A stretch of DNA of 64,000 bases from Acetobacteraceae bacterium (GTDB lineage: Bacteria > Pseudomonadota > Alphaproteobacteria > Acetobacterales > Acetobacteraceae): the NCBI GenBank assembly GCA_025354865.1, contig JANXMB010000190.1, forward strand, positions 1-64,000. The letters run 5' to 3'. The notes beneath the pieces are model-generated. The model saw only the letters and a program-made list of their open reading frames with translations. It did not search any database and was not told the origin of the DNA. This document shows positions 1-64,000 of the stretch, piece after piece; positions within the stretch are counted from its first letter, which is position 1, and every line of letters begins with the position of its first letter. The position numbers were made by a program, and so were the translations under genes.

Positions 1-963
1 GGTGCCGATCTTGCCACCCTGCTCCACCGACAAGTGCGCGGCGGCAGTTGCATACAATGGAAATGTCCCATGCACCGACAGGATCCGACCCGGCGTCGCG
101 GTCCACCGCGCAAGGTCCGATTGCGCCCGCTTGCGCTGCGGGTGCCGGCTGGTTGGCAGAACGAAGCCGTGCACCGCGAGGTTTTTGGCCATCAAGCTGC
201 GCAACGGCACCTCGGGGTTCAGCGCACCGTTGGACGCGTAATAGGCGATGCTACCGCTATCGCGCACGCTGGCCAGGACCGCTGCGAGGTTGCCGCCGAA
301 ATCCACATCGACGACGTGGTCCACACCCTCCCCTCCGGTGATATCGCGCACCCGGGCGGCGACATCCTCCCGCCGATAATCGATCGTATGGGCGGCACCG
401 CCTGCGCGGGCATGCTGCGCCTTGGCCTCCGAACTGACGGTGGCGATCACGGTGGCACCCGCCCAAGCCGCCAGTTGCACCGCGTAATGGCCGACCGCAC
501 CGGCCCCACCGGTGACCAACACCGTGCGCCCTTGCACCGGACCGGCGACGAAAACGCATCCGTGTGCGGTCATGGCAGGGATGCCCAGGGTCGCACCCTC
601 GGCGAAGGAGACGTGGTCGGCCAGCGGCGTGACCAGATCGGCGTTCAGGCAAATGAATTCGGCGGCGGTGCCCATCCAGCGGCCGTTGCGCTGACCGTTA
701 TACAGCCAGACCCGCTTGCCGACCCATCGCGGCGACACGTCGGGGCCGACCTTGTCCACCACCCCGGCCCCATCGCTGTTCGGGATCACACGATCGTATT
801 CGGCGGGCACGGCGCCGCGGCGGCGATAGGTGTCGGACGGATTGACCCCCGATGCCTCCAGCCGGACCCTCATTTCCCCCAATCCCGGTTCGGGCGTCGG
901 CAGTTCGCCCGCCACGATGACATCGTTTGCCGGTCCCTGCCGGTCGTACCAGACTGCGCGCAT
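1..963 (-). CDS. Zinc-less MDR quinone oxidoreductase (zeta-crystallin type), 3' end cut by window edge
   Basis: Predicted NAD(P)H-dependent quinone or enone reductase of the QOR/zeta-crystallin branch of the medium-chain dehydrogenase superfamily, cytoplasmic. The frame is open from an ATG at 963 to the first base of the window (321 codons, no stop), so only the last few residues should be missing. Seen: an N-terminal GroES-like domain (ASGVNPSDTYRRRG), then a Rossmann domain with the nucleotide loop VTGGAGAVGHYAVQLA and the following GATVIATVSS. No structural-zinc cysteine cluster is present, which fits the QOR branch. It is divergent from the MDR gene at 1025, with a 61-bp gap. The substrate cannot be told. 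Confidence 0.85.
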   Translation of the reverse strand, partial: MRAVWYDRQGPANDVIVAGELPTPEPGLGEMRVRLEASGVNPSDTYRRRGAVPAEYDRVIPNSDGAGVVDKVGPDVSPRWVGKRVWLYNGQRNGRWMGTAAEFICLNADLVTPLADHVSFAEGATLGIPAMTAHGCVFVAGPVQGRTVLVTGGAGAVGHYAVQLAAWAGATVIATVSSEAKAQHARAGGAAHTIDYRREDVAARVRDITGGEGVDHVVDVDFGGNLAAVLASVRDSGSIAYYASNGALNPEVPLRSLMAKNLAVHGFVLPTSRHPQRKRAQSDLARWTATPGRILSVHGTFPLYATAAAHLSVEQGGKIGT

Positions 964-1024
964 ATTTGCCTCCACCCCATGCTTCGCGGCAGCATAGCCG
1001 CTTGCCCAGGCAGGGAAACACTCG

Positions 1025-2098
1025 ATGTCCGACATTCGCGCCGCCGTCCTGACCGGCCCCGGTGCGCCGCCGACGATCCAGATGGTGGACCGCCCGCGTT
1101 TGGGGCGGCAGGGCGCGCTGTATGCCATTGGCGCCTGCGGGGTTTCCGAGGCCGATCTGGCGTTGCTGCGCGGGGCAGCGCCCGCCGATGCGACCTGGCC
1201 CCTCACCCCCGGCCAGCGGGCTGCCGGCATCCTGGAGGAAATCGGGGCGGACCTGACCGAGGACAGCCTGGGCACGCCGTTGCGGGTCGGCGCCAAGGTC
1301 CTGGTTCCGGCCTTCGCCCCCTGCCTGCGCTGCGCCGTCTGCCTGCACCACCCCGCCCAAGCCACGCGCTGCCTGCATCCGGTGCAACTCCGAGGCGGTT
1401 GGGCCGATCGCGGCGCCACCGATTTCGCCGCCCACCCCGGTGCTCGGCTTTACCGCCTGCCGGACGACATGCCGCTGTGGCTGGCAACCCTCGTGGGGCC
1501 TTTCGCCACGGCGCAACGGGCGCTGCGCCGGGCACAGGAGATCGGGCGATTCCCGCCCGGTGCGACGGTCGTGGTGCACGGGACCGGCTGCATCGCGCTG
1601 CTGACCGTCGCCGTCGCGCAGGAAATGGGGGCCGGGCGCACGATTGTCGCCGGCGCGCCGGAGGATGGGTTTGCCCGCCTGTGCCGCCAATTCGGGGCGG
1701 AGGCGACGATCGAAGCCGACACCGCAGAAGAAACAGTCGCGATCGTGCGGGAAACAATCGGCGGTTTAGGGGCCGACTTGGTCTTGCGGCACGGCACCTC
1801 GTTGGCGGCCTCGCTGGCGATGCTGCGCGACGGCGGCAGTTGCATCGATTTCGGCGGTGCGGCGGCTACCGGCACGGGCGAGCTGTCCGAACGCGACCTG
1901 ACGCTGCTCGGCAGCGCCACCCATGCCCCGTCCGACCTGCCGCCCGCTATCCGCATGCTGCACAAAGCGCGCGGGCGCTACCCCTTCCTGTCGATGCTCA
2001 GCCGCCACCCGCTGACAACGGCCGGCATTGCGGAGGCCGCACGAAGCCCGGCGCCGATGGCGCTGCTGGTGGGCAACCCGGATATTATCGGGCCGTAA
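1025..2098 (+). CDS. Alcohol-dehydrogenase-like MDR protein with altered catalytic zinc site
   Basis: A 357-aa medium-chain dehydrogenase/reductase family protein. The structural zinc lobe is present as four cysteines (C100, C103, C106, C116), and the first catalytic-zinc cysteine is kept in GACG (C38). The GHE motif that supplies the next zinc ligand reads GQR here (residues 63-65), so normal catalytic zinc binding looks impaired. The cofactor loop is also poor: GTGCIALLTVAVAQ replaces the usual GxGxxG run. The start is an ATG preceded by AGGGA. It could be a divergent oxidoreductase with a different mechanism or a pseudoenzyme. It has a divergent MDR neighbour. The family call is firm, the function unknown. 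Confidence 0.8.
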   Translation: MSDIRAAVLTGPGAPPTIQMVDRPRLGRQGALYAIGACGVSEADLALLRGAAPADATWPLTPGQRAAGILEEIGADLTEDSLGTPLRVGAKVLVPAFAPCLRCAVCLHHPAQATRCLHPVQLRGGWADRGATDFAAHPGARLYRLPDDMPLWLATLVGPFATAQRALRRAQEIGRFPPGATVVVHGTGCIALLTVAVAQEMGAGRTIVAGAPEDGFARLCRQFGAEATIEADTAEETVAIVRETIGGLGADLVLRHGTSLAASLAMLRDGGSCIDFGGAAATGTGELSERDLTLLGSATHAPSDLPPAIRMLHKARGRYPFLSMLSRHPLTTAGIAEAARSPAPMALLVGNPDIIGP

Positions 2099-2114
2099 CC
2101 GCCCGATCCCCGGT

Positions 2115-2282
2115 TCAGCCGCCCAATACGTCCCGCGTTAGCAACGCAGGGATGTTGGCATCGAGGCGATTGGCGAGGATTTTCTCCTCATCCTCCATCG
2201 CTTCGTCGCGACGCGGCGGCTCTGTCGCAGAATGGAGTTGTTGCCCGGTGTAGCGTGGGTCGTCGCCGTATGAACCGCTCAT
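2115..2282 (-). CDS. Small hypothetical protein, 55 aa
   Basis: A complete short gene: ATG at 2282, stop TGA at 2115-2117, with an AGGAAC ribosome-binding site a few bases upstream. The product begins MSGSYGDDPRYTGQQLH and continues with a charged, probably helical stretch (RRDEAMEDEEKILANRLDANIPALL). It has no signal peptide, membrane segment or cysteine. I do not recognise the family. The good ribosome-binding site, the sensible amino-acid composition and the otherwise empty 260-bp gap between the MDR gene and the tRNA support it as real. Confidence 0.55.
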   Translation of the reverse strand: MSGSYGDDPRYTGQQLHSATEPPRRDEAMEDEEKILANRLDANIPALLTRDVLGG

Positions 2283-2361
2283 TGCTGTGTTCCTTTTGGC
2301 AAATCCAAGGGAACGCTATGCCTGCGGTTGGTGCGACGCAACATAAATCGTGGCGGAAAAA

Positions 2362-2436
<75 letters not shown>

Positions 2437-2534
2437 CCGGCACACGGTGGCGCCGTATAGACCCGCCTGCGTCCCATCGCAACCATAACGCACCATTTTC
2501 ACGGGCAGCAGGCTCACGCTACACTGTCGCCACC

Positions 2535-3491
2535 GTGACCCACACCCTTTTCGCCCTATCCGAAGCGATTGCCAGCCTCGCCGGGGGATGCGCCCCCTGG
2601 CTGACCGCCATCCGTGTTGGATCGCACCAGCACGCAACCGGCATTGCCTGGAACGAACATACCATCGTCGCAGCCGACCGAGCGCTGCCAGCGCTCGACA
2701 GTTTCGCCGTGGTCGTGCCTGGGGGGCATCTTGCTGTCGGGCGGGTGCTGCATCGGGACGCCGAACGCAATCTCGCGCTGCTGCGCCTCGATGGGGCGCG
2801 GGTGGTGCCGGCGATGCCGAAGGCCCAACCGCCGGCGATCGGCAGCCTCGCCATCGTTGTCGGTGCCGATAGCGACGCCACCCCGACCGTGCGGCTCACG
2901 ACCGTGCACCGGCATGCCAAAGGCGGCGAACTGGTGGTGGTCTTGGACCTGACCGCGGCGCAGGCAGAACCGGGGAGTCTGGTACTGGACGCGACCGGGG
3001 CGGTGCTGGGGGTCGTGCAGATCGGGCATGACGGAGTCGTCGCGGTCATGCCGCACCGCACGATCGCCCATTGCATCGAAACCGCGCCCCACGCGCTGGC
3101 GCAAGTAACCTCCCACGCGCTGGCGCAAGCTGCCCCGCCGCCGGCTGTTCGGATAACCCCGGCCACCCCGCCGCGCCGTGCTGCGGGATCGAGCCAACGC
3201 GGATGGTTCGGCGTGGCGCTACAACCGATCACGGTGCCCGAACAATTGGTGCCCCGAGCCGGGCAGTCCTCCGGCCGTCAGGTGGTTGGGATCACGGCCG
3301 GCGGCCCGGCGGAGCTGGCCGGTCTGCGACTCGGCGACGTCCTGCTTTCGCTCGACGGACACAGCACCAGCGGTCCCCACTCCCTGCGCGCTTTCCTGGA
3401 ATCCAGCCGTGTCGGATCGACGGTGGAGGTCCGCCTCCTGCGCGACGGCACCTTGGCCTCAGCGCGGTTGACGGTGGCCGAAGCGCCTTGA
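2535..3491 (+). CDS. HtrA/DegP-like PDZ protein lacking the protease triad
   Basis: A 318-aa protein with a trypsin-like beta-barrel region (about residues 20-165), a proline-rich linker (about 175-220) and a C-terminal PDZ domain (about 222-315: GWFGVALQ, VVGITAGGPAELAGLRLGDVLLSLDG). The barrel follows the HtrA pattern but the catalytic positions have changed. The segment that should read NNHVV reads ADRAL near residue 49. The DLAVL Asp is Asn79. GNSGGP is missing, leaving only EPGSLVLD around residue 148. It is therefore probably a non-proteolytic binder or scaffold. No clear signal peptide is seen, which is odd for an HtrA relative. It has no obvious operon partner. Confidence 0.75.
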   Translation: MTHTLFALSEAIASLAGGCAPWLTAIRVGSHQHATGIAWNEHTIVAADRALPALDSFAVVVPGGHLAVGRVLHRDAERNLALLRLDGARVVPAMPKAQPPAIGSLAIVVGADSDATPTVRLTTVHRHAKGGELVVVLDLTAAQAEPGSLVLDATGAVLGVVQIGHDGVVAVMPHRTIAHCIETAPHALAQVTSHALAQAAPPPAVRITPATPPRRAAGSSQRGWFGVALQPITVPEQLVPRAGQSSGRQVVGITAGGPAELAGLRLGDVLLSLDGHSTSGPHSLRAFLESSRVGSTVEVRLLRDGTLASARLTVAEAP

Positions 3492-3502
3492 ATGCCAGAG
3501 CC

Positions 3503-3606
3503 GTCGCGCGATTCAGACCTCCGGCGTTCCGCCTCCGATCATCGCAGGCTCAGGTAGGTCGCGCGATTCAGACCTCCGGCGTTCCGCCTCCGATCATCGC
3601 AGGCTC
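3503..3606. repeat. Tandem pair of identical 49-bp REP-like units
   Basis: Two identical 49-bp copies, at 3503-3551 and 3558-3606, begin GTCGCGCGATTCAGACCTCC and end ATCGCAGGCTC. They are separated by AGGTAG, giving a 55-bp period. Each unit is an imperfect palindrome, with GCGAT near the left end and ATCGC near the right. The same family recurs at 30845-30896 and in two versions at 32311-32416. The pair sits in the otherwise gene-free 275-bp gap upstream of rpmF. Confidence 0.85.
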
Positions 3607-3710
3607 CATACCCGAAGGGAAATATCGCGCAGAATGCCTTGCGACCCACCGCCCCCTCTGCTAGACGGCGCGGCTCACGCGATGACCAGACCGCAAACGC
3701 TTCCTGGCCG

Positions 3711-3730
3711 AGGGTCCTTCTCGGGACCCT
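3711..3730 (+). promoter_or_regulatory. Hairpin in the rpmF leader
   Basis: AGGGTCC (3711-3717) and GGACCCT (3724-3730) are perfect complements around the loop TTCTCG, 36 bp before the rpmF start codon. No T run follows, so a simple intrinsic terminator is unlikely. A structured 5' leader of the ribosomal-protein mRNA is possible. No function is claimed. Confidence 0.4.
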
Positions 3731-3766
3731 GGGACGTTCGCTTTATTCGAAAAGGGGCCTCGTCCC

Positions 3767-3970
3767 ATGGCTGTACCCAAGAGAAAGACGTCCCCCTCCC
3801 GCGCCGGCATGCGCCGCAGCCATCAGGCGCTGCCGACCGAGCAGCATGCCGAATGCGGCAATTGCGGCGAGTTGAAGCGCCCGCATCACGTATGCAGCCA
3901 TTGCGGCCATTACGACGGCCGCGAAGTGATTGCAGCGGGCAGCGCGCTCAAGGGCGCCGTCCGAGCCTGA
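3767..3970 (+). CDS. rpmF: 50S ribosomal protein L32
   Basis: A 67-aa basic protein of the large ribosomal subunit. It starts [20 protein letters not shown], the hallmark L32 N-terminus, and carries the zinc-ribbon pattern [22 protein letters not shown] (four cysteines in two CxxC pairs), so this is the zinc-binding C+ form. AGGGG lies upstream of the ATG. plsX follows 31 bp downstream, as in many proteobacteria, where rpmF and plsX share a transcript that links ribosome and membrane-lipid synthesis. Confidence 0.97.
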
Positions 3971-4001
3971 TGTTCGGTACCGGCGTGTCCCCGATCGAGC
4001 C

Positions 4002-5069
4002 TTGACCGGTCCTTACACGCTGGCGATCGATGCCATGGGCGGCGATCATGCGCCTGCCATGGTCGTCGACGGGCTCGAACTCGCCGCTGAACGCCACCCG
4101 CATGCGCGATTTCTGCTGGTCGGAGATGAGGCGGTGCTGACGGCGTTGCTGGCGAAGCGACGCCGCGCGCGGAACGCCTGCACGATCCAACATGCGGCCG
4201 TCGCAATCGGCGCCGACATGAAGCCGACCCAGGCGCTGCGCACCCGCGACTCGTCGATGCGGATTGCGATCGACGCGGTGGCCCGTGGCGATGCGGCCGG
4301 GGTCGTCTCCGCCGGCAATACTGGCGCGCTGCTCACCCTGTCGAAAATCGTTATCAAATCCCTGCCGGGCATCGATCGTCCGGCCATGGCGGCCATCGGC
4401 CCCTCCGCGCGCGGCGACGTCGTGATGCTGGACCTCGGTGCCAATGTGCAATGCGATGTCCGCAACCTCGTCGAATTCGCCGTCATGGGCGATGTTTTCG
4501 CCCGCTGCGTGCTCGGTTTGCCCGCCCCCACCATCGGCCTGCTGAATGTCGGTTCGGAGGAGCTGAAAGGCGACGACACCGTGCGCCAAGCGGCCGAGAT
4601 CCTGCGCGCCAGCCATATCGGGCCGCAATTCCACGGCTTCGTCGAAGGCCATGACATTGCCGCCGGCACCACCGATGTGATCGTCACCGACGGCTTCACC
4701 GGCAATGTCGCGCTGAAAACCGCAGAAGGCGCGCTGAAACTGATCGGCGGCATGCTGCGGGAGGTTTTCAACCGCAACTGGTTGACCAAGATCGCCTATC
4801 TCCTCGCCAAACCCGGTCTGGACCGGCTGCGCGAATGGCTCGATCCGCGGCGATACAACGGGGCGGTCATGGTTGGCCTCAACGGCGTCGTCGTGAAGTC
4901 GCATGGCGGCACCGACGCGCAAGGCTTCGCCCACGCCGTCGATGTCGCGATGGACATGGTCGTACACCGTTTCAACGACCACATTCGGGAGGATTTGGCC
5001 CGGATCGCACTGGACAAGCGCCCGGCACGGGAGAAGAACGGCAGCACCGCCGGGCTCGCGCCGGTTTGA
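4002..5069 (+). CDS. plsX: Phosphate acyltransferase PlsX
   Basis: Converts acyl-ACP and phosphate to acyl-phosphate, the donor used by PlsY in phosphatidic acid synthesis; cytoplasmic and membrane-associated. The PlsX signature YTLAIDAMGGDHAPAMVVDG opens the protein, and later motifs include VSAGNTGALLTLSKIV, DLGANVQCD, NVGSEELKGDD and TDGFTGNVALKTAEG. The frame is open upstream into rpmF, but homology begins at TLAIDAMGG, so the TTG at 4002 is the best start (355 aa, the usual length). No ATG lies between the rpmF stop and the first beta strand. It is followed by fabH after 26 bp. Confidence 0.95.
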   Translation: MTGPYTLAIDAMGGDHAPAMVVDGLELAAERHPHARFLLVGDEAVLTALLAKRRRARNACTIQHAAVAIGADMKPTQALRTRDSSMRIAIDAVARGDAAGVVSAGNTGALLTLSKIVIKSLPGIDRPAMAAIGPSARGDVVMLDLGANVQCDVRNLVEFAVMGDVFARCVLGLPAPTIGLLNVGSEELKGDDTVRQAAEILRASHIGPQFHGFVEGHDIAAGTTDVIVTDGFTGNVALKTAEGALKLIGGMLREVFNRNWLTKIAYLLAKPGLDRLREWLDPRRYNGAVMVGLNGVVVKSHGGTDAQGFAHAVDVAMDMVVHRFNDHIREDLARIALDKRPAREKNGSTAGLAPV

Positions 5070-5095
5070 TTCTCGATCGCCCAACAGGAACGCCG

Positions 5096-6064
5096 ATGTC
5101 GCCCCGCTCCATCCTTGCCGGTATCGGCGCTTATTTGCCCGAGCGTGTCGTGACGAACGACGAGTTGGCGCGCACGGTGGATACCACCGACGCCTGGATC
5201 CAGGAGCGGACCGGCATCCAGCAACGCCATTTCGCCGCGCCGCATGAAACCGCCGCCTTCATGGGGACGGCCGCCGCCCGCACCGCGCTCGCGGATGCTG
5301 GGGCGCAACCGTCCGACGTGGACGGCATCATCCTGGCCACCAGCACCCCCGATCAGGCGTTCCCAGCAACCGCCCTGCGCGTGCAGGCAGCTTTGGGTGT
5401 GACCAAAGGCTTCGGTTTCGACATCGCCGCCGCCTGTGCGGGCTTCGTCTACGCCCTGTCCGTCGCCGACAGCATGATCAAAGCCGGGCAGGCCAAGGGC
5501 GTGCTGGTGATCGGGTCGGAGGTTTACTCCCGCATTCTGAACTGGGCGGATCGCGGCACCTGCGTGCTGTTCGGCGACGGCGCCGGCGCGGTCTTCCTGC
5601 GCGCGGGGGAGGGCACTGGCACCGACCAAGGCATCCTATCCACCCATATCCACGCCCAAGGCACCCTCGGCGACATCCTGTATGTCGATGGCGCGGTCGG
5701 CCAGCCCGATAAGCCCGGCCATCTTGTGATGCATGGGCGGGAAGTGTTTCGCCATGCGGTGTCCCGCCTTGCCGAAGCGGTGGAGGAAGCCCTCGCCGCC
5801 AACAACCTGAAAGCCGCCGATATCGACTGGCTGGTGCCGCATCAGGCCAATCGGCGCATCATCGACGCCATGGGCCGCAAGCTCGGTCTGTCGACAGATC
5901 GGGTGGTCATCACGGTGGAACAGCACGCCAATACCTCCGCCGCATCGGTGCCGCTGGCGTTGCACCAGGCGTGGACAGACGGGCGGATCAAGCGCGGTGA
6001 GTTGGTCCTGCTGGAAGCCCTCGGCGGCGGCTTGGTTTGGGGTTCTGCGCTCGTACGGATGTAA
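5096..6064 (+). CDS. fabH: 3-oxoacyl-ACP synthase III
   Basis: Starts type II fatty-acid synthesis by condensing acetyl-CoA with malonyl-ACP. It is 322 aa, typical for FabH. The thiolase-fold catalytic triad is visible: Cys114 in AAACAGFVYAL, His in VPHQANRRI, and Asn in EQHANTSAAS. Its N-terminus reads ILAGIGAYLPERVVTNDEL, as in other FabH proteins. The ATG at 5096 lies 26 bp after the plsX stop with AGGAA upstream, so rpmF-plsX-fabH is probably one transcript. Confidence 0.96.
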   Translation: MSPRSILAGIGAYLPERVVTNDELARTVDTTDAWIQERTGIQQRHFAAPHETAAFMGTAAARTALADAGAQPSDVDGIILATSTPDQAFPATALRVQAALGVTKGFGFDIAAACAGFVYALSVADSMIKAGQAKGVLVIGSEVYSRILNWADRGTCVLFGDGAGAVFLRAGEGTGTDQGILSTHIHAQGTLGDILYVDGAVGQPDKPGHLVMHGREVFRHAVSRLAEAVEEALAANNLKAADIDWLVPHQANRRIIDAMGRKLGLSTDRVVITVEQHANTSAASVPLALHQAWTDGRIKRGELVLLEALGGGLVWGSALVRM

Positions 6065-6114
6065 CCGGTCGCATTGCAAGCATCTGATACCTCGCGATTT
6101 TTCGCGTTACAAAC

Positions 6115-6143
6115 TTGACGGAACCGCGCGGCCTGCCTAGCGT
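6115..6143 (+). promoter_or_regulatory. Candidate sigma-70-type promoter of ihfA, placing +1 at or near the ATG
   Basis: TTGACG (6115-6120) and TAGCGT (6138-6143) are separated by 17 bp. The expected transcription start lies about 7 bp downstream, which coincides with the ihfA ATG at 6150. No clear Shine-Dalgarno sequence precedes that ATG, so the transcript may be leaderless or nearly so. The -10 match is only moderate. Confidence 0.4.
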
Positions 6144-6149
6144 CGGAAT

Positions 6150-6461
6150 ATGCAAACAGTCACCCGCGCCCATCTGGCCGAAATGATTTACGCCGAAGTC
6201 GGTCTGTCGCGGAATGAATCCGCCGACCTGCTGGAAAGCGTCTTGACCAGCATGGCTGCCACCTTGGAAGGCGGCGAATCCGTTAAGATCAGTGGCTTCG
6301 GAACCTTTTCTGTCAGACAGAAAGGCCGCCGCGTCGGGCGCAATCCAAAGACCGGGGAAGAGGTGCCGATCCTGCCGCGCCGGGTTCTGGTGTTCCGCCC
6401 GAGCCATGTTTTGAAGGCGCGTATCAACGGCGAAACGCCCGGGGAGGATGACGACGAATGA
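6150..6461 (+). CDS. ihfA: Integration host factor subunit alpha
   Basis: A 103-aa DNA-bending protein of the HU/IHF family. It acts as a heterodimer with IHF beta in nucleoid architecture, recombination and transcription. Seen: the N-terminal dimerisation helices, the central [21 protein letters not shown] stretch split around Gly-Phe-Gly, and the DNA-intercalating arm [11 protein letters not shown] with its conserved proline. The C-terminal tail GEDDDE is acidic. The position after fabH and before a MerR gene is the standard alphaproteobacterial arrangement. Its stop overlaps the next start (ATGA). Confidence 0.95.
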
Positions 6462-7003
6462 GCGACCTCGCCGGCGATGACGACCTGGACCCTGGGTCCG
6501 GCCGATCCCGGCCCAAAAAGGCGCCAAACGCCTTTCGTACCATCAGCGAGGTCGCGGACGAACTGCATATCCCGCAACACGTCCTGCGTTTTTGGGAAAC
6601 CCGTTTCCCTCAGGTGAAACCGCTGAAGCGCGGCGGTGGCCGGCGCTACTACCGGCCCGACGATATCGTGCTGCTGCGCCGCGTCGCGGACCTTCTCTAT
6701 ATCCAAGGCTACACCATCAAGGGCGTGCAACGCCTGCTGCGGGATGGCGGCGGCCGTTTGTCGGACGACATACCGCCACCCTCGGACGCCGAACGCGCCG
6801 AAGCCGAAGCCGAACGCTCCGGCGGCGTGCCCGATCCGGAACCGTCCATCCTGCCGGGTTTGGAACTGGACGAACTGGCAGAACCCCGCCTGCCCCGCCC
6901 CCTCCCGCGCCCCAAAACCGACGCTGAGGTCGAACGCCTGCGCGCCGTGTTGGCCGAGGTGCTGGCCGAACTGGAAGCAATGCGGGCCGCTCTGCCCGGC
7001 TGA
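6458..7003 (+). CDS. MerR-family transcriptional regulator
   Basis: A 181-aa protein with an N-terminal winged-helix MerR domain (about residues 27-95): [28 protein letters not shown], then the wing [18 protein letters not shown]. An acidic, proline-rich linker follows. The C-terminal coiled coil ([22 protein letters not shown]) is suited to dimerisation. It has no metal-binding cysteines, so it is not a MerR/CueR-type metal sensor. It overlaps ihfA by 4 bp and is probably cotranscribed. MerR genes sit at this place in many alphaproteobacteria, but their regulon is unknown to me. Confidence 0.88.
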
Positions 7004-7028
7004 CCGCCGTCGAACCGGAGTTGCGGGC

Positions 7029-7691
7029 GTGAAGGATATCGTCGTGTTCGGCACCGGCCCCATCGCGGAACTGGCCGATTTCTACTTTCGAGAGGACACC
7101 GGCCAGCGCGTCGCGGGATTTACCCTGGATGCGGCGTTTTGCCAGGGAGCCCAATTCCTGGGACGCGACCTCGTGCCGTTCGAGGCATTGGCAACCCGCT
7201 TTCCCCCAACCCAATGCGACATCTTCGTGGCGGTCGGTTACGCCGGCTTGAACAAGCTGCGGCGGGCGCGGGTCGATGCCGCCGCTGCCAAGGGCTACGG
7301 CATCGCGCACTACATCAGCAGCAAAGCCACGACCTTCGCGACATTGCAGCCGCAGGAGAACCAGTTCGTCCTGGAAGGCGCCATCGTCCAGCCCTTCGTC
7401 CGGCTCGGGCGCAACGTCACGGTTTGGTCCGGCAGCACCATCGCGCACCACACCGAAATCGGCGAAGACTGCTTCATTGCCCCGAATGTCGCGATATCCG
7501 GCTCGGTGCGGATCGGTGCGGGGTGCTTCATCGGCATCGGCGCGACGATCCGCGACTCCGTCTCGATCGGCGCCGATTGCATTGTCGGGGCCGGCGCGCT
7601 GGTGAAGCACGACCTGCCGGCCGGGTCGGTGGTGTCGCCCGCCGCAACGCCGATTTCGCCGAAGCCGAGCACCGCCATCGGCCGGATTTGA
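7029..7691 (+). CDS. PglD/NeuD-type left-handed beta-helix O/N-acyltransferase
   Basis: A 220-aa sugar acetyltransferase. The N-terminal PglD_N-like domain begins DIVVFGTGPIAELADFYF and ends with VAVGYAGLNKLRR. It is followed by a hexapeptide-repeat beta helix (about residues 120-215) with repeats such as IVQPFVRLG, TIAHHTEIGEDCFIAPNVAIS and IGADCIVGAGALV. This family acetylates UDP- or dTDP-amino sugars or sialic acids with acetyl-CoA. The start is the GTG at 7029, since upstream sequence in this frame is the shadow of merR. The convergent wecE-wbqC operon suggests its substrate could be the 4-amino-4,6-dideoxy sugar made by WecE. Confidence 0.82.
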   Translation: MKDIVVFGTGPIAELADFYFREDTGQRVAGFTLDAAFCQGAQFLGRDLVPFEALATRFPPTQCDIFVAVGYAGLNKLRRARVDAAAAKGYGIAHYISSKATTFATLQPQENQFVLEGAIVQPFVRLGRNVTVWSGSTIAHHTEIGEDCFIAPNVAISGSVRIGAGCFIGIGATIRDSVSIGADCIVGAGALVKHDLPAGSVVSPAATPISPKPSTAIGRI

Positions 7692-7704
7692 CCGCCCATC
7701 CTTG

Positions 7705-8340
7705 TCAGGGGTGGCGCACCAGCAGGGTGAATTCCCACAGCCCGTAATCCTGCAACAACGCCGCGTGGCGCCCGAACCGGTGCAAGCACATCTCCAGCAT
7801 GCCGAGGGGAGACGCATAATGCAGGTCGGCGCGCCGCTTTTCCGGATCCGACGACAACGATAACATGTTGAATCCGAACCCTTTTCGTCCAAACCGCGCG
7901 AGAGTGGCGATCACGCTTTCGACGTAGGCGGTCCAGGCGGCCTCGTCAGCGCCGCGGCGGACGTTCAGCAATCCGCTGGCAATCGCATAATCGCAGACCT
8001 CCGGTGGTTCTGCGCCCAGATGCCAGGCGCGGTCCGCGCCCTCCCCATGCCGGGCGCGGGCGGCGGCGATCATGCCGGACGCGAGGTCGCAGCCAAGATA
8101 GCGACCGCGATGGCCCTGGGCGCGCAGGATCGACAGAAAATCGCCATACCCGCAGCCGAGATCGAGGACCGAGGCGTCGGGGTCGTCGGCAAGCAGGCGC
8201 AGAAACTGCCGGTGGCGGACGATGTGCGAGGCCTCATCCTTCCAATCCACACCGCGCGCGGTCGGCCCGAACTGTGCCACCGCCGCGTCGTAATACGCTG
8301 CCACCGCCTGATGGATCGCGGCCTGCTCGGCGTCGTTCAT
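7705..8340 (-). CDS. Class I SAM-dependent methyltransferase
   Basis: A 211-aa methyltransferase. Motif I is VLDLGCGYGDFLSIL (about residues 68-82), followed by GRYLGCDLASGMIAAAR with the acidic ribose-binding residue. A glycine-rich turn, FGRKGFGFNMLS, lies further on. It is the last gene of the minus-strand run wecE-wbqC-methyltransferase and lies 46 bp after wbqC. The acceptor is unknown; by context a surface sugar or lipid-linked intermediate is possible. Confidence 0.82.
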   Translation of the reverse strand: MNDAEQAAIHQAVAAYYDAAVAQFGPTARGVDWKDEASHIVRHRQFLRLLADDPDASVLDLGCGYGDFLSILRAQGHRGRYLGCDLASGMIAAARARHGEGADRAWHLGAEPPEVCDYAIASGLLNVRRGADEAAWTAYVESVIATLARFGRKGFGFNMLSLSSDPEKRRADLHYASPLGMLEMCLHRFGRHAALLQDYGLWEFTLLVRHP

Positions 8341-8386
8341 GCGATCGCCTCGGGCTGTTGGGCGTTTGTGCGTGGCATCGCCGGAC

Positions 8387-9097
8387 CTATAAGCCCAAGG
8401 CGTTACGGGCGCCGGCCGGCCCGAGGTTCAGCAGAGCGTCGACGATCGACAACGCCGGATCGAAGTCGCCCCAAAGCTGATCGTAGCGGGGCAATCGGCT
8501 GTAATCCATCCAATCGACCGCGATGCCCCGCGCCGCGAAGGCCGCTACATCGAGGTAGCTTTGCGCCGACGGGCCGGACAGATACGTGGTGGCTCCGGTC
8601 GCCGCAGCCAGTTCCGCCAGACGGGACGTCGGGTCCAACCCATCCAGCACGCCCCGTTCCAGCAGGTCCACATCGCGCAGCAGCGGTGTCCGGATGTCCA
8701 GCAGCCGGCACAGCGCCGCCGTCAGCGCACGATCGATCGCCGAGAGCAGGCGTTCCCGCTCCGCCTCCGCGTAGGCGGCTTCCAGACTGGGGAAGACCTC
8801 GGCGAAGAACGGCGCGCGGCGGTAATTCGCGGCGATGCCACGCAGATGTTTGCGCGCCCAGTCCGGCTCCGCGATTTCGATCGCATCGATGGGCGCATGG
8901 TATTGGCCCTTCTGCTGCACCGGGATGGACAGCCACAGCGGGCCGGACGGCGTCTTGATCCGGTTGCGGGTGCGCCAGTCGCGCCGGGTGAACTGCACGC
9001 TATCGAGGAATACGAACGCGTCGCACTGCGCGACAATCGCGAAATAGCCGCGCCAGGGAATGTAGCTGGACTGCACGATGGCGATGCGGCGCGCCAT
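8387..9097 (-). CDS. WbqC family protein
   Basis: A 236-aa WbqC-like protein. It starts RRIAIVQSSYIPWRGYFAIVAQCDAF (quoted in part), the conserved family opening, and carries FLDSVQFTRRDWRTRNRIKT, LSIPV and DYSRLPRYDQLWGDFDPALSIVDALLN, also typical. WbqC proteins are found in O-antigen and other polysaccharide loci, but their reaction has not been established to my knowledge. It starts only 4 bp after the wecE stop, so the two are almost certainly cotranscribed and probably act on the same amino sugar or its linkage. Confidence 0.88.
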   Translation of the reverse strand: MARRIAIVQSSYIPWRGYFAIVAQCDAFVFLDSVQFTRRDWRTRNRIKTPSGPLWLSIPVQQKGQYHAPIDAIEIAEPDWARKHLRGIAANYRRAPFFAEVFPSLEAAYAEAERERLLSAIDRALTAALCRLLDIRTPLLRDVDLLERGVLDGLDPTSRLAELAAATGATTYLSGPSAQSYLDVAAFAARGIAVDWMDYSRLPRYDQLWGDFDPALSIVDALLNLGPAGARNALGL

Positions 9098-9101
9098 CGG
9101 G

Positions 9102-10295
9102 TCAGAGGCTCCGGCCGAAAAAACCGCCGACTGCCGCTATCACCCGATCGACGTCGGCATCGGTCATTTCGAGGTACAGCGGCAGGCGCAGCAGCCGTTG
9201 GCTCACGCTGTCGGTCACGGGCAGGCCGTTGCCCGCCACCCGTCCGAACCGCAGCCCGGCCGGCGCGCTGTGCAGCGGCACGTAATGGAACACTGCGTGG
9301 ATATTGGCAGCGCCGAGGTGGCGGATCATCGCCGAACGGGTGGCTTCGTCGGCGAGCAGCAGCCAGAAGATGTGGCCGTTGGCTTCCTCCCCGGTGGCTT
9401 GCGGCACCACGATGTCCCCGGCAGCGGCCAGCGGCGCCAGACCGATTCGATAGCGATCGTAAAGCGCGCGGCGGCGGGCACAGATGCGCTCGGCATGTTC
9501 GAACTGGGCGAACAGGAAGGCGGCGATGATCTCCCCCGGGCAGTAGGAGGATCCGATGTCCTGCCACGTATACTTATCGACCTCGCCCCGGAAGAACCGG
9601 CTGCGATCGGTGCCCTTTTCCCGCACGATTTCGGCGCGTTCGGCGAAACGCAGGTCGTTGACGATCAGCGCCCCGCCCTCGCCGGAGATGATGTTCTTGG
9701 TTTCGTGGAACGACAAGCAGCCCATCTGGCCGATGGTGCCGAGCGGACGGCCTTTGTAATAAGATAGGTGGGCCTGCGCGGCATCTTCGATGACCAGCAG
9801 ATCGCGATCCGCCGCCAGGGCGACGATCGGGTCCATCTCGCACGCCAGCCCGGCATAATGCACCGGCACGATCGCCTTCGTATGGTCGGTGATCGCAGCC
9901 TCGATCCGGGTTTCGTCGATGTTGAGCGTGTCGGCGCGGATATCGACAAACACCGGCGTCGCCCCGCGCAGCACGAAGGCCGTAGCGGTGGCGGAAAACG
10001 TGAACGACGGCATGATAACTTCGTCGCCCGGCCCAACGCCGGATAGGATCGCCGCCATTTCGAGCGCGGCGGTGCAGGAATGGGTCAGCAAAGCACGGCG
10101 CGCCGGCAAGGCTTGTTCGAGCCATGCTTCGCAGGATTTCATGAACGGGCCGCCGCCGGAGATCATGCCGTTGCGGATGGCCGCGGCGATATATTCCAAC
10201 TCCCGCCCCACCACCGTCGGGCGACCGAACGGTATCCTGTCGGAGACTTGGCCGAGGCTCGGCAGTTTGGCCGCAGATGTGTCCTCGATACGCAA
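9102..10295 (-). CDS. wecE: dTDP-4-amino-4,6-dideoxy-D-galactose transaminase-like (WecE/RffA)
   Basis: PLP enzyme of the DegT/DnrJ/EryC1/StrS family; WecE aminates dTDP-4-dehydro-6-deoxy-glucose with glutamate. It has 397 aa. From residue 21 the sequence tracks E. coli WecE closely: IPFGRPTVVGRELEY, PGDEVIMPSFTF, TLNIDETRIEAAITDHTKAI, VPVHYAGLACEMD, EDAAQ, SFHETKN with the PLP lysine Lys200, REKGTDRSRFFRGEVDKYTW and HYVPLHSAPAG. The first 20 residues are extra. No rml or wecD genes are in the window. The convergent PglD-like acetyltransferase could fill the WecD role. It heads the operon with wbqC and a methyltransferase. Confidence 0.9.
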   Translation of the reverse strand: MRIEDTSAAKLPSLGQVSDRIPFGRPTVVGRELEYIAAAIRNGMISGGGPFMKSCEAWLEQALPARRALLTHSCTAALEMAAILSGVGPGDEVIMPSFTFSATATAFVLRGATPVFVDIRADTLNIDETRIEAAITDHTKAIVPVHYAGLACEMDPIVALAADRDLLVIEDAAQAHLSYYKGRPLGTIGQMGCLSFHETKNIISGEGGALIVNDLRFAERAEIVREKGTDRSRFFRGEVDKYTWQDIGSSYCPGEIIAAFLFAQFEHAERICARRRALYDRYRIGLAPLAAAGDIVVPQATGEEANGHIFWLLLADEATRSAMIRHLGAANIHAVFHYVPLHSAPAGLRFGRVAGNGLPVTDSVSQRLLRLPLYLEMTDADVDRVIAAVGGFFGRSL

Positions 10296-10462
10296 TGCGC
10301 AGGCTCCATTATGTCGGGAAAAATCGCAGCTTGGCCCGATGCGCCAGCGGGTGGTAGGTGTCCATCAGGTGGAAAGGCCCGTCAAGCGCGATCCTGGCAT
10401 CCCCAGGGCACGCCGCCGAACCGCCGCGATACACCCACCCGATAGACAAGCTGCGGAGGCCG

Positions 10463-12031
10463 ATGTCCACGTCGTTGCCCGATCTGATCGCGTCCCTCAC
10501 CGCTGTGGGGGGCGAAGCAGCCGCCGCTGCGCACGACCGGTTCGCGTCCGACCTCGCGGCGCTCCTGGCCGCTCGGCCCTTGCGCGGTCCGGAATTCGAC
10601 GCTTGGCGCGCCGCGCTGACGCACGGGTTCAACTATTACTATTGGCAGTGGGACAAGCGCGCGGTGCAGCATCTGGCCGGCGTGGAAGCCGCCATCGCGA
10701 CATGGGCGGGCTATCCCGACATCGAGACGGATCTGCTTTGCGAGCTGCTCGACTTCCATTATTTCCTCTGCTGGTGTTTCAGCGCGTCGAGCACGGACCA
10801 ATGCCGTGCCGCGATGCCGGCGATGCAGGCAGCGGCAGCGGCGTTCGGTCGAGGCGCCCGGCCCCCGCCGTACCCACCGTTGGCGGAGCCGGTGGTGCAT
10901 GTCGTCTGGCTGGCGATGTTCGCCAGTTGGGACAGCCCGATGTCGGTCTCGGTGCGCCATGTCGCCCCGGCCCTGCGCCGCTTTCCCGAACGCTTTCGCC
11001 TGACGGTCGTGGCATGGCGGGACGTGCAGCCGGCGTTCGTCGCTTGGCTGCGCGAGCAAGGTGCGACCTGCCACGTGCTGGCGGCGCCTTCCCCCACCGC
11101 GACGATCGCCGCGATCGAGGCACTGGTCGCCGCCGACCCCGCGTCGATTGCGATATCGGACATGAACAACGCGGTGCCGACCGCCCTGTTTGCCCGCCGG
11201 CTGGCCCCGGCGCAGGTCTTCCTCCAGGCCGGTATGCCGGTTTGGCCGGTGCGCCCGCTGGACGGGGTGCTGAACTGCTTCGGGTTCGACCCCATCACGG
11301 CCGGCTGGGGCGCGGCACGGCTGATTCCGTTCCTGCCGCCGTGGGATTTGGAAAAACTCGCGCCCCCGGTAAACGCCGAGGAAGTGGCGCAGCAACGCGC
11401 AAGCCTGCCCGCCGGCATGCGCCTGATCGGCAATTACGGCCGGCTGGTGAAGCTCGCCGAACCCTGCATGCAGGCAGTGGAACAGATCCTGATGCGATGC
11501 CCGGATGTCGCGTTTGCGACCGGCGGCACCGGCGACTCGGCAGCCCTGCATGCGTTCGTACGCAACAGCCCGGTCGGCGACCGCATGCATATTATCGAGG
11601 GTTTCGTGCCCGGCCATAGCTGGGGGCGAATGTTGGACGTGTTCCTGGACACCTGGCCGGTCACCGGGGGTGAGTCCTGCCGGGAAACCATCGCCAAGGG
11701 ACGGCCGGTCGTGTCGATCCTCAGCGACGAAATGCCGGCCATTTTCGGCGAACGCGATCCGGACTTCGTCGCTCGGGATTGGCCCGAATATGTCGAGATC
11801 GCGGTTCGCCTGCTGACCGATCACGCCGCCTATGCCGACGCCTGCGCGCGGTCTTTGGCATTCGCCCAGTCCCGCACCGATCGGGAGGGGTTTGCCACCC
11901 AATTCGCCGCCGAACTCGAACATGTGCTGGCCGACGTGCGCGACCGTTCGACCGCAGGCCCCCTGCCCGGCAAAGCCGCCACGCTCTGGTCGTCGATCCG
12001 GGGCAAATTCGGCAGGAGCCGATCGACATGA
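10463..12031 (+). CDS. GT-B glycosyltransferase, distantly GT41/HMW1C-like
   Basis: A 522-aa protein from an ATG at 10463 with GGAGG at 10455-10459; an upstream ATG in frame lacks such a site. The N-terminal third is helical, possibly TPR-like. From about residue 130 a GT-B fold is suggested: VHVVWLAMFASWDSP, then FLQAGMPVWPVRPLDGVLNCFGFDP, GNYGRLVKLAEPCMQAVEQIL split around the charged residues, FATGGTGDS, and DVFLDTWPVTGGESCRETIAKGRPVVS. The last resembles the nucleotide-sugar site of OGT/HMW1C enzymes. It is likely cytoplasmic, with no signal peptide. It overlaps the next methyltransferase (ATGA), so a glycan- or protein-modifying pair is plausible. Confidence 0.65.
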   Translation: MSTSLPDLIASLTAVGGEAAAAAHDRFASDLAALLAARPLRGPEFDAWRAALTHGFNYYYWQWDKRAVQHLAGVEAAIATWAGYPDIETDLLCELLDFHYFLCWCFSASSTDQCRAAMPAMQAAAAAFGRGARPPPYPPLAEPVVHVVWLAMFASWDSPMSVSVRHVAPALRRFPERFRLTVVAWRDVQPAFVAWLREQGATCHVLAAPSPTATIAAIEALVAADPASIAISDMNNAVPTALFARRLAPAQVFLQAGMPVWPVRPLDGVLNCFGFDPITAGWGAARLIPFLPPWDLEKLAPPVNAEEVAQQRASLPAGMRLIGNYGRLVKLAEPCMQAVEQILMRCPDVAFATGGTGDSAALHAFVRNSPVGDRMHIIEGFVPGHSWGRMLDVFLDTWPVTGGESCRETIAKGRPVVSILSDEMPAIFGERDPDFVARDWPEYVEIAVRLLTDHAAYADACARSLAFAQSRTDREGFATQFAAELEHVLADVRDRSTAGPLPGKAATLWSSIRGKFGRSRST

Positions 12032-13065
12032 CTGCAACCGCCGATCCCCGCGATGCCTTCGACGCCGCCATGCTGCCGGGCATGCGCGACCGCCTCGCCG
12101 AAATCTACCGCCGCTATCGCGCTCGGGAAGAAGCCGTGTCGCAATCCCTGGCCCCCGGCGGATCGAGCAGCGCGCCCGATGCCTATCGCACCCGGGATTG
12201 CCCGAGTTGCGGCTACAAGTCTGCGGCGTTGCAACCGGTGCTGGAAGCGCGCGGCCTGGCGCTGCTGGATTGTCCGGAATGCGGCCTGACCTACACGCGG
12301 CAGGTGATGGTGAAAGCCGCCGATTCCGCCCGCTACAAGGAATCCGACCTCGACGCCGAGGGCATCCGGCTGCGCTGTTCCGAACCCTATGTGGAATTGG
12401 AATCGGCCCGCGCCCGCTACTACCTGCGCACGCTGGAAAGCGCGCGGGCCGTGGCATCGCCCAGCCTGCTGGAAATCGGCTGCGGTACCGGCACCTTGTT
12501 GCTGGAAGGACAGCTTATGGGATGGCACTGTGTCGGGCTCGAACCCAGTATCGCGGCGCAGGTTGCCCGCTCACGCGGCGCGACCGGGGCGATCGACGGC
12601 TATTTCCCGAACGATTTGCCAGCCGAACCACAGCGCTACGATGCGATCGCGATGCTGGATGTGCTGGAACATTTTGCCGAACCGCTCGACATACTCGGGC
12701 AAATCCGGCCGCTGCTGACACCGAGCACCGGGCGCTTGTTCGTGCAGGTGCCGAACTGGGACAATCCGCTGATCCGGCTGGACGGCGCGGCCAGCCCGAT
12801 CGTCGCGCCGGGACATTGGAGCTATTTTACCCCGGCCTCCCTGCCGATGCTGCTCGCGCGGGCCGGATTTCGGGCGGTGCATATCGAAACCGTGGTCAGC
12901 GAGCGCGATCGCCTCGGCGCCTATCCGCTGGCGGACATCCAGCGCTGCATCGCTTCCTTGCGCCCCGGCGTCGCGCTGCCGCAGGATCTGCCGACGGCGG
13001 CGTGGTTGTACGACCGGGGGCTGGGCTACAAACTGATCGGCACCTTCGCGCCGATCGAGGGGTAA
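12028..13065 (+). CDS. SAM methyltransferase with N-terminal zinc ribbon
   Basis: A 345-aa protein. Residues 58-85 form a four-cysteine zinc ribbon (C58, C61, C82, C85: CPSC and CPEC). The methyltransferase domain follows, with SLLEIGCGTGTLLLEGQ near residue 150, an acidic GLEPS, and the post-motif MLDVLEHFAEPLDILGQIRPLL. HWSYFTPASLPMLLARAGF is typical of the Methyltransf_23/UbiG-like sugar-locus group. It overlaps the glycosyltransferase by 4 bp, so the two are translationally coupled and probably modify the same glycan. Confidence 0.82.
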   Translation: MTATADPRDAFDAAMLPGMRDRLAEIYRRYRAREEAVSQSLAPGGSSSAPDAYRTRDCPSCGYKSAALQPVLEARGLALLDCPECGLTYTRQVMVKAADSARYKESDLDAEGIRLRCSEPYVELESARARYYLRTLESARAVASPSLLEIGCGTGTLLLEGQLMGWHCVGLEPSIAAQVARSRGATGAIDGYFPNDLPAEPQRYDAIAMLDVLEHFAEPLDILGQIRPLLTPSTGRLFVQVPNWDNPLIRLDGAASPIVAPGHWSYFTPASLPMLLARAGFRAVHIETVVSERDRLGAYPLADIQRCIASLRPGVALPQDLPTAAWLYDRGLGYKLIGTFAPIEG

Positions 13066-13172
13066 CCGACAATCGACACACCATAGCTTGCGTTGAATCG
13101 CCCTCCGACCCACAATACCTGGACTTTCACCGCCGATTCCCCGCCCCCCGCGCAAGACGGAGCCAACCCAAC

Positions 13173-14222
13173 ATGGCCGGACTTCCCCCAGCAGCCGACG
13201 AGCACCCTGTCCGCTTCGACCTGCTGACCGAAAATCCAGTCTACAAGCCCTTCCGCTACCCCTGGGCCTACGACGCCTGGTTGATGCAGCAGCGCGTCCA
13301 TTGGCTGCCGGAGGAAGTGCCGCTGGCCGACGACGTCAAGGATTGGCACCGCAACCTGTCGGACGGGGAGCGCAATCTGCTGACCCAGATCTTCCGCTTC
13401 TTCACCCAGGCCGATGTCGAGGTGAACAACTGCTACATGCGGCACTATGCACAAGTGTTCAAACCGACCGAGGTGCTGATGATGCTCTCGGCGTTTTCCA
13501 ACATCGAAACCGTGCATATCGCCGCCTACAGCCATCTGCTCGACACCATCGGCATGCCGGAAATCGAGTATCAGGCCTTCCTCAAATACAAAGAGATGAA
13601 GGACAAATACGATTACATGCACGGCTTCACGATGGAGTCGCGGCACGAGATCGCGCGCACCCTGGCTGCCTTCGGCGCCTTCACCGAGGGTTTGCAGTTG
13701 TTCGCGTCCTTCGCGATCCTGCTCAATTTCCCGCGCTTCGGGAAAATGAAGGGCATGGGCCAGATCGTCACTTGGTCGGTGCGCGACGAGTCGCTGCACT
13801 GCCAATCGGTCATCAAGCTGTTCCGCACATTCGTGAACGAAAATCCCGATATCTGGACCGAGGCGCTGAAGCGCGACATCTATCTGTCCTGCACCACGAT
13901 CGTCAGCCACGAGGACGCGTTCATCGACCTCGCGTTCGAACAAGGCGCCATCGAGGGCCTATCGGGCGAGGAAGTGAAGCAATACATCCGGTTTATCGCG
14001 GATCGCCGGCTGATCGAACTCGGCCTCAATCGGATATTCCAGGTCGAAAAGAACCCGCTGCCCTGGCTCGACGACATGCTGAACGCGGTCGAGCACGCCA
14101 ATTTCTTCGAGAATCGGGCAACGGAATATAGCAAAGCCTCAACCGTCGGATCGTGGGAGGAAGCCTTCGCGGACATGACACCCTTGCCGGTGGGCCTGGA
14201 ACCGACGTTGCCAGCCGAGTAA
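13173..14222 (+). CDS. nrdB: Ribonucleoside-diphosphate reductase beta subunit (class Ia R2)
   Basis: Supplies the tyrosyl radical for reduction of ribonucleotides to deoxyribonucleotides. It has 349 aa. The di-iron ligands are visible: Asp81 or Glu83 in ADVEVNN, Glu112 and His115 in ETVH, Glu172 in FTEGLQLF, and Glu206 and His209 in DESLH. The radical tyrosine is Tyr119 (ETVHIAAYSH), so this is not a Tyr-less class Ic enzyme. The frame is open far upstream, but the ATG at 13173 with GGAG before it begins the homology. No nrdA is in the window, so the two subunits are unlinked or nrdA lies elsewhere. Confidence 0.95.
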   Translation: MAGLPPAADEHPVRFDLLTENPVYKPFRYPWAYDAWLMQQRVHWLPEEVPLADDVKDWHRNLSDGERNLLTQIFRFFTQADVEVNNCYMRHYAQVFKPTEVLMMLSAFSNIETVHIAAYSHLLDTIGMPEIEYQAFLKYKEMKDKYDYMHGFTMESRHEIARTLAAFGAFTEGLQLFASFAILLNFPRFGKMKGMGQIVTWSVRDESLHCQSVIKLFRTFVNENPDIWTEALKRDIYLSCTTIVSHEDAFIDLAFEQGAIEGLSGEEVKQYIRFIADRRLIELGLNRIFQVEKNPLPWLDDMLNAVEHANFFENRATEYSKASTVGSWEEAFADMTPLPVGLEPTLPAE

Positions 14223-14410
14223 TCGTAGTCTTGATGGATCGAATCACGGTGACGTGATATAAAAAAATCCACGAGACTTACATCGGGCGGTGACAAATCG
14301 TATTTTGAATGCGTCTATTGATGTGAGACTTACAGTGTGCCACGACAACGACCGGCTGGACGTTCGCGCCGGGTGCGCACGCAATCGGGTCGGTCACGAT
14401 AGGGGTTACG

Positions 14411-14686
14411 GTGAGCCAAACGGACGAAGAACTCAGTCGGGAAACCGCAGCTGGCGGGGCGCCGCGCTATAGCCGGCGCCTGTCGGATAAGATTCTGATC
14501 GCGTTCCACCACGCCTGCGACCAAGGCGATTTCGAGGTGTCGGAGCAATTGCTCCATATCCTGGAGATGATGCTGACCCGCCGACCGCTGACGCCCGATG
14601 GCACACGACGGCGCAATATGGAAAGCCTTGTGGCCGCGCACGAACGGCTTTGGTACCTGCGCCACCCGAATACCGGCGATCAGTAA
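14411..14686 (+). CDS. Small hypothetical protein, 91 aa
   Basis: GTG start with AGGGG ten bases upstream. The product is soluble and mostly helical, with the core RRLSDKILIAFHHACDQGDFEVSEQLLHILEMML followed by RRPLTPDGTRRRNMESLVAAHERLW (both quoted only as landmarks). The pair of helices with DxGDFEVSEQLL resembles a repeat-type helical hairpin. I do not recognise a named family, though the composition and ribosome-binding site look genuine. It follows nrdB by 188 bp, so cotranscription is uncertain. Confidence 0.7.
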   Translation: MSQTDEELSRETAAGGAPRYSRRLSDKILIAFHHACDQGDFEVSEQLLHILEMMLTRRPLTPDGTRRRNMESLVAAHERLWYLRHPNTGDQ

Positions 14687-14697
14687 TCCAGAGCGGT

Positions 14698-14815
14698 CTA
14701 GAGCGTGATCGCTTGAGGTTGACTTCAACCTCGGGCGTGAATCACCCTCTCAAACAAAGGCTTAGACCATGATCCAACGCCGAGATCGCGTGCGACCTCA
14801 AACGATCATGGCCTA
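14698..14815. repeat. Palindromic intergenic element next to the trmN6-like stop codon
   Basis: It starts CTAGAGCGTGAT, like the left end of the element at 30791. A first hairpin pairs GAGGTTG (14715-14721) with CAACCTC (14726-14732). A second pairs CCATGATC (14767-14774) with GATCATGG (14804-14811), extended by TTAG and CTAA outside. The right end touches the stop codon of the minus-strand methyltransferase, so the element separates two convergent genes and may end transcription from either side. Confidence 0.65.
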
Positions 14816-15532
14816 AAGTGCCGCCCCGCCACGCAGGATCGCATCGGCAGCTTGGGTAAAGCTGCCGTCGGCCTCGTGCAGCACAAGCCCCGGCAGTAGC
14901 CGCATCGGACCGCGCCCGTTCCTGACCCCCCGCAGCAGCGTCAGCTTGGCCGCCACCCCCTGGCGTGGCCAGAGCGGCAGGAGCGATTGCACCGGGCAGC
15001 CGGCCTGCGCCATCGCGGCGATTCCAGCCGGCACGCACGCCGCCGGTAGCACGAAGGTCAGCGTGCCCCGATGCCGCAACCCCCGCGCCAACCCCCGCGC
15101 CCACCCCACCAGCAAATCCGCCGAACCCCGTTTTGCTCGGCTACGCACTGCGTCGGGTGAGGGGGTGCCGGTCGACAGATGGTAAGGCGGATTGGCGAAA
15201 GCGTGGTCGAATGGCCCATCGGGTACGACCGATTCGATATCGCCGGCCACGAATGTCAGGCCCGCCATCGCATTAGCCGCCGCATTCGCCGCCCCGCGTT
15301 CGGCCAACGCCGGATCGATTTCGATGCCTGTTCCCAAAAGCCCGGGGACACGGGCGGCAAGGCACAGCAGCCCAGCGCCGGCCCCGGTTCCGCCTTCCAG
15401 CACCCGCTGCTCGGATCGGGCGGGAATATGGGCGGCGAGCAGAACCGGCTCGATCCCGCTGCGGAAACCGCCGACCGGCTGGTCGTAGCGCAGCCGGCCG
15501 CCGAGCAGATATCCCGCCGCGATGGGGGTCAC
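14813..15532 (-). CDS. TrmN6/YfiC-like N6-adenine methyltransferase
   Basis: A 239-aa methyltransferase. It carries VLEGGTGAGAGLLCLAAR (SAM motif I), GIEIDP, and NPPYH, the N6-adenine catalytic motif shared with tRNA1(Val) A37 and other adenine methyltransferases. The N-terminal YDQPVGGFRSGIEPVLLAAHIPA is typical of the TrmN6 group. The start is the GTG at 15532, overlapping the DUF2007 stop (GTGA). It is the third gene of an frmA-DUF2007-methyltransferase operon. tRNA is the likely substrate, from family knowledge only. Confidence 0.85.
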   Translation of the reverse strand: MTPIAAGYLLGGRLRYDQPVGGFRSGIEPVLLAAHIPARSEQRVLEGGTGAGAGLLCLAARVPGLLGTGIEIDPALAERGAANAAANAMAGLTFVAGDIESVVPDGPFDHAFANPPYHLSTGTPSPDAVRSRAKRGSADLLVGWARGLARGLRHRGTLTFVLPAACVPAGIAAMAQAGCPVQSLLPLWPRQGVAAKLTLLRGVRNGRGPMRLLPGLVLHEADGSFTQAADAILRGGAAL

Positions 15533-15735
15533 GGCTCCCCGGCGTCGAGCAACACCCGTTTCGCCCGCGCCGCGTCGTCGTCGGCCACGCAAAGCCGTCG
15601 CGGAATGGCGCCGATGCTGCCGTCCATGATGCTGGCATGGGCGTCCAGCAGCACCGTTTCGATTCCCGCGTCCGCCAGCAAGGCTGTTAGGAAGGACAGC
15701 CGGACCGGGTTGTTGGATGAGGCGATCGTGCGCAC
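15529..15735 (-). CDS. DUF2007 family small protein
   Basis: A 68-aa protein from a GTG at 15735, 4 bp after the frmA stop; an upstream in-frame ATG would lie deep inside frmA. It has a ferredoxin-like fold pattern of the DUF2007 (putative signal-transducing) family: VRTIASSNNPVRLSFLTALL, ADAGIETVLLDAHAS and RRLCVADDDAARAKRVLLDA. The family is of unknown function, and members often sit beside this methyltransferase in alphaproteobacteria. It is translationally coupled to the downstream gene. Confidence 0.82.
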   Translation of the reverse strand: MRTIASSNNPVRLSFLTALLADAGIETVLLDAHASIMDGSIGAIPRRLCVADDDAARAKRVLLDAGEP

Positions 15736-15739
15736 GCGG

Positions 15740-16849
15740 TCAGTACACCACCACGCTGCGGATGGATTCGCCGCGGCGCATGAGGTCGAAGCCTTCGTTG
15801 ATCTGCTCAAACGGCAGGACATGGGTGATCAGGCTGTCGATGTCGATCTTCTTGTCCATGTACCAATCGACGATGCGGGGCACATCGGTGCGACCGCGAG
15901 CGCCGCCGAATGCGGTGCCCATCCAGGTCCGCCCGGTGACCAACTGGAACGGCCGGGTTGAGATTTCCTGCCCGGCGCCGGCCACGCCAATGATGACGGA
16001 CTTGCCCCAGCCGCGATGGGCGCATTCCAACGCTTGGCGCATGACCGTGGTATTGCCGATGCATTCGAAGCTGTAATCGGCGCCGCCCTTGGTCAGATCG
16101 ACGAGATAGGGCACCAGATCGCCCTCGACCTCGGCCGGGTTGACGAAATGGGTCATGCCGAATTTTTCCGCCATGGCTTTGCGCCCGGGATTGAGGTCCA
16201 CCCCGACGATCGTCTCGGCGCCGACCATGCGCAGCCCCTGCACGACGTTCAGCCCAATGCCGCCGAGGCCGAAGACAACGCAGCGCGACCCCGCTTCGAC
16301 TTTTGCGGTGTTGATCACCGCGCCGAGGCCGGTGGTGACGCCGCAGCCGATGTAGCAAACCTTCTCGAACGGCGCGTCTTCGCGAATTTTCGCCAGCGCG
16401 ATTTCCGGCAACACGGTGAAATTGGAGAACGTCGAGGTGCCCATATAGTGGTACACGGTGTCCTTGCCCGAGGAGAACCGGCTGGTCCCGTCCGGCATGA
16501 CCCCCCTGCCCTGGGTCGCCCGAATGGCAACGCAGAGATTGGTCCGCCGGCTCAGGCAGTATTCGCACTGACGGCATTCCGGCGTGTACAGCGGTATGAC
16601 GTGATCGCCTTTTTTGAGCGACGTCACATTCTTACCGACATCGACGACCACCCCGGCCCCTTCGTGCCCCAGCACCGAGGGAAAGAGCCCTTCGGGATCG
16701 CCGCCGGAGAGGGTGAATTCGTCGGTATGGCAGATCCCGGTGGCTTTGATTTCGACCAGAACCTCGCCTTCGCGCGGGCCATCGAGGTCGATGGTTTCGA
16801 GGCTCAGGAGCTTACCGGCCCCTCGGGCAACGGCGGCGCGTGTTTTCAT
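15740..16849 (-). CDS. frmA: S-(hydroxymethyl)glutathione dehydrogenase / class III alcohol dehydrogenase
   Basis: Oxidises S-hydroxymethylglutathione, formed from formaldehyde and glutathione, and also reduces S-nitrosoglutathione; NAD-dependent, cytoplasmic. It has 369 aa. Catalytic zinc ligands are Cys40 (GICHTD), His62-Glu63 (LGHEGAG) and Cys169 (YIGCGVTTG). Structural zinc ligands are Cys92, 95, 98 and 106. The cofactor site reads VFGLGGIGLNVVQG. GGARGRTDVPRIVDWYM is typical of class III enzymes. First gene of a three-gene operon. The intergenic region upstream holds the two sRNA genes. No glutathione-dependent formaldehyde lyase or FrmB is adjacent. Confidence 0.95.
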   Translation of the reverse strand: MKTRAAVARGAGKLLSLETIDLDGPREGEVLVEIKATGICHTDEFTLSGGDPEGLFPSVLGHEGAGVVVDVGKNVTSLKKGDHVIPLYTPECRQCEYCLSRRTNLCVAIRATQGRGVMPDGTSRFSSGKDTVYHYMGTSTFSNFTVLPEIALAKIREDAPFEKVCYIGCGVTTGLGAVINTAKVEAGSRCVVFGLGGIGLNVVQGLRMVGAETIVGVDLNPGRKAMAEKFGMTHFVNPAEVEGDLVPYLVDLTKGGADYSFECIGNTTVMRQALECAHRGWGKSVIIGVAGAGQEISTRPFQLVTGRTWMGTAFGGARGRTDVPRIVDWYMDKKIDIDSLITHVLPFEQINEGFDLMRRGESIRSVVVY

Positions 16850-16926
16850 GGAGGGGTCTCCGGCTTGCTGTTTCGGGCCGGAATGTGCGGGCAGTCGCGT
16901 TTGGGATCAAGCAGTCGCCGGCGGAC

Positions 16927-16960
16927 AAAAAAAGTGGCGGCGGCCCGAAGGCCAACCGCC
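16927..16960 (-). terminator. Intrinsic terminator of sRNA copy 2
   Basis: Read on the minus strand: GGCGGTTGGCC-TTCG-GGCCGCCGCC, then CA and seven T. It is a strong GC stem with a stabilising UUCG loop and a U tract. It ends the sRNA and lies about 78 bp upstream of the frmA start, which insulates frmA from read-through. Confidence 0.85.
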
Positions 16961-17012
16961 AAGTTTAGGGAGGAAACGTCCAAGAAAGCAGCGTGCCTAA
17001 GCAGCGCTGCTA
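16927..17012 (-). ncRNA. Predicted small RNA, copy 2, with anti-Shine-Dalgarno loop
   Basis: Predicted transcript of about 86 nt between the promoter at 17019-17047 and the T run at 16927-16933. Three stem-loops can be drawn. First, GCAGCG pairs with CGCTGC around CTGCTTAGGCA. Second, GTTT pairs with AAAC presenting the loop CCTCCCT (16963-16977), complementary to ribosome-binding sites. Third, a GC-rich terminator hairpin has a TTCG tetraloop. The design resembles alphaproteobacterial Hfq-type sRNAs with CCUCC loops; I do not assign an Rfam family. It is a near copy of the RNA at 17102-17187. Confidence 0.72.
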
Positions 17013-17018
17013 GAACGA

Positions 17019-17047
17019 TACTTAGTCCGTTGATCGTAGGTATGCAA
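17019..17047 (-). promoter_or_regulatory. Predicted promoter of sRNA copy 2
   Basis: On the minus strand, TTGCAT (17042-17047), 17 bp, TAAGTA (17019-17024). The -35 block sits inside a 16-bp segment, GCTTGCATACCTACGA, conserved almost exactly in the promoter of copy 1. Confidence 0.65.
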
Positions 17048-17101
17048 GCGAAATGTTGCACCGCACCAAAAATATTTTTGCAATATGCAAGGACTATAGG
17101 C

Positions 17102-17135
17102 AAAAAAAATGGCGGCGGCCCGAGGGCCAACCGCC
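17102..17135 (-). terminator. Intrinsic terminator of sRNA copy 1
   Basis: On the minus strand: GGCGGTTGGCC-CTCG-GGCCGCCGCC followed by A and eight T. It matches the terminator of copy 2 except in the loop. Confidence 0.85.
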
Positions 17136-17187
17136 AAGTTTAGGGAGGAAACGTCCAAGAAAGCAGCGCGCCTAAGCAGCGCCGCCG
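17102..17187 (-). ncRNA. Predicted small RNA, copy 1, with anti-Shine-Dalgarno loop
   Basis: About 86 nt, ending in the run of eight T (17102-17109 on the minus strand). The first stem-loop is GCGGCG/CGCTGC; compared with copy 2 one A-U pair has become G-U, so pairing is kept. The GTTT-CCTCCCT-AAAC hairpin is identical to copy 2 (17138-17152). The terminator loop is CTCG instead of TTCG with unchanged stems. The open frame that crosses this region on the plus strand has no ribosome-binding site and is better explained by RNA conservation. Confidence 0.72.
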
Positions 17188-17193
17188 AGAGGA

Positions 17194-17222
17194 AATTTAG
17201 TGCACCAATCATAGGTATGCAA
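17194..17222 (-). promoter_or_regulatory. Predicted promoter of sRNA copy 1
   Basis: On the minus strand, TTGCAT (17217-17222), 17 bp, TAAATT (17194-17199). The same spacing and the same GCTTGCATACCTA context occur in copy 2. Further upstream both copies share a GGTGC/GTGCAAC-rich stretch that could be a regulator site. Confidence 0.68.
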
Positions 17223-17244
17223 GCGATATTGTGCGTTGCACCAT

Positions 17245-18333
17245 TTATTTTTCTGCAACCGCCCCTTGTGCCATCGCAACACATTTCCGCATGACCGAAG
17301 GCAGCGCAGCCGAAGCGAGGTCGTCGATCGGAAGCCAAAGCCCCGCGCCCTGGGGCGCTGGAATCCCCGCGCCCTGGGGCGCTGGAATCCCCGCAGCGAA
17401 AACGTCGATATACAGTTCGAAATGGGTGAAGCCATGCCGGATCTGCCCGGCCCGACGCCAATTGGCGAGCGCGGGCGCATGATCCATCGACTCCGCATCG
17501 GTCCATTGTTCCGCTCGCCAGGCCGTCCCCGGCAACTCCATCATCCCGCCAAGCAGCCCCTTCGAGGGGCGTTGGCGCAGCAGCACACGCCCGACCGGAT
17601 CGGTCAGCCAAAAATGAACGCCATACCGCACCGGCCGCAGCTTTTTGCGCGCTTTCGTCGGCAGGCGCGCCGCGATCCCCGCGCGTCGCCCGGCGCACGC
17701 GTCCATCCACGGACAAACGCCGCACGCCGGAGAGGTCGGCGTACACACCGTCGCCCCCAAATCGAACAACGCCTGCGCAAAGTCGCTCGGTCGTGCCCGC
17801 GCATGCGGATCGCTGCCCAGCGCGTCCGCCCCAGCCCGCAACGCCGGTTTCGCCGCCGGCAATGCGGTCTCGATCGCGAACAAGCGGGCCGTCACCCGCT
17901 CCACATTGCCATCGACGGGCACCGTCGGCAGGCCGAACGCGATCGCACCGATCGCCGAGGCCGTATAAACCCCGATCCCCGGCAGCGCCCGCAAACCATC
18001 GAGATCGCGCGGAAATCCGCCTTGCGCCACAACCGCTTGCGCACAGGCATGCAGATTGCGCGCCCGCGCGTAGTATCCGAGCCCGGCCCAGGACGATAAA
18101 ACCGAGTCCAATTGGGCCTCGGCGAGGGCTTCGACCGTGGGAAAGCGACTTACGAAACGTTCATAGTAGGGTATGACAGCGGTGACGGTGGTCTGCTGTA
18201 ACATGATCTCGCTGAGCCAAACGCGATACGGATCCATCGTCAGACCCGGGTCCGCGCGCCATGGCATGCGACGACGATGGCGGTCGTACCAGCGCAACAG
18301 CGAATCGGCGGACGGAATGGCAATCGGGGACAC
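17245..18333 (-). CDS. mutY: A/G-specific adenine glycosylase
   Basis: Removes adenine mispaired with 8-oxoguanine; cytoplasmic DNA repair. It has 362 aa. Catalytic Glu42 lies in SEIMLQQT and Asp141 in VPVDGNVERV. The helix-hairpin-helix reads LPGIGVYTASAIGAIAFG. The 4Fe-4S ligands are C197, C204, C207 and C213 (C-x6-C-x2-C-x5-C). The C-terminal NUDIX-like 8-oxoG recognition domain contains GLLGGMMELPGTAW. An odd GIPAPQGA sequence repeated twice (17341-17388) interrupts this domain. Divergent from the dciA-like gene, with only 10 bp between starts. mutM at 36 kb belongs to the same GO repair system. Confidence 0.95.
   Translation of the reverse strand: MSPIAIPSADSLLRWYDRHRRRMPWRADPGLTMDPYRVWLSEIMLQQTTVTAVIPYYERFVSRFPTVEALAEAQLDSVLSSWAGLGYYARARNLHACAQAVVAQGGFPRDLDGLRALPGIGVYTASAIGAIAFGLPTVPVDGNVERVTARLFAIETALPAAKPALRAGADALGSDPHARARPSDFAQALFDLGATVCTPTSPACGVCPWMDACAGRRAGIAARLPTKARKKLRPVRYGVHFWLTDPVGRVLLRQRPSKGLLGGMMELPGTAWRAEQWTDAESMDHAPALANWRRAGQIRHGFTHFELYIDVFAAGIPAPQGAGIPAPQGAGLWLPIDDLASAALPSVMRKCVAMAQGAVAEK
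17341..17388. repeat. Tandem 24-bp duplication inside mutY
   Basis: The 24-bp unit CCCCGCGCCCTGGGGCGCTG plus GAAT occurs twice in a row (17341-17364, 17365-17388), followed by a partial third CCCCGC. It is in frame and adds GIPAPQGA repeats to the C-terminal domain of MutY, so it does not break the gene. It looks like slippage. Confidence 0.85.
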
Positions 18334-18343
18334 GCGGCAGGAT

Positions 18344-18826
18344 ATGGAAGACGAGGCCCGCCACGTCTACGGCCCTCGGCCTGTCGGCACCATGATCCCG
18401 TCCGTCACCCGCGCAGCATTCCGCAAGAAATCTCCCGCCGCGAGCCAGGTCATGGCCGACTGGGCGGCGATCGTCGGCCCCGAACTGGCCCGCGCGACGG
18501 AACCCAGGCGCCTGACGCGCGGCGTGCTGACGATCGGATGCGCTGGGCCGGTGGCGATGGAGCTACAATACCTGGTTGCCGAATTGCTCAATCGAATCAA
18601 CGCCCATGTGGGATCCTCGGTGGTATCCCAACTGAAATTCGTGCAGGTCTCGCTGGCATTCCCGGCACCAAGGGGACCTGCCGCCATCGCCCCCGCCGTG
18701 GTCGCAGCCGCCGAAGCAGCGGTCGCCGAGGTCCCAGATGGGGAACTGCGCGCCGCACTCGCCGCACTCGGTCGGGCGGTCCTGGCCGGGAAAGAGCGCT
18801 CGACAAGCCCCGGGGCAAGACGCTAA
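18344..18826 (+). CDS. DciA/DUF721 family protein
   Basis: A 160-aa protein of the DUF721 family. DciA members in other bacteria assist loading of the replicative helicase DnaB. The KH-like core is present: FRKKSPAASQVMADWAAIVGPELARATEPRRLTRGVLTIGCAGPVAMELQYL (in parts), with the conserved W..IVG and L.I.C....A.EL pattern. The order mutY (divergent)-DUF721-dsbA-like-smc is the usual alphaproteobacterial one. The start is the ATG at 18344; upstream in-frame starts would run into mutY. The C-terminus is alanine-rich and variable. Confidence 0.85.
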   Translation: MEDEARHVYGPRPVGTMIPSVTRAAFRKKSPAASQVMADWAAIVGPELARATEPRRLTRGVLTIGCAGPVAMELQYLVAELLNRINAHVGSSVVSQLKFVQVSLAFPAPRGPAAIAPAVVAAAEAAVAEVPDGELRAALAALGRAVLAGKERSTSPGARR

Positions 18827-18845
18827 AACACTATATATAGAGGTT

Positions 18846-19448
18846 ATGATGCTCGCTACTCGACGTTCCCTACTATCCCTGGTGGCCACCGGCACCGTCC
18901 TCGGCGCCCTGCCAGTGCGCGCCGAAGACCCGACACGCACCGAGCGTTTCGTCGGTAAGGCCGATGCCAAAATCACGGTGATCGAGTGTTTCTCGTTGAC
19001 CTGCTCGCACTGCGCCGCGTTTGCCAAGGAAACCTTGCCTCGGGTCAAGGCCGAACTGATCGAGACCGGCAAAATCCGTTACCGTTTCTACGATTTCCCG
19101 CTGAACGGCCTGGATTTCATCGCCTTCAAGGTCACCCGCTACCTGCCAGCCGCAAGCTACCTGCCCTTCGTCGAAGCGTTGCTCTCGACCCAGGACCGCT
19201 GGGCCTTCGGACGCAATATCGAACCGGTGGTGGAACTGTGGAAAATGGCGGCCCTCGCCGGCATGAGCCGCACCACCTTCGACAAGGCCGTCGCCGACGA
19301 GGGCCTGACGACCTGGATCGCCGAGCAGCAGGATGTCGCGAGCAAGCGCTGGAAGGTGAACTCTACCCCGACGTTCATCGTCGACGATGTCGTGCATGCC
19401 GGGGAAATGAACTTCGACGCCTTTCGTAAGCTCGTACCCGAAACCTGA
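18846..19448 (+). CDS. DsbA-like periplasmic thiol oxidoreductase
   Basis: A 200-aa protein with a signal peptide (RRSLLSLVATGTVLGALPVRA, cleavage near residue 27). The thioredoxin fold contains the redox pair CSHC in FSLTCSHCAAFAKETLP, and the cis-proline region reads NSTPTFIVDD. A helical insertion lies between, as in DsbA. It probably forms or isomerises disulfides in the periplasm. Two ATGs (18846, 18849) follow GAGG; either could be used. The AT-rich CACTATATATAG just upstream may contain the promoter -10. smc follows after 11 bp. Confidence 0.88.
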   Translation: MMLATRRSLLSLVATGTVLGALPVRAEDPTRTERFVGKADAKITVIECFSLTCSHCAAFAKETLPRVKAELIETGKIRYRFYDFPLNGLDFIAFKVTRYLPAASYLPFVEALLSTQDRWAFGRNIEPVVELWKMAALAGMSRTTFDKAVADEGLTTWIAEQQDVASKRWKVNSTPTFIVDDVVHAGEMNFDAFRKLVPET

Positions 19449-19459
19449 AGGAGTTCCGA

Positions 19460-22400
19460 TTGCCGGTCAGTTTTCGCCGCCTCAGTATCGCCGGGTTCAA
19501 GAGCTTCGCCGAGCCGACGACCGTCGAAATTCTGACTGGACTGACCGGGATCGTGGGTCCGAACGGCTGCGGTAAGTCCAATGTCGTGGAAGCCCTGCGC
19601 TGGGCCATGGGCGAAACCAGCGCGCGCAATCTGCGCGGCACCGAAATGGACGACGTCATCTTCGCCGGCACCACGGGACGGAAATCCCGCGACACGGCGG
19701 AAGTGACGCTGTTCCTGGAAGAAACCCTCGGCACCGCACCGCCCCCGTTCGGCGACCAGCCGGAATTGGCGATCAGCCGGCGATTGGAACGGGGCGGCGG
19801 GTCGTCCTACCGGGTCAACGGCAAGGACGCCCGCGCGCGCGACGTGCAAACCTTATTCGCCGACCTCGCTTCCGGCGCTCGGGCCTCCGCCATGGTCAGC
19901 CAGGGGCGCGTCGGGACGCTGGTCAGCGCCCGCCCTGAAGACCGCCGTATGGTGCTGGAAGAAGCCGCCGGCATCACCGGCCTGCACGCCCGTCGGAGGG
20001 AGGCGGAGCTTAAACTGCGTGCCGCCGAGACCAATCTGACCCGCGCCGACGACACCAGGGCGCAATTGGACCAACATCTTTCAGCGCTCAAGCGTCAGGC
20101 ACGTCAGGCCAATCGATTCCGCAATATCTCCGACCTCATCCGCCAAGCCGACGCCGAATTGCTGTCGATCCAGCGCGCCCGGACCGAAGCTGCTCGGAAT
20201 TTCGCCCGTGCTGCCCTGGATACCGCGCGTGCGGCGGCAATCCTGGCGACGCAGGCCGCCAGCGAAGCCGCCCGGCATGCGACCGAGGCCGCTGACACCC
20301 TGCCACCGCTGCGGGAAACCGAAGCCGACGCTCGCACCGCGCTGGAACGCCATCGCGTGGCGCAGGAGCAGATCGCGGCGGAGGAACAGCGCGCCCGCGC
20401 CGCTTTGGCAGACTCCGCCCGCCGCCTGAATCAGTTGCGGCAGGATCTGACCCATGCCGAGCAGTTCCAGCGCGATGCGGCGACGGCCGAGCAGCGGTTG
20501 ACAGCCGAGGATGGCGGTTTGGCGGCCCTCGGCGCCGGGCACGATGCCCGCATGCAGACGCTGGAAGCTGAGTCGCTCGCGACCGCCGAAGCCGTGCGCC
20601 TCGCCGAAACCGAGGCCAACCGCGCGACCGAAGCCGCCGCCGCCGCCAATGCCACCACCCAGGCCGCCGTCCAATTGTTGCAACAGGCCGAACAACGCGC
20701 GCGGCGGGCAAACGAGCAATTGGCCCGCATCCGCGAAGAACACGCCCGGTTGAGCGCGCAACAGATCGATCCCGCAGCCGTTGCCGCCGCCGAAAAAGAC
20801 GCCGCCGATACCGAAGCCGCCATCGGCGCCGCCCGCACCGCGCTCGAACACGCCGAGCAGGCTCGGTTATCCAGCGGCGCAGCGTTGCTCACAACGCGGG
20901 AGGCCCTTGCCGCCGCCGAGTCCGCGCGGTCCCGTCTGACGGCCGAATCCCAGGCGCTGGCCGAAGTGCTGGCGGTGAAGGATGGCGAGCGGTGGCCACC
21001 GATGGTGGACTCCCTGACCGTTCCGGCCGGGTTGGAAGCGGCCCTGGGTGCGGTCTTGGGGGAGGAACTGACGTCGGCGCTCAATCCCGGGGCGGCGCGG
21101 CATTGGCGAGAATTGCCGCCATTCGATCCGGTCCCGGCACTGCCTGCCGGAGCGACCGCGTTCAGCGGATTGGTGCAGGGGCCACCGGTCCTTCGTCGAT
21201 CGTTGTCGCAAATCGGTCTGGTCGATGACGACCAAATGGGCATGACACAACAGTCCGCCTTGGCACCGGGGCAAGTCCTGGTCTGCCGCGCCGGCGCGAT
21301 ATGGCGGTGGGACGGCTATACCATTCGCGCCGGCACCCCCACCGCTGCCGCTGTGCGCCTGCGCCAACGCAACCGGCTGGCGGAACTGCGGGCACAATTG
21401 GCGACAGCCGAGCAGACATCGGCCAGGGCGCGAGCGGCGCGAACGGCGGCCGAAGCCCAGTCCCGATCGGCCGACATCGCGGAAAATCAAGCGCGGCAAG
21501 CCCGCCGGGACGCCGAACAACGGTTGGAGCGGGCGCGCGCGTCGCTGGCAACGTTGCGCAATCAGGCGGCGACCGCTTCATCCCGCCTTGCTCTGGCGGA
21601 CGAACAAATCGGGCGGATTGCAGCCGAGCATACGGACGCAACCGCCGCCCTGGCGCAGGCGCGGGAAACCCACGCCGCGCTGCCCGATATCGGTGCACTG
21701 CGGGCCGGCGTCGATCGCGCCCGAGCAGCGTTGTCGACGGCCCGATCGGCGGAGGCGTCGGCGCGATCGGCGCGGGACAATGCGGTCCGCGAGCAGGCCG
21801 CCCGGGTCCAACGCCGCCGGGCGATCGAGGCGGAACGCAGTGGCTGGACGGAACGGGCGCGCGATGCCGGCGGCCGAGTCGCCGATCTGGCAGCGCGCCG
21901 GACACAGGCCGAAGCCGAACACGCCGCGTTGGAAGCGGCGCCTGCCCGCATAACCGCGCAACGGGCCGAGGCGCAGGAGGCGTTGCAGGAAGCCGAAGCC
22001 CGGCATCGGCGCGCTGCCGCTGCTTTGCACGCCGCCCAGACCCTCGCCGGCACCACCGATCGCGCTGCTCGGACTGCCGAGGCGGCATTGGCCTCGCAGC
22101 GTGAAAATGCGGTGCGCGCGGAAGGCGCCGTCGAACAGGCCGATCATGCCTGGGGCACCGTTGCGGAACGCATCCTGGAACGGCTGGGGGTCAACGCGGC
22201 GCTGCCCGAACCGCCTGCCGATCGAAGCGCTGAATCGGAAGATCGCATCCGCAAGCGGTTGGAAAAGCTCCAGAAAGAACGCGATGAGGTTGGGCCGGTC
22301 AATTTGCTGGCGGAGGTGGAGTCGGAGGCGATCGAGAAGCAGATCGACATCCTCGAAACCGAACGCAAGGAAATTCAAACCGCGATCGCCAAGCTGCGTG

Positions 22401-22930
22401 GGTCGATCGGGCATTTGAACCGGGAGGGCCGGGAGAAGCTGAACGCCGTGTTCCAGGAAGTCGATCGTAACTTCCAGCAATTGTTCAGCCGCATGTTCAA
22501 CGGCGGCCGAGCGCATTTGGCGTTGGTCGGATCGGACGATCCGCTGGAAGCGGGGTTGGAGATTTACGCCCAACCACCGGGCAAGAAATTGACTTCGCTG
22601 TCGTTGCTGTCGGGCGGCGAACAGGCGCTGACCGCGATGTCGCTGATCTTCGCTGTGTTCCGCTGCAACCCCGCCCCCGTCTGCGTGCTGGACGAGGTGG
22701 ATGCTCCGCTCGACGATGCGAACGTCGAACGGTTCTGCTTGTTGCTGGAAGATATGGTCCGCGAAACCGGCACCAAATTCCTTGTCGTAACGCATCATCC
22801 GATAACCATGGCGCGCATGGACCGGCTGTACGGGGTGACGATGCAGGAACGCGGCGTGTCCCGCTTGTTGTCGGTCGATCTGGCGCGCGCCACGGCGATG
22901 GTCGATCCGCCGAGGATGGCGGCCGAGTAG
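19460..22930 (+). CDS. smc: Chromosome segregation protein SMC
   Basis: A 1156-aa condensin ATPase. The N-terminal head has Walker A GPNGCGKSN at residues 33-41. A long coiled coil, rich in Ala, Arg and Glu, is interrupted by a hinge at about residues 505-640 (MVDSLTVPAGLEAALGAVLG). The second coiled coil leads to the C-terminal head with signature LSGGEQALTA at about 1050 and Walker B VCVLDEVDAPLDD with Asp1078. The start is a TTG with AAGGAG correctly placed; no ATG is available there. Acts with ScpA/ScpB, which are not in the window. Confidence 0.96.
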   Translation: MPVSFRRLSIAGFKSFAEPTTVEILTGLTGIVGPNGCGKSNVVEALRWAMGETSARNLRGTEMDDVIFAGTTGRKSRDTAEVTLFLEETLGTAPPPFGDQPELAISRRLERGGGSSYRVNGKDARARDVQTLFADLASGARASAMVSQGRVGTLVSARPEDRRMVLEEAAGITGLHARRREAELKLRAAETNLTRADDTRAQLDQHLSALKRQARQANRFRNISDLIRQADAELLSIQRARTEAARNFARAALDTARAAAILATQAASEAARHATEAADTLPPLRETEADARTALERHRVAQEQIAAEEQRARAALADSARRLNQLRQDLTHAEQFQRDAATAEQRLTAEDGGLAALGAGHDARMQTLEAESLATAEAVRLAETEANRATEAAAAANATTQAAVQLLQQAEQRARRANEQLARIREEHARLSAQQIDPAAVAAAEKDAADTEAAIGAARTALEHAEQARLSSGAALLTTREALAAAESARSRLTAESQALAEVLAVKDGERWPPMVDSLTVPAGLEAALGAVLGEELTSALNPGAARHWRELPPFDPVPALPAGATAFSGLVQGPPVLRRSLSQIGLVDDDQMGMTQQSALAPGQVLVCRAGAIWRWDGYTIRAGTPTAAAVRLRQRNRLAELRAQLATAEQTSARARAARTAAEAQSRSADIAENQARQARRDAEQRLERARASLATLRNQAATASSRLALADEQIGRIAAEHTDATAALAQARETHAALPDIGALRAGVDRARAALSTARSAEASARSARDNAVREQAARVQRRRAIEAERSGWTERARDAGGRVADLAARRTQAEAEHAALEAAPARITAQRAEAQEALQEAEARHRRAAAALHAAQTLAGTTDRAARTAEAALASQRENAVRAEGAVEQADHAWGTVAERILERLGVNAALPEPPADRSAESEDRIRKRLEKLQKERDEVGPVNLLAEVESEAIEKQIDILETERKEIQTAIAKLRGSIGHLNREGREKLNAVFQEVDRNFQQLFSRMFNGGRAHLALVGSDDPLEAGLEIYAQPPGKKLTSLSLLSGGEQALTAMSLIFAVFRCNPAPVCVLDEVDAPLDDANVERFCLLLEDMVRETGTKFLVVTHHPITMARMDRLYGVTMQERGVSRLLSVDLARATAMVDPPRMAAE

Positions 22931-22951
22931 CAACCGGCGGTATGCTGCGGC

Positions 22952-24811
22952 ATGCTCCGACGCTTCGAAACACTGCTGCAACCGACCGCTGGCATCCCGG
23001 CCGCCCCGCCAAACGCGGGGTTGGCGGATTTCTATTGGCATTTCATCGGGCAGGCCCGCTGGTTCGCCGTATCTTTGTTCGCGTTCGGCGGCTCGATCGC
23101 GGTCCTGGACACGATGATTCCCACCTTTATCGGCAAGGTCGTCGGCCTGGTATCGACCCACCCGCCGGAGACGCTGGTGCAGGATACCTGGCCGCAATTG
23201 CTGACGATGGCCGCAATCATCGGACTGGTCCGTCCGCTGACATTCCTCGCCCATAACGTTGTGGTCAACCAGATCGTTAATCCCTCACTCACCAATCTGG
23301 TACGATGGCAGAACCATTGGCACGTCGTACGGCAAAGCTGGACCTTCTTTCAGAACGATTTCGCCGGTCGCATCGCGGCCAGGGTCATGCAGACCGGACC
23401 GTCGATGCGGGAAAGCCTGGTCATGGCCTTCGATGCCGCCTGGTACATCGTCGTCTACGGCGGCAGCGCGCTATTCCTGCTGGGCTCCCTCGACTGGCGC
23501 TTGACGATCCCGATGGCGGTCTGGTTCGCGCTTTATATCGTTATGCTGTCGTGGTTCGTGCCGCGTCTGCGGGAACGTTCGAAAACCATGTCGGAACGCC
23601 GATCCACCCTGATGGGCCGGGTCGTGGACAGCTACACCAACATTCTGACAGTGAAATTATTCGCCCGCGCCGCCGACGAAGACGCCTTCGTGCGCCAAGC
23701 AGTGGACGATCATACCGAGGCATCCCGCGCCCAGGCCCGCATGACAACGGGTTACACCACAACCTTGATGTTCATGAATGCGTCCTTGATCGTCGGCACA
23801 TCGACCATCGCGATATGGCAATGGACGACGGGCCATATCGGCGTTGCCGCCGTGGCGACGGCCATTCCGATGGCATGGCAATTGAACAATATCGCCGGCT
23901 GGGTCGCGCGCAGCATCACCACGATCTTCGAAAATATCGGCACGGTGCAGGATGGCATGCGATCGATCGACCTGCCGCTGGCGATGCCCGATCCGCCGGG
24001 GGCCAAGGAATTGCGCGTTAGCGGCGGGGAAATTCGTATCGAAAATCTGCATTTCGACTACGAGCGCGCCGCCCGCCCGATCGGCGTTCTGCATGGCATC
24101 GATCTGATAATCCGAGCGGGGGAGCGTGTTGGGCTGGTGGGACCGTCGGGGGCGGGGAAATCGACGCTGGTCAATCTGCTGCTGCATTTTTACGAACCGT
24201 CGCAGGGCCGCATTACGATCGACGGGCAGGATATCGCGACCGCAACGCAGGAAAGCCTGCGCACGCAAATCGCAATGGTAACGCAGGATACATCGTTGCT
24301 GCATCGATCGATCCGGGAAAACATCGGTTACGGCCGGCCGAACGCGACCGACGCCGCAATCGAACGCGCGGCCCGTCGGGCGGAGGCACACGACTTCATC
24401 CTCGGGCTCGAAGATTGGCACGGCCGCACCGGCTACGACGCCCATGTCGGGGAACGCGGCGTGAAACTATCCGGCGGACAGCGCCAACGCGTCGCCCTCG
24501 CTCGTACAATCCTGAAAGACGCGCCGATCCTGATATTGGACGAAGCCACATCCGCCTTGGACTCGGAGGTCGAAGCCGCCATCCAAAGCCAGCTCGACGG
24601 GCTGATGGACGGGCGCACCGTCATCGCAATTGCGCATCGACTTTCGACCATTGCCCGCATGGATCGACTGGTAGTACTGAACGAAGGCCGCATCGTCGAA
24701 ATCGGCACCCACCCCGAACTCCTCGCCCTCGACGGCCTATATGCTCGGCTTTGGAAACGACAATCCGGCGCGTTCGATGCAGTAACATCGGATACGATCC
24801 GGATCGGCTGA
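22952..24811 (+). CDS. ABC-type exporter, fused membrane and ATPase domains
   Basis: A 619-aa half-transporter. The N-terminal part (about residues 35-330) has around six membrane segments. The ATPase domain (about 355-600) has Walker [11 protein letters not shown]-loop MVTQDTSLLHRSIREN, signature [13 protein letters not shown], Walker B ILILDEATSALD and the H-loop in AHRLST. The layout matches MsbA/Atm1-type lipid, peptide or thiol exporters, but no substrate can be read from the sequence. It follows smc by 21 bp, an unusual partner, and may simply share its transcript. Confidence 0.9.
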   Translation: MLRRFETLLQPTAGIPAAPPNAGLADFYWHFIGQARWFAVSLFAFGGSIAVLDTMIPTFIGKVVGLVSTHPPETLVQDTWPQLLTMAAIIGLVRPLTFLAHNVVVNQIVNPSLTNLVRWQNHWHVVRQSWTFFQNDFAGRIAARVMQTGPSMRESLVMAFDAAWYIVVYGGSALFLLGSLDWRLTIPMAVWFALYIVMLSWFVPRLRERSKTMSERRSTLMGRVVDSYTNILTVKLFARAADEDAFVRQAVDDHTEASRAQARMTTGYTTTLMFMNASLIVGTSTIAIWQWTTGHIGVAAVATAIPMAWQLNNIAGWVARSITTIFENIGTVQDGMRSIDLPLAMPDPPGAKELRVSGGEIRIENLHFDYERAARPIGVLHGIDLIIRAGERVGLVGPSGAGKSTLVNLLLHFYEPSQGRITIDGQDIATATQESLRTQIAMVTQDTSLLHRSIRENIGYGRPNATDAAIERAARRAEAHDFILGLEDWHGRTGYDAHVGERGVKLSGGQRQRVALARTILKDAPILILDEATSALDSEVEAAIQSQLDGLMDGRTVIAIAHRLSTIARMDRLVVLNEGRIVEIGTHPELLALDGLYARLWKRQSGAFDAVTSDTIRIG

Positions 24812-24903
24812 CCGAAACGGCGCTTCGGTGCGGTCCCGACCGCCCCTGGCAAAGCGCCGCGAACGGCTTTACCGTCGGGCAATCGCAAACTGGGAGAGAA
24901 CCA

Positions 24904-25758
24904 ATGCACTGGACCGATCGTCGCGAGAAATACCGTGCTGCCATCGGCGGCAACGAATGCCTCCATCCCGGCTCGGTATTCGATGCTATTTCGGCTCGAA
25001 TTGCCGAAGAAGTCGGCTTCGAAATCGGCATGTTCGCCGGCTCGATCGGATCGTTTTCGGTCCTGGGCAACCCCGACCTGATCCTGCTGACGCTGACCGA
25101 GTTCGCGCAACAGGCCTATCGCATCAACCGCGCCGGCAAATTGCCGCTGATGGTGGATGCCGATCATGGATACGGCAATGCATTGAACACGATGCGCACC
25201 GTCCAGGAACTGGAAACCGCAGGCGTCGCCGGTATCATGATCGAAGACACCGTGTTGCCCGTGCAATTCGGCGAGAAATCGCCGACGTTGACCTCCCTCG
25301 ATGAGGGCATCGGCAAAATGCGCGCCGCACTTGCCGCCCGCGAAGACAAATCGCTGGTCATCATCGGCCGCACCAGCGCTGCCCAAATCGCCGGGCCGGA
25401 GGAAGCGCTGAAACGTGCCCGGGCCTACCAGAAAGCGGGCGTGGATGCGTTGTTTTTCGCCGGCGGAGTAACCCGGGAATTGCTGGAAGCGCTGCATGCG
25501 GAAATCGAACTCCCGCTCATGCTGGGCGGTGGCGGCAGCATCGGCGACAAAGCGTACCTCGGCAGCCAAGGCGTGCGCGTCGCGTTGCAAGGGCACCAAC
25601 CCTTCTCGGCGGCGGTGCAAGCGACGTACGACACACTCAAGGCCCTGCGCGACGGCGTGGCGCCGGCGGACCTGAAAGGCGTGGCCTCGGCGGAGACGAT
25701 GAAGCGGGTGACGCGGGAAGGCCAGTTCAAGTCCTGGACAGAGAAGTTCCTGACCTAA
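24904..25758 (+). CDS. Isocitrate lyase/PEP mutase family enzyme, possibly oxaloacetate decarboxylase
   Basis: A 284-aa TIM-barrel enzyme of the isocitrate lyase/phosphoenolpyruvate mutase superfamily. Seen: VDADHGYGNALN (metal-binding DxDxG..GN), IEDTVLP in place of the KKCGH catalytic loop, and VIIGRTSA. The N-terminus with HPGSVFDAISARIAEEVGFEIGMFAGS and the length fit the oxaloacetate decarboxylase subgroup described for a Pseudomonas protein. The loop lacks the isocitrate-lyase cysteine, so isocitrate lyase activity is unlikely. GAGAGAACC stands just before the ATG. The GMC genes are convergent downstream. Confidence 0.75.
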   Translation: MHWTDRREKYRAAIGGNECLHPGSVFDAISARIAEEVGFEIGMFAGSIGSFSVLGNPDLILLTLTEFAQQAYRINRAGKLPLMVDADHGYGNALNTMRTVQELETAGVAGIMIEDTVLPVQFGEKSPTLTSLDEGIGKMRAALAAREDKSLVIIGRTSAAQIAGPEEALKRARAYQKAGVDALFFAGGVTRELLEALHAEIELPLMLGGGGSIGDKAYLGSQGVRVALQGHQPFSAAVQATYDTLKALRDGVAPADLKGVASAETMKRVTREGQFKSWTEKFLT

Positions 25759-25827
25759 AGCGGCCCTGCCCCGACCGCCGGTCTGCGGCTTAGGAAATTC
25801 AGATCGTTTGCAACGATAATATGAATT

Positions 25828-27444
25828 TCAAGCCGCAGCCTGCGCGTCCTCCAGCATCGTCGCTGCGGCTTTTTCTGCAATCATGATGGTCGGCGCATTG
25901 GTATTGCCACCGACAACGACCGGCATGATCGACGCGTCCACCACCCGCAACCCGGCGATCCCATGCACCCGCAGGCGCGGATCGACGACGCTGTTGGTGC
26001 CGGTGCCCATGGCGCAGGAACTGGTGGGATGCTGGTTGGATACGCCGGTTTCGCGGACGAACTGCGCCAAATCTTCATCCGAAACGACATGGTTGCCGGG
26101 GATGATTTCGTTGACGGTGTAGGCATGCAGCGCCGGTTGTCCCGCGATATGCCGGCACAGGCGGATCCCTGCCAGAATGGCGCGCATATCGTATTCCGTG
26201 CGCAGATAATCGAATTGCACGGCTGGTGGCGCCAGGGGATCGGGGCTGCCCAATCTGACGGTGCCTCGGCCTTCCGGTCGCAGATGCACCGGCATCAGGG
26301 TGAAGCCGGGGAACGGGTGCGGTACCACGCCGTCCTTGCCGCGTCGTAACGTGCTCCATTCGAAAATATTGATTTGGATATCGGGTCGTTCCAACCGCGA
26401 ATCGCTACGAACGAACGCACCGGCATGGATGCCATTGCTTGCCATGGGTCCCGAGCGGAACAGGGCGTATTGGGCGGCGGCGGCGATTTTTTTGGGCCAA
26501 CTGCGTTCGAGATCGTTCAGGGTAATCGGTTTGGAAATCCGCCAACTCAGGTTGGTATTGAAATGATCGTGCAGATTGGCGCCCACCGCCGGCATATCCC
26601 GCACCACCGGTATGCCCATATCCTGCAAATGCTCCGCCGGGCCGAGGCCGGATAGTTGCAGCAACTGCGGGGAGCCGAAGGCACCGCCGGACACCACGAC
26701 CTCCCCCCGGCAGCGGGCGATCTGCCGTCCTTGCGCGGTTTGGAATTCCACCCCGGTCGCTTTGCCGTTCTCGATGACGACCTTGGTCGCATGGGCGCCG
26801 GTTTGTATCGTCAGATTGGGTCGGGTTTTCGCCGGATTCAGATAGGCTTTGGCGGTACTCCAGCGGCGGCGATTCAATGTCGTTGTCTGGTAGTAACCGC
26901 AGCCGTCCTGTTGCGCGCCGTTGAAATCGGGATTGCGCGGGATACCGGCTTCGACACACGCCTCCAACGCCGCATCCGCCAATTCGAATTTGCTGGGCTG
27001 ATCCGACACATGCAGCGGGCCGCCGACGCCGTGGAAATCGTCCGAGCCACGAGTTTGATTTTCCGCCTTCTTGAAATACGGCAGGACAGAGTCCCAGTCC
27101 CACCCTTCGCACCCGCGTTGCCGCCATTCGTCGTAATCGCCGTGGTTGCCGCGAATGTATACCATTCCGTTAATGGAACTGCTGCCGCCCAGCGTCTTGC
27201 CGCGCGGCAGATAAAGCTTCCTGCCGCCCATCTGGGGTTGCGGGACCGTTTCGAACATCCAATTTATTTTCGGGTTCACATAGGTGCGTGCGAAACCCAG
27301 CGGGATATGAATCCAGGGATTGGTATCCGGCGGCCCGGCTTCCAGCAGCAGCACGCTATACTTGCCAGATTCGGAAAGCCTGGCGGCCATGACGCAGCCG
27401 GCGGAGCCAGCACCGGTAACGATGTAGTCGTATTCGGCGCTCAT
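25828..27444 (-). CDS. GMC family FAD-dependent oxidoreductase (choline dehydrogenase-like), copy 2
   Basis: A 538-aa flavoenzyme. The FAD site is [21 protein letters not shown], the GMC signature 1 is [20 protein letters not shown] (one segment), and the second signature is [17 protein letters not shown]. The active-site His lies in [12 protein letters not shown], and the Asn/His position in [12 protein letters not shown]. The family oxidises alcohols such as choline, glucose or polyethylene glycol ends. No betaine-aldehyde dehydrogenase is adjacent, so choline is not established. Its start overlaps the stop of the paralogue at 27441 (ATGA), indicating a tandem duplication within one operon. 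Confidence 0.9.
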
Positions 27445-29048
27445 CGTGCGTCCTCCAGTATCATCGCGGCGGCTTTTTCGCCGATCATAATGGACGGCGC
27501 GTTGGTATTGCCGCCGACGACCACCGGCATGATCGATGCGTCGGCCACCCGCAGCCCGTCGATCCCGTGCACCCGCAGGCGCGGATCGACGACTGTGTTG
27601 GTGCCGGTGCCCATGGCGCAGGAACTGGCGGGATGGTGATTGGATACGCCGGTCTGGCGCAGGAATTCGGCGAAATCCTCATCCGATCGGGTCGCCGGTC
27701 CCGGCTGCAATTCCTCCGCCACATAGGGTTTCAACGCCGGCTGTTCGGCGATTTTACGCACCAGTTTCATACCGAACAGCACCGCCTGCAAGTCGTATTC
27801 GGTCTTCAGAAAATCGAACGAAATCGCCGGTGCGGCCAGCGGATCGGGGGACGCTAGGCGCACCGTGCCGCGACCGTCCGGGCGCAGATGCACGGGACTA
27901 AGGGTAAAGCCGGGGAATTTATGCGGAATAACCCGATCCTTGGTCCGTTCGAGGGTGCTCCATTCCAGCAGATTGATTTGCAGATCCGGTCGTTCCAATC
28001 TCGGATCGGATCGGGTAAACAACCCTGCTCGGATTCCGTTGCCCGCCATCGGGCCGCTGCGGAACAAACCGTAACGAATGCCGGCAGCGATTTTGCGCGG
28101 CCAGGAATTCTCCAGATCGTTCAGGGTGATTGCTTTGGTGCAACGCCAGCTCATGTATGTGTTGAAATGATCGTGCAGATTCGATCCGACGGCCGGCATA
28201 TCCCGGATCGGCGCAATGCCCATCGCCGACAAATGCTCCGCCGGACCGAGGCCCGACAATTGCAACAACTGCGGCGACCCATAAGCCCCGCCCGACACGA
28301 TCACCTCCGCTCGGGCATGCGCAATTTGAAGGCCGGCGGCGGACCGATATTCGACGCCGGTCGCGCGTCCGTTAGCAACAATCACCCGTGTCGCCTGCGC
28401 ACCGGTTCGGATAGTCAGGTTGGGGCGGAAACGGGCCGGCTCGATATAGGCTTTCGCGGTGCTCCATCGGCGTTTGTTGGACGTGGTGGACTGGTAATAA
28501 CCGGCACCTTCTTGCTGCGCCCCGTTGAAATCGGGGTTGCGCGGAATGCCCGCCTGCTCCGCCGCTTGAAGCATGGCATCCGCCAACTCGAACCCCTCGC
28601 CGTGATCGGACACATCCAGCGGGCCGCCGGCGCCGTGAAATTCGCTGGCCCCACGCGCCTGATTTTCGGCCTTTTTGAAGTATGGCAGGACCGATTCCCA
28701 ATCCCAGCCGACGCAGCCGCGCTGGCGCCATTCGTCGTAATCGGCGTGGTTGCCACGGATGTAGACCATGCCGTTGATCGAGCTGGTGCCACCCAGGGTG
28801 CGACCGCGCGGTAGATAAAGCTGGCGGTTCGCAAGCTGCGGCTGCGGCACGCTCTCGAATTTCCAGTTGACCTTGGGATCGACGTAAGTGCGGGCGAAGC
28901 CGAGCGGAATGTGGATCCAGGGATTGGTGTCGGGCGGCCCGGCTTCGAGCAGCAGAACCCGGTGCTGACCCGATTCCGAAAGGCGCGATGCCACCGCCGC
29001 CCCGGCCGATCCTGCGCCGGCGACGATATAATCGAAGGTGTCGTCCAT
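27441..29048 (-). CDS. GMC family FAD-dependent oxidoreductase (choline dehydrogenase-like), copy 1
   Basis: A 535-aa paralogue of the next gene, with the same motifs in the same order: [55 protein letters not shown] and NHHPASSCAMGT. The frame extends upstream, but the FAD motif sits 7 residues after the ATG at 29048, which also has a GGGGAA-type site upstream; that start is chosen. First gene of the two-gene operon. The long near-identical blocks but distinct ends suggest an older duplication with different substrates. Confidence 0.9.
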   Translation of the reverse strand: MDDTFDYIVAGAGSAGAAVASRLSESGQHRVLLLEAGPPDTNPWIHIPLGFARTYVDPKVNWKFESVPQPQLANRQLYLPRGRTLGGTSSINGMVYIRGNHADYDEWRQRGCVGWDWESVLPYFKKAENQARGASEFHGAGGPLDVSDHGEGFELADAMLQAAEQAGIPRNPDFNGAQQEGAGYYQSTTSNKRRWSTAKAYIEPARFRPNLTIRTGAQATRVIVANGRATGVEYRSAAGLQIAHARAEVIVSGGAYGSPQLLQLSGLGPAEHLSAMGIAPIRDMPAVGSNLHDHFNTYMSWRCTKAITLNDLENSWPRKIAAGIRYGLFRSGPMAGNGIRAGLFTRSDPRLERPDLQINLLEWSTLERTKDRVIPHKFPGFTLSPVHLRPDGRGTVRLASPDPLAAPAISFDFLKTEYDLQAVLFGMKLVRKIAEQPALKPYVAEELQPGPATRSDEDFAEFLRQTGVSNHHPASSCAMGTGTNTVVDPRLRVHGIDGLRVADASIMPVVVGGNTNAPSIMIGEKAAAMILEDAR

Positions 29049-29221
29049 AGCCCGCTTCCCCTGCGTTTCCTCGGGGTTATTAGACCGGGTTCCCCGTGGG
29101 ATGGCCACCCGCGCCGCGCCGAGGCGGTCGGGGTTGCGCCGGAAAATCTCCATCGGCGTTTACGTTTCGTTAATATTTGCTGTGTAGAACGAGGGATTGT
29201 CCGAAATGGAGATGTTTACAT

Positions 29222-29713
29222 ATGTATGCGACAACATTCGATGTCGAGACCGCCCTGCGCGCTGCGGCGGCGCCGATCGTATCTTTGTTGGCTTGCCGTA
29301 AAGCCCGCCTGGACATCGCCGTGCGCCCCGGCCTGACGGTGCGCACCGACCGAGCAACGTTGCAGGATATTGTGCGGGCGGTGCTACGCCGGGCGGTGCT
29401 GGATACGGTGGCCGAAACGTTGCTGCTGACGGCGGCACCGGAACCGGGGCGCATCCGGATCGCCGTCACCGACGACGCGCCGACGACGGCTACCACGGTG
29501 CGGCAGAGCGCGCTGCGCGATACGGCGGCGCTCTTGGCGATGCAGGGCGGTTCGATGCAGATTGACGTGCGCCCGGGGCAGGGCACGATCGTCGCGTTGT
29601 ATTGGCCGGCGCCGCTGACCCCGGTCCTGAGCCGGGAGAGAAGTTCCGATGCCCGAAACACGCCTGAGCAACCCGCTCTTCGGCCCGAATCGATTCAAGT
29701 TGGGGATTTTTAG
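29222..29713 (+). CDS. Degenerate histidine-kinase-type ATPase domain protein
   Basis: A 163-aa protein that looks like an isolated HATPase_c domain: VRTDRATLQDIVRAVLRRAV (position of the N box, but Arg instead of Asn), IAVTDDAPTTA (G1-like, lacking DxGxG) and a C-terminal GGSMQIDVRPGQGTIVALYWP strand pair. There is no phospho-acceptor His domain, transmembrane segment or sensor. It probably does not bind ATP in the normal way. The last 65 bp overlap the start of the LLM gene in another frame, which suggests coupling. Family call moderate, function unknown. Confidence 0.5.
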   Translation: MYATTFDVETALRAAAAPIVSLLACRKARLDIAVRPGLTVRTDRATLQDIVRAVLRRAVLDTVAETLLLTAAPEPGRIRIAVTDDAPTTATTVRQSALRDTAALLAMQGGSMQIDVRPGQGTIVALYWPAPLTPVLSRERSSDARNTPEQPALRPESIQVGDF

Positions 29714-30794
29714 CGCCAATTGCGACGGCGGGCTGACGATGAGCCTGGCACCCGAACGATGGAAGGCGAATTGGGACGATATCGCGGCGATGACCCGGAT
29801 CGCCGACGACGCGGGCATCGAGTTCATTCTGCCGGTGGCGAAATGGCGCGGCTATCAGGGCAAGGCGAATGTCTACGGCAAGTCGTTCGAGACGTTGACG
29901 CATGGCGCGGCCCTGGCGGCGATCACCCGGCGGATCGCCATCTTCTCCACGGTGCATGTCGCATTGGTCACGCCGGCGTTTTGCGCCAAGGCGATCGCCA
30001 CCATCGACCATATCAGCCATGGCCGGGCGGGGTTGAACATCGTCTGCGGCTGGAATCAGCCGGAATTCGATTTGCACGGCCTGACTATCGATCCCGACAC
30101 CCGCTACGACCATGGGCAGGAATGGTTCGACGTCTGGGCCAAGCTGCTCGAAGGCGGGCCGGAGTTCGATTGGGACGGCCGCTTCTTCAAGCTGAAGCGC
30201 CTGCAAACCGACCCTTTGCCGATCCAGCGGCCTCGGCCGCCGGCGATGTCGGCGGGTTTCTCGCCGCGCGGCCGCGATTTCGCCGCCCGCTGCGCCGATG
30301 TCCTGTTCCTCAATGTGACCGAACTGGATCAGGTCCCGGCGATTCTGGCGGACGTGAAAACCCAGATGGACCGCTACCATCGCACTATCTCGGTCTACAC
30401 GATGGGCCATGTGGTCTGCCGCCCGACACGACAGGAGGCCGAGGATTATTTCCACTACTTCGCGGAGGAAATGGCCGATTCCGCCGGCCAGCAATATTAT
30501 CGCGGCCACCGTGGCGCGACCGTCCCGGCCGAGGGCGAAATCCGCATTGCCCGCCCGTTCGAGAACCGTTTCACCCGCCAGGGCCGGTTCCGCTACGATG
30601 GTGCTTACCCCGGTGTGTATCCGTTCGTCGGCACCCCCGACGATATCGCCACCGAAATGGCGGCCATGAGCGCGACGGGTCTGGCCGGATGCACCGTCGC
30701 GTTCGTGGATTACCTGAAGGAGATCCCGTACTTCGTGCAGGAAGTGCTCCCGCGTCTGGAACGGCTGGGCCTGCGGCTGCCGGTCGGTGCCTAG
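29649..30794 (+). CDS. LLM-class flavin-dependent monooxygenase
   Basis: A 381-aa luciferase-like TIM-barrel protein using reduced FMN. Family features: FKLGIFSANCDGGL near the N-terminus, DDAGIEFILPVAKWRGY, ISHGRAGLNIVCGWNQPEF with the conserved R.G.N.V.G stretch, and YPFVGTPDDIATEMAAM near the C-terminus. It resembles alkanesulfonate and pyrimidine (RutA-type) monooxygenases, but the substrate is not decidable. GAGAGAAG precedes the ATG. Its stop codon TAG is formed by the first bases (CTAG) of the inverted-repeat element at 30791. Confidence 0.85.
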   Translation: MPETRLSNPLFGPNRFKLGIFSANCDGGLTMSLAPERWKANWDDIAAMTRIADDAGIEFILPVAKWRGYQGKANVYGKSFETLTHGAALAAITRRIAIFSTVHVALVTPAFCAKAIATIDHISHGRAGLNIVCGWNQPEFDLHGLTIDPDTRYDHGQEWFDVWAKLLEGGPEFDWDGRFFKLKRLQTDPLPIQRPRPPAMSAGFSPRGRDFAARCADVLFLNVTELDQVPAILADVKTQMDRYHRTISVYTMGHVVCRPTRQEAEDYFHYFAEEMADSAGQQYYRGHRGATVPAEGEIRIARPFENRFTRQGRFRYDGAYPGVYPFVGTPDDIATEMAAMSATGLAGCTVAFVDYLKEIPYFVQEVLPRLERLGLRLPVGA

Positions 30795-30896
30795 AGCGCG
30801 ATGCGTTCGCTCTCGCTCACGTATCGCGATCTAACCTGTTGTTTGTTCGCGCGATTCAGACCTCCGGTGATTCCACCTTCGGTCATCGCGCTCTAG
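30791..30896. repeat. 106-bp intergenic element with 13-bp terminal inverted repeats
   Basis: CTAGAGCGCGATG (30791-30803) and CATCGCGCTCTAG (30884-30896) are perfect inverted repeats bounding 106 bp. The right half (30845-30896) is a REP-like unit, GCGCGATTCAGACCTCCGGT and onwards, shared with 3503-3606 and 32341-32416. The left half carries a GTATCGCGATCTAAC block that recurs at 32342. No open frame is present. The left end supplies the stop codon of the upstream monooxygenase. Confidence 0.85.
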
Positions 30897-30948
30897 CGGG
30901 CTGCTATTGCATCTTGCCCGTCCGGCGCCGGTCCCTTATCCCTCCGGC

Positions 30949-32307
30949 ATGCGTAAACAAATTCGCCTCAATGCTTTCGACATGAACTGCATCGGCCACC
31001 AGTCCCCCGGGCTGTGGACGCTGCCGCATGATCGCGCCGACACCTACAACACGCTGGAGTATTGGACCGATCTGGCGAAAACCCTCGAACGCGGCTTGTT
31101 CGATGCGATTTTCCTTGCCGACGTCCTCGGGATTTACGACGTCTACAAAGGCGGGCCGGAAACCGCGCTCGAACAGGCGGTGCAGGTCCCGGTCAACGAC
31201 CCGCTGATGGTTGTGTCGGCGATGGCCTATGCGACGCAACATCTGGGTTTCGGCGTCACCTGCGCGCTGTCCTACGAACACCCCTACCCCTTCGCCCGCC
31301 GCATGAGCACGCTCGATCACCTCACGCGCGGGCGGATCGGCTGGAACATCGTCACCGGGTATCTGGAATCGGCGGCCCGCGGCTTCGGGCAGGCCGGGCA
31401 GGCGGGCCACGACGATCGTTACGCGGTCGCCGAAGACTACATGCAGGCGGTCTACAAATTATGGGAAGCGTCGTGGGAAGACGGCGCGGTGCTGCGGGAC
31501 AAAGCCGGGCGCCGCTTCGCCGATGCATCCAAGATCCACCGGGTGAACCACCAGGGCCCGCATTTCCAGGTCGATGCGATCCATTTGTGCGAGCCTTCGC
31601 CGCAACGCACCCCGGTGCTGTTTCAGGCCGGCGCCTCCACCCGCGGCCGCCAGTTCGCCGCCGATCATGCCGAGTGCGTGTTCATCAACGGCCCCTCGCA
31701 AAAAGTCGTCGGTGCCATTGCGAAGGATGTCCGCGCTCGGGCGGTCGCCTCGGGGCGGGCCGCGAGCGATGTGGCGATCTTCACCCTGATGACCGTGATT
31801 ACTGGCCCCACGCACGCGGCGGCGCAGGCGAAATACGACCGCTATCTGAACCATGTGTCGGAGGACGGCGCGCTGGCGTTGATGTCCGGCTGGACCGGGG
31901 TCGATTTCTCGCAGTTGCCGCCGGACGAGCCGCTGGCGTTTACCGAACGCAATGCCATGGTCTCGGCTTTAGAAAGCTTCACCACCGCCGATCCCGACCG
32001 ATCCTGGACACCGCGCGAGATCGCCCGCCATGCGGCGATTGGCGGCCGCGGGCCGGTGACCGTGGGATCGTACGAAGAAGTCGCCGACACGTTCGAGGAA
32101 TGGATGGACAACGCCGACGTGGACGGTTTCAACCTCGCTTACGCCACGACGCCGGAAACGTTCGAGGACATTGTCGATGGCGTGGTCCCGGAACTGCAGC
32201 GGCGGGGTTTGTATAAGACGGCGTATGCGCCGGGCACGCTGCGCGCGAAACTGACCGGACAGGACCGGCTGCCGGCCAGCCATCCGGCGGCGAAAGTGCG
32301 GCGATAG
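30949..32307 (+). CDS. NtaA/DmoA-type FMN-dependent monooxygenase
   Basis: A 452-aa flavin monooxygenase of the NtaA/SnaA/DszA/DmoA family. Seen: QIRLNAFDMNCIGHQSPGLW, FDAIFLADVLGIYDVY, HLTRGRIGWNIVTGYLESAARG, SPQRTPVLFQAGASTRGRQFAADHAECVF (in part) and GSYEEVADTFEEWMDNADVDGFNL. Relatives act on nitrilotriacetate, dimethyl sulfide or dibenzothiophene sulfone. The sulfide type is attractive given the DmdB-like ligase in the window, but unproven. The start is the ATG at 30949, where homology begins. A reduced-flavin supplier is not adjacent. Confidence 0.85.
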   Translation: MRKQIRLNAFDMNCIGHQSPGLWTLPHDRADTYNTLEYWTDLAKTLERGLFDAIFLADVLGIYDVYKGGPETALEQAVQVPVNDPLMVVSAMAYATQHLGFGVTCALSYEHPYPFARRMSTLDHLTRGRIGWNIVTGYLESAARGFGQAGQAGHDDRYAVAEDYMQAVYKLWEASWEDGAVLRDKAGRRFADASKIHRVNHQGPHFQVDAIHLCEPSPQRTPVLFQAGASTRGRQFAADHAECVFINGPSQKVVGAIAKDVRARAVASGRAASDVAIFTLMTVITGPTHAAAQAKYDRYLNHVSEDGALALMSGWTGVDFSQLPPDEPLAFTERNAMVSALESFTTADPDRSWTPREIARHAAIGGRGPVTVGSYEEVADTFEEWMDNADVDGFNLAYATTPETFEDIVDGVVPELQRRGLYKTAYAPGTLRAKLTGQDRLPASHPAAKVRR

Positions 32308-32310
32308 ACC

Positions 32311-32416
32311 GGGATCCGGACCTCCGGTAGTCCGCCGCCGGGTATCGCGATCTAACGTATTGTTTGTTCGCGCGATTCAGACCTTCGGTGATTCCACTTT
32401 CGGTCATCGCGCTCTA
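32311..32416. repeat. Two REP-like units in tandem
   Basis: The second unit (about 32368-32416, GCGCGATTCAGACCTTCGGT then GATTCCACTTTCGGTCATCGCGCTCTAA) matches the unit at 30845 with few changes. The first (32311-32357, GATCCGGACCTCCGGTAGTC to TATCGCGATCTAAC) is a diverged copy. Between them is TATTGTTTGTTC, as at 30836. The pair fills most of the 156-bp gap between the monooxygenase and osmC-like genes. Confidence 0.8.
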
Positions 32417-32463
32417 ATTCTCAGTTCGATCCGGCGATTCGCACGCCACTACGGGAGAACACC

Positions 32464-32970
32464 ATGCAAGCCGACGAACTTCGCGCCATTCAGGCGCCGC
32501 TGAAGCAGTTGTATCGCGACAATCCGGCCGCCGCGCTGATCCCAGCCCGCGCCGAGGGGAGCCTGGACCCGAACGATATCGCCATTTCGGTCGACGGTTG
32601 GGCCGGCAAGGTTGTCGCCGGCCTCCACAAAGCCGGCGGCGGTTCCGGCAAGGAAGCCTGTTCGGCCGACATGCTGCTGGAAGCCGTGGTCGGTTGCGCC
32701 GGGGTCACCCTGCGTGCGGTGGCAACGGCGATGGGCGTGACAATTCGGGGTGGCAAGGTCATCGCCGAGGGTATCTGGGACGCGCGCGGCACCCTGGCGA
32801 TCGACCGCAACGCCCCGGTGGGCCTGACCGAGATCACCCTGCGTTTCGACGTCGATTGCGACGCCGATGCGGCGAAGCTGGAGCGCATGATCCAAACGAC
32901 CGAACGCTATTGCGTGGTGTTGCAGAGCCTGAAGAACCCGCCGAAGGTCTCCGTCGCCATCGGGGCCTGA
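32464..32970 (+). CDS. OsmC family protein
   Basis: A 168-aa OsmC/Ohr-type protein. The peroxidatic and resolving cysteines are at C78 (LLEAVVGCAGVTLRAVA) and C150 (TERYCVVLQSL). An additional Cys66 is present. The beta-rich N-terminal half and the central long helix fit the family, which reduces organic or lipid hydroperoxides with dithiol donors in the cytoplasm. GGGAGAACACC precedes the ATG. It follows two flavin monooxygenases, which release peroxide by uncoupling, so a protective role is plausible. Confidence 0.85.
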   Translation: MQADELRAIQAPLKQLYRDNPAAALIPARAEGSLDPNDIAISVDGWAGKVVAGLHKAGGGSGKEACSADMLLEAVVGCAGVTLRAVATAMGVTIRGGKVIAEGIWDARGTLAIDRNAPVGLTEITLRFDVDCDADAAKLERMIQTTERYCVVLQSLKNPPKVSVAIGA

Positions 32971-33065
32971 ACGGCCCGCGCGCTCCGGTTCGGCGATCAG
33001 CCAAGCCGGGACGCCCGAGCCGGGGCGCCCAGCGCCTAAAGGGTTGCCACTTTGCGGGACCGCTG

Positions 33066-34250
33066 TCAGGCGAAGCGCGGGGTGTCTTTCCAGGCCTTCA
33101 GCCAGATGGGCACCGCTGCGACCGGCAGCGGGCGCGCCACCAGGAACCCCTGCACCGCATCGACGCCCATATCTTTCATCGCCTGCCACAGGGGCACGGT
33201 TTCGACCCCCTCGGCCACCACGGCGATCGAACGAGCATGCGCACGCGCCACCAGATCGATCAGAAAGGCTTTGACCTCGGCGTCTTCTTCGACCCGGCGC
33301 ACCAAACCCATGTCGAGTTTGATCGCGGTAAACGGCAGATCCATCAGCGGCGAAATCCGCGGCACCGCCGGCCCGACATCGTCGATCGCGACAAGGTAGC
33401 CGCGCGCGCGCAACCATTCGAGCGAGACGCGCAGGGTATCCAAATCCTCCACCGGGCGGCTTTCGGTGAGTTCGACGATCACCCGTTCCGCCCGCAGCCC
33501 GGCGGCGGCGCGCTGTTCTTCCAGGCGTTCCAGCGCGATCGGCGCCAGCAGGACGTCGAGCGGAAAATTGATAGTCACCCGCAGGTCGAGGTCGCGCAGG
33601 AACGGGCCGGTCAGATCGGCGAAGGCCTGCCGCGACATCAATTCGGTCAATTGGGCTGCGAGCCCGGCATTTTCCATCTGCGGCACGAAACGATCGGGAG
33701 AGAGGGTGCCCAAGGTCGGATGGTTCAGCCGCGCGAGCGCTTCGATCGCGAACAGCGTGCCATCCGCGACGGAAACGATCGGTTGGTAGCGCGTTTCGAT
33801 CATCGCGCCGGCCAGAGCTTCGCGCAGTTCGCCTGGGAGCATGGCCCCCCCCTCGGCGGCATGTGGAAATTGCGGTAGGGCGAGCGCCGCCCGAATTGCC
33901 TGTCGGTTTGCCGATGGTATGACACCGATCCCTGGAAGCATACCGGCAGGCCCGCCTAAAATCAGCATCGCCGTGTCGGAACCGGCGGGGGCCGACGTCA
34001 CATCGGCGAGAGCCTCGATCAAGCCATCGGCGGATTCCGGCTGCACCAGCAAATGGGAGTAGCGCGGGCGCACGGCGCTGAGCCGAGCAAGGGCACCACG
34101 GGCATCGCAGGTGGAAACCCGAGCCGGCCCGAGATCCGCGACCGCATCGGCGATCGCCATGGACCAGTCGCGGTCGCGCGCGACCAGCAGCAGGTTAAGG
34201 GCTGGCAGCGGGGTGGCGGCGCCGTGTCGGGCAGAGTCGCAATCGAGCAT
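33066..34250 (-). CDS. EAL-domain protein with receiver-like N-terminus, partly degenerate
   Basis: A 394-aa protein. Residues about 15-130 look like a receiver domain without a proper phospho-acceptor (LNLLLVARDRDWSMAIADAV). The EAL domain covers about 145-390: EAL at 170-172, INFP with Asn228, Glu260 in VELTES, Asp290-Asp291 in AIDDVG, Lys311 in IKLDMG, and VVAEGVET. Loop 6, normally DDFGTGYSS, reads DDVGPAVPRIS, which often abolishes c-di-GMP hydrolysis. It may bind rather than cleave the nucleotide. The start is the ATG at 34250; another in-frame ATG at 34277 falls inside the inverted repeat. Confidence 0.8.
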   Translation of the reverse strand: MLDCDSARHGAATPLPALNLLLVARDRDWSMAIADAVADLGPARVSTCDARGALARLSAVRPRYSHLLVQPESADGLIEALADVTSAPAGSDTAMLILGGPAGMLPGIGVIPSANRQAIRAALALPQFPHAAEGGAMLPGELREALAGAMIETRYQPIVSVADGTLFAIEALARLNHPTLGTLSPDRFVPQMENAGLAAQLTELMSRQAFADLTGPFLRDLDLRVTINFPLDVLLAPIALERLEEQRAAAGLRAERVIVELTESRPVEDLDTLRVSLEWLRARGYLVAIDDVGPAVPRISPLMDLPFTAIKLDMGLVRRVEEDAEVKAFLIDLVARAHARSIAVVAEGVETVPLWQAMKDMGVDAVQGFLVARPLPVAAVPIWLKAWKDTPRFA

Positions 34251-34271
34251 GGCGGCATTATAAGCGGGCGT

Positions 34272-34305
34272 CCTCAAATACGCGAGAAAAATCCCGTATT
34301 TGAGG
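34272..34305. promoter_or_regulatory. Perfect 11-bp inverted repeat upstream of the EAL gene
   Basis: CCTCAAATACG (34272-34282) and CGTATTTGAGG (34295-34305), separated by 12 bp, lie 22 bp upstream of the EAL start and 45 bp after the enoyl-CoA hydratase stop. There is no T tract after either arm, so an operator or mRNA hairpin is more likely than an intrinsic terminator. Confidence 0.5.
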
Positions 34306-34349
34306 CGATGTCCTGCCCGACCGCATCTACGACCGAACTCGGCTTAATA

Positions 34350-35129
34350 CTATCCCAGGTTGAAAGACGGCTTCCGCTTCTCGACGAACGCCGCCATGCC
34401 CTCCTTCTGGTCCGGCGTGCCGAACAACGACAGAAACAGCGCCCGCTCGTGCCGCACCCCTTCGACCAACGTGGTCTCGTAGGACCGGTTCACCGCCGCT
34501 TTGGCAAACTGCACGGCAACCGGCGACATCGACGCAATGCGCGCGGCAATCTTCATCGCCTCGTCCAGCATGGTGTCGGCGGGAAACACGCGGGACACCA
34601 GATTGGCCCGTTCCGCTTCCGCCGCGTCCATCATCCGGGCGGTCAGGATCATGTCCATGGCTTTGGATTTGCCGACCGCGCGGGTCAAGCGCTGGGTGCC
34701 GCCAGCGCCGGGGATGACGCCGAGGTTGATCTCCGGCTGGCCGAATTTGGCGGTATCGGCGGCGACGATCATGTCGCACATCATCGCCAACTCGCAGCCG
34801 CCGCCCAGCGCGAAGCCCGCCACTGCGGCGATCACCGGCTTCTTGACCTTCAACACCGATTCCCAACCGGCCCCGATGAAGTCGGTCATCATGGCTTCGG
34901 GATTGGTCCGATCGCGCATTTCCTTGATGTCGGCGCCGGCCGCGAAGGCGCGATCGCTGCCGGTGATCACGATAGCACCGATGCCTTTATCGGCATCGAA
35001 CGCGGCCAGCGCCTCCCCCATTTCGCGCACCAGCGCGTCGCACAGGGCGTTCAGCGAGGCCGGTCGGTTCAGGCGTATCAGGCCGACCCGGCCCTGGGTT
35101 TCGACGAGGATGTTTTCGTAATCGGCCAT
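34350..35129 (-). CDS. Enoyl-CoA hydratase
   Basis: A 259-aa crotonase-fold enzyme that hydrates 2-enoyl-CoA in fatty acid beta-oxidation. The oxyanion-hole and substrate residues are in [14 protein letters not shown] and [16 protein letters not shown]. Both catalytic glutamates are present: in GGGCELAM and in [17 protein letters not shown]. The length and sequence are close to the short-chain EchA/PaaF-type hydratase. It follows mutM by 33 bp on the same strand and may be cotranscribed with it. No beta-oxidation partners are adjacent. Confidence 0.92.
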
Positions 35130-35162
35130 GCCAGTGCTCCCGGTTTTCCGGGGTCGTTCTAA

Positions 35163-36032
35163 CTAGCGCTGCACCTGCGGACAATAGAACGTGCTGCGAC
35201 CGGACTGCACGATGCGTTGGACCCCGGCGCAGGCGGCGTCTGCGGCCGCATCCGACCCGCCGGCCGCCGCTTTGGGGCAGGTTGGGCAAGGCTCGTTCTC
35301 CCGCCCATAGACCTTCCAGGCATGCTGGAAATAACCGAGTTCGCCGTTGGTCTGGACATAATCGCGCAGGGACGAACCGCCGGCGGCGATCGCTTCCTCC
35401 AACGTCGCCTTGATCTCCGGCACCAAACGACGAGCCCGCGCGCCGGGGATGGTATGGGCCAAGCGTTGGGGGGAGATGCGGGCGCGGTACAGCGCCTCAC
35501 ATACATAGATATTGCCCAGGCCGGCGACGATCTTCTGATCCAGCAACGCCGCCTTGATCGGGGTCTTCTTCCCCGCCAGCGCGGCCGACAACGACCGCAC
35601 ATCGAAATCGTCACCCAGCGGTTCCGGCCCCATGCCGGCCAGCAGCTTGTGCGCATCCTCGGCATCCGTCGGCACCAAATCGATCGAGCCGAACCGCCGA
35701 GGGTCCACGAAACCGACGCGCCACCCGTCGTCGGTTTCCAGCACCACATGCTCGTGCGGGGTTTCCTGATTCGGGCGGTTGGGGCCGATCAGCATCCGCC
35801 CGGACATGCCGAGATGCAGCAGCACCGAGTCGCCCCCATCCAGCCGCATCAGGATATATTTGGCGCGGCGACGGAAACTCAGGACCTTGCTGCCGGTGAG
35901 CCGAGCAGCGAGGCCCGTCGGCATGGGCCAGCGCAGGTCGGGGCGGTTGACCAAAGCGCGCACGATCGTCCGTCCCTCCAGCCGGGCGGCAAGGCCGCGC
36001 ATCACGGTTTCGACTTCGGGGAGTTCCGGCAT
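35163..36032 (-). CDS. mutM: Formamidopyrimidine-DNA glycosylase
   Basis: Excises 8-oxoguanine and FaPy lesions and nicks the abasic site. It has 289 aa. Catalytic Pro2 and Glu3 lie in PELPEVETV; Lys58 and Arg279 (SGRSTFYC) are present. The helix-two-turn-helix contains [16 protein letters not shown]. The zinc finger is unusual: C249, C252 and C284 are in place, but the fourth cysteine (expected in CPxC) is Val287. An alanine-rich insertion of about 15 residues brings in C268 instead. Divergent from ubiE, with 29 bp between starts. Confidence 0.93.
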
Positions 36033-36061
36033 GATGGTCCGGCACGCTATAGAGCAACCCC

Positions 36062-36814
36062 ATGACCGACAACCCAGCCTCCGACACCGCCGATTTCGGC
36101 TTCCGCAGCGTCCCGCGCGCCGAAAAGGCCGGCATGGTCCGCGCCGTCTTCGAAAGCGTCGCCCCGAAATACGACCTCATGAACGACCTCATGTCGTTCG
36201 GCGTCCATCGGGTGTGGAAGCGTATCTTCATCGGCGACCTCGATCCTCGGCCGCAGCGGCGGTTGCTCGATCTGGCCGGGGGGACCGGGGATATTACGTT
36301 CGGATGGCTCGCGCTGGGCGGGGGGCCGGCCATCTTGTCGGACATCAACCCCGCCATGCTCTCGGTCGGGCGGGATCGCGCGGTGAACAAGGGGCTGGTC
36401 GAGGACGTCGCCTGCGTCGTCGCCGATGCCGAGAAACTGCCGCTCCCGGATAGATCGGTCGATCGCGTGTCGATGGCGTTCGGCCTGCGCAACTGCACCG
36501 ACAAGGACGCCGTCCTGGCCGAGGCGCGCCGCGTGCTGAAGCCCGGCGGGCGGTTTTTGTGCCTGGAATTCTCCCAAATCCAGGTCGCCGCTCTGGCGCC
36601 GCTCTACGATGCCTGGTCGTTCAAGGTGCTGCCCCGGATCGGCCAGCTCGTTGCCAAGGATGGGGCCAGCTACCAATATCTGGCCGAGAGCATTCGCACC
36701 TTCCCCAACCAGGAAAAATTGGCCGGCATGATGCGGCGCGCCGGTTTCTCGCGGGTGAGCGTGCGCAACCTGTCGGGCGGTATTGCGGCGATCCACGCGG
36801 GGTGGCGGTTATGA
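36062..36814 (+). CDS. ubiE: Demethylmenaquinone / 2-polyprenyl-6-methoxybenzoquinol C-methyltransferase
   Basis: Methylates carbon 2 of the ubiquinone precursor ring (or demethylmenaquinone) with SAM. It has 250 aa. Signature motifs: [25 protein letters not shown] (in part), [37 protein letters not shown] (in part) and [16 protein letters not shown]. In related alphaproteobacteria ubiE is commonly followed by ubiB and then coaBC; here it overlaps coaBC directly (ATGA), so ubiB is absent from this place. Confidence 0.95.
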
Positions 36815-38010
36815 AACGCGTTCTGCTGATTGTCTCCGGCGGCATTGCTGCCTTCAAGGCGCTGGAACTCATCCGGCTTCTGCGCAAAGCCGGCCTGTCG
36901 GTCGTCTGCGCGACAACGGAGAACGCCGAGCAGTTTGTGACCCCGTTGTCGTTGCAGGCGCTGTCGGAGAATAAGGTTTACGGTGCGCTGTTTTCCCTCA
37001 CCGACGAGAGCGAGATGGGCCATATCCAACTCTCCCGCTCCGCCGATCTGCTTGTCGTGGTGCCGGCAACGGCCAATATTCTGGCGAAGATGGCGGCGGG
37101 GATCGCCGACGATCTGGCTTCGACGGTGTTGCTGGCGACCGATAAGCCGGTGCTGGTGGCCCCGGCGATGAATGTGCGGATGTGGCTGCATCCGGCGACC
37201 CAGGCCAACATGAAGACCTTGGCGGGGCGCGGCGTGCATATCGTCGGCCCGGACGAGGGCGCGATGGCCTGCAATGAATTCGGCCCCGGACGGATGGCCG
37301 AGCCGCCTGCGATTCTGGCCGCGATCTCGGCTTTGTTGGAACCGCCGGTTCGGCCGCTGTTAGGTCGCCATGTCCTCGTCACCAGCGGTCCGACGCATGA
37401 GCCGATCGACCCGGTGCGCTACATCGCCAACCGATCGTCCGGCCGGCAAGGCCACGCCATCGCCGCCGCCCTGGTCCGGCTGGGCGCCCGGGTCACATTG
37501 GTCTCCGGCCCGGTCGGCGTGCCCGATCCTGCCGGGGCCGATGTCGTGCGGGTGGAAAGCGCCCGCGAGATGCTGGATGCCTGCCAGGCCGCGCTGCCCG
37601 CCGATGCCGCCGTGTTCGCCGCCGCCGTCGCGGATTGGCGGGTGGCCAACGCCACCGACAGCAAGATCAAGAAGCAGCCCGGCGCCGCCGCCCCGGCGCT
37701 GGAATTGGTGCCCAACCCCGACATCCTCGCCACGATCGCCGCCGCCGGGCCGCGCCGCCCGCAGATCGTCGTCGGCTTTGCGGCCGAAACCGACGACCTG
37801 CTGGCCAATGCGCAGTCCAAACTGATCCGCAAAAACGCCGATTTCATCGTTGCCAACGACGTCTCCCCCGAAACCGGCATCATGGGCGGGACCGAGAACG
37901 CGGTGCATCTGATCGGCCCCAATGGGTCGGAGGAATGGCCCCGCCTCGCCAAGGACGCGGTGGCACAGCGACTGGCCGAGCGGATTGCGGCCGCGTTGGG
38001 GCAGGCGTGA
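36811..38010 (+). CDS. coaBC: Bifunctional phosphopantothenoylcysteine decarboxylase / phosphopantothenate-cysteine ligase
   Basis: Two steps of coenzyme A synthesis in one 399-aa chain. The CoaC flavoprotein half (about residues 1-180) has VSGGIAAFKALEL, HIQLSRSADLLVVVPATANILAK (in part) and APAMNVRMWLHPA. The CoaB half (about 185-395) has VTSGPTHEPIDPVRYIANRSSG, AAVADWRV, KIKK, GFAAETDD and ANDVS. All are standard. The start ATG overlaps the ubiE stop; the GNAT gene overlaps its own stop (GTGA), so the three genes form an operon. Confidence 0.96.
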   Translation: MKRVLLIVSGGIAAFKALELIRLLRKAGLSVVCATTENAEQFVTPLSLQALSENKVYGALFSLTDESEMGHIQLSRSADLLVVVPATANILAKMAAGIADDLASTVLLATDKPVLVAPAMNVRMWLHPATQANMKTLAGRGVHIVGPDEGAMACNEFGPGRMAEPPAILAAISALLEPPVRPLLGRHVLVTSGPTHEPIDPVRYIANRSSGRQGHAIAAALVRLGARVTLVSGPVGVPDPAGADVVRVESAREMLDACQAALPADAAVFAAAVADWRVANATDSKIKKQPGAAAPALELVPNPDILATIAAAGPRRPQIVVGFAAETDDLLANAQSKLIRKNADFIVANDVSPETGIMGGTENAVHLIGPNGSEEWPRLAKDAVAQRLAERIAAALGQA

Positions 38011-38519
38011 TACGGCGGCTGACGCTGGCCGATCTGTTGGATTACCGGGTCGTTCGGTTGGAAGCCTTGCAACGCCACCCCGAGGCTTTCATCAGCGCCT
38101 ACGAAGACGAAGCCGCCGAATCGCTCGATAGCTACAAGCGGATGATCGGGGTGGCTCCGAGCGCAACGTTCGGGTGTTTTGTGGACGGTGCGCTGGTGGG
38201 GATTGCCGGTTTGGTCGTCTCGCCCCGCGCCAAATTGCGGCACAAGGGCACGGTGGTGGGGGTTTATCTCCGGCCGGCCTACCGCAGCCACGGACGCGCG
38301 GCGCAGTTGGTGGGCGCGGCGATCGACGAAGCACGCCGGATCGGACTGGTCTCATTGCTGCTGAGCGTCACGGTCGGGAACATTGCTGCCGAACGGCTTT
38401 ATCGCAATCTGGGTTTTCACAGTGTGGGAATCGAGGAACGCGCACTGCGCATCGGCGATCGGTATTTCGACGAGACGACAATGGTCCTGCGGTTGGACCA
38501 AGGGGCCGCCGCGCCGTAG
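38007..38519 (+). CDS. GNAT family N-acetyltransferase
   Basis: A 170-aa acetyltransferase from a GTG overlapping the coaBC stop. The GNAT core is recognisable: IRRLTLADLLDYRVVRLEAL at the start, GTVVGVYLRPAYRSHGRAAQLVGAAIDEA (motif A with R-x-x-G-x-A, quoted in part) and LLLSVTVGNIAAERLYRNLGF (motif B). The N-terminal LEALQRHPEAFISAYEDE resembles a broad GNAT subgroup often linked to amino-acid or antibiotic N-acetylation. The substrate is unknown; it makes use of CoA, whose synthesis the preceding gene serves. Confidence 0.85.
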   Translation: MIRRLTLADLLDYRVVRLEALQRHPEAFISAYEDEAAESLDSYKRMIGVAPSATFGCFVDGALVGIAGLVVSPRAKLRHKGTVVGVYLRPAYRSHGRAAQLVGAAIDEARRIGLVSLLLSVTVGNIAAERLYRNLGFHSVGIEERALRIGDRYFDETTMVLRLDQGAAAP

Positions 38520-38594
38520 GTCCGCCCAGCCCGCCCCCTTCCCTACCCGGCGCCGGCACTCCACACTGCGCGCACGTCAGTCCGGGGGAACACG

Positions 38595-39581
38595 ATGCCG
38601 CGTCTCGTTTCTATTATGCTCTTCATGAGCATTGCCGCGCTCGGCAGCCACGCGACCCAAGCGGCGGACCAGATCGTCGTCACGAACTACGGCGTCGCGG
38701 CGAACGGCATGCCCTTCGCGGTGGCGATGGAAAAGCGCTTCTTCCAGGAAGAAGGCGCCGATATCTCCGGCATCCTCTCCTCCGACGGCGGCGGCAGCAC
38801 CGTCCGCGTCATGCTCGGCGGCAATCTGGCGTATGGGGAGATCGCGGTGGCCGGCACCGTCGCCGCCATCCAACAAGGCGCCGATCTGCGCATTGTCAGC
38901 GACAATGCGCTGACGGTGGCCGAGTTCGCCTGGGCGGTGAAAAAAGGCTCCCCGATCAAATCCTTGGCCGATCTGAAGGGCAAGAAAATCGGCTACACCA
39001 ACCCGAAATCCACCAGCCAGGCGATCGACGTCGTCATGCTGGAAAAGATCGGCCTGAAGCCTGCCGATGTGGAACTGGTGCGGGTCGGCGGCTACGGGGA
39101 ACAGATGGTGGCCCTCGGCCTCGGGTCGATCGACGTTGCGACGCTGGCCGATCCCGTTTGGTCGAAGAATGCCGCCGACCTGCAACCGATCGGGTTCGCC
39201 GACGACGTGCTGCCCCCCTTGTGCGACGTGGTGGGCGTGACGACCGGCGACGCCGCCCGCAAGCGCCCGGATTTCGTGCGCGCCATCATCCGCGGCCGCC
39301 GCCGAGCAGTGGCATTCATGTATGCGCATCCGGAGGAAGCGGCCGATATCGTCGCCAAGGTCTATAATCTGGAGCCGGCGATCGCGCGTGCGGCGATCGT
39401 CCGCCTGACCGGCACCGCCAAATCCGGCATGCCCTATTGGGGGCCGGGCAATTTCGACTTCCCTGGCATGGATCGCATGATCCAAGCGCAAACGGCGATC
39501 GGCGCGTTCTCCGGCACGGCGGATTGGTCCAAATTGGTCGATACCGATTTCCTGCCCGACGATCTGAAGCCGCATAAATAG
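38595..39581 (+). CDS. ABC transporter substrate-binding protein, SsuA/TauA/NMT1 type
   Basis: A 328-aa periplasmic protein with a signal peptide (MPRLVSIMLFMSIAALGSHA, cleavage after the AQA-like TQA near residue 23). The NMT1/THI5-like fold is indicated by DQIVVTNYGVAANGMPFAVAMEK, GNLAYGEIAVAGTVAAIQQG, IKSLADLKGKKIGYTNPKST and VALGLGSIDVATLADP. Relatives bind sulfonates, nitrate, taurine or pyrimidine precursors. It is followed by two permease genes in tight linkage. No ATPase gene is adjacent. Confidence 0.87.
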   Translation: MPRLVSIMLFMSIAALGSHATQAADQIVVTNYGVAANGMPFAVAMEKRFFQEEGADISGILSSDGGGSTVRVMLGGNLAYGEIAVAGTVAAIQQGADLRIVSDNALTVAEFAWAVKKGSPIKSLADLKGKKIGYTNPKSTSQAIDVVMLEKIGLKPADVELVRVGGYGEQMVALGLGSIDVATLADPVWSKNAADLQPIGFADDVLPPLCDVVGVTTGDAARKRPDFVRAIIRGRRRAVAFMYAHPEEAADIVAKVYNLEPAIARAAIVRLTGTAKSGMPYWGPGNFDFPGMDRMIQAQTAIGAFSGTADWSKLVDTDFLPDDLKPHK

Positions 39582-39584
39582 CGC

Positions 39585-40334
39585 ATGAACCGCGCCGGTT
39601 TCCATCGCTTGTGCATTGTCGCGGGGTTGCTCGCGGCAATCGAGGTTCTGTGCCGCACCGGTATCGTCACCCCCTTCGCCATGCCCGCGCCCAGCCGCAT
39701 CGTGTTCGACCTGTTCGTGTTGCTGCGCGCCGGGCAACTGATCGCGGCCGTCGGCAAAACGTTGCACGACGTGGCAATCGCCGTGGTGCTATCGGTGGTG
39801 GTGGGCGTGGCGACCGGCGTCGCCATCCATCGCCTGCGCGGCCTGCGGCGCGCGTTGGAGCCACTGTTCGCGACCTATTATGCCATCCCCGTCTACGCGT
39901 TTTATCCCCTGTTCATCGTGCTGTTCGGATTGGGCAGCACCCCGCAAATCCTGATCGGCTTCATGTTGGCAACGATCGCGGTGCTCACCAGCACGCTGTC
40001 GGGGCTGGACCGAGTGCCGCGAGTCCTGTTGCGCACCGCCCTGGCCTACCGTCTGAGTCCGCTGGAAACCGCCCGCCGCATCACCCTGCCCTGCGCCGCA
40101 CCCTTCCTCGCGACCGGGGTGAAATTGGCGGTGTCCTACGCGTTCATCGGCGTCGTCGGGGCCGAGTTCATCATGTCGCGCGACGGCCTGGGATACGAAA
40201 TAAATTTTTCCTACAACAATTTCGACAATGCCACGATGTACCCCGCCATTCTGACAATCCTGCTGCTGAGCACCGGGGCCAACCTTGCGTTGCATCGGTG
40301 GGAGCGCACCTTGCTGCAACGCCGGGGCCGCTGA
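39585..40334 (+). CDS. ABC transporter permease, SsuC/TauC type (first)
   Basis: A 249-aa inner-membrane protein with about six hydrophobic segments and the cytoplasmic EAA loop LAYRLSPLETARRITLPCAAPFLATG (landmarks). It starts 3 bp after the binding-protein stop and overlaps the next permease (TGATG). It belongs with the binding protein at 38595. Its partner permease is similar in fold but not in sequence, implying a heterodimer. Confidence 0.87.
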   Translation: MNRAGFHRLCIVAGLLAAIEVLCRTGIVTPFAMPAPSRIVFDLFVLLRAGQLIAAVGKTLHDVAIAVVLSVVVGVATGVAIHRLRGLRRALEPLFATYYAIPVYAFYPLFIVLFGLGSTPQILIGFMLATIAVLTSTLSGLDRVPRVLLRTALAYRLSPLETARRITLPCAAPFLATGVKLAVSYAFIGVVGAEFIMSRDGLGYEINFSYNNFDNATMYPAILTILLLSTGANLALHRWERTLLQRRGR

Positions 40335-41053
40335 TGCGCAACGGGTGTATGCTGATCGCGGTGCTGCTGGCCGGCTGGCAGGCGCTGTTTCAATTCGCCG
40401 GCGCGCATGCCTTGTCGCCGCCGATCGATACGATGCTGTTCCTGGCGCATCTGCTGGGCACCGGCCCGTTCTGGGTCCATCTGCTGGAAACCGGCCGCGC
40501 CTTCGCCGTCGCCCTCGCGCTTTCCATTGTCCTCGGCCTCGGCATCGGCCTGCCACTCGGATTACATAAGTATGCGGCGGAGATCGCCGAACCCCTGCTG
40601 GTCTCGGCCTATGCGGTGCCGAAAATCGTGCTGTACCCGATCGTCTTGACGATTTTCGGCATCGGCTTGCCGGCCAAGATCGCGTTCGGGACGATCCACG
40701 GCATCGTGCCGGTGGCCATTTTCGCGATGGCGGGGGTGCGGCAGGTCAGCCCGGTCCTGCTGCGCACGGCGCGAGCGATGCGGCTGTCGCGCACCGAAAC
40801 GCTGCGCTGTATCGTCTGGCCGGCGGCACTGCCGGAGATTTTCTCCGGCCTGCGGATCGGGTTTTCGCTATCCCTGATCGGCACCCTACTGGGGGAGATG
40901 TTCGGCTCCCAGCAAGGCCTCGGCTATCTGCTGATGCACGCGATCGGCTTGCAGAACGTCCCCGTGATCATGGCGGTGACGCTGCTGCTGACGATGTTCG
41001 CAGCGACGTTCAGTGCAATGCTGCTGGCCTGGGACCGCCGCTTGCACCGCTGA
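40334..41053 (+). CDS. ABC transporter permease, SsuC/TauC type (second)
   Basis: A 239-aa inner-membrane protein. The EAA-type loop is TARAMRLSRTETLRCIVWPAALPEI (in part), with membrane helices on both sides. The frame is open upstream, but the ATG at 40334 overlaps the previous stop and places a first membrane helix at once. It is the last gene of the three-gene unit. The ATP-hydrolysing subunit must be encoded elsewhere or shared. Confidence 0.87.
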   Translation: MRNGCMLIAVLLAGWQALFQFAGAHALSPPIDTMLFLAHLLGTGPFWVHLLETGRAFAVALALSIVLGLGIGLPLGLHKYAAEIAEPLLVSAYAVPKIVLYPIVLTIFGIGLPAKIAFGTIHGIVPVAIFAMAGVRQVSPVLLRTARAMRLSRTETLRCIVWPAALPEIFSGLRIGFSLSLIGTLLGEMFGSQQGLGYLLMHAIGLQNVPVIMAVTLLLTMFAATFSAMLLAWDRRLHR

Positions 41054-41078
41054 AAACGGCGGCCCCCGGACACCGCGC

Positions 41079-42713
41079 CTACTTCATATAGTAGTCCTTG
41101 TACTGCGACCGCAGCGTCGTCTTCTGCAATTTCCCGGTCGCGGTATGCGGCAGTTCGTCCACCACCAGAACCTCATCCGGCAGCCACCATTTGGCGATCT
41201 GCCCCTCGTAGATGCGCAGGACCGAGGCCGGATCGATCGTCGCGCCCGGCTTGGCAACGACCAGCAACAGCGGGCGTTCGTCCCATTTCGGATGGCGCGA
41301 CGCGATGACGGCAGCCTCCAGCACGTCGGGATGCGATACCGCGATGTTTTCCAGCGCGATGGAGCCGATCCACTCGCCGCCGGATTTGATCACATCCTTG
41401 GAGCGATCGGTGATCTCCATGAAACCGTCGGGGTCGATGGTGGACACGTCGCCAGTGGCAAACCAGCCGTCCGCGTCCAATGCCGAACCGGGGGCGTCGC
41501 CGTAGTAGGCGCTGGCGATCCAGGGGCCTTTGACCATCAAATCGCCGAATGCCACCCCGTCCCATGGCAATGCCTTGCCCTCGCCATCGACGATCTTCAT
41601 GTCGATCCCCGGCAGAATGCGCCCTTGCTTCAGCATGTGGCGCACCGCATCGGCACCGGTCAGCCCCGCTTGCGCTTCTTTGGGGGAATTGTAGGTGCCG
41701 ACCGGGCTCAGTTCGGTCATGCCCCAGCCGTGTTCCACCCGCACATTCTGCTCGTCGCGAAAGGCTTCGATCAGCAACGGCGGGGTGGCCGATCCGCCGG
41801 TCATGATGCGCTTCACACTGGTGAGTTTCTCCCCCGTCGTGCGCAAATGCTGCAACAAACCCATCCAGATGGTGGGCACGCCGCAGGTCAGGGTGACGTT
41901 TTCCGCGTTCAACAACGCAGCGAGGCTAGCACCGTCCAAATAACGACCGGGCAGGATCAACCCCGCACCGGTCAGCGCGCAGGCATAGGGAATGCCCCAG
42001 GCATTCACATGGAACATCGGCACCACCGGCAAGATGCGCTCGCTCGCTCGGGCGCACAGCACGTCGGGCATGCAGGCGGCGTAGGCATGCAGATAGGTCG
42101 AGCGGTGGCTGTACAACACTCCTTTTGGCCGCCCGGTCGTGCCGGATGTGTAGCACAGCGCGCTGGCGGTGTTTTCGTCGAAATCCGGCCAGACGTAGTC
42201 CTCGTCCGCCGCGTCCATCAGCGTGTCGAAGCAATGCAACGCGATGCCGGGGGCCAGGGCGATATCCGGCATGCTGGCGGCGTCGCACAGGAACACCACG
42301 GCGCGGACGCAGTCCCGCGTGCGTTCGGCAATCGCCGCGACCAGCGGGGCGAAGGACAAATCGACGAACAGCACCTTATCCGCCGCGTGGTTGACGATAT
42401 AGGCGATGTCGTCCGGGTGCAGCCGAGGATTGATGGTGTGGCAGATCGCGCCCATGCCGGGGGCGGCATAATACACTTCCAAATGCCGATACCCGTTCCA
42501 CGCGAGGGTGCCGACCCGATCGCCCTCGCCGATGCCCAGGCGCTGCATCGCCCGCACCAACCGGCGCGACCGACGCTCGACCTCGGACCAGGTGTAACGG
42601 TGGGTGGTACCTTCGTGGGTGCGGGATACCACCTCGGCCGTGCTGTGATGGCGGGCGCCGTGCCTGAGAATCCCGGAGATCGACAGGTTCTGGGTTTGCA
42701 TCAGGCCGAGCAT
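41079..42713 (-). CDS. AMP-forming acyl-CoA ligase, DmdB / medium-chain type
   Basis: A 544-aa adenylate-forming ligase. The P-loop motif is [20 protein letters not shown], followed by [57 protein letters not shown] (in part) and [14 protein letters not shown] with the catalytic lysine. The N-terminus [23 protein letters not shown] and [19 protein letters not shown] follow the DmdB family, whose characterised members activate 3-(methylthio)propionate and medium-chain acids. The substrate is therefore uncertain. Divergent from an SDR gene, with triple 13-bp repeats in between. Confidence 0.82.
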
Positions 42714-42730
42714 GCGGTGCCTCCGATTAT

Positions 42731-42763
42731 GGGCGTTGCCGTTGGGCGTTGCGATTGGGCGTT
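42731..42763. promoter_or_regulatory. Three direct GGGCGTT repeats at 13-bp spacing
   Basis: GGGCGTT occurs at 42731, 42744 and 42757, embedded in 13-bp units GGGCGTTGCCGTT, GGGCGTTGCGATT and GGGCGTTTCCGGT. They lie 18-50 bp upstream of the acyl-CoA ligase start and 51-83 bp upstream of the SDR start. They could be operator sites for a regulator of both divergent genes, or a slippage product. Confidence 0.4.
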
Positions 42764-42813
42764 TCCGGTCCGATGATAGGCCGCGAAGGGTTCGGCGAAG
42801 AAGGGGGATATCG

Positions 42814-43560
42814 ATGCGACCGACAATGATTGTGACCGGCGGCAGTCAGGGCATCGGTGCCGCCATCGCGCGGAGGGCCGCTGCGGCCGGCTACGCGGTC
42901 GCGTTGACCTATCAATCGAACCGCGCCATGGCCGAAGCGGTCGTGGCCGACATCGAAGCGGCCGGTGGCGAAGCGCTGGCGATCCAGTCCGAAATGGCAT
43001 CCGAGGCGTCGATCCTGTCGTTGTTCGACACCGTCGATCGCCGGTTCGGCCCGCTCGCCGTGTTGGTGAACAACGCCGGCGGCCCCGGCCCGGTCTGTAA
43101 GATCGACGCCATCACCGCCGACGCGCTGGACAATGTGCTGACGGTCAACGTGCGCGCGCCCTTCCTGACCACGCGGGAGGCGACGAAGCGCATGGCCACC
43201 GATCTCGGCGGCAAGGGCGGCGCGATCGTCAACATATCCTCCCGCGCGGCGGAGATCGGCGGCGCCAACGAGTGGATCCACTACGCGGCGTCCAAAGGCG
43301 CGGTGGACAGCCTGACCATCGGGTCGGCCCGCGAATTGGCCCCGCGCGGCATTCGGGTCAACGCCGTCAGCCCCGGTTTGATCGAAACCGAGCTGCATGC
43401 CCGCGCCGGCTTGCCCGATCGCCTGACACGGTTGGTGGGCGGTGTGCCGATGGGCCGCACCGGCAGCGCGGACGAGGTCGCCGCCGCCGTCCTGTGGCTC
43501 GCCTCCGACGAGGCATCCTACATAACGGGGATTATCGTCCCCATTTCCGGAGGGCGCTGA
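42814..43560 (+). CDS. Short-chain dehydrogenase/reductase (classical SDR)
   Basis: A 248-aa NAD(P)-dependent oxidoreductase. The cofactor loop is VTGGSQGIGAAIAR; NNAGGPG follows, then the Ser in VNISSRAAEIGG and the catalytic YAASK (IHYAASKGAV). The C-terminus SYITGIIVPISGGR is the usual SDR end. The Thr-rich turn after beta-2 (ALTYQSNR) with an Asn-Arg pair suggests NADP preference, weakly. It begins the unit with a second SDR 1 bp downstream. The substrate is unknown. Confidence 0.9.
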   Translation: MRPTMIVTGGSQGIGAAIARRAAAAGYAVALTYQSNRAMAEAVVADIEAAGGEALAIQSEMASEASILSLFDTVDRRFGPLAVLVNNAGGPGPVCKIDAITADALDNVLTVNVRAPFLTTREATKRMATDLGGKGGAIVNISSRAAEIGGANEWIHYAASKGAVDSLTIGSARELAPRGIRVNAVSPGLIETELHARAGLPDRLTRLVGGVPMGRTGSADEVAAAVLWLASDEASYITGIIVPISGGR

Positions 43561-43561
43561 C

Positions 43562-44254
43562 ATGGACCCCAAAACCGCACTGATCGTCGGAGCCGGCGCC
43601 GGCTTGAGCGCATCCCTTGCGCGATTATTCGCCCGAAACGGGCTGCAAGTGGCCCTCGCCGCCAGGAGTACCGACAAGCTGACGGCGTTGGCGGGGGAAA
43701 TCGCCGCCGCCACTTTCGCCTGCGAGGCAACCGAACCGGAGGAAGTCGCGGCCTTGTTCGACGTGGTCGTCGCCACGCAGGGCGTGCCGGACATCGTCGT
43801 CTACAATGCCTCGGCCCGAGCGCGCGGCCCCATCGTCGATGTCGAGCCGGAGGCCGTGGCCCGCGCCATCGCGGTCAGTGCCTTCGGCGGCTTCCTGGTG
43901 GCTCAGCAGGCCGCGCGGCACATGGTCGCGCGCGGTAGCGGCACCATCCTGCTGACCGGTGCCTCCGCCAGCGTGAAGGGCTACCCGCAATCCGGCGCAT
44001 TCGCGATGGGCAAGTTCGCCCTGCGCGGGCTGGCACAGAGCATGGCGCGCGAACTGGCGCCCCAGGGCGTGCATGTCGCGCATTTCGTCATCGACGGCGG
44101 CATTCGCAGCGCCGAGCGGCAGAACCCGAACGACAACCCCGACAGCCTGTTGGACCCCGACGCCATCGCCGAGAGCTATTGGCACGTCGCCACCCAGCCG
44201 CGATCCGCCTGGACGTGGGAGCTGGAGTTGCGGCCCTGGGTGGAGAAATTCTAG
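43562..44254 (+). CDS. SDR-fold protein lacking the catalytic tyrosine
   Basis: A 230-aa Rossmann protein. The N-terminal cofactor loop is IVGAGAGLSASLAR (modified TGxxxGxG), YNASARARGP replaces NNAG, and the active-site segment reads GASASVKGYPQSGAFAMGKFALRG. In it the YxxxK tyrosine is Phe147 while Lys151 and Ser135/137 remain. FVIDGGIRS follows at the usual position. It probably binds a nucleotide but cannot use the standard SDR proton relay. One bp separates it from the complete SDR upstream, so a heteromer or accessory role is possible. Confidence 0.82.
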   Translation: MDPKTALIVGAGAGLSASLARLFARNGLQVALAARSTDKLTALAGEIAAATFACEATEPEEVAALFDVVVATQGVPDIVVYNASARARGPIVDVEPEAVARAIAVSAFGGFLVAQQAARHMVARGSGTILLTGASASVKGYPQSGAFAMGKFALRGLAQSMARELAPQGVHVAHFVIDGGIRSAERQNPNDNPDSLLDPDAIAESYWHVATQPRSAWTWELELRPWVEKF

Positions 44255-44264
44255 CCATCGTCCG

Positions 44265-45467
44265 TTACAACGCGGCCAGGATCTCCGCAGCGGCGTCCGT
44301 GAGGACCTGACACCCCAACACGATATCGGCCTCGCTGGTGTCCTCGGTGAAATGATGGCTGATCCCGCCGATGCTCGGCACGAACAGCATGCCCGACGGC
44401 ATTGCTTCAGCCAGAATCTGCGCGTCGTGCCCGGCGCCGCTTGGCATGCGTTGGTGTGCGCCAGGGGCGTGGGTTTCGGCGGCCCGCTCCAGCGCGGCCT
44501 GAAATCCGGCATCCATCTGCCGCGGCACGCTCCGCCCGCGATAGGCGATCAACACCCGGCACGGTCCTTGGTTCGCTTGTTCCACCAGGGCCTCCAGTTC
44601 CGTTTCCAGGCGGAGCAGCAGCGCGGGATCGGTATCGCGGAACTGAAACAGCATCTCCGCCCCGCCCGGCACGATGCTGGGCGCGCCGGGATCGAGGGTA
44701 ATGCGGCCGGTCGTCCATACCGTGCGCGGCCCGACGACCTGGGGAAACCGATCCTCGATTGCGGCAGCGAGTTTGATCAGAGCCACCCCGGCATCGCGGC
44801 GCGCCGCCATCCGCGTGGTGCCGGCGTGGTTTTGCTGGCCCTCGAACACGATACGGAAGCGGTGGCTGCCGACGATCGCGGTCACGATGCCGATTTTCTC
44901 GCCGGCATCCTCCAGCGTGGCGCCCTGCTCGATATGCGCTTCGAGGTAGCCGATATACCGGGCGGGATCGGCTTGCAGGCGGGGTGCGCCGGCAAAACCG
45001 GCAGTTTGCAGCGCGGTCCGCAGCGGGGTGCCGTCATCGACGCTTTTGCAGCTATCGATCTCGGCCTCCGGCAGCAGACCGGCGTAGGAGCGGCTGCCGA
45101 GGAAGGACCCGTAATGCCCTTCTTCGTCCGCCCAGCCCGCGACATCGATCCCCCGACCGAGAACCCGCGCGACTTCCAGCGCGAAAATAGCCCCCATGGC
45201 CCCGTCGAGCCATCCGGCTCGGTTTTGCGTTTCTAGGTGGCTGCCGAGCAGCAATTTACGGCCGGGCGATGGGTCGTGGCCGATGGCGTTGCCGATTCCG
45301 TCGATCGTCGCGGTCAATCCGGCCTGCGCGAGGCGTTCGGCGAACCAATGGCGGGATCGCACGTCGTCGGTGCCATAGGTTGGGCGATGCACCCCGGTTT
45401 TGTAGGCGCCGATGGCACGCAGGGCATGGAGGTCGGACAGCAGGCGAGCGGGATCGATGGTGGGCAT
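44265..45467 (-). CDS. M20-family Zn-dependent amidohydrolase (N-carbamoyl-amino acid / allantoate hydrolase type)
   Basis: A 400-aa dinuclear zinc hydrolase. Seen: LLLGSHLETQNRAGWLDGAMGA (first metal ligands, variant of GSHxDTV..GGxxDG), WADEEGHYGSFLGSRSY (EEG with general base), EAHIEQGATLE and NHAGTTRMAARRDAG, the last being the dimerisation-domain signature of carbamoylases and allantoate amidohydrolases. SGAGHDAQILAEAMP and FVPSIGGISHHFTEDT are also standard. The start is the ATG at 45467; sequence upstream in frame is not homologous. The substrate is probably an N-carbamoyl or ureido compound. Confidence 0.87.
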   Translation of the reverse strand: MPTIDPARLLSDLHALRAIGAYKTGVHRPTYGTDDVRSRHWFAERLAQAGLTATIDGIGNAIGHDPSPGRKLLLGSHLETQNRAGWLDGAMGAIFALEVARVLGRGIDVAGWADEEGHYGSFLGSRSYAGLLPEAEIDSCKSVDDGTPLRTALQTAGFAGAPRLQADPARYIGYLEAHIEQGATLEDAGEKIGIVTAIVGSHRFRIVFEGQQNHAGTTRMAARRDAGVALIKLAAAIEDRFPQVVGPRTVWTTGRITLDPGAPSIVPGGAEMLFQFRDTDPALLLRLETELEALVEQANQGPCRVLIAYRGRSVPRQMDAGFQAALERAAETHAPGAHQRMPSGAGHDAQILAEAMPSGMLFVPSIGGISHHFTEDTSEADIVLGCQVLTDAAAEILAAL

Positions 45468-45712
45468 TGCGAGGCTCCGATGCGATGGTTGCAATGCAAC
45501 ATGTTCCGGGGCCTGCCGTCCACGGTTTCCCTGCCAGCCGGGTAGGGTTCCCGCCTGCGCGGCGGCGATTTCCCTACCGGCGGGCGATCGGCAGGCACCG
45601 CCGCAGCGGACGACGCGACGGCCAGCGTATGACTGTTCTGTCGCGAAAACCGGGTGTGAATGTGCGGTCCATCTATACAATTGATATAGGTCATCCGCTG
45701 TTTTCGCGGCGA

Positions 45713-45741
45713 CTGTCATCAATCCTTCATAATTCTGAAAC
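45713..45741 (+). promoter_or_regulatory. Pho-box-like PhoB site upstream of pstS
   Basis: Three 7-mers at 11-bp spacing: CTGTCAT (45713), CCTTCAT (45724), CTGAAAC (45735), each followed by an AT-rich 4-mer (CAAT, AATT). This matches the direct-repeat form of PhoB sites (CTGTCAT plus 4 bp). It ends 60 bp before the pstS start. The remaining gap (45468-45712) has a CGCGAAAAC/GTTTTCGCG inverted repeat (45642-45650, 45700-45708) and nothing else I can name. Confidence 0.7.
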
Positions 45742-45800
45742 ACAGGCGTCGCAGCCGATGCCTACACACCGCCTCGGATTACGAGAAGGACTCGGAAAAC

Positions 45801-46835
45801 ATGACTATGAAATTCGCCACCACCGCCATCGTGCTGGCTATGGCCGCCACCGTCGGCGCCCAGGCACAAGAGATCACCGGCGCGGGCGCGACGTTCCCCG
45901 CCCCGATCTACACCAAGTGGGGCGAAGCGGCGAAAGCGGCTATCGGGATCGAGCTGAACTATCAGGCGATCGGCTCCGGTGGCGGGCAGAACCAGATCCT
46001 GCAGCGCACCGTCGATTTCGGCGCCTCCGATGCGCCGATGGCGCAGGACAAGCTGGAATCCGGCAAGCTGCTGCAATTCCCCACCGTGATGGGCGCGGTT
46101 GCGATCATCGTGAACCTGCCGGACATCGAGTCGAACCAACTGAAGATGTCCGGCGAGATGCTGGCCGAGATCTACGCTGGCAAGATTACCAAGTGGAACG
46201 ACCCCAAGATCGCCGATATGAACAAGGGCGTGAAGCTGCCGAATATGGCGATCGCGCCGGTCTATCGGGCCGACGGGTCCGGCACGACGTTCGTGTTCGC
46301 CTCCTACCTCTCGGCCGTCAGCACCGAGTGGAAAGACAAGGTCGGGGCGGCGACATCGGTCAAATGGCCGGCCGGCGCCGGCGCCAAGGGCAACGACGGC
46401 GTGTCCGCGACCGTGCACAACACCCGCGGCGGCATCGGCTATGTGGAATATGCCTTCGCGTCGCAGAACAAGCTGACCACGCTGCAACTGCGCAACAAGG
46501 CCGGCCACTTCGTGAAGCCGGAAATGGCCAGCTTCCAAGCCGCCGCCGCCGCTGGCGACTGGGCCAATGCGAAGAACTTCGCGGTCGATCTGATCGATCG
46601 TGCCGGCGACCGGAGCTGGCCGATCGTGTCGGCCACGTTCATCGAGCTGCCGATGGACCCGAAAGACCCGGCCCGCAGCGCCAACGTCATGAAATTCTTC
46701 GACTGGGCCTATAAGAACGGCTCCGCGATGGCGAGCAGCCTGGAATACGTGCCGCTGCCGGAATCGGTCCAGGCAACGGTGCGCGCCGCTTGGCACAGCA
46801 AAATCGTTTCGCCGGATGGCAAGCCGGTTTACTGA
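45801..46835 (+). CDS. pstS: Phosphate ABC transporter substrate-binding protein
   Basis: A 344-aa periplasmic phosphate-binding protein. The signal peptide is FATTAIVLAMAATVGAQAQ (cleavage near residue 23). Mature motifs: EITGAGATFPAPIYTKW, NYQAIGSGGGQNQILQRTVDFGASDAPM (in part), IYAGKITKWNDPKI, VYRADGSGTTFVFASYL and VEYAFA. The phosphate contacts (GAGATF, GSG, DGSGTT) are all present. GAAGGA lies before the ATG. First gene of pstSCAB-phoU-phoB, separated from pstC by a duplicated hairpin element. Confidence 0.96.
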   Translation: MTMKFATTAIVLAMAATVGAQAQEITGAGATFPAPIYTKWGEAAKAAIGIELNYQAIGSGGGQNQILQRTVDFGASDAPMAQDKLESGKLLQFPTVMGAVAIIVNLPDIESNQLKMSGEMLAEIYAGKITKWNDPKIADMNKGVKLPNMAIAPVYRADGSGTTFVFASYLSAVSTEWKDKVGAATSVKWPAGAGAKGNDGVSATVHNTRGGIGYVEYAFASQNKLTTLQLRNKAGHFVKPEMASFQAAAAAGDWANAKNFAVDLIDRAGDRSWPIVSATFIELPMDPKDPARSANVMKFFDWAYKNGSAMASSLEYVPLPESVQATVRAAWHSKIVSPDGKPVY

Positions 46836-46867
46836 TCTGCGAAGCTGAGCCGCCGGGTTTTCGGAAG

Positions 46868-47087
46868 CTAGTGGTCCGATCCTAACGCTTGGATCCCAAG
46901 CGTTAGGTGAATCGGCCCACAAAAACAAAGGCTAGCGGTCGAGGTCAGACGGCATCGTCCGGCCGATTTCGACCGCTAGTGGTCCGATCCTAACGCTTGG
47001 ATCCCAAGCGTTAGGTGAATCGGCCCACCAGATCAAAGCCTAGCGGTGAGAATCTGACGGTTGTTTTCGTCAGATTCTGACCGCTAG
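46868..47087. repeat. Duplicated two-hairpin palindromic element between pstS and pstC
   Basis: Two units with a 108-bp period (46868-46979, 46976-47087), sharing CTAG at the joint and at both ends. In each, CCTAACGCTTGG-ATC-CCAAGCGTTAGG forms a 12-bp stem, extended outward by GTGGTCCGAT and ATCGGCCCAC. A second hairpin follows, CTAGCGGT...ACCGCTAG, whose inner stem differs between units (in unit 2 AGAATCTGACG pairs with CGTCAGATTCT). There is no T run. It resembles REP/BIME elements between a binding-protein gene and its permease genes. Confidence 0.88.
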
Positions 47088-47120
47088 ACGGCGCGTAACC
47101 CCCAATCGGGATCGAAACCG

Positions 47121-48062
47121 TTGTCGCATTCTGTCGCGAAGCGCCCTACGCAAATGGGCGACGCTATCTTCGAAGGTCTTGCGCGGTTCGCGGGGATTTT
47201 CGTTCTTGTGCTGCTGGGTGGCATCATTGTGGTGCTGTTCGTCGGCGGGCTGCCGGCTTTTCGCCAGTTCGGCGCCGGGTTTCTGATCTCCGACGACTGG
47301 GATCCCGTTCATCAGGTATTCGGTGCGCTGGTGCCGGTCTTCGGCACTTTGGTGACCGCCGTACTGGCGTTGATCATGGCCGTGCCGCTGGCCTTCGGCA
47401 TCGCCTTCTACCTCACCGAGTTGGCGCCGCTTTGGTTCCGCCGCCCGGTCGGCACCGCAATCGAGTTGCTCGCCGCTGTGCCCTCCATCATTTACGGCAT
47501 GTGGGGCTTCTTCACGATCGTGCCGATCATGGCCGAATACGTGCAACCCTTCGTCATCGACACCGTCGGCGACCTCCCGCTGATCGGCGACTTCTTCCAA
47601 GGCCCGCCCTTCGGCACCGGCATCTTCACCGCCGCGATGATCCTGGCGGTCATGATCATCCCCTTCATCGCCGCCACCATGCGCGACGTGTTCGAAACCG
47701 TGCCCGCCGTGTTCAAGGAATCGGCTTACGGCCTTGGCTGCACCACGTGGGAGGTGATGCGCTCGATCGTCATTCCCTACACACGGATCTCCGTCGTCGG
47801 CGGCATCATGCTGGGGCTGGGCCGAGCGCTGGGGGAGACGATGGCGGTGACGTTCGTGATCGGTAATACCAATCGTATCGCGCACACCATCTTCGGCCCC
47901 GGCAACACGATCGCTTCGATCGTCGCGCTGGAATTCCCCGAAAGCGAATCCGGCAGCCTCAAGCTTTCTTCCCTGCTGGCGCTGGGTTTCATCCTTTTCG
48001 TGATTTCGTTCATCGTTCTGGCGATCTCGCGCATCCTGCTACGACCGGGAGCCAAAGCATGA
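47121..48062 (+). CDS. pstC: Phosphate ABC transporter permease PstC
   Basis: A 313-aa inner-membrane protein with about six membrane helices. Typical PstC motifs: [43 protein letters not shown] (EAA region, in part) and [19 protein letters not shown]. The TTG at 47121 is taken as start because [17 protein letters not shown] fits the family N-terminus. The ATG at 47154 is an alternative with a weaker ribosome-binding site. It overlaps pstA by 4 bp. Confidence 0.93.
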
Positions 48063-48955
48063 GCGCGACAATCGCTGTGTCCGGCACCGTCCCCGGCGCC
48101 GCCAAGAATATCGCCGCCTCGGTCCAGTTGGGCCGCAGCCGCCACCGCACCAACACCGTCGTCAAGTCGCTCTGCGTCCTGGCAACCGCGCTCGGGTTGA
48201 TCTTCCTCGCATCCATCCTGTTCACCCTGATCGTTCGCGGCTTCGGTGGGTTGAGCACGACCGTGTTCACCAAATCGACACTGCCGCCCGGCTCGCATGG
48301 TGGGTTGCTGAACGCGATCATCGGCAGTTTGATCCAAACCTGCATCGGCACCCTGCTGGGCACGCCGATCGGCCTGATGGTCGGCACCTACCTGTCGGAA
48401 TACGCATCCGGGTCCAAGTTGGGCGACAGTGTGCGCTTTGTCTCGGATGTGCTGCTCTCGGCCCCGTCGATCCTGATCGGGTTGTTCGTCTACGCCCTGA
48501 TGGTGGCCCCGTTCGGCGGGTTTTCCGGCATCGCCGGCTGCGTCGCTTTGGCGGTGATCGTGATCCCGATCGTGGTCCGCACGACCGAGGATATGCTTCG
48601 CCTGATCCCGGTGGCGCTGCGCGAAGCGGCGGTCGCCCTGGGCGCGCCGAAGTGGAAAATGATCGTCATGGTCTGCTACCCCGCCGCGAAGCAGGGCATC
48701 GTGACCGGCATCTTGCTGGCCGTCGCCCGGGTCGCTGGGGAAACCGCGCCGCTGCTGTTCACCAGCCTCGGCAATCTGAACTGGTCCGTCAGCCTGGCCA
48801 AACCGATGGCCAGCCTTCCCGTGACCATCTACCAATACGCTGGGTCCGCCTTCGAAGATTGGGTCCAGCTTGCCTGGGTAGGCGCGCTGCTGATCACGTT
48901 CGGCGTCCTGGCCATCAACATCGCCGCACGGCTCGTGCTGCGCGTCGGGAAATGA
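48059..48955 (+). CDS. pstA: Phosphate ABC transporter permease PstA
   Basis: A 298-aa inner-membrane protein with six predicted helices after a short cytoplasmic N-terminus. Motifs: [42 protein letters not shown] (EAA loop, in part) and [18 protein letters not shown]. It pairs with PstC to form the phosphate channel. ATGA overlap with pstC; pstB follows after 9 bp. Confidence 0.95.
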
Positions 48956-48964
48956 GGTCTGACC

Positions 48965-49798
48965 ATGAGTACCACGATGCAAGAGGCAAAAATGGCAGAC
49001 AATAGCCACGGCGGCGTACAGGTTCGATCCGCAACGGCGATCGGGGCGGCGCGGATCGCGATCTCCGATCTGGATTTTTACTACGGCGCGCACAAAGCGC
49101 TGAAGGCCATCAACCTCAATCTGCCGGACAAACAAGTCACCGGCATGATCGGCCCGTCCGGCTGCGGCAAATCGACGCTGCTGCGGGTGCTCAATCGGAT
49201 GTACGACCTCTACCCCGGCCAGCGCGCCGAGGGGAAAGCGATGATGGACGGGCAGAACATCGTCGATCCCGCGACCGATCTGAACGCGCTGCGCGCCCGC
49301 ATCGGCATGGTGTTCCAGAAGCCGACCCCGTTCCCGATGTCGATCTATGAGAACATCGCGTTCGGCGTGAAGCTGCACGAGAAACTCTCGAAAGCGGCGA
49401 TGGACGAGCGGGTGGAATGGTCGCTGAGCCGAGCGGCGCTGTGGGGTGAGGTGAAGGATCGGTTGAACAGCCCGGCGATGGGGATGTCCGGCGGTCAGCA
49501 GCAGCGCTTGTGTATCGCCCGCACCATCGCGGTGCGCCCCGAAGTGATCCTGCTGGACGAACCGACCAGCGCGCTCGACCCGATCAGCACCCTGAAGATC
49601 GAGGAGCTGATCGATGAATTGAAGAACGATTTCACCATCGCGATCGTCACCCACAATATGCAGCAGGCCGCGCGCTGCGCCGATCAGGTCGCGTTCTTCT
49701 ATCTCGGCGAAATGGTCGAAGTCGGCCCGGCGGAACAGATCTTCACCGCGCCGAAAGAAAAGCGTACCCAGGAATATGTCACCGGCCGGTTCGGCTGA
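48965..49798 (+). CDS. pstB: Phosphate ABC transporter ATP-binding protein
   Basis: A 277-aa ATPase. Walker [10 protein letters not shown], the Q-loop [19 protein letters not shown] (PstB-specific wording), signature [16 protein letters not shown], Walker [13 protein letters not shown] and the H-loop [13 protein letters not shown] are all intact. The N-terminal [19 protein letters not shown] is typical. Energises uptake through PstCA and, with PhoU, takes part in phosphate signalling. GAGG upstream supports the ATG at 48965. Confidence 0.97.
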
Positions 49799-49818
49799 TC
49801 GTGGAAGGACCAAAAACC

Positions 49819-50529
49819 ATGCCGGAACATCTGGTTAAAAGTTACGATACAGAGCTGAACCGCCTGCGCGCGATGATGTCCGAAATGGGCGGCATCGTGG
49901 AAAACCAGGTGGCTCTGGCATCGCAGGCCATCCTGCAACGCGATAGCGAGGCCGCGACCCAGGCGGTGGCGGAAGACCCAAGGGTCGATGCCCTGGAACG
50001 CGATATCGAGCAGTTCGTGGTGCGCATCCTGGCGCTGCGTCAGCCCATGGCCGCCGACCTGCGTTTTATTGTCGCATCCATGAAAATGACCGGCGATCTG
50101 GAACGCATCGGCGATTACGCCACCAATGCCGCAAAGCGCAGCATCGTGCTATCGCAATTCGCTCTGCCGTTCTCGCTTGCCGGTCTGGCCAACATGTTCC
50201 GATTGGTGCAAGCCCAGCTCAAATCCATCATCGATGCGGTCGGCGCCGGCGACACCGACATGGCGATCGAGGTATGGCGGTCCGATCAGGCGATCGACGA
50301 TGTCTACAACGGCATCTTCCGCGAATTGATCACCTACATGATGGAAGATCCCCGCAACATCACGCCCTGCACGCATCTTCTGTTCATCGCCAAAAACCTA
50401 GAACGGATCGGCGATCACGCCACGAACATCGCGGAAACCGTCTACTACGCGGTGCGCGGCGAGGTGATCCCGGATGCACGGCCGAAGGGCGACAACTCGC
50501 CCTACGCCGTTGTGCGGCCGCAGGAATAA
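49819..50529 (+). CDS. phoU: Phosphate signalling protein PhoU
   Basis: A 236-aa all-helical protein with two PhoU repeats. Metal-cluster motifs are present: DPRVDALERDIE with DLRFIVASMKMTGDLERIGDYATNAAK (repeat 1, in part), and CTHLLFIAKNLERIGDHATNIAE (repeat 2). It modulates the PhoR kinase through PstB when phosphate is ample. The ATG at 49819 follows GGAAGGA; an in-frame GTG at 49801 lies on the ribosome-binding site itself and is not preferred. Confidence 0.96.
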   Translation: MPEHLVKSYDTELNRLRAMMSEMGGIVENQVALASQAILQRDSEAATQAVAEDPRVDALERDIEQFVVRILALRQPMAADLRFIVASMKMTGDLERIGDYATNAAKRSIVLSQFALPFSLAGLANMFRLVQAQLKSIIDAVGAGDTDMAIEVWRSDQAIDDVYNGIFRELITYMMEDPRNITPCTHLLFIAKNLERIGDHATNIAETVYYAVRGEVIPDARPKGDNSPYAVVRPQE

Positions 50530-50544
50530 TTCAGGAGACCGTTT

Positions 50545-51261
50545 ATGCCGGAAGGTGTTTCAAGCCTGCCCAAGCCGCTGATCATGGTCGTCGAGGACGA
50601 AGCCGCCCTCGCGACAATGCTGCGCTACAATCTGGAAAAGCAGGGCTTCCGGGTCGAGGAAGCGGCTGACGGGCAGGAAGCCCTGACCCGTATCGCCGAA
50701 ACGAAACCGGATCTGGTGCTGCTGGACTGGATGCTGCCGACCATGTCGGGGATCGAGGTCTGCCGCCAACTCCGCCGCCGCCCGGCCACCCGCGACCTGC
50801 CCGTCATCATGGTCACCGCTCGGGTCGAAGACCAGGACGCGGTGCGGGCGCTGAATACCGGCGCCGACGATTACGTGACCAAACCGTTCAGCATCGAAGC
50901 GCTGATGGCGCGGATGCGCGCGCTGCTGCGCCGGTCGTCTACCGTGCCGGTGAAAGGGCAGCTTGCGTTCCACGACATCGAAATGGATCTGGCGACCCAC
51001 CGCGTCACCCGCAACGATCGCCGCATCCCGCTGGGTCCGACCGAATTCCGCCTGCTGGAATTCTTCCTGCAACACCCGCGCCGGGTCTTTACGCGGGAGG
51101 AACTGTTGGACGCTGTATGGGGGCCCGACATCCATGTCGAACCCCGCACGGTCGATGTGCATATCCGCCGCCTGCGCAAGTCGATCAACGGCGAAGGGGA
51201 ACTCGACGTCGTGCGCACCGTCCGCACCGCCGGCTACGCTCTGGATACCGAAGCGGTCTGA
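50545..51261 (+). CDS. phoB: Phosphate regulon response regulator PhoB
   Basis: A 238-aa OmpR-class regulator. In the receiver domain, the acidic pair is MVVEDEAAL, the phospho-acceptor is Asp61 (LVLLDWMLPTMSG), Thr is in MVTAR and Lys in DDYVTKPFS. The winged-helix domain has LGPTEFRLLEFFLQHPRRVFTREELLDAVWG (in part) and RTVDVHIRRLRK. Expected to bind the Pho box before pstS. The cognate kinase phoR, often upstream of pstS in alphaproteobacteria, is not in the window. Confidence 0.96.
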   Translation: MPEGVSSLPKPLIMVVEDEAALATMLRYNLEKQGFRVEEAADGQEALTRIAETKPDLVLLDWMLPTMSGIEVCRQLRRRPATRDLPVIMVTARVEDQDAVRALNTGADDYVTKPFSIEALMARMRALLRRSSTVPVKGQLAFHDIEMDLATHRVTRNDRRIPLGPTEFRLLEFFLQHPRRVFTREELLDAVWGPDIHVEPRTVDVHIRRLRKSINGEGELDVVRTVRTAGYALDTEAV

Positions 51262-51371
51262 GCCTATATCCTTCCGGTTGTAACAATCGCCCCCGGGAGG
51301 GAACCAATGGACGACGCCGGCAAGGGCAATGTCGGCCCGCTTTCCGCAGCGGACGGGACCGGCTGGCGCGA

Positions 51372-52166
51372 TCAAATGATCGCGGCCCGCACTTTCGCCG
51401 AAACGAATTCCGAAACCGCCACCGCACCCAGAATCGCCATCAGGATCAGCGTCACCTGCGGCCAGGCCAACTGGCTGACCGATGCGTTCAGTTGCAACCC
51501 GATACCCCCGGCACCGACGATGCCCAGCACGGCGGATTCGCGGATATTGATGTCCCAGCGATACACCGATACGCCGGCAAACGTCGGCAGCACCTGCGGC
51601 ACCACCCCATAGATCAGCACCTGCGCGCGGCTTGCACCGGTCGCGGCGATCGCCTCGGTCTGGGTCGGGTCGATTTCCTCGATCGCCTCGTACAGCAGCT
51701 TGCCGAAGAAGCCGATGGAGTGCAGAGCGACCGACAGAATCCCCGCCAGCACGCCGGGTCCGACAATGGTCACCAGCAGCAACGCCCAGATCAGGGTATT
51801 GATTGACCGCGACACCGCAATAATCGCCAGCGCGATCGGACGCAGAAGTACCGCATGCGGGCTCGTGTTGCGCGCTGCCAAAAACGCCACCGGGGTCGCA
51901 AGCAGCAGCGCCAGCAGGGTGCCCAATGTGGCGATATCGATGGTGTCGCGCAGCGGCTTCAGGATCGCCGGCGCATACCCCCAGCGCGGCGGCCACATGC
52001 GACCCAGCATGTCGGCGGCCTGGGTCGGGGCGTCCCATACGAAATCCCATTCGGTCGTCTCGGCGATCGTGTGCCAGCTTTGCGCGAACGCCAAGGCACC
52101 CAGCAGCCAGCCAATCCAGACCAGCCATTGGGTTCGCGTCGTGCGACGGCGCCAGAGCGGGGTCAT
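51372..52166 (-). CDS. phnE: Phosphonate-type ABC transporter permease PhnE (distal copy)
   Basis: A 264-aa inner-membrane protein with about five or six helices and the EAA loop IGFFGKLLYEAIEEIDPTQTEAIAATGAS (in part). [25 protein letters not shown] is the typical PhnE C-terminal half. It overlaps the other phnE by 4 bp (ATGA). Convergent to phoB, with 110 bp between the stops. It forms a heterodimeric channel with the next gene; the substrate could be phosphonate, phosphite or another phosphorus or sulfur ester. Confidence 0.9.
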   Translation of the reverse strand: MTPLWRRRTTRTQWLVWIGWLLGALAFAQSWHTIAETTEWDFVWDAPTQAADMLGRMWPPRWGYAPAILKPLRDTIDIATLGTLLALLLATPVAFLAARNTSPHAVLLRPIALAIIAVSRSINTLIWALLLVTIVGPGVLAGILSVALHSIGFFGKLLYEAIEEIDPTQTEAIAATGASRAQVLIYGVVPQVLPTFAGVSVYRWDINIRESAVLGIVGAGGIGLQLNASVSQLAWPQVTLILMAILGAVAVSEFVSAKVRAAII

Positions 52167-52972
52167 TTCAACCGCGCCCGGATCAGGCCGCTGGTATATT
52201 CCGCCACCAGCACGATCAGGATAATGGATAAAAGGATTGCCGCAGCCGTGTCGTATTCATAACGACCGAGCGCGGTGTTCAAGGTGGCGCCGATGCCGCC
52301 GGCACCGACGATGCCCAACACGGCGGATTCCCGGAAATTGATATCCAGCCGATACAGCGAGAGCCCCACCAGACGCGGCAGGATTTGCGGCTGGATGGCA
52401 TAATTCACCCATTGCAACCAAGATGCGCCAGTCGAACGGATAGCCTCCAACGGCGCGGTGTCGACGGATTCAATCCGTTCGGCGATCAGCTTGGCGATGA
52501 AACCGATGCTGGCGAAGGTCAGGGTCAGCATGCCGGCGAACGGACCGAAACCGAACATCTTTACGAAGAAGATCGCAACGATCAGTTCCTGCAACGTGCG
52601 CGACGTCGCAATCAGGCTGCGACAGACCAGATAGATCGGCCGCGGCGACAGATTGCGCGCCGCGCCCAGGCCGACGGGAACCGCCAATCCGACGCCCAAC
52701 ACCGTGGCGGTCGCGGTCATGGCAATACTTTCCGTCAGGCCGTCGACAATCTCGTCGCCGCGCGACAGGAAATCCGGCGCCAGGAACGACGCCACGAACC
52801 GCCAGCCGCGCGGCAACCCGGCGGCGACCCGGCCCCAGGCGATATCGATCGAACCCAACGCGGACACGAGGTAGACCAGCGCGCCGATGCCAAGCGCCCA
52901 GCGGACCCAGGCGGACGCTATGAAGGCCGGTTTGCGCCAGACCGACGGGGCGGCGGCCGGCTCAGGCGTCAT
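52163..52972 (-). CDS. phnE: Phosphonate-type ABC transporter permease PhnE (proximal copy)
   Basis: A 269-aa inner-membrane protein paralogous to the previous one: [29 protein letters not shown] (EAA loop, in part) and [25 protein letters not shown]. Starts at 52972, overlapping the phnC stop by 11 bp; a slightly longer start inside phnC is possible but less likely. Two different PhnE subunits in a row are common in phn operons. Confidence 0.9.
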
Positions 52973-53726
52973 CGGTCGCCGCCGCCCAATCGCCGGCACC
53001 GTAGATCGCCGTCAGTGCCTCGGCCGTCAGCGCCTGGGGTGGGCCGTCGAACACCACGGCCCCTTTGCGCAAGCCGACGATGCGGTGAGCAAAGTGGCGC
53101 GCCAAAGCGACATCGTGGATGTTGACGATCGCCGCGAGGCCCCGTTCCGCACAGAGATCGACAATCAACTGCATGATCTGGCGCGACGTGCGCGGATCGA
53201 GGCTCGCCGTCGGCTCGTCCACCAACAACAAAGCCGGCGCCTGCATCACCGCTCGGGCAATCCCCACACGCTGCCGCTGGCCGCCGGACAAGGCATCGGC
53301 GCGCTTGTTCTCGAACCCCGCCAAGCCCACGCGGTCGAGAATATCGAAGGCCCGGCGCACATCCTCGGGCGGGAAGCGGCGAAACCAACTGGCCCAGAAC
53401 CCAACATAGCCCAGGCGTCCGGACAGCACGTTTTCCATGACCGTCAAACGCTCGATCAGGGCGTATTCCTGGAATATCATGCCCATCCGACGGCGCGCGG
53501 CCCGCAATCCGGACGCCGACAGGCCGGCAATATCGACCCCGTCCAGCACGACGCTGCCGGAAGTCGGTTCCACCAATCGGTTGATGCAGCGGATCAACGT
53601 GCTTTTGCCCGCGCCGGAGGGGCCGATCAGGGCCACGACCTCCCCGTCCGGGACGGTCAGATCGACACCTGCCAGCGCCGGGTCGCTGCGATCGTAGCGT
53701 TTGGCGAGCCCGGTCAGTCGCAGCAT
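52962..53726 (-). CDS. phnC: Phosphonate-type ABC transporter ATP-binding protein
   Basis: A 254-aa ATPase with Walker [11 protein letters not shown]-loop [21 protein letters not shown] split by the PhnC-type NVL motif, RLGYVGFW and [16 protein letters not shown], Walker [13 protein letters not shown] and the H-loop [12 protein letters not shown]. The insertion after NVLSGRLG is diagnostic of PhnC. Placed between phnD and two phnE genes. Its product drives the importer. Confidence 0.92.
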
Positions 53727-53730
53727 ACGA

Positions 53731-54702
53731 TTACTTGCACGCGTACGAAACGTTCATCGCCGCATCGATTTTGCGCACGACATCCCATGTCTCTTTGTAG
53801 GAAATCGGCAGGAATTTCTCTTGCGGCGGGGTCGATCCCTTGTACTCGGCCGCCAAAGCGCTGCCTTCCCAGGGGAAGCTGAAGAAGGATTCCCGGACCT
53901 TCGCCGCCAGTTCCGGTTTCAGGTTGTAGACGGTGCCGTAGCCGGTGGTCGGGAAGGTCTGCGATTTGTATATCGTGCGCAGCTTGGACCGCTCCACCGC
54001 ACCGCGCGCCATCATCCGGTACATCACCGCATTCGCCACCGCGCCGGCATCGTAATCCTTGTTAGCGACACCCAGCACGGTGTTGTCGTGCTTGCCGGAG
54101 AAGGCGGGTTTGTAGTCCCTCTCGGCCTCCAATCCGAATTCCGAGCGCAAGAGGGCCGAGGGGGCTTTGTAGCCAGAGTTGGAGTTGGGGTCGGTGAACG
54201 CGAAGGTTTTGCCCTTCAAATCCGCCACCGTTTTGACCGGGCTGTCGCTCGGCACCACAATTTCCATTTCGTATCCGAACGCGTTGTCCTTCGACGCCAT
54301 CATGGCGAAGGGCACGAAGCCGGCGCAGTTCACGGCGATCGGGTTGCTGCCGGTGTTGAAACCGGCGACATGCAGGCGGCCGGCGCGCATCGCCTCGATC
54401 TGGGCGGCATTGGACTGCACGGCGAAGAATTGCACCTTTTTGCCGGTGACTTTCTGCATATGTTGCAGAAACCCGTCCCACACTTTGCGGTAGACTTCGG
54501 GGTCCTCGACCGGGGTGTAGGCGAAAACAAGCGTCGCGGGATCGAGGAATTTTGCCGGATCCGTCGGCGCATCCGCGACCATATCGCCGTCCCGATCACA
54601 ATACCGCACATCCAACTGGCCATGCGGGCAGTCTTCGGCATGGGCGGCGATGCTCAGGGAGCAGAAAACGGCCGCTGTCAGCAGCAATCGCATAAAACGC
54701 AT
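53731..54702 (-). CDS. phnD: PhnD-like substrate-binding protein with EF-hand-like loop
   Basis: A 323-aa periplasmic protein. The signal peptide is [20 protein letters not shown] with cleavage after AHA. The mature part begins with a small cysteine-containing segment that includes DRDGDMVAD, an EF-hand-like calcium loop pattern. The PhnD fold follows: [36 protein letters not shown] (in part), [43 protein letters not shown] and [17 protein letters not shown] precedes the ATG at 54702 by 6 bp; the ATG at 54708 lacks space. Phosphonate binding is inferred from the family only. Confidence 0.85.
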
Positions 54703-54712
54703 GCCCATCTCC

Positions 54713-56152
54713 TCAATGCCCGCCGGTTCTGGGCGGGGGCGTGAACGCCGCCGGTGTTTTTGCCCGAACCGCCGCTTCGCCGCCATAGAGCGCAATCGTC
54801 GCCGCCTGATCCGCCTTGGCCGCACGATCGGCGGCTTCGGGATCGACCAGAAGGCGCAGCCGAACCTCCAATCCCGCGCGGAGATCGGCCGCGCTGTTGG
54901 CGGTGCCGAGGTCGTGCAGTTCCTCGGGGTCGGCTTCCAGATCGAAAAGCTGCGGCGGCGCCCCGACATAGTGCACATATTTATGCCGCAGCGTGCGCAG
55001 CATGTAGAACGCGTCGGGACCGTAGGTGTGGAATTCGGACAAAGCCGCCCGATCCTCCGCCGGGGCGTTCGCCAGACGCAGCAGCGAACGGCCGGGCAGG
55101 TCCGCATCGTGCACGCCCACCGCATCTAGGATGGTGGCCGACACGTCGCACAAGGTCACCGGGGTGCGGCAGATCGCGCCGACCGGCACATCGGCACCGG
55201 CCAGCAACAGCGGAATGCCGGCGCTTTCCTCATACATCGTGGCCTTGCCCCAAAGCCCTCGGCTGCCAAGATTGTCGCCATGGTCGGAGGTATAGATCAC
55301 CCGCGTGGTGTCGCGGAGCCCGGCGGCATCGACCGCCGCGACGATTTTCCCCACCTGCTCGTCCAGAAACGACACCAGACCGAAATAGCCGGACAGCGCG
55401 CGATTCAGATCGTCGTCGCCGCCGAAAGGTGCGTCGTAGTGCGATTTGCGGCGGTACATCGCGACATACGGATGCATCGGCCGCGTGTCGGGGTCGTACA
55501 ACTTGGGGCGCGGCAGGTCTTTGCCGCGGTAACGGTAAAAATGCTCCGGCGGGGCGGTCAGCGGAAAATGCGGGGACACCATGGACACGAACAGCACCCA
55601 GGGCTTGTCGTGGCGTTTGGCGCCCGTTTCCCGCAACCAGACCTGGGCATCGGCGGCGATCTGCCGATCGTAAAGCGTGTAGTCGCTCTCCCCGGGTTTG
55701 GCATTGCGCAGCAGGGACGCGCCGGACATCCGCACATCGTCGGGATCGCGGATCAGATGGGTGACATCCCCGACGCCGTCGGCGATATGCATCGCGAGGC
55801 GGGATTCGGTGAAACCGTAATCGTCCCCATCGTGGCCCTTGTAGTGCAGCTTGCCGATGGAAACTGCGGTATGGCCGCGATCGCGCAACATATGCGCCCA
55901 TCCCGGCGGCACACCCCCATACGCGATCGCATTGTCCCAGGCACGGTGCACATGCACGGGCTGGCCGGTGATGAAACTGGCACGCGCAGGCACGCATATC
56001 GGCGACGGGGTGTAGGCGGCGGCGAACCGCGTCCCGGCTGCCGCCACCCGATCCAGATGGGGGGTCGAGATAATAGTGTGCCCGGCATAGCCGGCGACCT
56101 TGGGATTGTGCTCGTCGGACATGACGACGATCAGGTTCTTGGCTGACGGCAT
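54713..56152 (-). CDS. Sulfatase, choline-sulfatase-like
   Basis: A 479-aa formylglycine-dependent hydrolase of the type I sulfatase/alkaline phosphatase superfamily. The modifiable cysteine is Cys53 in SPICVPARASFITG (CxPxR). Metal ligands are in VVMSDEHNPK and YTSDHGDNLGSRGLWGK. AHMLRDRGHTAVSIGKLHYKG and the YGFTESRL that follows resemble choline-sulfatase. The superfamily also includes phosphonate monoester hydrolases. No signal peptide, so cytoplasmic after uptake. It sits 10 bp upstream of phnD in the same operon. Choline O-sulfate or a phosphonate/phosphodiester is a reasonable guess. Confidence 0.85.
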   Translation of the reverse strand: MPSAKNLIVVMSDEHNPKVAGYAGHTIISTPHLDRVAAAGTRFAAAYTPSPICVPARASFITGQPVHVHRAWDNAIAYGGVPPGWAHMLRDRGHTAVSIGKLHYKGHDGDDYGFTESRLAMHIADGVGDVTHLIRDPDDVRMSGASLLRNAKPGESDYTLYDRQIAADAQVWLRETGAKRHDKPWVLFVSMVSPHFPLTAPPEHFYRYRGKDLPRPKLYDPDTRPMHPYVAMYRRKSHYDAPFGGDDDLNRALSGYFGLVSFLDEQVGKIVAAVDAAGLRDTTRVIYTSDHGDNLGSRGLWGKATMYEESAGIPLLLAGADVPVGAICRTPVTLCDVSATILDAVGVHDADLPGRSLLRLANAPAEDRAALSEFHTYGPDAFYMLRTLRHKYVHYVGAPPQLFDLEADPEELHDLGTANSAADLRAGLEVRLRLLVDPEAADRAAKADQAATIALYGGEAAVRAKTPAAFTPPPRTGGH

Positions 56153-56172
56153 GACAGGCCCCCCGAAGCCGA

Positions 56173-56596
56173 TCAGTGACCGATCAGCTTGAGCGTCCGC
56201 ACATAGGCGATCAGGGCGACCATGTCATCGTCCCGCACCGTTCGGTACCAGTCGAATGCCATCGGCGGCACCAGTCGGCGCCCATCCGGCCGCACCCCGG
56301 TCGTCATCGCCTGCCTCACCTGCGCGTCGGTCCACTTCACGATGCCCTGCGGATTGCCGGGCGTGAGGTTCGCCGACAGCACGGTCCCGCCGGCCAGCGC
56401 CGAACCGATCCATCATAAGGCGACCTTTATCGTCCGGGGTATGGCATTCCATGCAATGGCCGATCTCGGCGAGGTAGCGACCGTTCGCCAACCGATCGGT
56501 CGGGCGCACATCCGCGACAGCCCGACCGGCGGTCCATAAGCGGGCAGCAGCGGTTACGACCCAAGCCGCGATACCGGCCCAAAATACCGCCCTCAC
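56173..56596 (-). pseudogene. Monohaem cytochrome c gene disrupted by a frameshift
   Basis: The first frame (from ATG 56596) encodes an N-terminal membrane anchor or signal (FWAGIAAWVVTAAARLW) and the haem site CMECH in GRYLAEIGHCMECHTPDDKG. It then runs out of homology near MMDRFGAG. The continuation is in the next frame: ALAGGTVLSANLTPGNPQGI, then WTDAQVRQAMTTGVRPDG, PPMAFDW with the axial Met, and MVALIAYVRTLK. One surplus or missing base near 56393-56405 explains it. It is either a recent pseudogene or a sequencing error. First in the minus-strand run with the sulfatase and phn genes, 20 bp before the sulfatase. Confidence 0.75.
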
Positions 56597-56665
56597 GCCC
56601 CCTCCATCCGCTGGTTACAAACAACCGTAACGGAGCGGCGAGGGACTGGCCAAGCGGCGCGATCG

Positions 56666-57145
56666 TCAGACCGGCATCATCCGAATGCAATCGCCGCGAC
56701 GGCCGGCGTGGTAGAGGAATTCGACCAGTTTGCCGATTTCCGGCAGTTCGTGGGACACCGTCACGGCATCGAGGTTCCACAATTCGGCCACCGCATCGAC
56801 TGCGCCGGCAATGCCGGGTTCGTTACCGACCAGCATCATGATCGGCAAAGCGGGATCGTGGTCCGCCACCTGCATCATGACATGGCAGCCATCCTGGCCG
56901 CGCCCGTCGAGTTCGGCCACAACGGCCATCGGGCGATGCCGTTCCAGAAACAACGCGACGTCCATATCGGTCGAGATGAGTTCGATACCGAATCCGAGGA
57001 ATTCGCAAATATTGTCGAGCACAGATGCAATTTCTGGGTTATCGCTCACCACCACGACGGTCGCCTGACACGCGACGGAGATCATCGACGCGGCTTCGAT
57101 CGGCGCCAAGGCATCGGGGAAAAACAGCGTATTCAGATGGGTCAT
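56666..57145 (-). CDS. Receiver-like protein with Glu at the phospho-acceptor position
   Basis: A 159-aa stand-alone protein with a CheY-like beta-alpha pattern: VVVVSDNPEIASVLDNICEFLG, IELISTDMDVALFLERHRPMAVVAELDGRGQDG, PIMMLVG, and a C-terminal extension to residue 159. At the site of the phosphorylated Asp the residue appears to be Glu (AVVAE before LDGRGQDG), so phosphorylation is unlikely and a fixed active-like state is possible. The start is the ATG at 57145. It has no output domain and no kinase partner nearby. Confidence 0.65.
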   Translation of the reverse strand: MTHLNTLFFPDALAPIEAASMISVACQATVVVVSDNPEIASVLDNICEFLGFGIELISTDMDVALFLERHRPMAVVAELDGRGQDGCHVMMQVADHDPALPIMMLVGNEPGIAGAVDAVAELWNLDAVTVSHELPEIGKLVEFLYHAGRRGDCIRMMPV

Positions 57146-57469
57146 TTGCGCCTCTCGGGTTCGGAGCAATCGCTCTTGAATGACGAGATTGTGAGCCGAT
57201 CCGGCAGCGCGCAGAACCCCAGCTAGCGTGAATAAGCGAGCGTCTGGCGGAAGTACATCGTGAATTATCGTTAAATGGCGATTTGCCCCGTATGCGGGGT
57301 GTTGCCCGAATCGGCGCATCCGGTGTTGCTCGGGGGCGCATCCGCCTTCAATCGACCGGCCAACCGCAAACCCGCCTCGGTTTGACCTGGGGGCGACGCG
57401 GGGCGACACTCATACCAGCGCGTATGGGCATGGCAAGGCGCCATCGCCAGCCCACCAACCAACAGCAGG

Positions 57470-59206
57470 ATGAATCACCTCATGTCCGATCGGTACGACA
57501 TCGTCATTCGCGGCGGCACCATCATGGATGGCAACGGCGGCACCCCCTATATCGGCGATGTCGCTGTCAAGGACGGCAAGATCGCTGCGGTCGGTGCCGT
57601 TCCGGGTCGCGGGGCGGAGGAAATCGACGCCGCCGGTCTGGCGGTCACCCCGGGTTTCGTCGATCTCCACACCCATTACGACGGTCAGGCGGTGTGGGAC
57701 TCCCGCCTCGCGCCGTCGTCCTGGCACGGGGTCACCACCGTCGTCATGGGCAATTGCGGCGTGGGTTTCGCCCCGGTGAAACCCGACACGCAGGATGCGG
57801 TGATTGCGCTGATGGAGGGGGTGGAGGATCTGCCCGGCCCGTCGATCAGCGAAGGCCTCGATTTCTCCTGGGAGAGTTTCGGCGAATATTTAACCGCGCT
57901 GGAACGGCGCAAGCACGACATCGATTTCTGCGCCCTTCTGCCGCACGCCCCGCTGCGGGTCTACGTGATGGGCGACCGAGCAATGCAACTGGAAGATGCC
58001 AATCAGGAAGATATCGCGCGGATGCGCACCCTGACAGCCGAGGCCGTGCGCGCCGGCGCCTGGGGGTTTTCGACCTCTCGCACGATCGCCCACAAAACCC
58101 TGGCCGGCGACAACACGCCGACCTTGCGCGCCCATGAAAACGAGCTGATGGGCATTGCCATGGGCCTCAAGGATGCGGGCTGGGGCATGATCGAGATGAC
58201 GTCGGACTGGAACACGCCGGACCCGGCGACCGAATTCGCCATGGTGCGACGGATCATGGATGCGTCCGGCCGGCCGTTGGTGTTTTCGCTCACCCAGCGC
58301 CACGACCGCACCGAGGCATGGAAGGAACTGCTGTCGTTGTCCGAACAGGCTGCCGCCGACGGCTTGCCAATCCGCTGCGTCGCGCCGCCGCGCCCGATCG
58401 GGGCGTTGCTCGGCCTGTCCGGCTCCCAAAACCCCTTCGGCGGCACCCGCACCTATCGTTCGATCGCGCATCTGCCGGTCGCGGAACGAGTGCAGGCCAT
58501 GCGCGACCCCGCCGTGCGGGCGCAAATCCTCGCCGACGATCCCTTGGAATTCAACACCTGGTCGCTGTTCGTCCGCGTCGGTTACGAGCGGATGTTCGCC
58601 TTCACCAACCCGCTGAACTACACCCCGGCGAAGGAAGACTCGATTGCCGCCATTGCCGCGCGCAAGGGCGTCACGCCGCAGGAAATCGCCTACGACATGC
58701 TGATCGACGACGACGGCTTGGGCTTCATCTTCGCCTGCATCGTGAACTACGCGAACTACGACCTGGAAGCGGTCAGGACGATGTACAGCAAGGAGCATGT
58801 GATCCCCGGCCTGTCGGACGGGGGCGCGCATGTCGCGTTCATCTCCGATGCGTCGTTCCCGACCTTCTTGTTCAGCTACTGGGGCCGCGACGTGCCGGAA
58901 GGGCGCCTGCCGCTGCACGATCTCGTGCGCCGGCAGACCAAAGTCCCCGCCACATTCGCCGGCCTGACCGATCGCGGCGTGCTGGCACCCGGCATGAAGG
59001 CCGATATCAACGTGATCGACTTCGCCAACCTCGCGCTGGAGCGGCCGGAGATGACGGTCGACCTGCCGGCCGGCGGGCGGCGTCTGATGCAGAAGGCGCG
59101 CGGTTACGTGGCGACGGTGAAAGCTGGGCAAGTCACCTACCGCAACGGGGAAGCCACCGGCGCGCTGCCGGGCGGGCTGGTGCGGCGGGAACGGATGGGC
59201 GCCTGA
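57470..59206 (+). CDS. N-acyl-D-amino-acid deacylase family amidohydrolase
   Basis: A 578-aa metal-dependent hydrolase. The first metal ligands are His67 and His69 in VDLHTHYDGQ. Cys96 in MGNCGVGF is the bridging cysteine typical of D-aminoacylases. SLTQRHD and HVIPGLSDGGAHVAFISDASFPTF (in part) supply later ligands, and MKADINVIDFANL marks the C-terminal beta domain. Relatives hydrolyse N-acyl-D-amino acids or D-hydantoin-like amides. It is longer than classical D-aminoacylases (about 480-500 aa). Two close starts (57470, 57482) are possible. It stands alone on its strand. Confidence 0.85.
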   Translation: MNHLMSDRYDIVIRGGTIMDGNGGTPYIGDVAVKDGKIAAVGAVPGRGAEEIDAAGLAVTPGFVDLHTHYDGQAVWDSRLAPSSWHGVTTVVMGNCGVGFAPVKPDTQDAVIALMEGVEDLPGPSISEGLDFSWESFGEYLTALERRKHDIDFCALLPHAPLRVYVMGDRAMQLEDANQEDIARMRTLTAEAVRAGAWGFSTSRTIAHKTLAGDNTPTLRAHENELMGIAMGLKDAGWGMIEMTSDWNTPDPATEFAMVRRIMDASGRPLVFSLTQRHDRTEAWKELLSLSEQAAADGLPIRCVAPPRPIGALLGLSGSQNPFGGTRTYRSIAHLPVAERVQAMRDPAVRAQILADDPLEFNTWSLFVRVGYERMFAFTNPLNYTPAKEDSIAAIAARKGVTPQEIAYDMLIDDDGLGFIFACIVNYANYDLEAVRTMYSKEHVIPGLSDGGAHVAFISDASFPTFLFSYWGRDVPEGRLPLHDLVRRQTKVPATFAGLTDRGVLAPGMKADINVIDFANLALERPEMTVDLPAGGRRLMQKARGYVATVKAGQVTYRNGEATGALPGGLVRRERMGA

Positions 59207-59300
59207 TCCGGCAGCATCCCCTCCGCAATCGATCGCGCGCCGCACCCGACCGGGCGGCGCGCGCTTTGCCGTCCTGGCATTGGACATACCGAGCGGCGGC

Positions 59301-59702
59301 ATGAACCCTGGCGATCGAGCCGACAAGCCAACCGCAGCCAATCCAAGCCGCAGTGCCCTGGTTGGTTCGGTTATCCTCGCCTGGATGTGCGGGTTGGGCG
59401 TTGCCGGCGGTATCGCGGTCTACTTCGATTCGCTGGACGCTGGGTTAGAATGGGTCACGGTGTTGGCGGCGTTTTCCAGCCCCATGCTGACGATCGGTTG
59501 CGCCGTCTGTTGGTTTGCACCTGCCAGGATCGCCGCCCGCCCGGTGACCTGGAGCGTAGCGGCCGTCGCGGGATGCTGGGTCCTGTCGATCCCGCTATTG
59601 GGCACGGCGGCGGTGTTTTCGCTCACGGTTTCCGTTCCGGCCGCCGCCGTGTTTCTTGCCTGCGACCGGGTGCGAAAGTATCGGCGATCGGCCGTCGCAT
59701 GA
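59301..59702 (+). CDS. Small hydrophobic hypothetical protein, 133 aa
   Basis: Probably a membrane protein with four hydrophobic segments (about residues 20-42, 52-72, 83-101 and 103-121), a polar N-terminus (MNPGDRADKPTAANPSRS) and a basic C-terminus (CDRVRKYRRSAVA), consistent with cytoplasmic ends. No known family recognised. The ATG at 59301 is preferred to a TTG at 59280. The ribosome-binding site is weak. Convergent to the ABC-F gene. Confidence 0.5.
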   Translation: MNPGDRADKPTAANPSRSALVGSVILAWMCGLGVAGGIAVYFDSLDAGLEWVTVLAAFSSPMLTIGCAVCWFAPARIAARPVTWSVAAVAGCWVLSIPLLGTAAVFSLTVSVPAAAVFLACDRVRKYRRSAVA

Positions 59703-59719
59703 AGGCCGGCCGAGCATAA

Positions 59720-61351
59720 CTACCCGGCCCGGCGCAGCTTCTCCCGCTTCGGCTTCGCGACCCTGCCCTGCCCCGGCGCCGCACTGCCTTTCGCCCGATC
59801 CAGGACGAACGCCGCGTAGTCGTCCATGTCGCCGTCGTACGGCACGATCGTGCCGTCGGCCGCCAGCCACAACCGGTCTGCCACCAATTCCATCAACGAA
59901 CGATCGTGCGTAATCAGCACGACCGCGCCCTGGTAATCGTTCAACGCATCCAGCAGCGCGCGCCGGCTGTCGATGTCCAGATGGTTGGTCGGTTCGTCGA
60001 GGATCAGCAGATGCGGCGCCTCCATCGCGACCAAATTCAGCAGCAGACGTGCGCGCTCGCCGCCGGACAGGTTTTCGACGGTGGTCGATTGCTTGTCGAA
60101 CCCGATGCCCCAACCCGCGAGGCGGGATCGGTAAGACGTTTCGTTATCTTCCGGCCGAGCATCGCGCAGGATGTCCAGCGGGGTATCGCGGGGATCCATG
60201 GCTTCGATTTGATGCTGATGGAACCAACCGACTTTGATGCGCTTTTCCCGTGTCATCAGGCCAGATTGCAAACCCAGCGCGCCGGCCGCCATCTTGGCGA
60301 AGGTGGATTTGCCCGCGCCATTGACCCCCAGCAGGCCGATGCGATCGTCGAGGTCCAGGCGCAGGTTCAAACCTTTCAACACCGGTTCGTCGCCGTACCC
60401 GACCGAGGCATGTTCCAACCGCATCAGCGGCGGTGCCAGCGGTCGTTGCGGCGAGGGCAGAACGAAGGGCGCCACCCTTTCCTCCACAATCGCCGAAACC
60501 GGCTCCAGCTTCGCCAGTCGTTTCATCCGCGATTGCGCCTGTGCGGCCTTCGACGCCTTGGCTTTGAAACGATCCACGAAACTCTGCAAATGCGCCCGTT
60601 CGGCATCCTGTTTTACTCGGAATGCCGCCTGCAAACGGGCTTTTTCCGCCCTGCGGCGTTCGAACGCATCGTAGCCGCCGGTATAATAATCCAGCTTGCC
60701 TTCGCGAATATGCAGGATCGAATCGACCGAATTATTCAGCAATTCCCGATCGTGGCTGATCACCAGCGCCGCCTTGGGGAATTTGCGCAGCCGAGCTTCG
60801 AGCCACAACGCGCCTTCGAGGTCGAGGTAGTTGGTCGGTTCGTCCAACAGCAGCAGATCGGGTTCCGCGAACAACGCCGCCGCCAAGGCCACCCGCATCC
60901 GCCACCCGCCCGAAAACTCCGCCATCGCTCGGCTTAAATCCGCAGTGGAAAACCCGAGACCGGCGAGGATTTCGCTGGCCCGCGCCGGCGCCCGATCGGC
61001 ATCGATCTCCACAAGACGTGTATAAATGTCGCCCATCCGCTCGGGATCGGCACTATCGAGTTCCCGCATCAGGCGATGCCGTTCGACGTCGGCTTCGAGA
61101 ATGGTGTCGAGCAGGCCGACCGGGGTCGCCGGATGCTCCTGCGCCACCGCCGCGACGCGCATGCCTTTCGGCCAGGAAATTTCGCCGCCGTCGGGCGCCA
61201 GCTCCCCCAGGATCAGCTTGAACAGCGTGGATTTGCCAACGCCGTTGCGACCGACGAGACCGGCTTTGGCGGTCGGCGGCAGATTGAGACTGGCATTGTC
61301 GAAGAAGCGCCGGCCCCAGGCGTTGAACACAAGGTTTTCGATTTGCAGCAT
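59720..61351 (-). CDS. ABC-F family ATPase
   Basis: A 543-aa soluble protein with two ABC domains and no membrane part; ABC-F proteins act on the ribosome. The first domain has GRNGVGKST, FSGGWRMRVALAAALF and LLLLDEPTNYLDLEGALWL. The linker (about residues 240-300) is charged (RRAEKARLQAAFRVKQDAER). The second domain has GVNGAGKST, LSGGERARLLLNL and LILDEPTNHLDIDSR. The start is the ATG at 61351 (MLQIENLVFNAWG). The C-terminal tail is lysine/arginine-rich. It belongs with the Uup/YheS-like housekeeping group rather than resistance factors, judged by pattern only. Confidence 0.92.
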   Translation of the reverse strand: MLQIENLVFNAWGRRFFDNASLNLPPTAKAGLVGRNGVGKSTLFKLILGELAPDGGEISWPKGMRVAAVAQEHPATPVGLLDTILEADVERHRLMRELDSADPERMGDIYTRLVEIDADRAPARASEILAGLGFSTADLSRAMAEFSGGWRMRVALAAALFAEPDLLLLDEPTNYLDLEGALWLEARLRKFPKAALVISHDRELLNNSVDSILHIREGKLDYYTGGYDAFERRRAEKARLQAAFRVKQDAERAHLQSFVDRFKAKASKAAQAQSRMKRLAKLEPVSAIVEERVAPFVLPSPQRPLAPPLMRLEHASVGYGDEPVLKGLNLRLDLDDRIGLLGVNGAGKSTFAKMAAGALGLQSGLMTREKRIKVGWFHQHQIEAMDPRDTPLDILRDARPEDNETSYRSRLAGWGIGFDKQSTTVENLSGGERARLLLNLVAMEAPHLLILDEPTNHLDIDSRRALLDALNDYQGAVVLITHDRSLMELVADRLWLAADGTIVPYDGDMDDYAAFVLDRAKGSAAPGQGRVAKPKREKLRRAG

Positions 61352-61436
61352 GCCGGGGCTGTAACCCATGCTGCACTGCAACGCGAGAGAAGATTGGGCG
61401 ACAGCCGGGCAATCGGTGCAGCGCCAGCGGTTCGGT

Positions 61437-61646
61437 TCAGAAATGCACGGCGCAGAGCAACGAAATCGCGACCATGGTGGCTTCGTCGTATGGTTCCTCG
61501 TTGCCATCGATGGACACTGGCGCGGCATAGCCCGCGGCCAGGGCGGACAAGGCCACCGCCGCCAATGCTGTGCGCCCGGCCTGCATGGCGCGGCGCACGG
61601 CGATTGCGAAGGGTGGGCGTGCTATGTCGATGGTTTCAGCGATCAT
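61437..61646 (-). CDS. Small hypothetical protein, 69 aa
   Basis: ATG at 61646 with GAAGGA eight bases upstream. The product begins MIAETIDIARPPFAIAVRRAMQ and has one hydrophobic segment (ALAAVALSALAAGYAAPV), then an acidic stretch and a hydrophobic end (TMVAISLLCAVHF). Possibly exported or membrane-anchored. No family recognised. A 26-codon reading frame lies just upstream on the same strand. Confidence 0.5.
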   Translation of the reverse strand: MIAETIDIARPPFAIAVRRAMQAGRTALAAVALSALAAGYAAPVSIDGNEEPYDEATMVAISLLCAVHF

Positions 61647-61678
61647 GGCGGCATTCCTTCGTCGATCGATAGCGGGAT

Positions 61679-61759
61679 TTACTGTTTGGGATGCAGCACG
61701 ATGCGACATCGCGCGGGCGCGATGCCGGGCGATGCTATGGCGGGTGCAATGGCGAACAT
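61679..61759 (-). CDS. Possible 26-aa small ORF upstream of the 69-aa gene
   Basis: ATG at 61759 preceded by GAGGA about 10 bp upstream; encodes MFAIAPAIASPGIAPARCRI and a further six residues, ending at TAA 61679-61681. It ends 32 bp before the start of the 69-aa gene, an arrangement consistent with a leader peptide. Evidence is limited to the ribosome-binding site and position. Confidence 0.25.
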   Translation of the reverse strand: MFAIAPAIASPGIAPARCRIVLHPKQ

Positions 61760-61800
61760 GTTTTCGGGTCCTCGGTTCGGGCGTTGACGCCCTGCCTGGC

Positions 61801-62012
61801 CAACGCGGGTGTATAGATATATTTTCTCCGCATACGCAATATACGGCCGTTATAAGGATTATTATTCCACACTATTCATATTTCTGACCGATTCAAAGGC
61901 GTCCGCCGAAAATGCACGAGAGGTCCATCGCCAATCCCGCCGCCGAACCCTGGACGCCATCGACGATCCGCGCGATCAATGCGGCAATCCGAACCACCAG
62001 GGAGCAACGCCC
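61801..62012 (+). promoter_or_regulatory. AT-rich region and near-palindrome upstream of the thiolase gene
   Basis: A markedly AT-rich stretch (about 61810-61885) in otherwise GC-rich DNA precedes the thiolase. It contains TATACGGCCGTTATA (61840-61854), a near-perfect palindrome centred on ACGGCCGT, and several TATA-like blocks (TATAGATATATT, TATTCATATTT). It probably holds the promoter and an operator. No gene is visible in 61760-62012. Confidence 0.4.
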
Positions 62013-63215
62013 ATGCGCAGCGCCGTCATCGTGTCCACCGCCCGTACACCCATCGGCCGCGCCTATCGCGGGGCGTTCAACGACACCCAGGCCCAAGCAT
62101 TGGCCGGCCACGCCATCGCCGAAGCGGTGAAACGCGCCGGCATCGACCCGGCCGAGGTGGACGACGTCATCCTCGGCGCCGCGTTGCAACAAGGCTCCAC
62201 CGGGTCGAACATCGCTCGGCAAGCCGCGCTGCGGGCCGGATTGCCGCAGAGCGTGGCGGGCATGTCGCTGGATCGGCAATGCGCGTCCGGCATGATGGCC
62301 ATCGCCACCGCCGCCAAACAAATCCTGCACGACGACATGGCCATTACGATCGGCGGCGGGGTCGAATCGATCTCTCTGGTGCAGACCAACGACATTCGCC
62401 GCGATCGCGCGCAGGACCCAGCGCTGCTGGAAAATGTCCCGGGCTTGTACATGTCGATGCTGGAAACGGCGGAAATCGTGTCCGACCGCTACGGCGTGTC
62501 GCGGGATGCACAGGACGAATACGCGCTGCGCTCGCAACAGCGCACCGCCGCAGCCCAGCAGGCCGGGCGGTTCGACGACGAAATCGCGCCGATGGCCTCC
62601 ACCATGCTGGTGACGGATCGCGCGACCGGGGAAGTCAGCCGGAAAAACATCGTGCTCGCCAAGGACGAGGGCAATCGCGCCGACACCAACCTGGAAGGTC
62701 TGTCGTCGCTGAAGCCGGTGTTCGCCAACGGCATGGTGGTGCAACAGGGCCGGTTCATCACCGCTGGCAACGCCTCCCAGTTGTCCGACGGCGCGTCGGC
62801 TGCGGTGCTGATGGAAGCGACCGAGGCATCGCGGCGCGGCCTGCAACCGTTGGGCATTTATCGGGGCATGGCGGTGGCCGGCTGCGACGCCGACGAAATG
62901 GGCATCGGGCCGGTGTTCGCCGTGCCCAAGCTGCTGGCGAAGCACGGTCTGAAGGTGGACGACATCGATTTGTGGGAGCTGAACGAGGCCTTCGCCTGTC
63001 AGGTGCTGTATTGCCGCGATCGTCTGGGCATCGATCCGGACAAGCTGAACGTGGATGGCGGCGCGATCTCGATCGGCCACCCCTACGGCATGTCCGGCGC
63101 CCGCATGGTCGGGCACGCTTTGATCGAGGGCAAACGCCGGGGCGGCAAGCTGGTCGTCGTCACCATGTGCGTCGGCGGCGGCATGGGTGCGGCCGGATTG
63201 TTCGAGGTCGCCTGA
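62013..63215 (+). CDS. Acetyl-CoA acetyltransferase (thiolase)
   Basis: A 400-aa thiolase that condenses or cleaves acyl-CoA. Catalytic Cys90 lies in [12 protein letters not shown], His356 in [13 protein letters not shown], and Cys386 in [19 protein letters not shown] matches NEAFA. The N-terminal [18 protein letters not shown] is typical. The frame is open upstream, but the ATG at 62013 with AGGGAG before it begins the homology. The second-substrate region ([17 protein letters not shown]) is like degradative thiolases. An alpha/beta hydrolase follows 2 bp downstream. Biosynthetic versus degradative role unresolved. Confidence 0.93.
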
Positions 63216-63217
63216 CC

Positions 63218-64000
63218 ATGCCGGTCGATCCGCAAATCCAGGTGCTGCTGGACGCACGCGCGAAGCTGCCGGCGACCCATACGCTGCCGGTGGCGGAGGC
63301 GCGCAAGCAGATGGCGGCCCGAGCGATTCCGGGCTTGCGAATTCCGGACGTCGCCTCGGTCGTCAATCGCGACATGCAGGGACCCGGCGGGTCGTTGCCT
63401 CTGCGCATCTACACGCCTGCGGGCGATGGTCCCTTCCCGATCCTGGTGTTCTTCCACGGCAGCGGCTTCGTTGTCTGCGACCTCGATACCCACGATCCGA
63501 TGTGCCGCAATCTCTGCGCCGGCACCGGCTGCGTGGTGGTTTCGGTCGATTATCGTCTGGCACCGGAGCATAAATTTCCCGCCGCACCGGACGACTGTCT
63601 GGCAGCGACACGATGGGCGGTGGCCAATGCCGGGGCCTTGCGCGGGGACACATCCCGCGTGCTGGTCGCCGGCGACAGTGCCGGCGGCAACCTCGCGGCG
63701 GTGACGGCATTGCGCTGCCGGGACGAAGGCGGACCCGCGCTGGCCGGGCAGTTGCTGATTTACCCCGTCACCGACTACCACACACCCGGCACGCCCTCAT
63801 ACGTAGAAAACGCCGAGGGCTACGGCCTGGGTCGCGCCGGCATGGAATGGTTCTGGGACCATTATTTGGCGGATGCCGAGCAGGCGAAGCATCCGCACGC
63901 GGCGCCGTTGCGTGCGGACAATTTCGCCGGCCTGCCGCCGGCTTACATCGCCACGGCGGAATACGATCCACTCCGCGACGAGGGCGAATATTACGGCAAA
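63218..64000 (+). CDS. Alpha/beta hydrolase, HSL/GDSAG family, 3' end cut by window edge
   Basis: 261 codons are present without a stop. The oxyanion-hole motif is FFHGSGFV (HGGG variant) at residue 80. The nucleophile Ser154 lies in GDSAGGNLAAV, and the acid in AEYDPLRDEG near 249. The His of the triad should be just beyond the window. Family members are carboxylesterases or lipases acting on short acyl esters. It starts 2 bp after the thiolase stop, so the two are cotranscribed. Cytoplasmic, with no signal peptide. Confidence 0.9.
   Translation, partial: MPVDPQIQVLLDARAKLPATHTLPVAEARKQMAARAIPGLRIPDVASVVNRDMQGPGGSLPLRIYTPAGDGPFPILVFFHGSGFVVCDLDTHDPMCRNLCAGTGCVVVSVDYRLAPEHKFPAAPDDCLAATRWAVANAGALRGDTSRVLVAGDSAGGNLAAVTALRCRDEGGPALAGQLLIYPVTDYHTPGTPSYVENAEGYGLGRAGMEWFWDHYLADAEQAKHPHAAPLRADNFAGLPPAYIATAEYDPLRDEGEYYGK

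Follow-up and report, generated by a model that had tools for sequence, protein, structure and literature searches.

Among the described alpha-r8 small RNAs (sRNAs), MmgR of Sinorhizobium meliloti and SisA of Caulobacter crescentus are the closest to the pair considered here, and in the literature examined the family is characterised in these two organisms only, with different reported control. In S. meliloti, PhaR (AniA), the protein that senses the stored bioplastic PHB, is reported to repress the phasin genes and mmgR and to be titrated by PHB; it binds the mmgR promoter in EMSA, at a site for which position 13 from the start is listed and which is said to lie between -35 and -10 (PMC12542648). 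Depletion of PhaR reportedly leads to more MmgR, which lowers phasin proteins (PMC12542648, PMC8401924), and deletion of the mmgR core raises PhaP1 and PhaP2 protein, their mRNA being unaffected (PMC8401924). For C. crescentus, PMC12559287 reports that eight of ten tested reporters were clearly lowered by SisA and that the siblings have an anti-Shine-Dalgarno (anti-SD) 10-mer in common; the same source, citing Lagares 2016, mentions the occurrence of alpha-r8 RNAs in adjacent copies.

The family, its anti-SD action, the adjacent copies and the PhaR control of mmgR are already known. New, as far as our literature search shows, are the members described below and a wide association, drawn from sequence, between a PhaR site and alpha-r8 RNAs. 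No paper joining Acetobacteraceae, small RNA and PhaR was found in this search, and no class-wide survey of PhaR and alpha-r8 was recognised; Lagares 2016 and Ceizel Borella 2018 lay outside its scope, and the wider link is not claimed to be unpublished.

Two tandem alpha-r8 genes and their predicted structure

The window is the whole analysed stretch of 64,000 bases. In it, the gap between the gene of a MutY-type adenine glycosylase (17245-18333; HhH-GPD and NUDIX_4 domains in Pfam) upstream and that of a frmA-type zinc alcohol dehydrogenase (15740-16849; ADH_N and ADH_zinc_N) downstream carries two tandem sRNA units at 16927-17222, as the original prediction, made from the sequence, had read; all these features lie on the minus strand. 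The repeated unit had been put at about 86 nt, and proved to be longer: the homologous unit, promoter included, measures about 165 bases, with the cores 175 apart. The mutY-type gene carries near its 3' end (17394-17347, minus strand) an exact in-frame 24-base tandem duplication (GIPAPQGA twice).

The promoter of copy 1 (17194-17222) consists of the -35 box TTGCAT (17222-17217), a 17-nt spacer and the -10 box TAAATT (17199-17194), and that of copy 2 (17019-17047) of TTGCAT (17047-17042), a 17-nt spacer and TAAGTA (17024-17019), in agreement with the predicted pattern TTGCAT-N17-TAA(A/G)T(T/A). A scan of 16500-17500 with the sigma-70 consensus reported no promoter, picking up neither of the two, and their reading as promoters is based on their position and on relatives, where the position of the copy-1 promoter is kept, in some cases with TATAAA or TATATA. 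The transcripts are placed at 17102-17187 (copy 1, the 3' end being the T run) and 16927-17012 (copy 2), both with estimated 5' ends. Each comprises a 5' stem-loop (17162-17186, from folds and from covariation in 24 units, and 16987-17011, from folds), the anti-SD stretch GTTTCCTCCCTAAAC (17138-17152 and 16963-16977), identical in both copies as had been expected, and a terminator hairpin (17110-17136 and 16935-16961). Both terminators, also anticipated, were located by the terminator scan (17136-17113 and 16961-16938) and in the folds, and the one of copy 1 is additionally marked by covarying pairs.

The units had been likened to alphaproteobacterial trans-acting sRNAs, and a covariance search with both copies had been proposed. 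This search places them in RF00519 (suhB/MmgR, alpha-r8), a family that the original prediction had not named, with 47.2 bits for copy 2 (16996-16920) and 47.1 bits for copy 1 (17171-17096), both above the curated gathering cut-off of 41 bits. The two units are sibling alpha-r8 (MmgR-type) sRNA genes, further members of a known family.

The estimated 86-nt transcripts fold with z-scores of -3.30 (copy 1; 1 of 200 shuffles equally good) and -4.42 (copy 2; none of 200), and stretches starting 10-15 bases before the estimated starts yield -3.68 and -4.18, respectively, beating all 200 shuffles. The fold of the estimated transcripts consists of the 5' hairpin, a weak hairpin of three pairs, the open stretch CUCCCUAAACU and the terminator. 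The weak hairpin, GGA(CGUU)UCC, occupies the first UCC of the anti-SD core and leaves CUCCCUAAACU unpaired; it stands instead of the GTTT/AAAC stem that had been supposed to close the anti-SD loop and that is absent from the folds. Two strong and one weak stem-loop are thus predicted per estimated transcript, as stated for MmgR (PMC7143759), while the weak one is missing in folds of the longer stretches and the Rfam consensus shows two hairpins.

Within the transcripts, differences between the copies spare the structure, as had been claimed. Two G-U pairs of the 5' stem are replaced by A-U. A G-to-A substitution gives a U-A pair in place of C-G, with the bulge shifted by one base; the remaining differences fall in the TTCG/CTCG loop or outside the stems. 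In an alignment of 39 units, chosen by their anti-SD core, this core is invariant in all 39. Five of the 11 predicted pairs are changed on both sides, all of them in the terminator, and three invariant pairs form the weak middle hairpin. Stem length varies between the units, and the RNAalifold consensus of this mixed alignment did not recover the 5' stem, because its register and length differ between subgroups.

The 5' stem was therefore counted in a hand-picked subset of 24 units of one architecture, where 92.7% of the cells pair, compared with 29-55% in slid versions and a mean of 91.1% in shuffled ones. Both sides are altered in four of the eight pairs, against a mean of 0.9 pairs in shuffles, none of 500 of which reaches four; each of the four rests on one cell, with relatedness between the units uncorrected. 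Seven further pair types were counted, a number reached by 38 of 500 shuffles. The counted register is that of the commonest relatives, and one of the eight pairs (columns 10-21) is unformed in 12 of the 24 rows, including those of the window copies. The comparative alignment that had been suggested as a check thus gives covariation in the terminator and the 5' stem, the latter being absent from the consensus of the mixed alignment.

Five RF00519 matches were found in the genome carrying the window, three of them over the cut-off. Weak matches are distrusted because the control genome of Thermus composti also gives one below the cut-off, and the two weak ones here (C136 and C190), without the GTTTCCTCCCT core, were excluded from the counts. 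The locus L108 of this genome (G000:C190, minus strand, offset about 2974) holds a degenerate alpha-r8-like unit with CTTGGACTCCTCCCCAAACTTGGCGGTGCC and a terminator, below the cut-off, which is possibly a decaying copy. A match is present in 45 of the 59 relatives, with one over the cut-off in 43; the highest copy number is 12 matches in G005, of which, among those listed, eight are over the cut-off. Tandem pairs or triples are present in several relatives, and those with a tandem pattern that were found by name are three Acetobacteraceae and three Rhodopila MAG records; ten arrays were read including the window, and the fetched stretch L042, which held one scorable copy, is not among the ten. 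Another terminator-bearing unit, with GGACGTTTCCTCCCTCTAT(A/T)AACT and a different 5' part, was seen in G007, G005 and G024, three members of the genus, at L070 (about 3107, minus strand), L095 (about 3057, plus strand) and L102 (about 2975, plus strand); it appears to be either a sibling that has diverged or an anti-SD sRNA of its own.

Predicted PhaR operators and their distribution

Upstream of each copy, 9 nt before the -35 box, there is a dyad that fully matches the PhaR consensus WNWDDNYGCRNYGCRNHHWNW published for S. meliloti (PMC12542648). The predicted operator of copy 1 is AAATGGTGCAACGCACAATAT (17226-17246, minus strand; core TGCAACGCA, 17240-17232) and that of copy 2 is TTTTGGTGCGGTGCAACATTT (17051-17071, minus strand; core TGCGGTGCA, 17065-17057). 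Both were missed by the original prediction, whose coordinates contain the units and, starting at the first -35 box, omit the copy-1 operator. The tandem arrangement had been taken to suggest dosage control or differential induction; the equal distance of the operators in the two copies argues for co-regulation here. No further full match to WNWDDNYGCRNYGCRNHHWNW exists in the window, where 0.34 are expected per shuffle and at least two occur in 6 of 100 shuffles. The number of full matches alone is modest evidence, and the strong part is their position: YGCRNYGCR lies exactly 9 nt before TTGCAT in all three over-cut-off copies of this genome, and the composite YGCRNYGCR-N9-TTGCAT has five matches in its 4.76 Mb, three of which are these sRNAs, while the other two have no AT-rich arms and lie in regions traversed by long open frames.

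The same genome encodes one PhaR (PF07879 match), a PHB synthase (PhaC), Hfq and three phasins (L117, L118 and L119), all three phasin genes having full PhaR consensus sites upstream. At L118 there are two such sites, 83 and 141 bases before a start with a good ribosome binding site (the start is uncertain), and at L119 the site ends 13 bases ahead of the start. No full consensus site is present at the phaR locus of this genome.

In the genus and near family the core is found between -130 and -45 in 65 of 76 units, in 64 of these at -100 to -86, and the full consensus in 42 of 76. Random 85-nt windows of the same loci, promoters included, contain the core in 11.2% and the full consensus in 0.9% of cases, and shuffled upstream stretches in 2.2% and 0.03%. 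Further Acetobacteraceae have the core in 18 of 18 units (order-level loci L126-L153, 18 of 28 loci yielding a unit). All these sets consist of best-scoring listed matches, with only units having the exact core TCCTCCCTAAACTT counted; from 125 TCCTCCCTAAACTT places, 29 duplicates, one with a short upstream stretch and one lacking a T run were removed, and no unit came from 16 of the 81 genus sources, including the over-cut-off L096-L098 and L101.

Among the 11 units without the core in the scanned stretch, L076 and L080 have it nearer the start, beyond the scan, and L104 and L110 are different-looking units. The latter two (about 3048 and 3082, minus strand; in G014 and G033) contain CGTGTGACTGGCGTTTCCTCCCTAAACTTGGCCCG, have no PhaR core upstream and are a second architecture of the alpha-r8 family. 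The ten tandem arrays have the core in 19 of 21 copies. In the tandem pairs L038 and L039 the upstream copy has no recognisable PhaR core and the downstream copy keeps it, and these pairs are candidates for differential control.

In other families of the class the motif is present within 130 bases upstream in 27 of 32 readable units (33 best-scoring loci). A second set of 52 loci from PhaR genomes has it in 37 of 51 units, with the full consensus in 13 of 51 (two loci had no readable core); some of the class-level loci are closely related. In random 130-nt windows of the class loci the motif occurs in 17.1% and the full consensus in 0 of 8484. The position of the motif at this level is variable; in many cases it falls within the -35/-10 pair or downstream of it. 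The motif is absent from 5 of 32 units in the first set and 14 of 51 in the second. Of the 19 class loci that lack the PhaR core, nine carry another dyad, TTCGCANNTGCR, mostly similarly placed (L021, L172, L198, L202, L205, L208, L212, L216 and L234), and two have near-misses; this dyad is perhaps the site of another regulator. Moreover, the C. crescentus genome matches the PhaR profile (as a control in the PF07879 search), and PMC12559287 reports no common promoter motif upstream of sisA-D, which speaks against universality of the PhaR link.

Seven class genomes have a strong alpha-r8 match and no PhaR found; nine units were read from them, covering part of their copies. The operator is present in none of the six units from six of these genomes (one unit read each, two genomes belonging to one genus) and in all three units of the seventh, G383. 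A PHB synthase was found in G383 and in none of the other six; completeness is 91% for G383 and 86-100% for the others, and phaR may be missing from the G383 assembly. The contrast of 64/83 operator-bearing units in the two class sets against 0/6 gives p = 0.0003 in the Fisher test, uncorrected for kinship, and base composition may contribute to it, the GC content of the six operator-less loci being 0.30-0.59 and the median of the second PhaR-genome set 0.61.

The regulator and the sRNA also occur together. RF00519 matches occur in 75 of the 150 genomes examined from the order, over the cut-off in 74 of them, and PhaR (PF07879) is found in exactly the same 74, so that the lists of genomes with PhaR and with any match differ by G193 only, which has a weak match (E 7.5e-4). 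Twenty listed genomes of the order with neither PhaR nor alpha-r8 are of 1.7-3.4 Mb. This co-occurrence may reflect few losses, with genome size and lifestyle as confounding factors. Among 289 genomes of the class, a match of any strength is present in 137 with PhaR and 22 without it, while 31 of the 168 PhaR genomes have no match and 99 genomes have neither. For the 125 genomes with strong matches, classed by E-value among the matches listed (the over-cut-off tally being 126), the numbers are 118 with PhaR and 7 without, with 50 PhaR genomes having no strong match and 114 genomes having neither.

We consider it reasonably likely that the link between PhaR and alpha-r8 is an ancestral circuit of Alphaproteobacteria rather than something peculiar to rhizobia, and that in it stored PHB would set the level of a family of anti-SD sRNAs. 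The link would track the loss of PhaR, in that a lineage losing PHB may retain the sRNA while the operator decays, and would have been amplified in a Rhodopila-like genus of Acetobacteraceae to as many as 12 matches in one genome, frequently arranged in tandem and most under the same operator.

Proposed mechanism and alternative readings

The two units, each with its own promoter, predicted operator and terminator, most plausibly act as PhaR-controlled trans-acting alpha-r8 sRNAs that, upon accumulation of PHB, block ribosome binding sites; we hold this reading with good confidence. In the scheme that we infer for PhaR binding, the direction of control, Hfq binding, targets and dosage, the repressor PhaR would occupy the dyad when PHB is lacking and keep the promoter low. 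PHB granules would titrate PhaR, and the phasin and sRNA genes would be released together. The sRNAs, with Hfq, would then expose CUCCCU and pair with the Shine-Dalgarno regions of selected mRNAs, lowering translation, and two copies under the same operator would provide a higher dose. The cell thus probably makes translation-blocking RNAs according to its stored carbon. Since the S. meliloti mmgR site lies between -35 and -10 and the one here upstream of -35, the sign of control could differ.

Phasin mRNA would, mainly by analogy, be a likely target class, in which case the sRNAs would restrain granule coating through an incoherent feed-forward loop. Target prediction for the anti-SD loop, also proposed originally, was weak for the phasins. 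Against a background of 45 roughly called gene starts of the window (median -9.0, best -15.2, with no accessibility term), the start region of phasin L117 pairs strongly (-13.4), through a run of G located 32-37 bases ahead of the start, and ranks third among the up to 45 starts of the window; L118, with -7.9 to -9.5 depending on which start is assumed, is about the median, and L119 is poor (-5.7).

That one of the three phasins pairs well leaves room for another set of targets, namely uptake and catabolic genes, as for Caulobacter SisA, which is reported to repress a large regulon (PMC12559287). The sRNAs, still under PhaR, would then serve as a feast-famine switch; this tentative but quite possible reading overlaps the preferred one and differs in the targets only, and the rise of PhaP1 and PhaP2 protein on loss of MmgR in S. 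meliloti (PMC8401924) argues against it.

A different regulator acting on the alpha-r8 genes, for example an NtrC-type protein or some repressor, is improbable. The dyad would in this case belong to that regulator and the output would follow nitrogen or another signal, in line with the reported dependence of S. meliloti mmgR on NtrC and the nitrogen source (PMC8401924). However, the dyad agrees with the published PhaR consensus, AT arms included, is common to the phasin genes of the same genome and is absent in all six units read from genomes in which neither PhaR nor PhaC was detected.

Much less probable still is that the units are a cis-acting leader with an attenuator for frmA instead of free sRNAs. 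The frmA-type gene does start 78 bases past the second T run on the same strand, and the neighbourhood is kept in some relatives: among 80 fetched loci, the complete mutY-sRNA-frmA arrangement is present in L045, with two sRNA copies, and in L085 and L087, with one each. However, a frmA match is found at only 5 of the 80 loci and a mutY match at 6, there are two complete promoter-terminator units, and the S. meliloti and C. crescentus members are reported to be free Hfq-bound sRNAs (PMC7143759, PMC12559287).

The reading of the overlapping open frames that cross the region (94, 249 and 375 aa) as short coding genes, these being the conserved entity, is hardly tenable, given that the two frames scanned (249 and 375 aa) have no Pfam match, that the 5' stem covaries and pairs far better than its slid versions, and that the stems differ in length between units.

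With PhaR-controlled sRNAs as the preferred reading, the shared operator would give many members of the class one predicted input and makes their role testable, namely that stored carbon sets which mRNAs are translated. The same signal with more dose would offer a reason for the coexistence of near-identical copies, and the siblings without the operator are marked as exceptions to be examined for other inputs.

Comparison with described systems

MmgR of S. meliloti resembles the window units in the covariance-model match, the anti-SD core, the terminator and the PhaR-type dyad at the promoter. It differs in being a single copy, in having the PhaR site at 13 from the start instead of 9 nt upstream of the -35 box, and in its transcript of about 77 nt, compared with 86 nt from the estimated start here. 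SisA-D of C. crescentus, which have the sponge CrfA, are likewise several siblings in one genome, and their anti-SD core is of the same type; unlike the three over-cut-off copies here with one promoter and operator layout, they are four scattered copies with no common promoter motif reported.

AbcR1 and AbcR2 (alpha-r15) of rhizobia are also tandem anti-SD sRNAs, Hfq-bound according to PMC7143759 and with partial homology to RF00519. The same source gives them 114-120 nt and two anti-SD motifs, neither of which applies to the window units, with an estimated 86 nt, one motif and an RF00519 score above the cut-off.

Finally, the PhaR/AniA regulon of S. meliloti has the same operator consensus at the phaP1 and phaP2 promoters. 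The operator centre here, which lies some 49 bases ahead of the estimated start, resembles the position of 47 listed for these promoters rather than that of 13 at mmgR, the reference point of the table lying outside the part of the source consulted. Unlike in this phasin regulon, the predicted output at the present locus is a tandem pair of non-coding RNAs.
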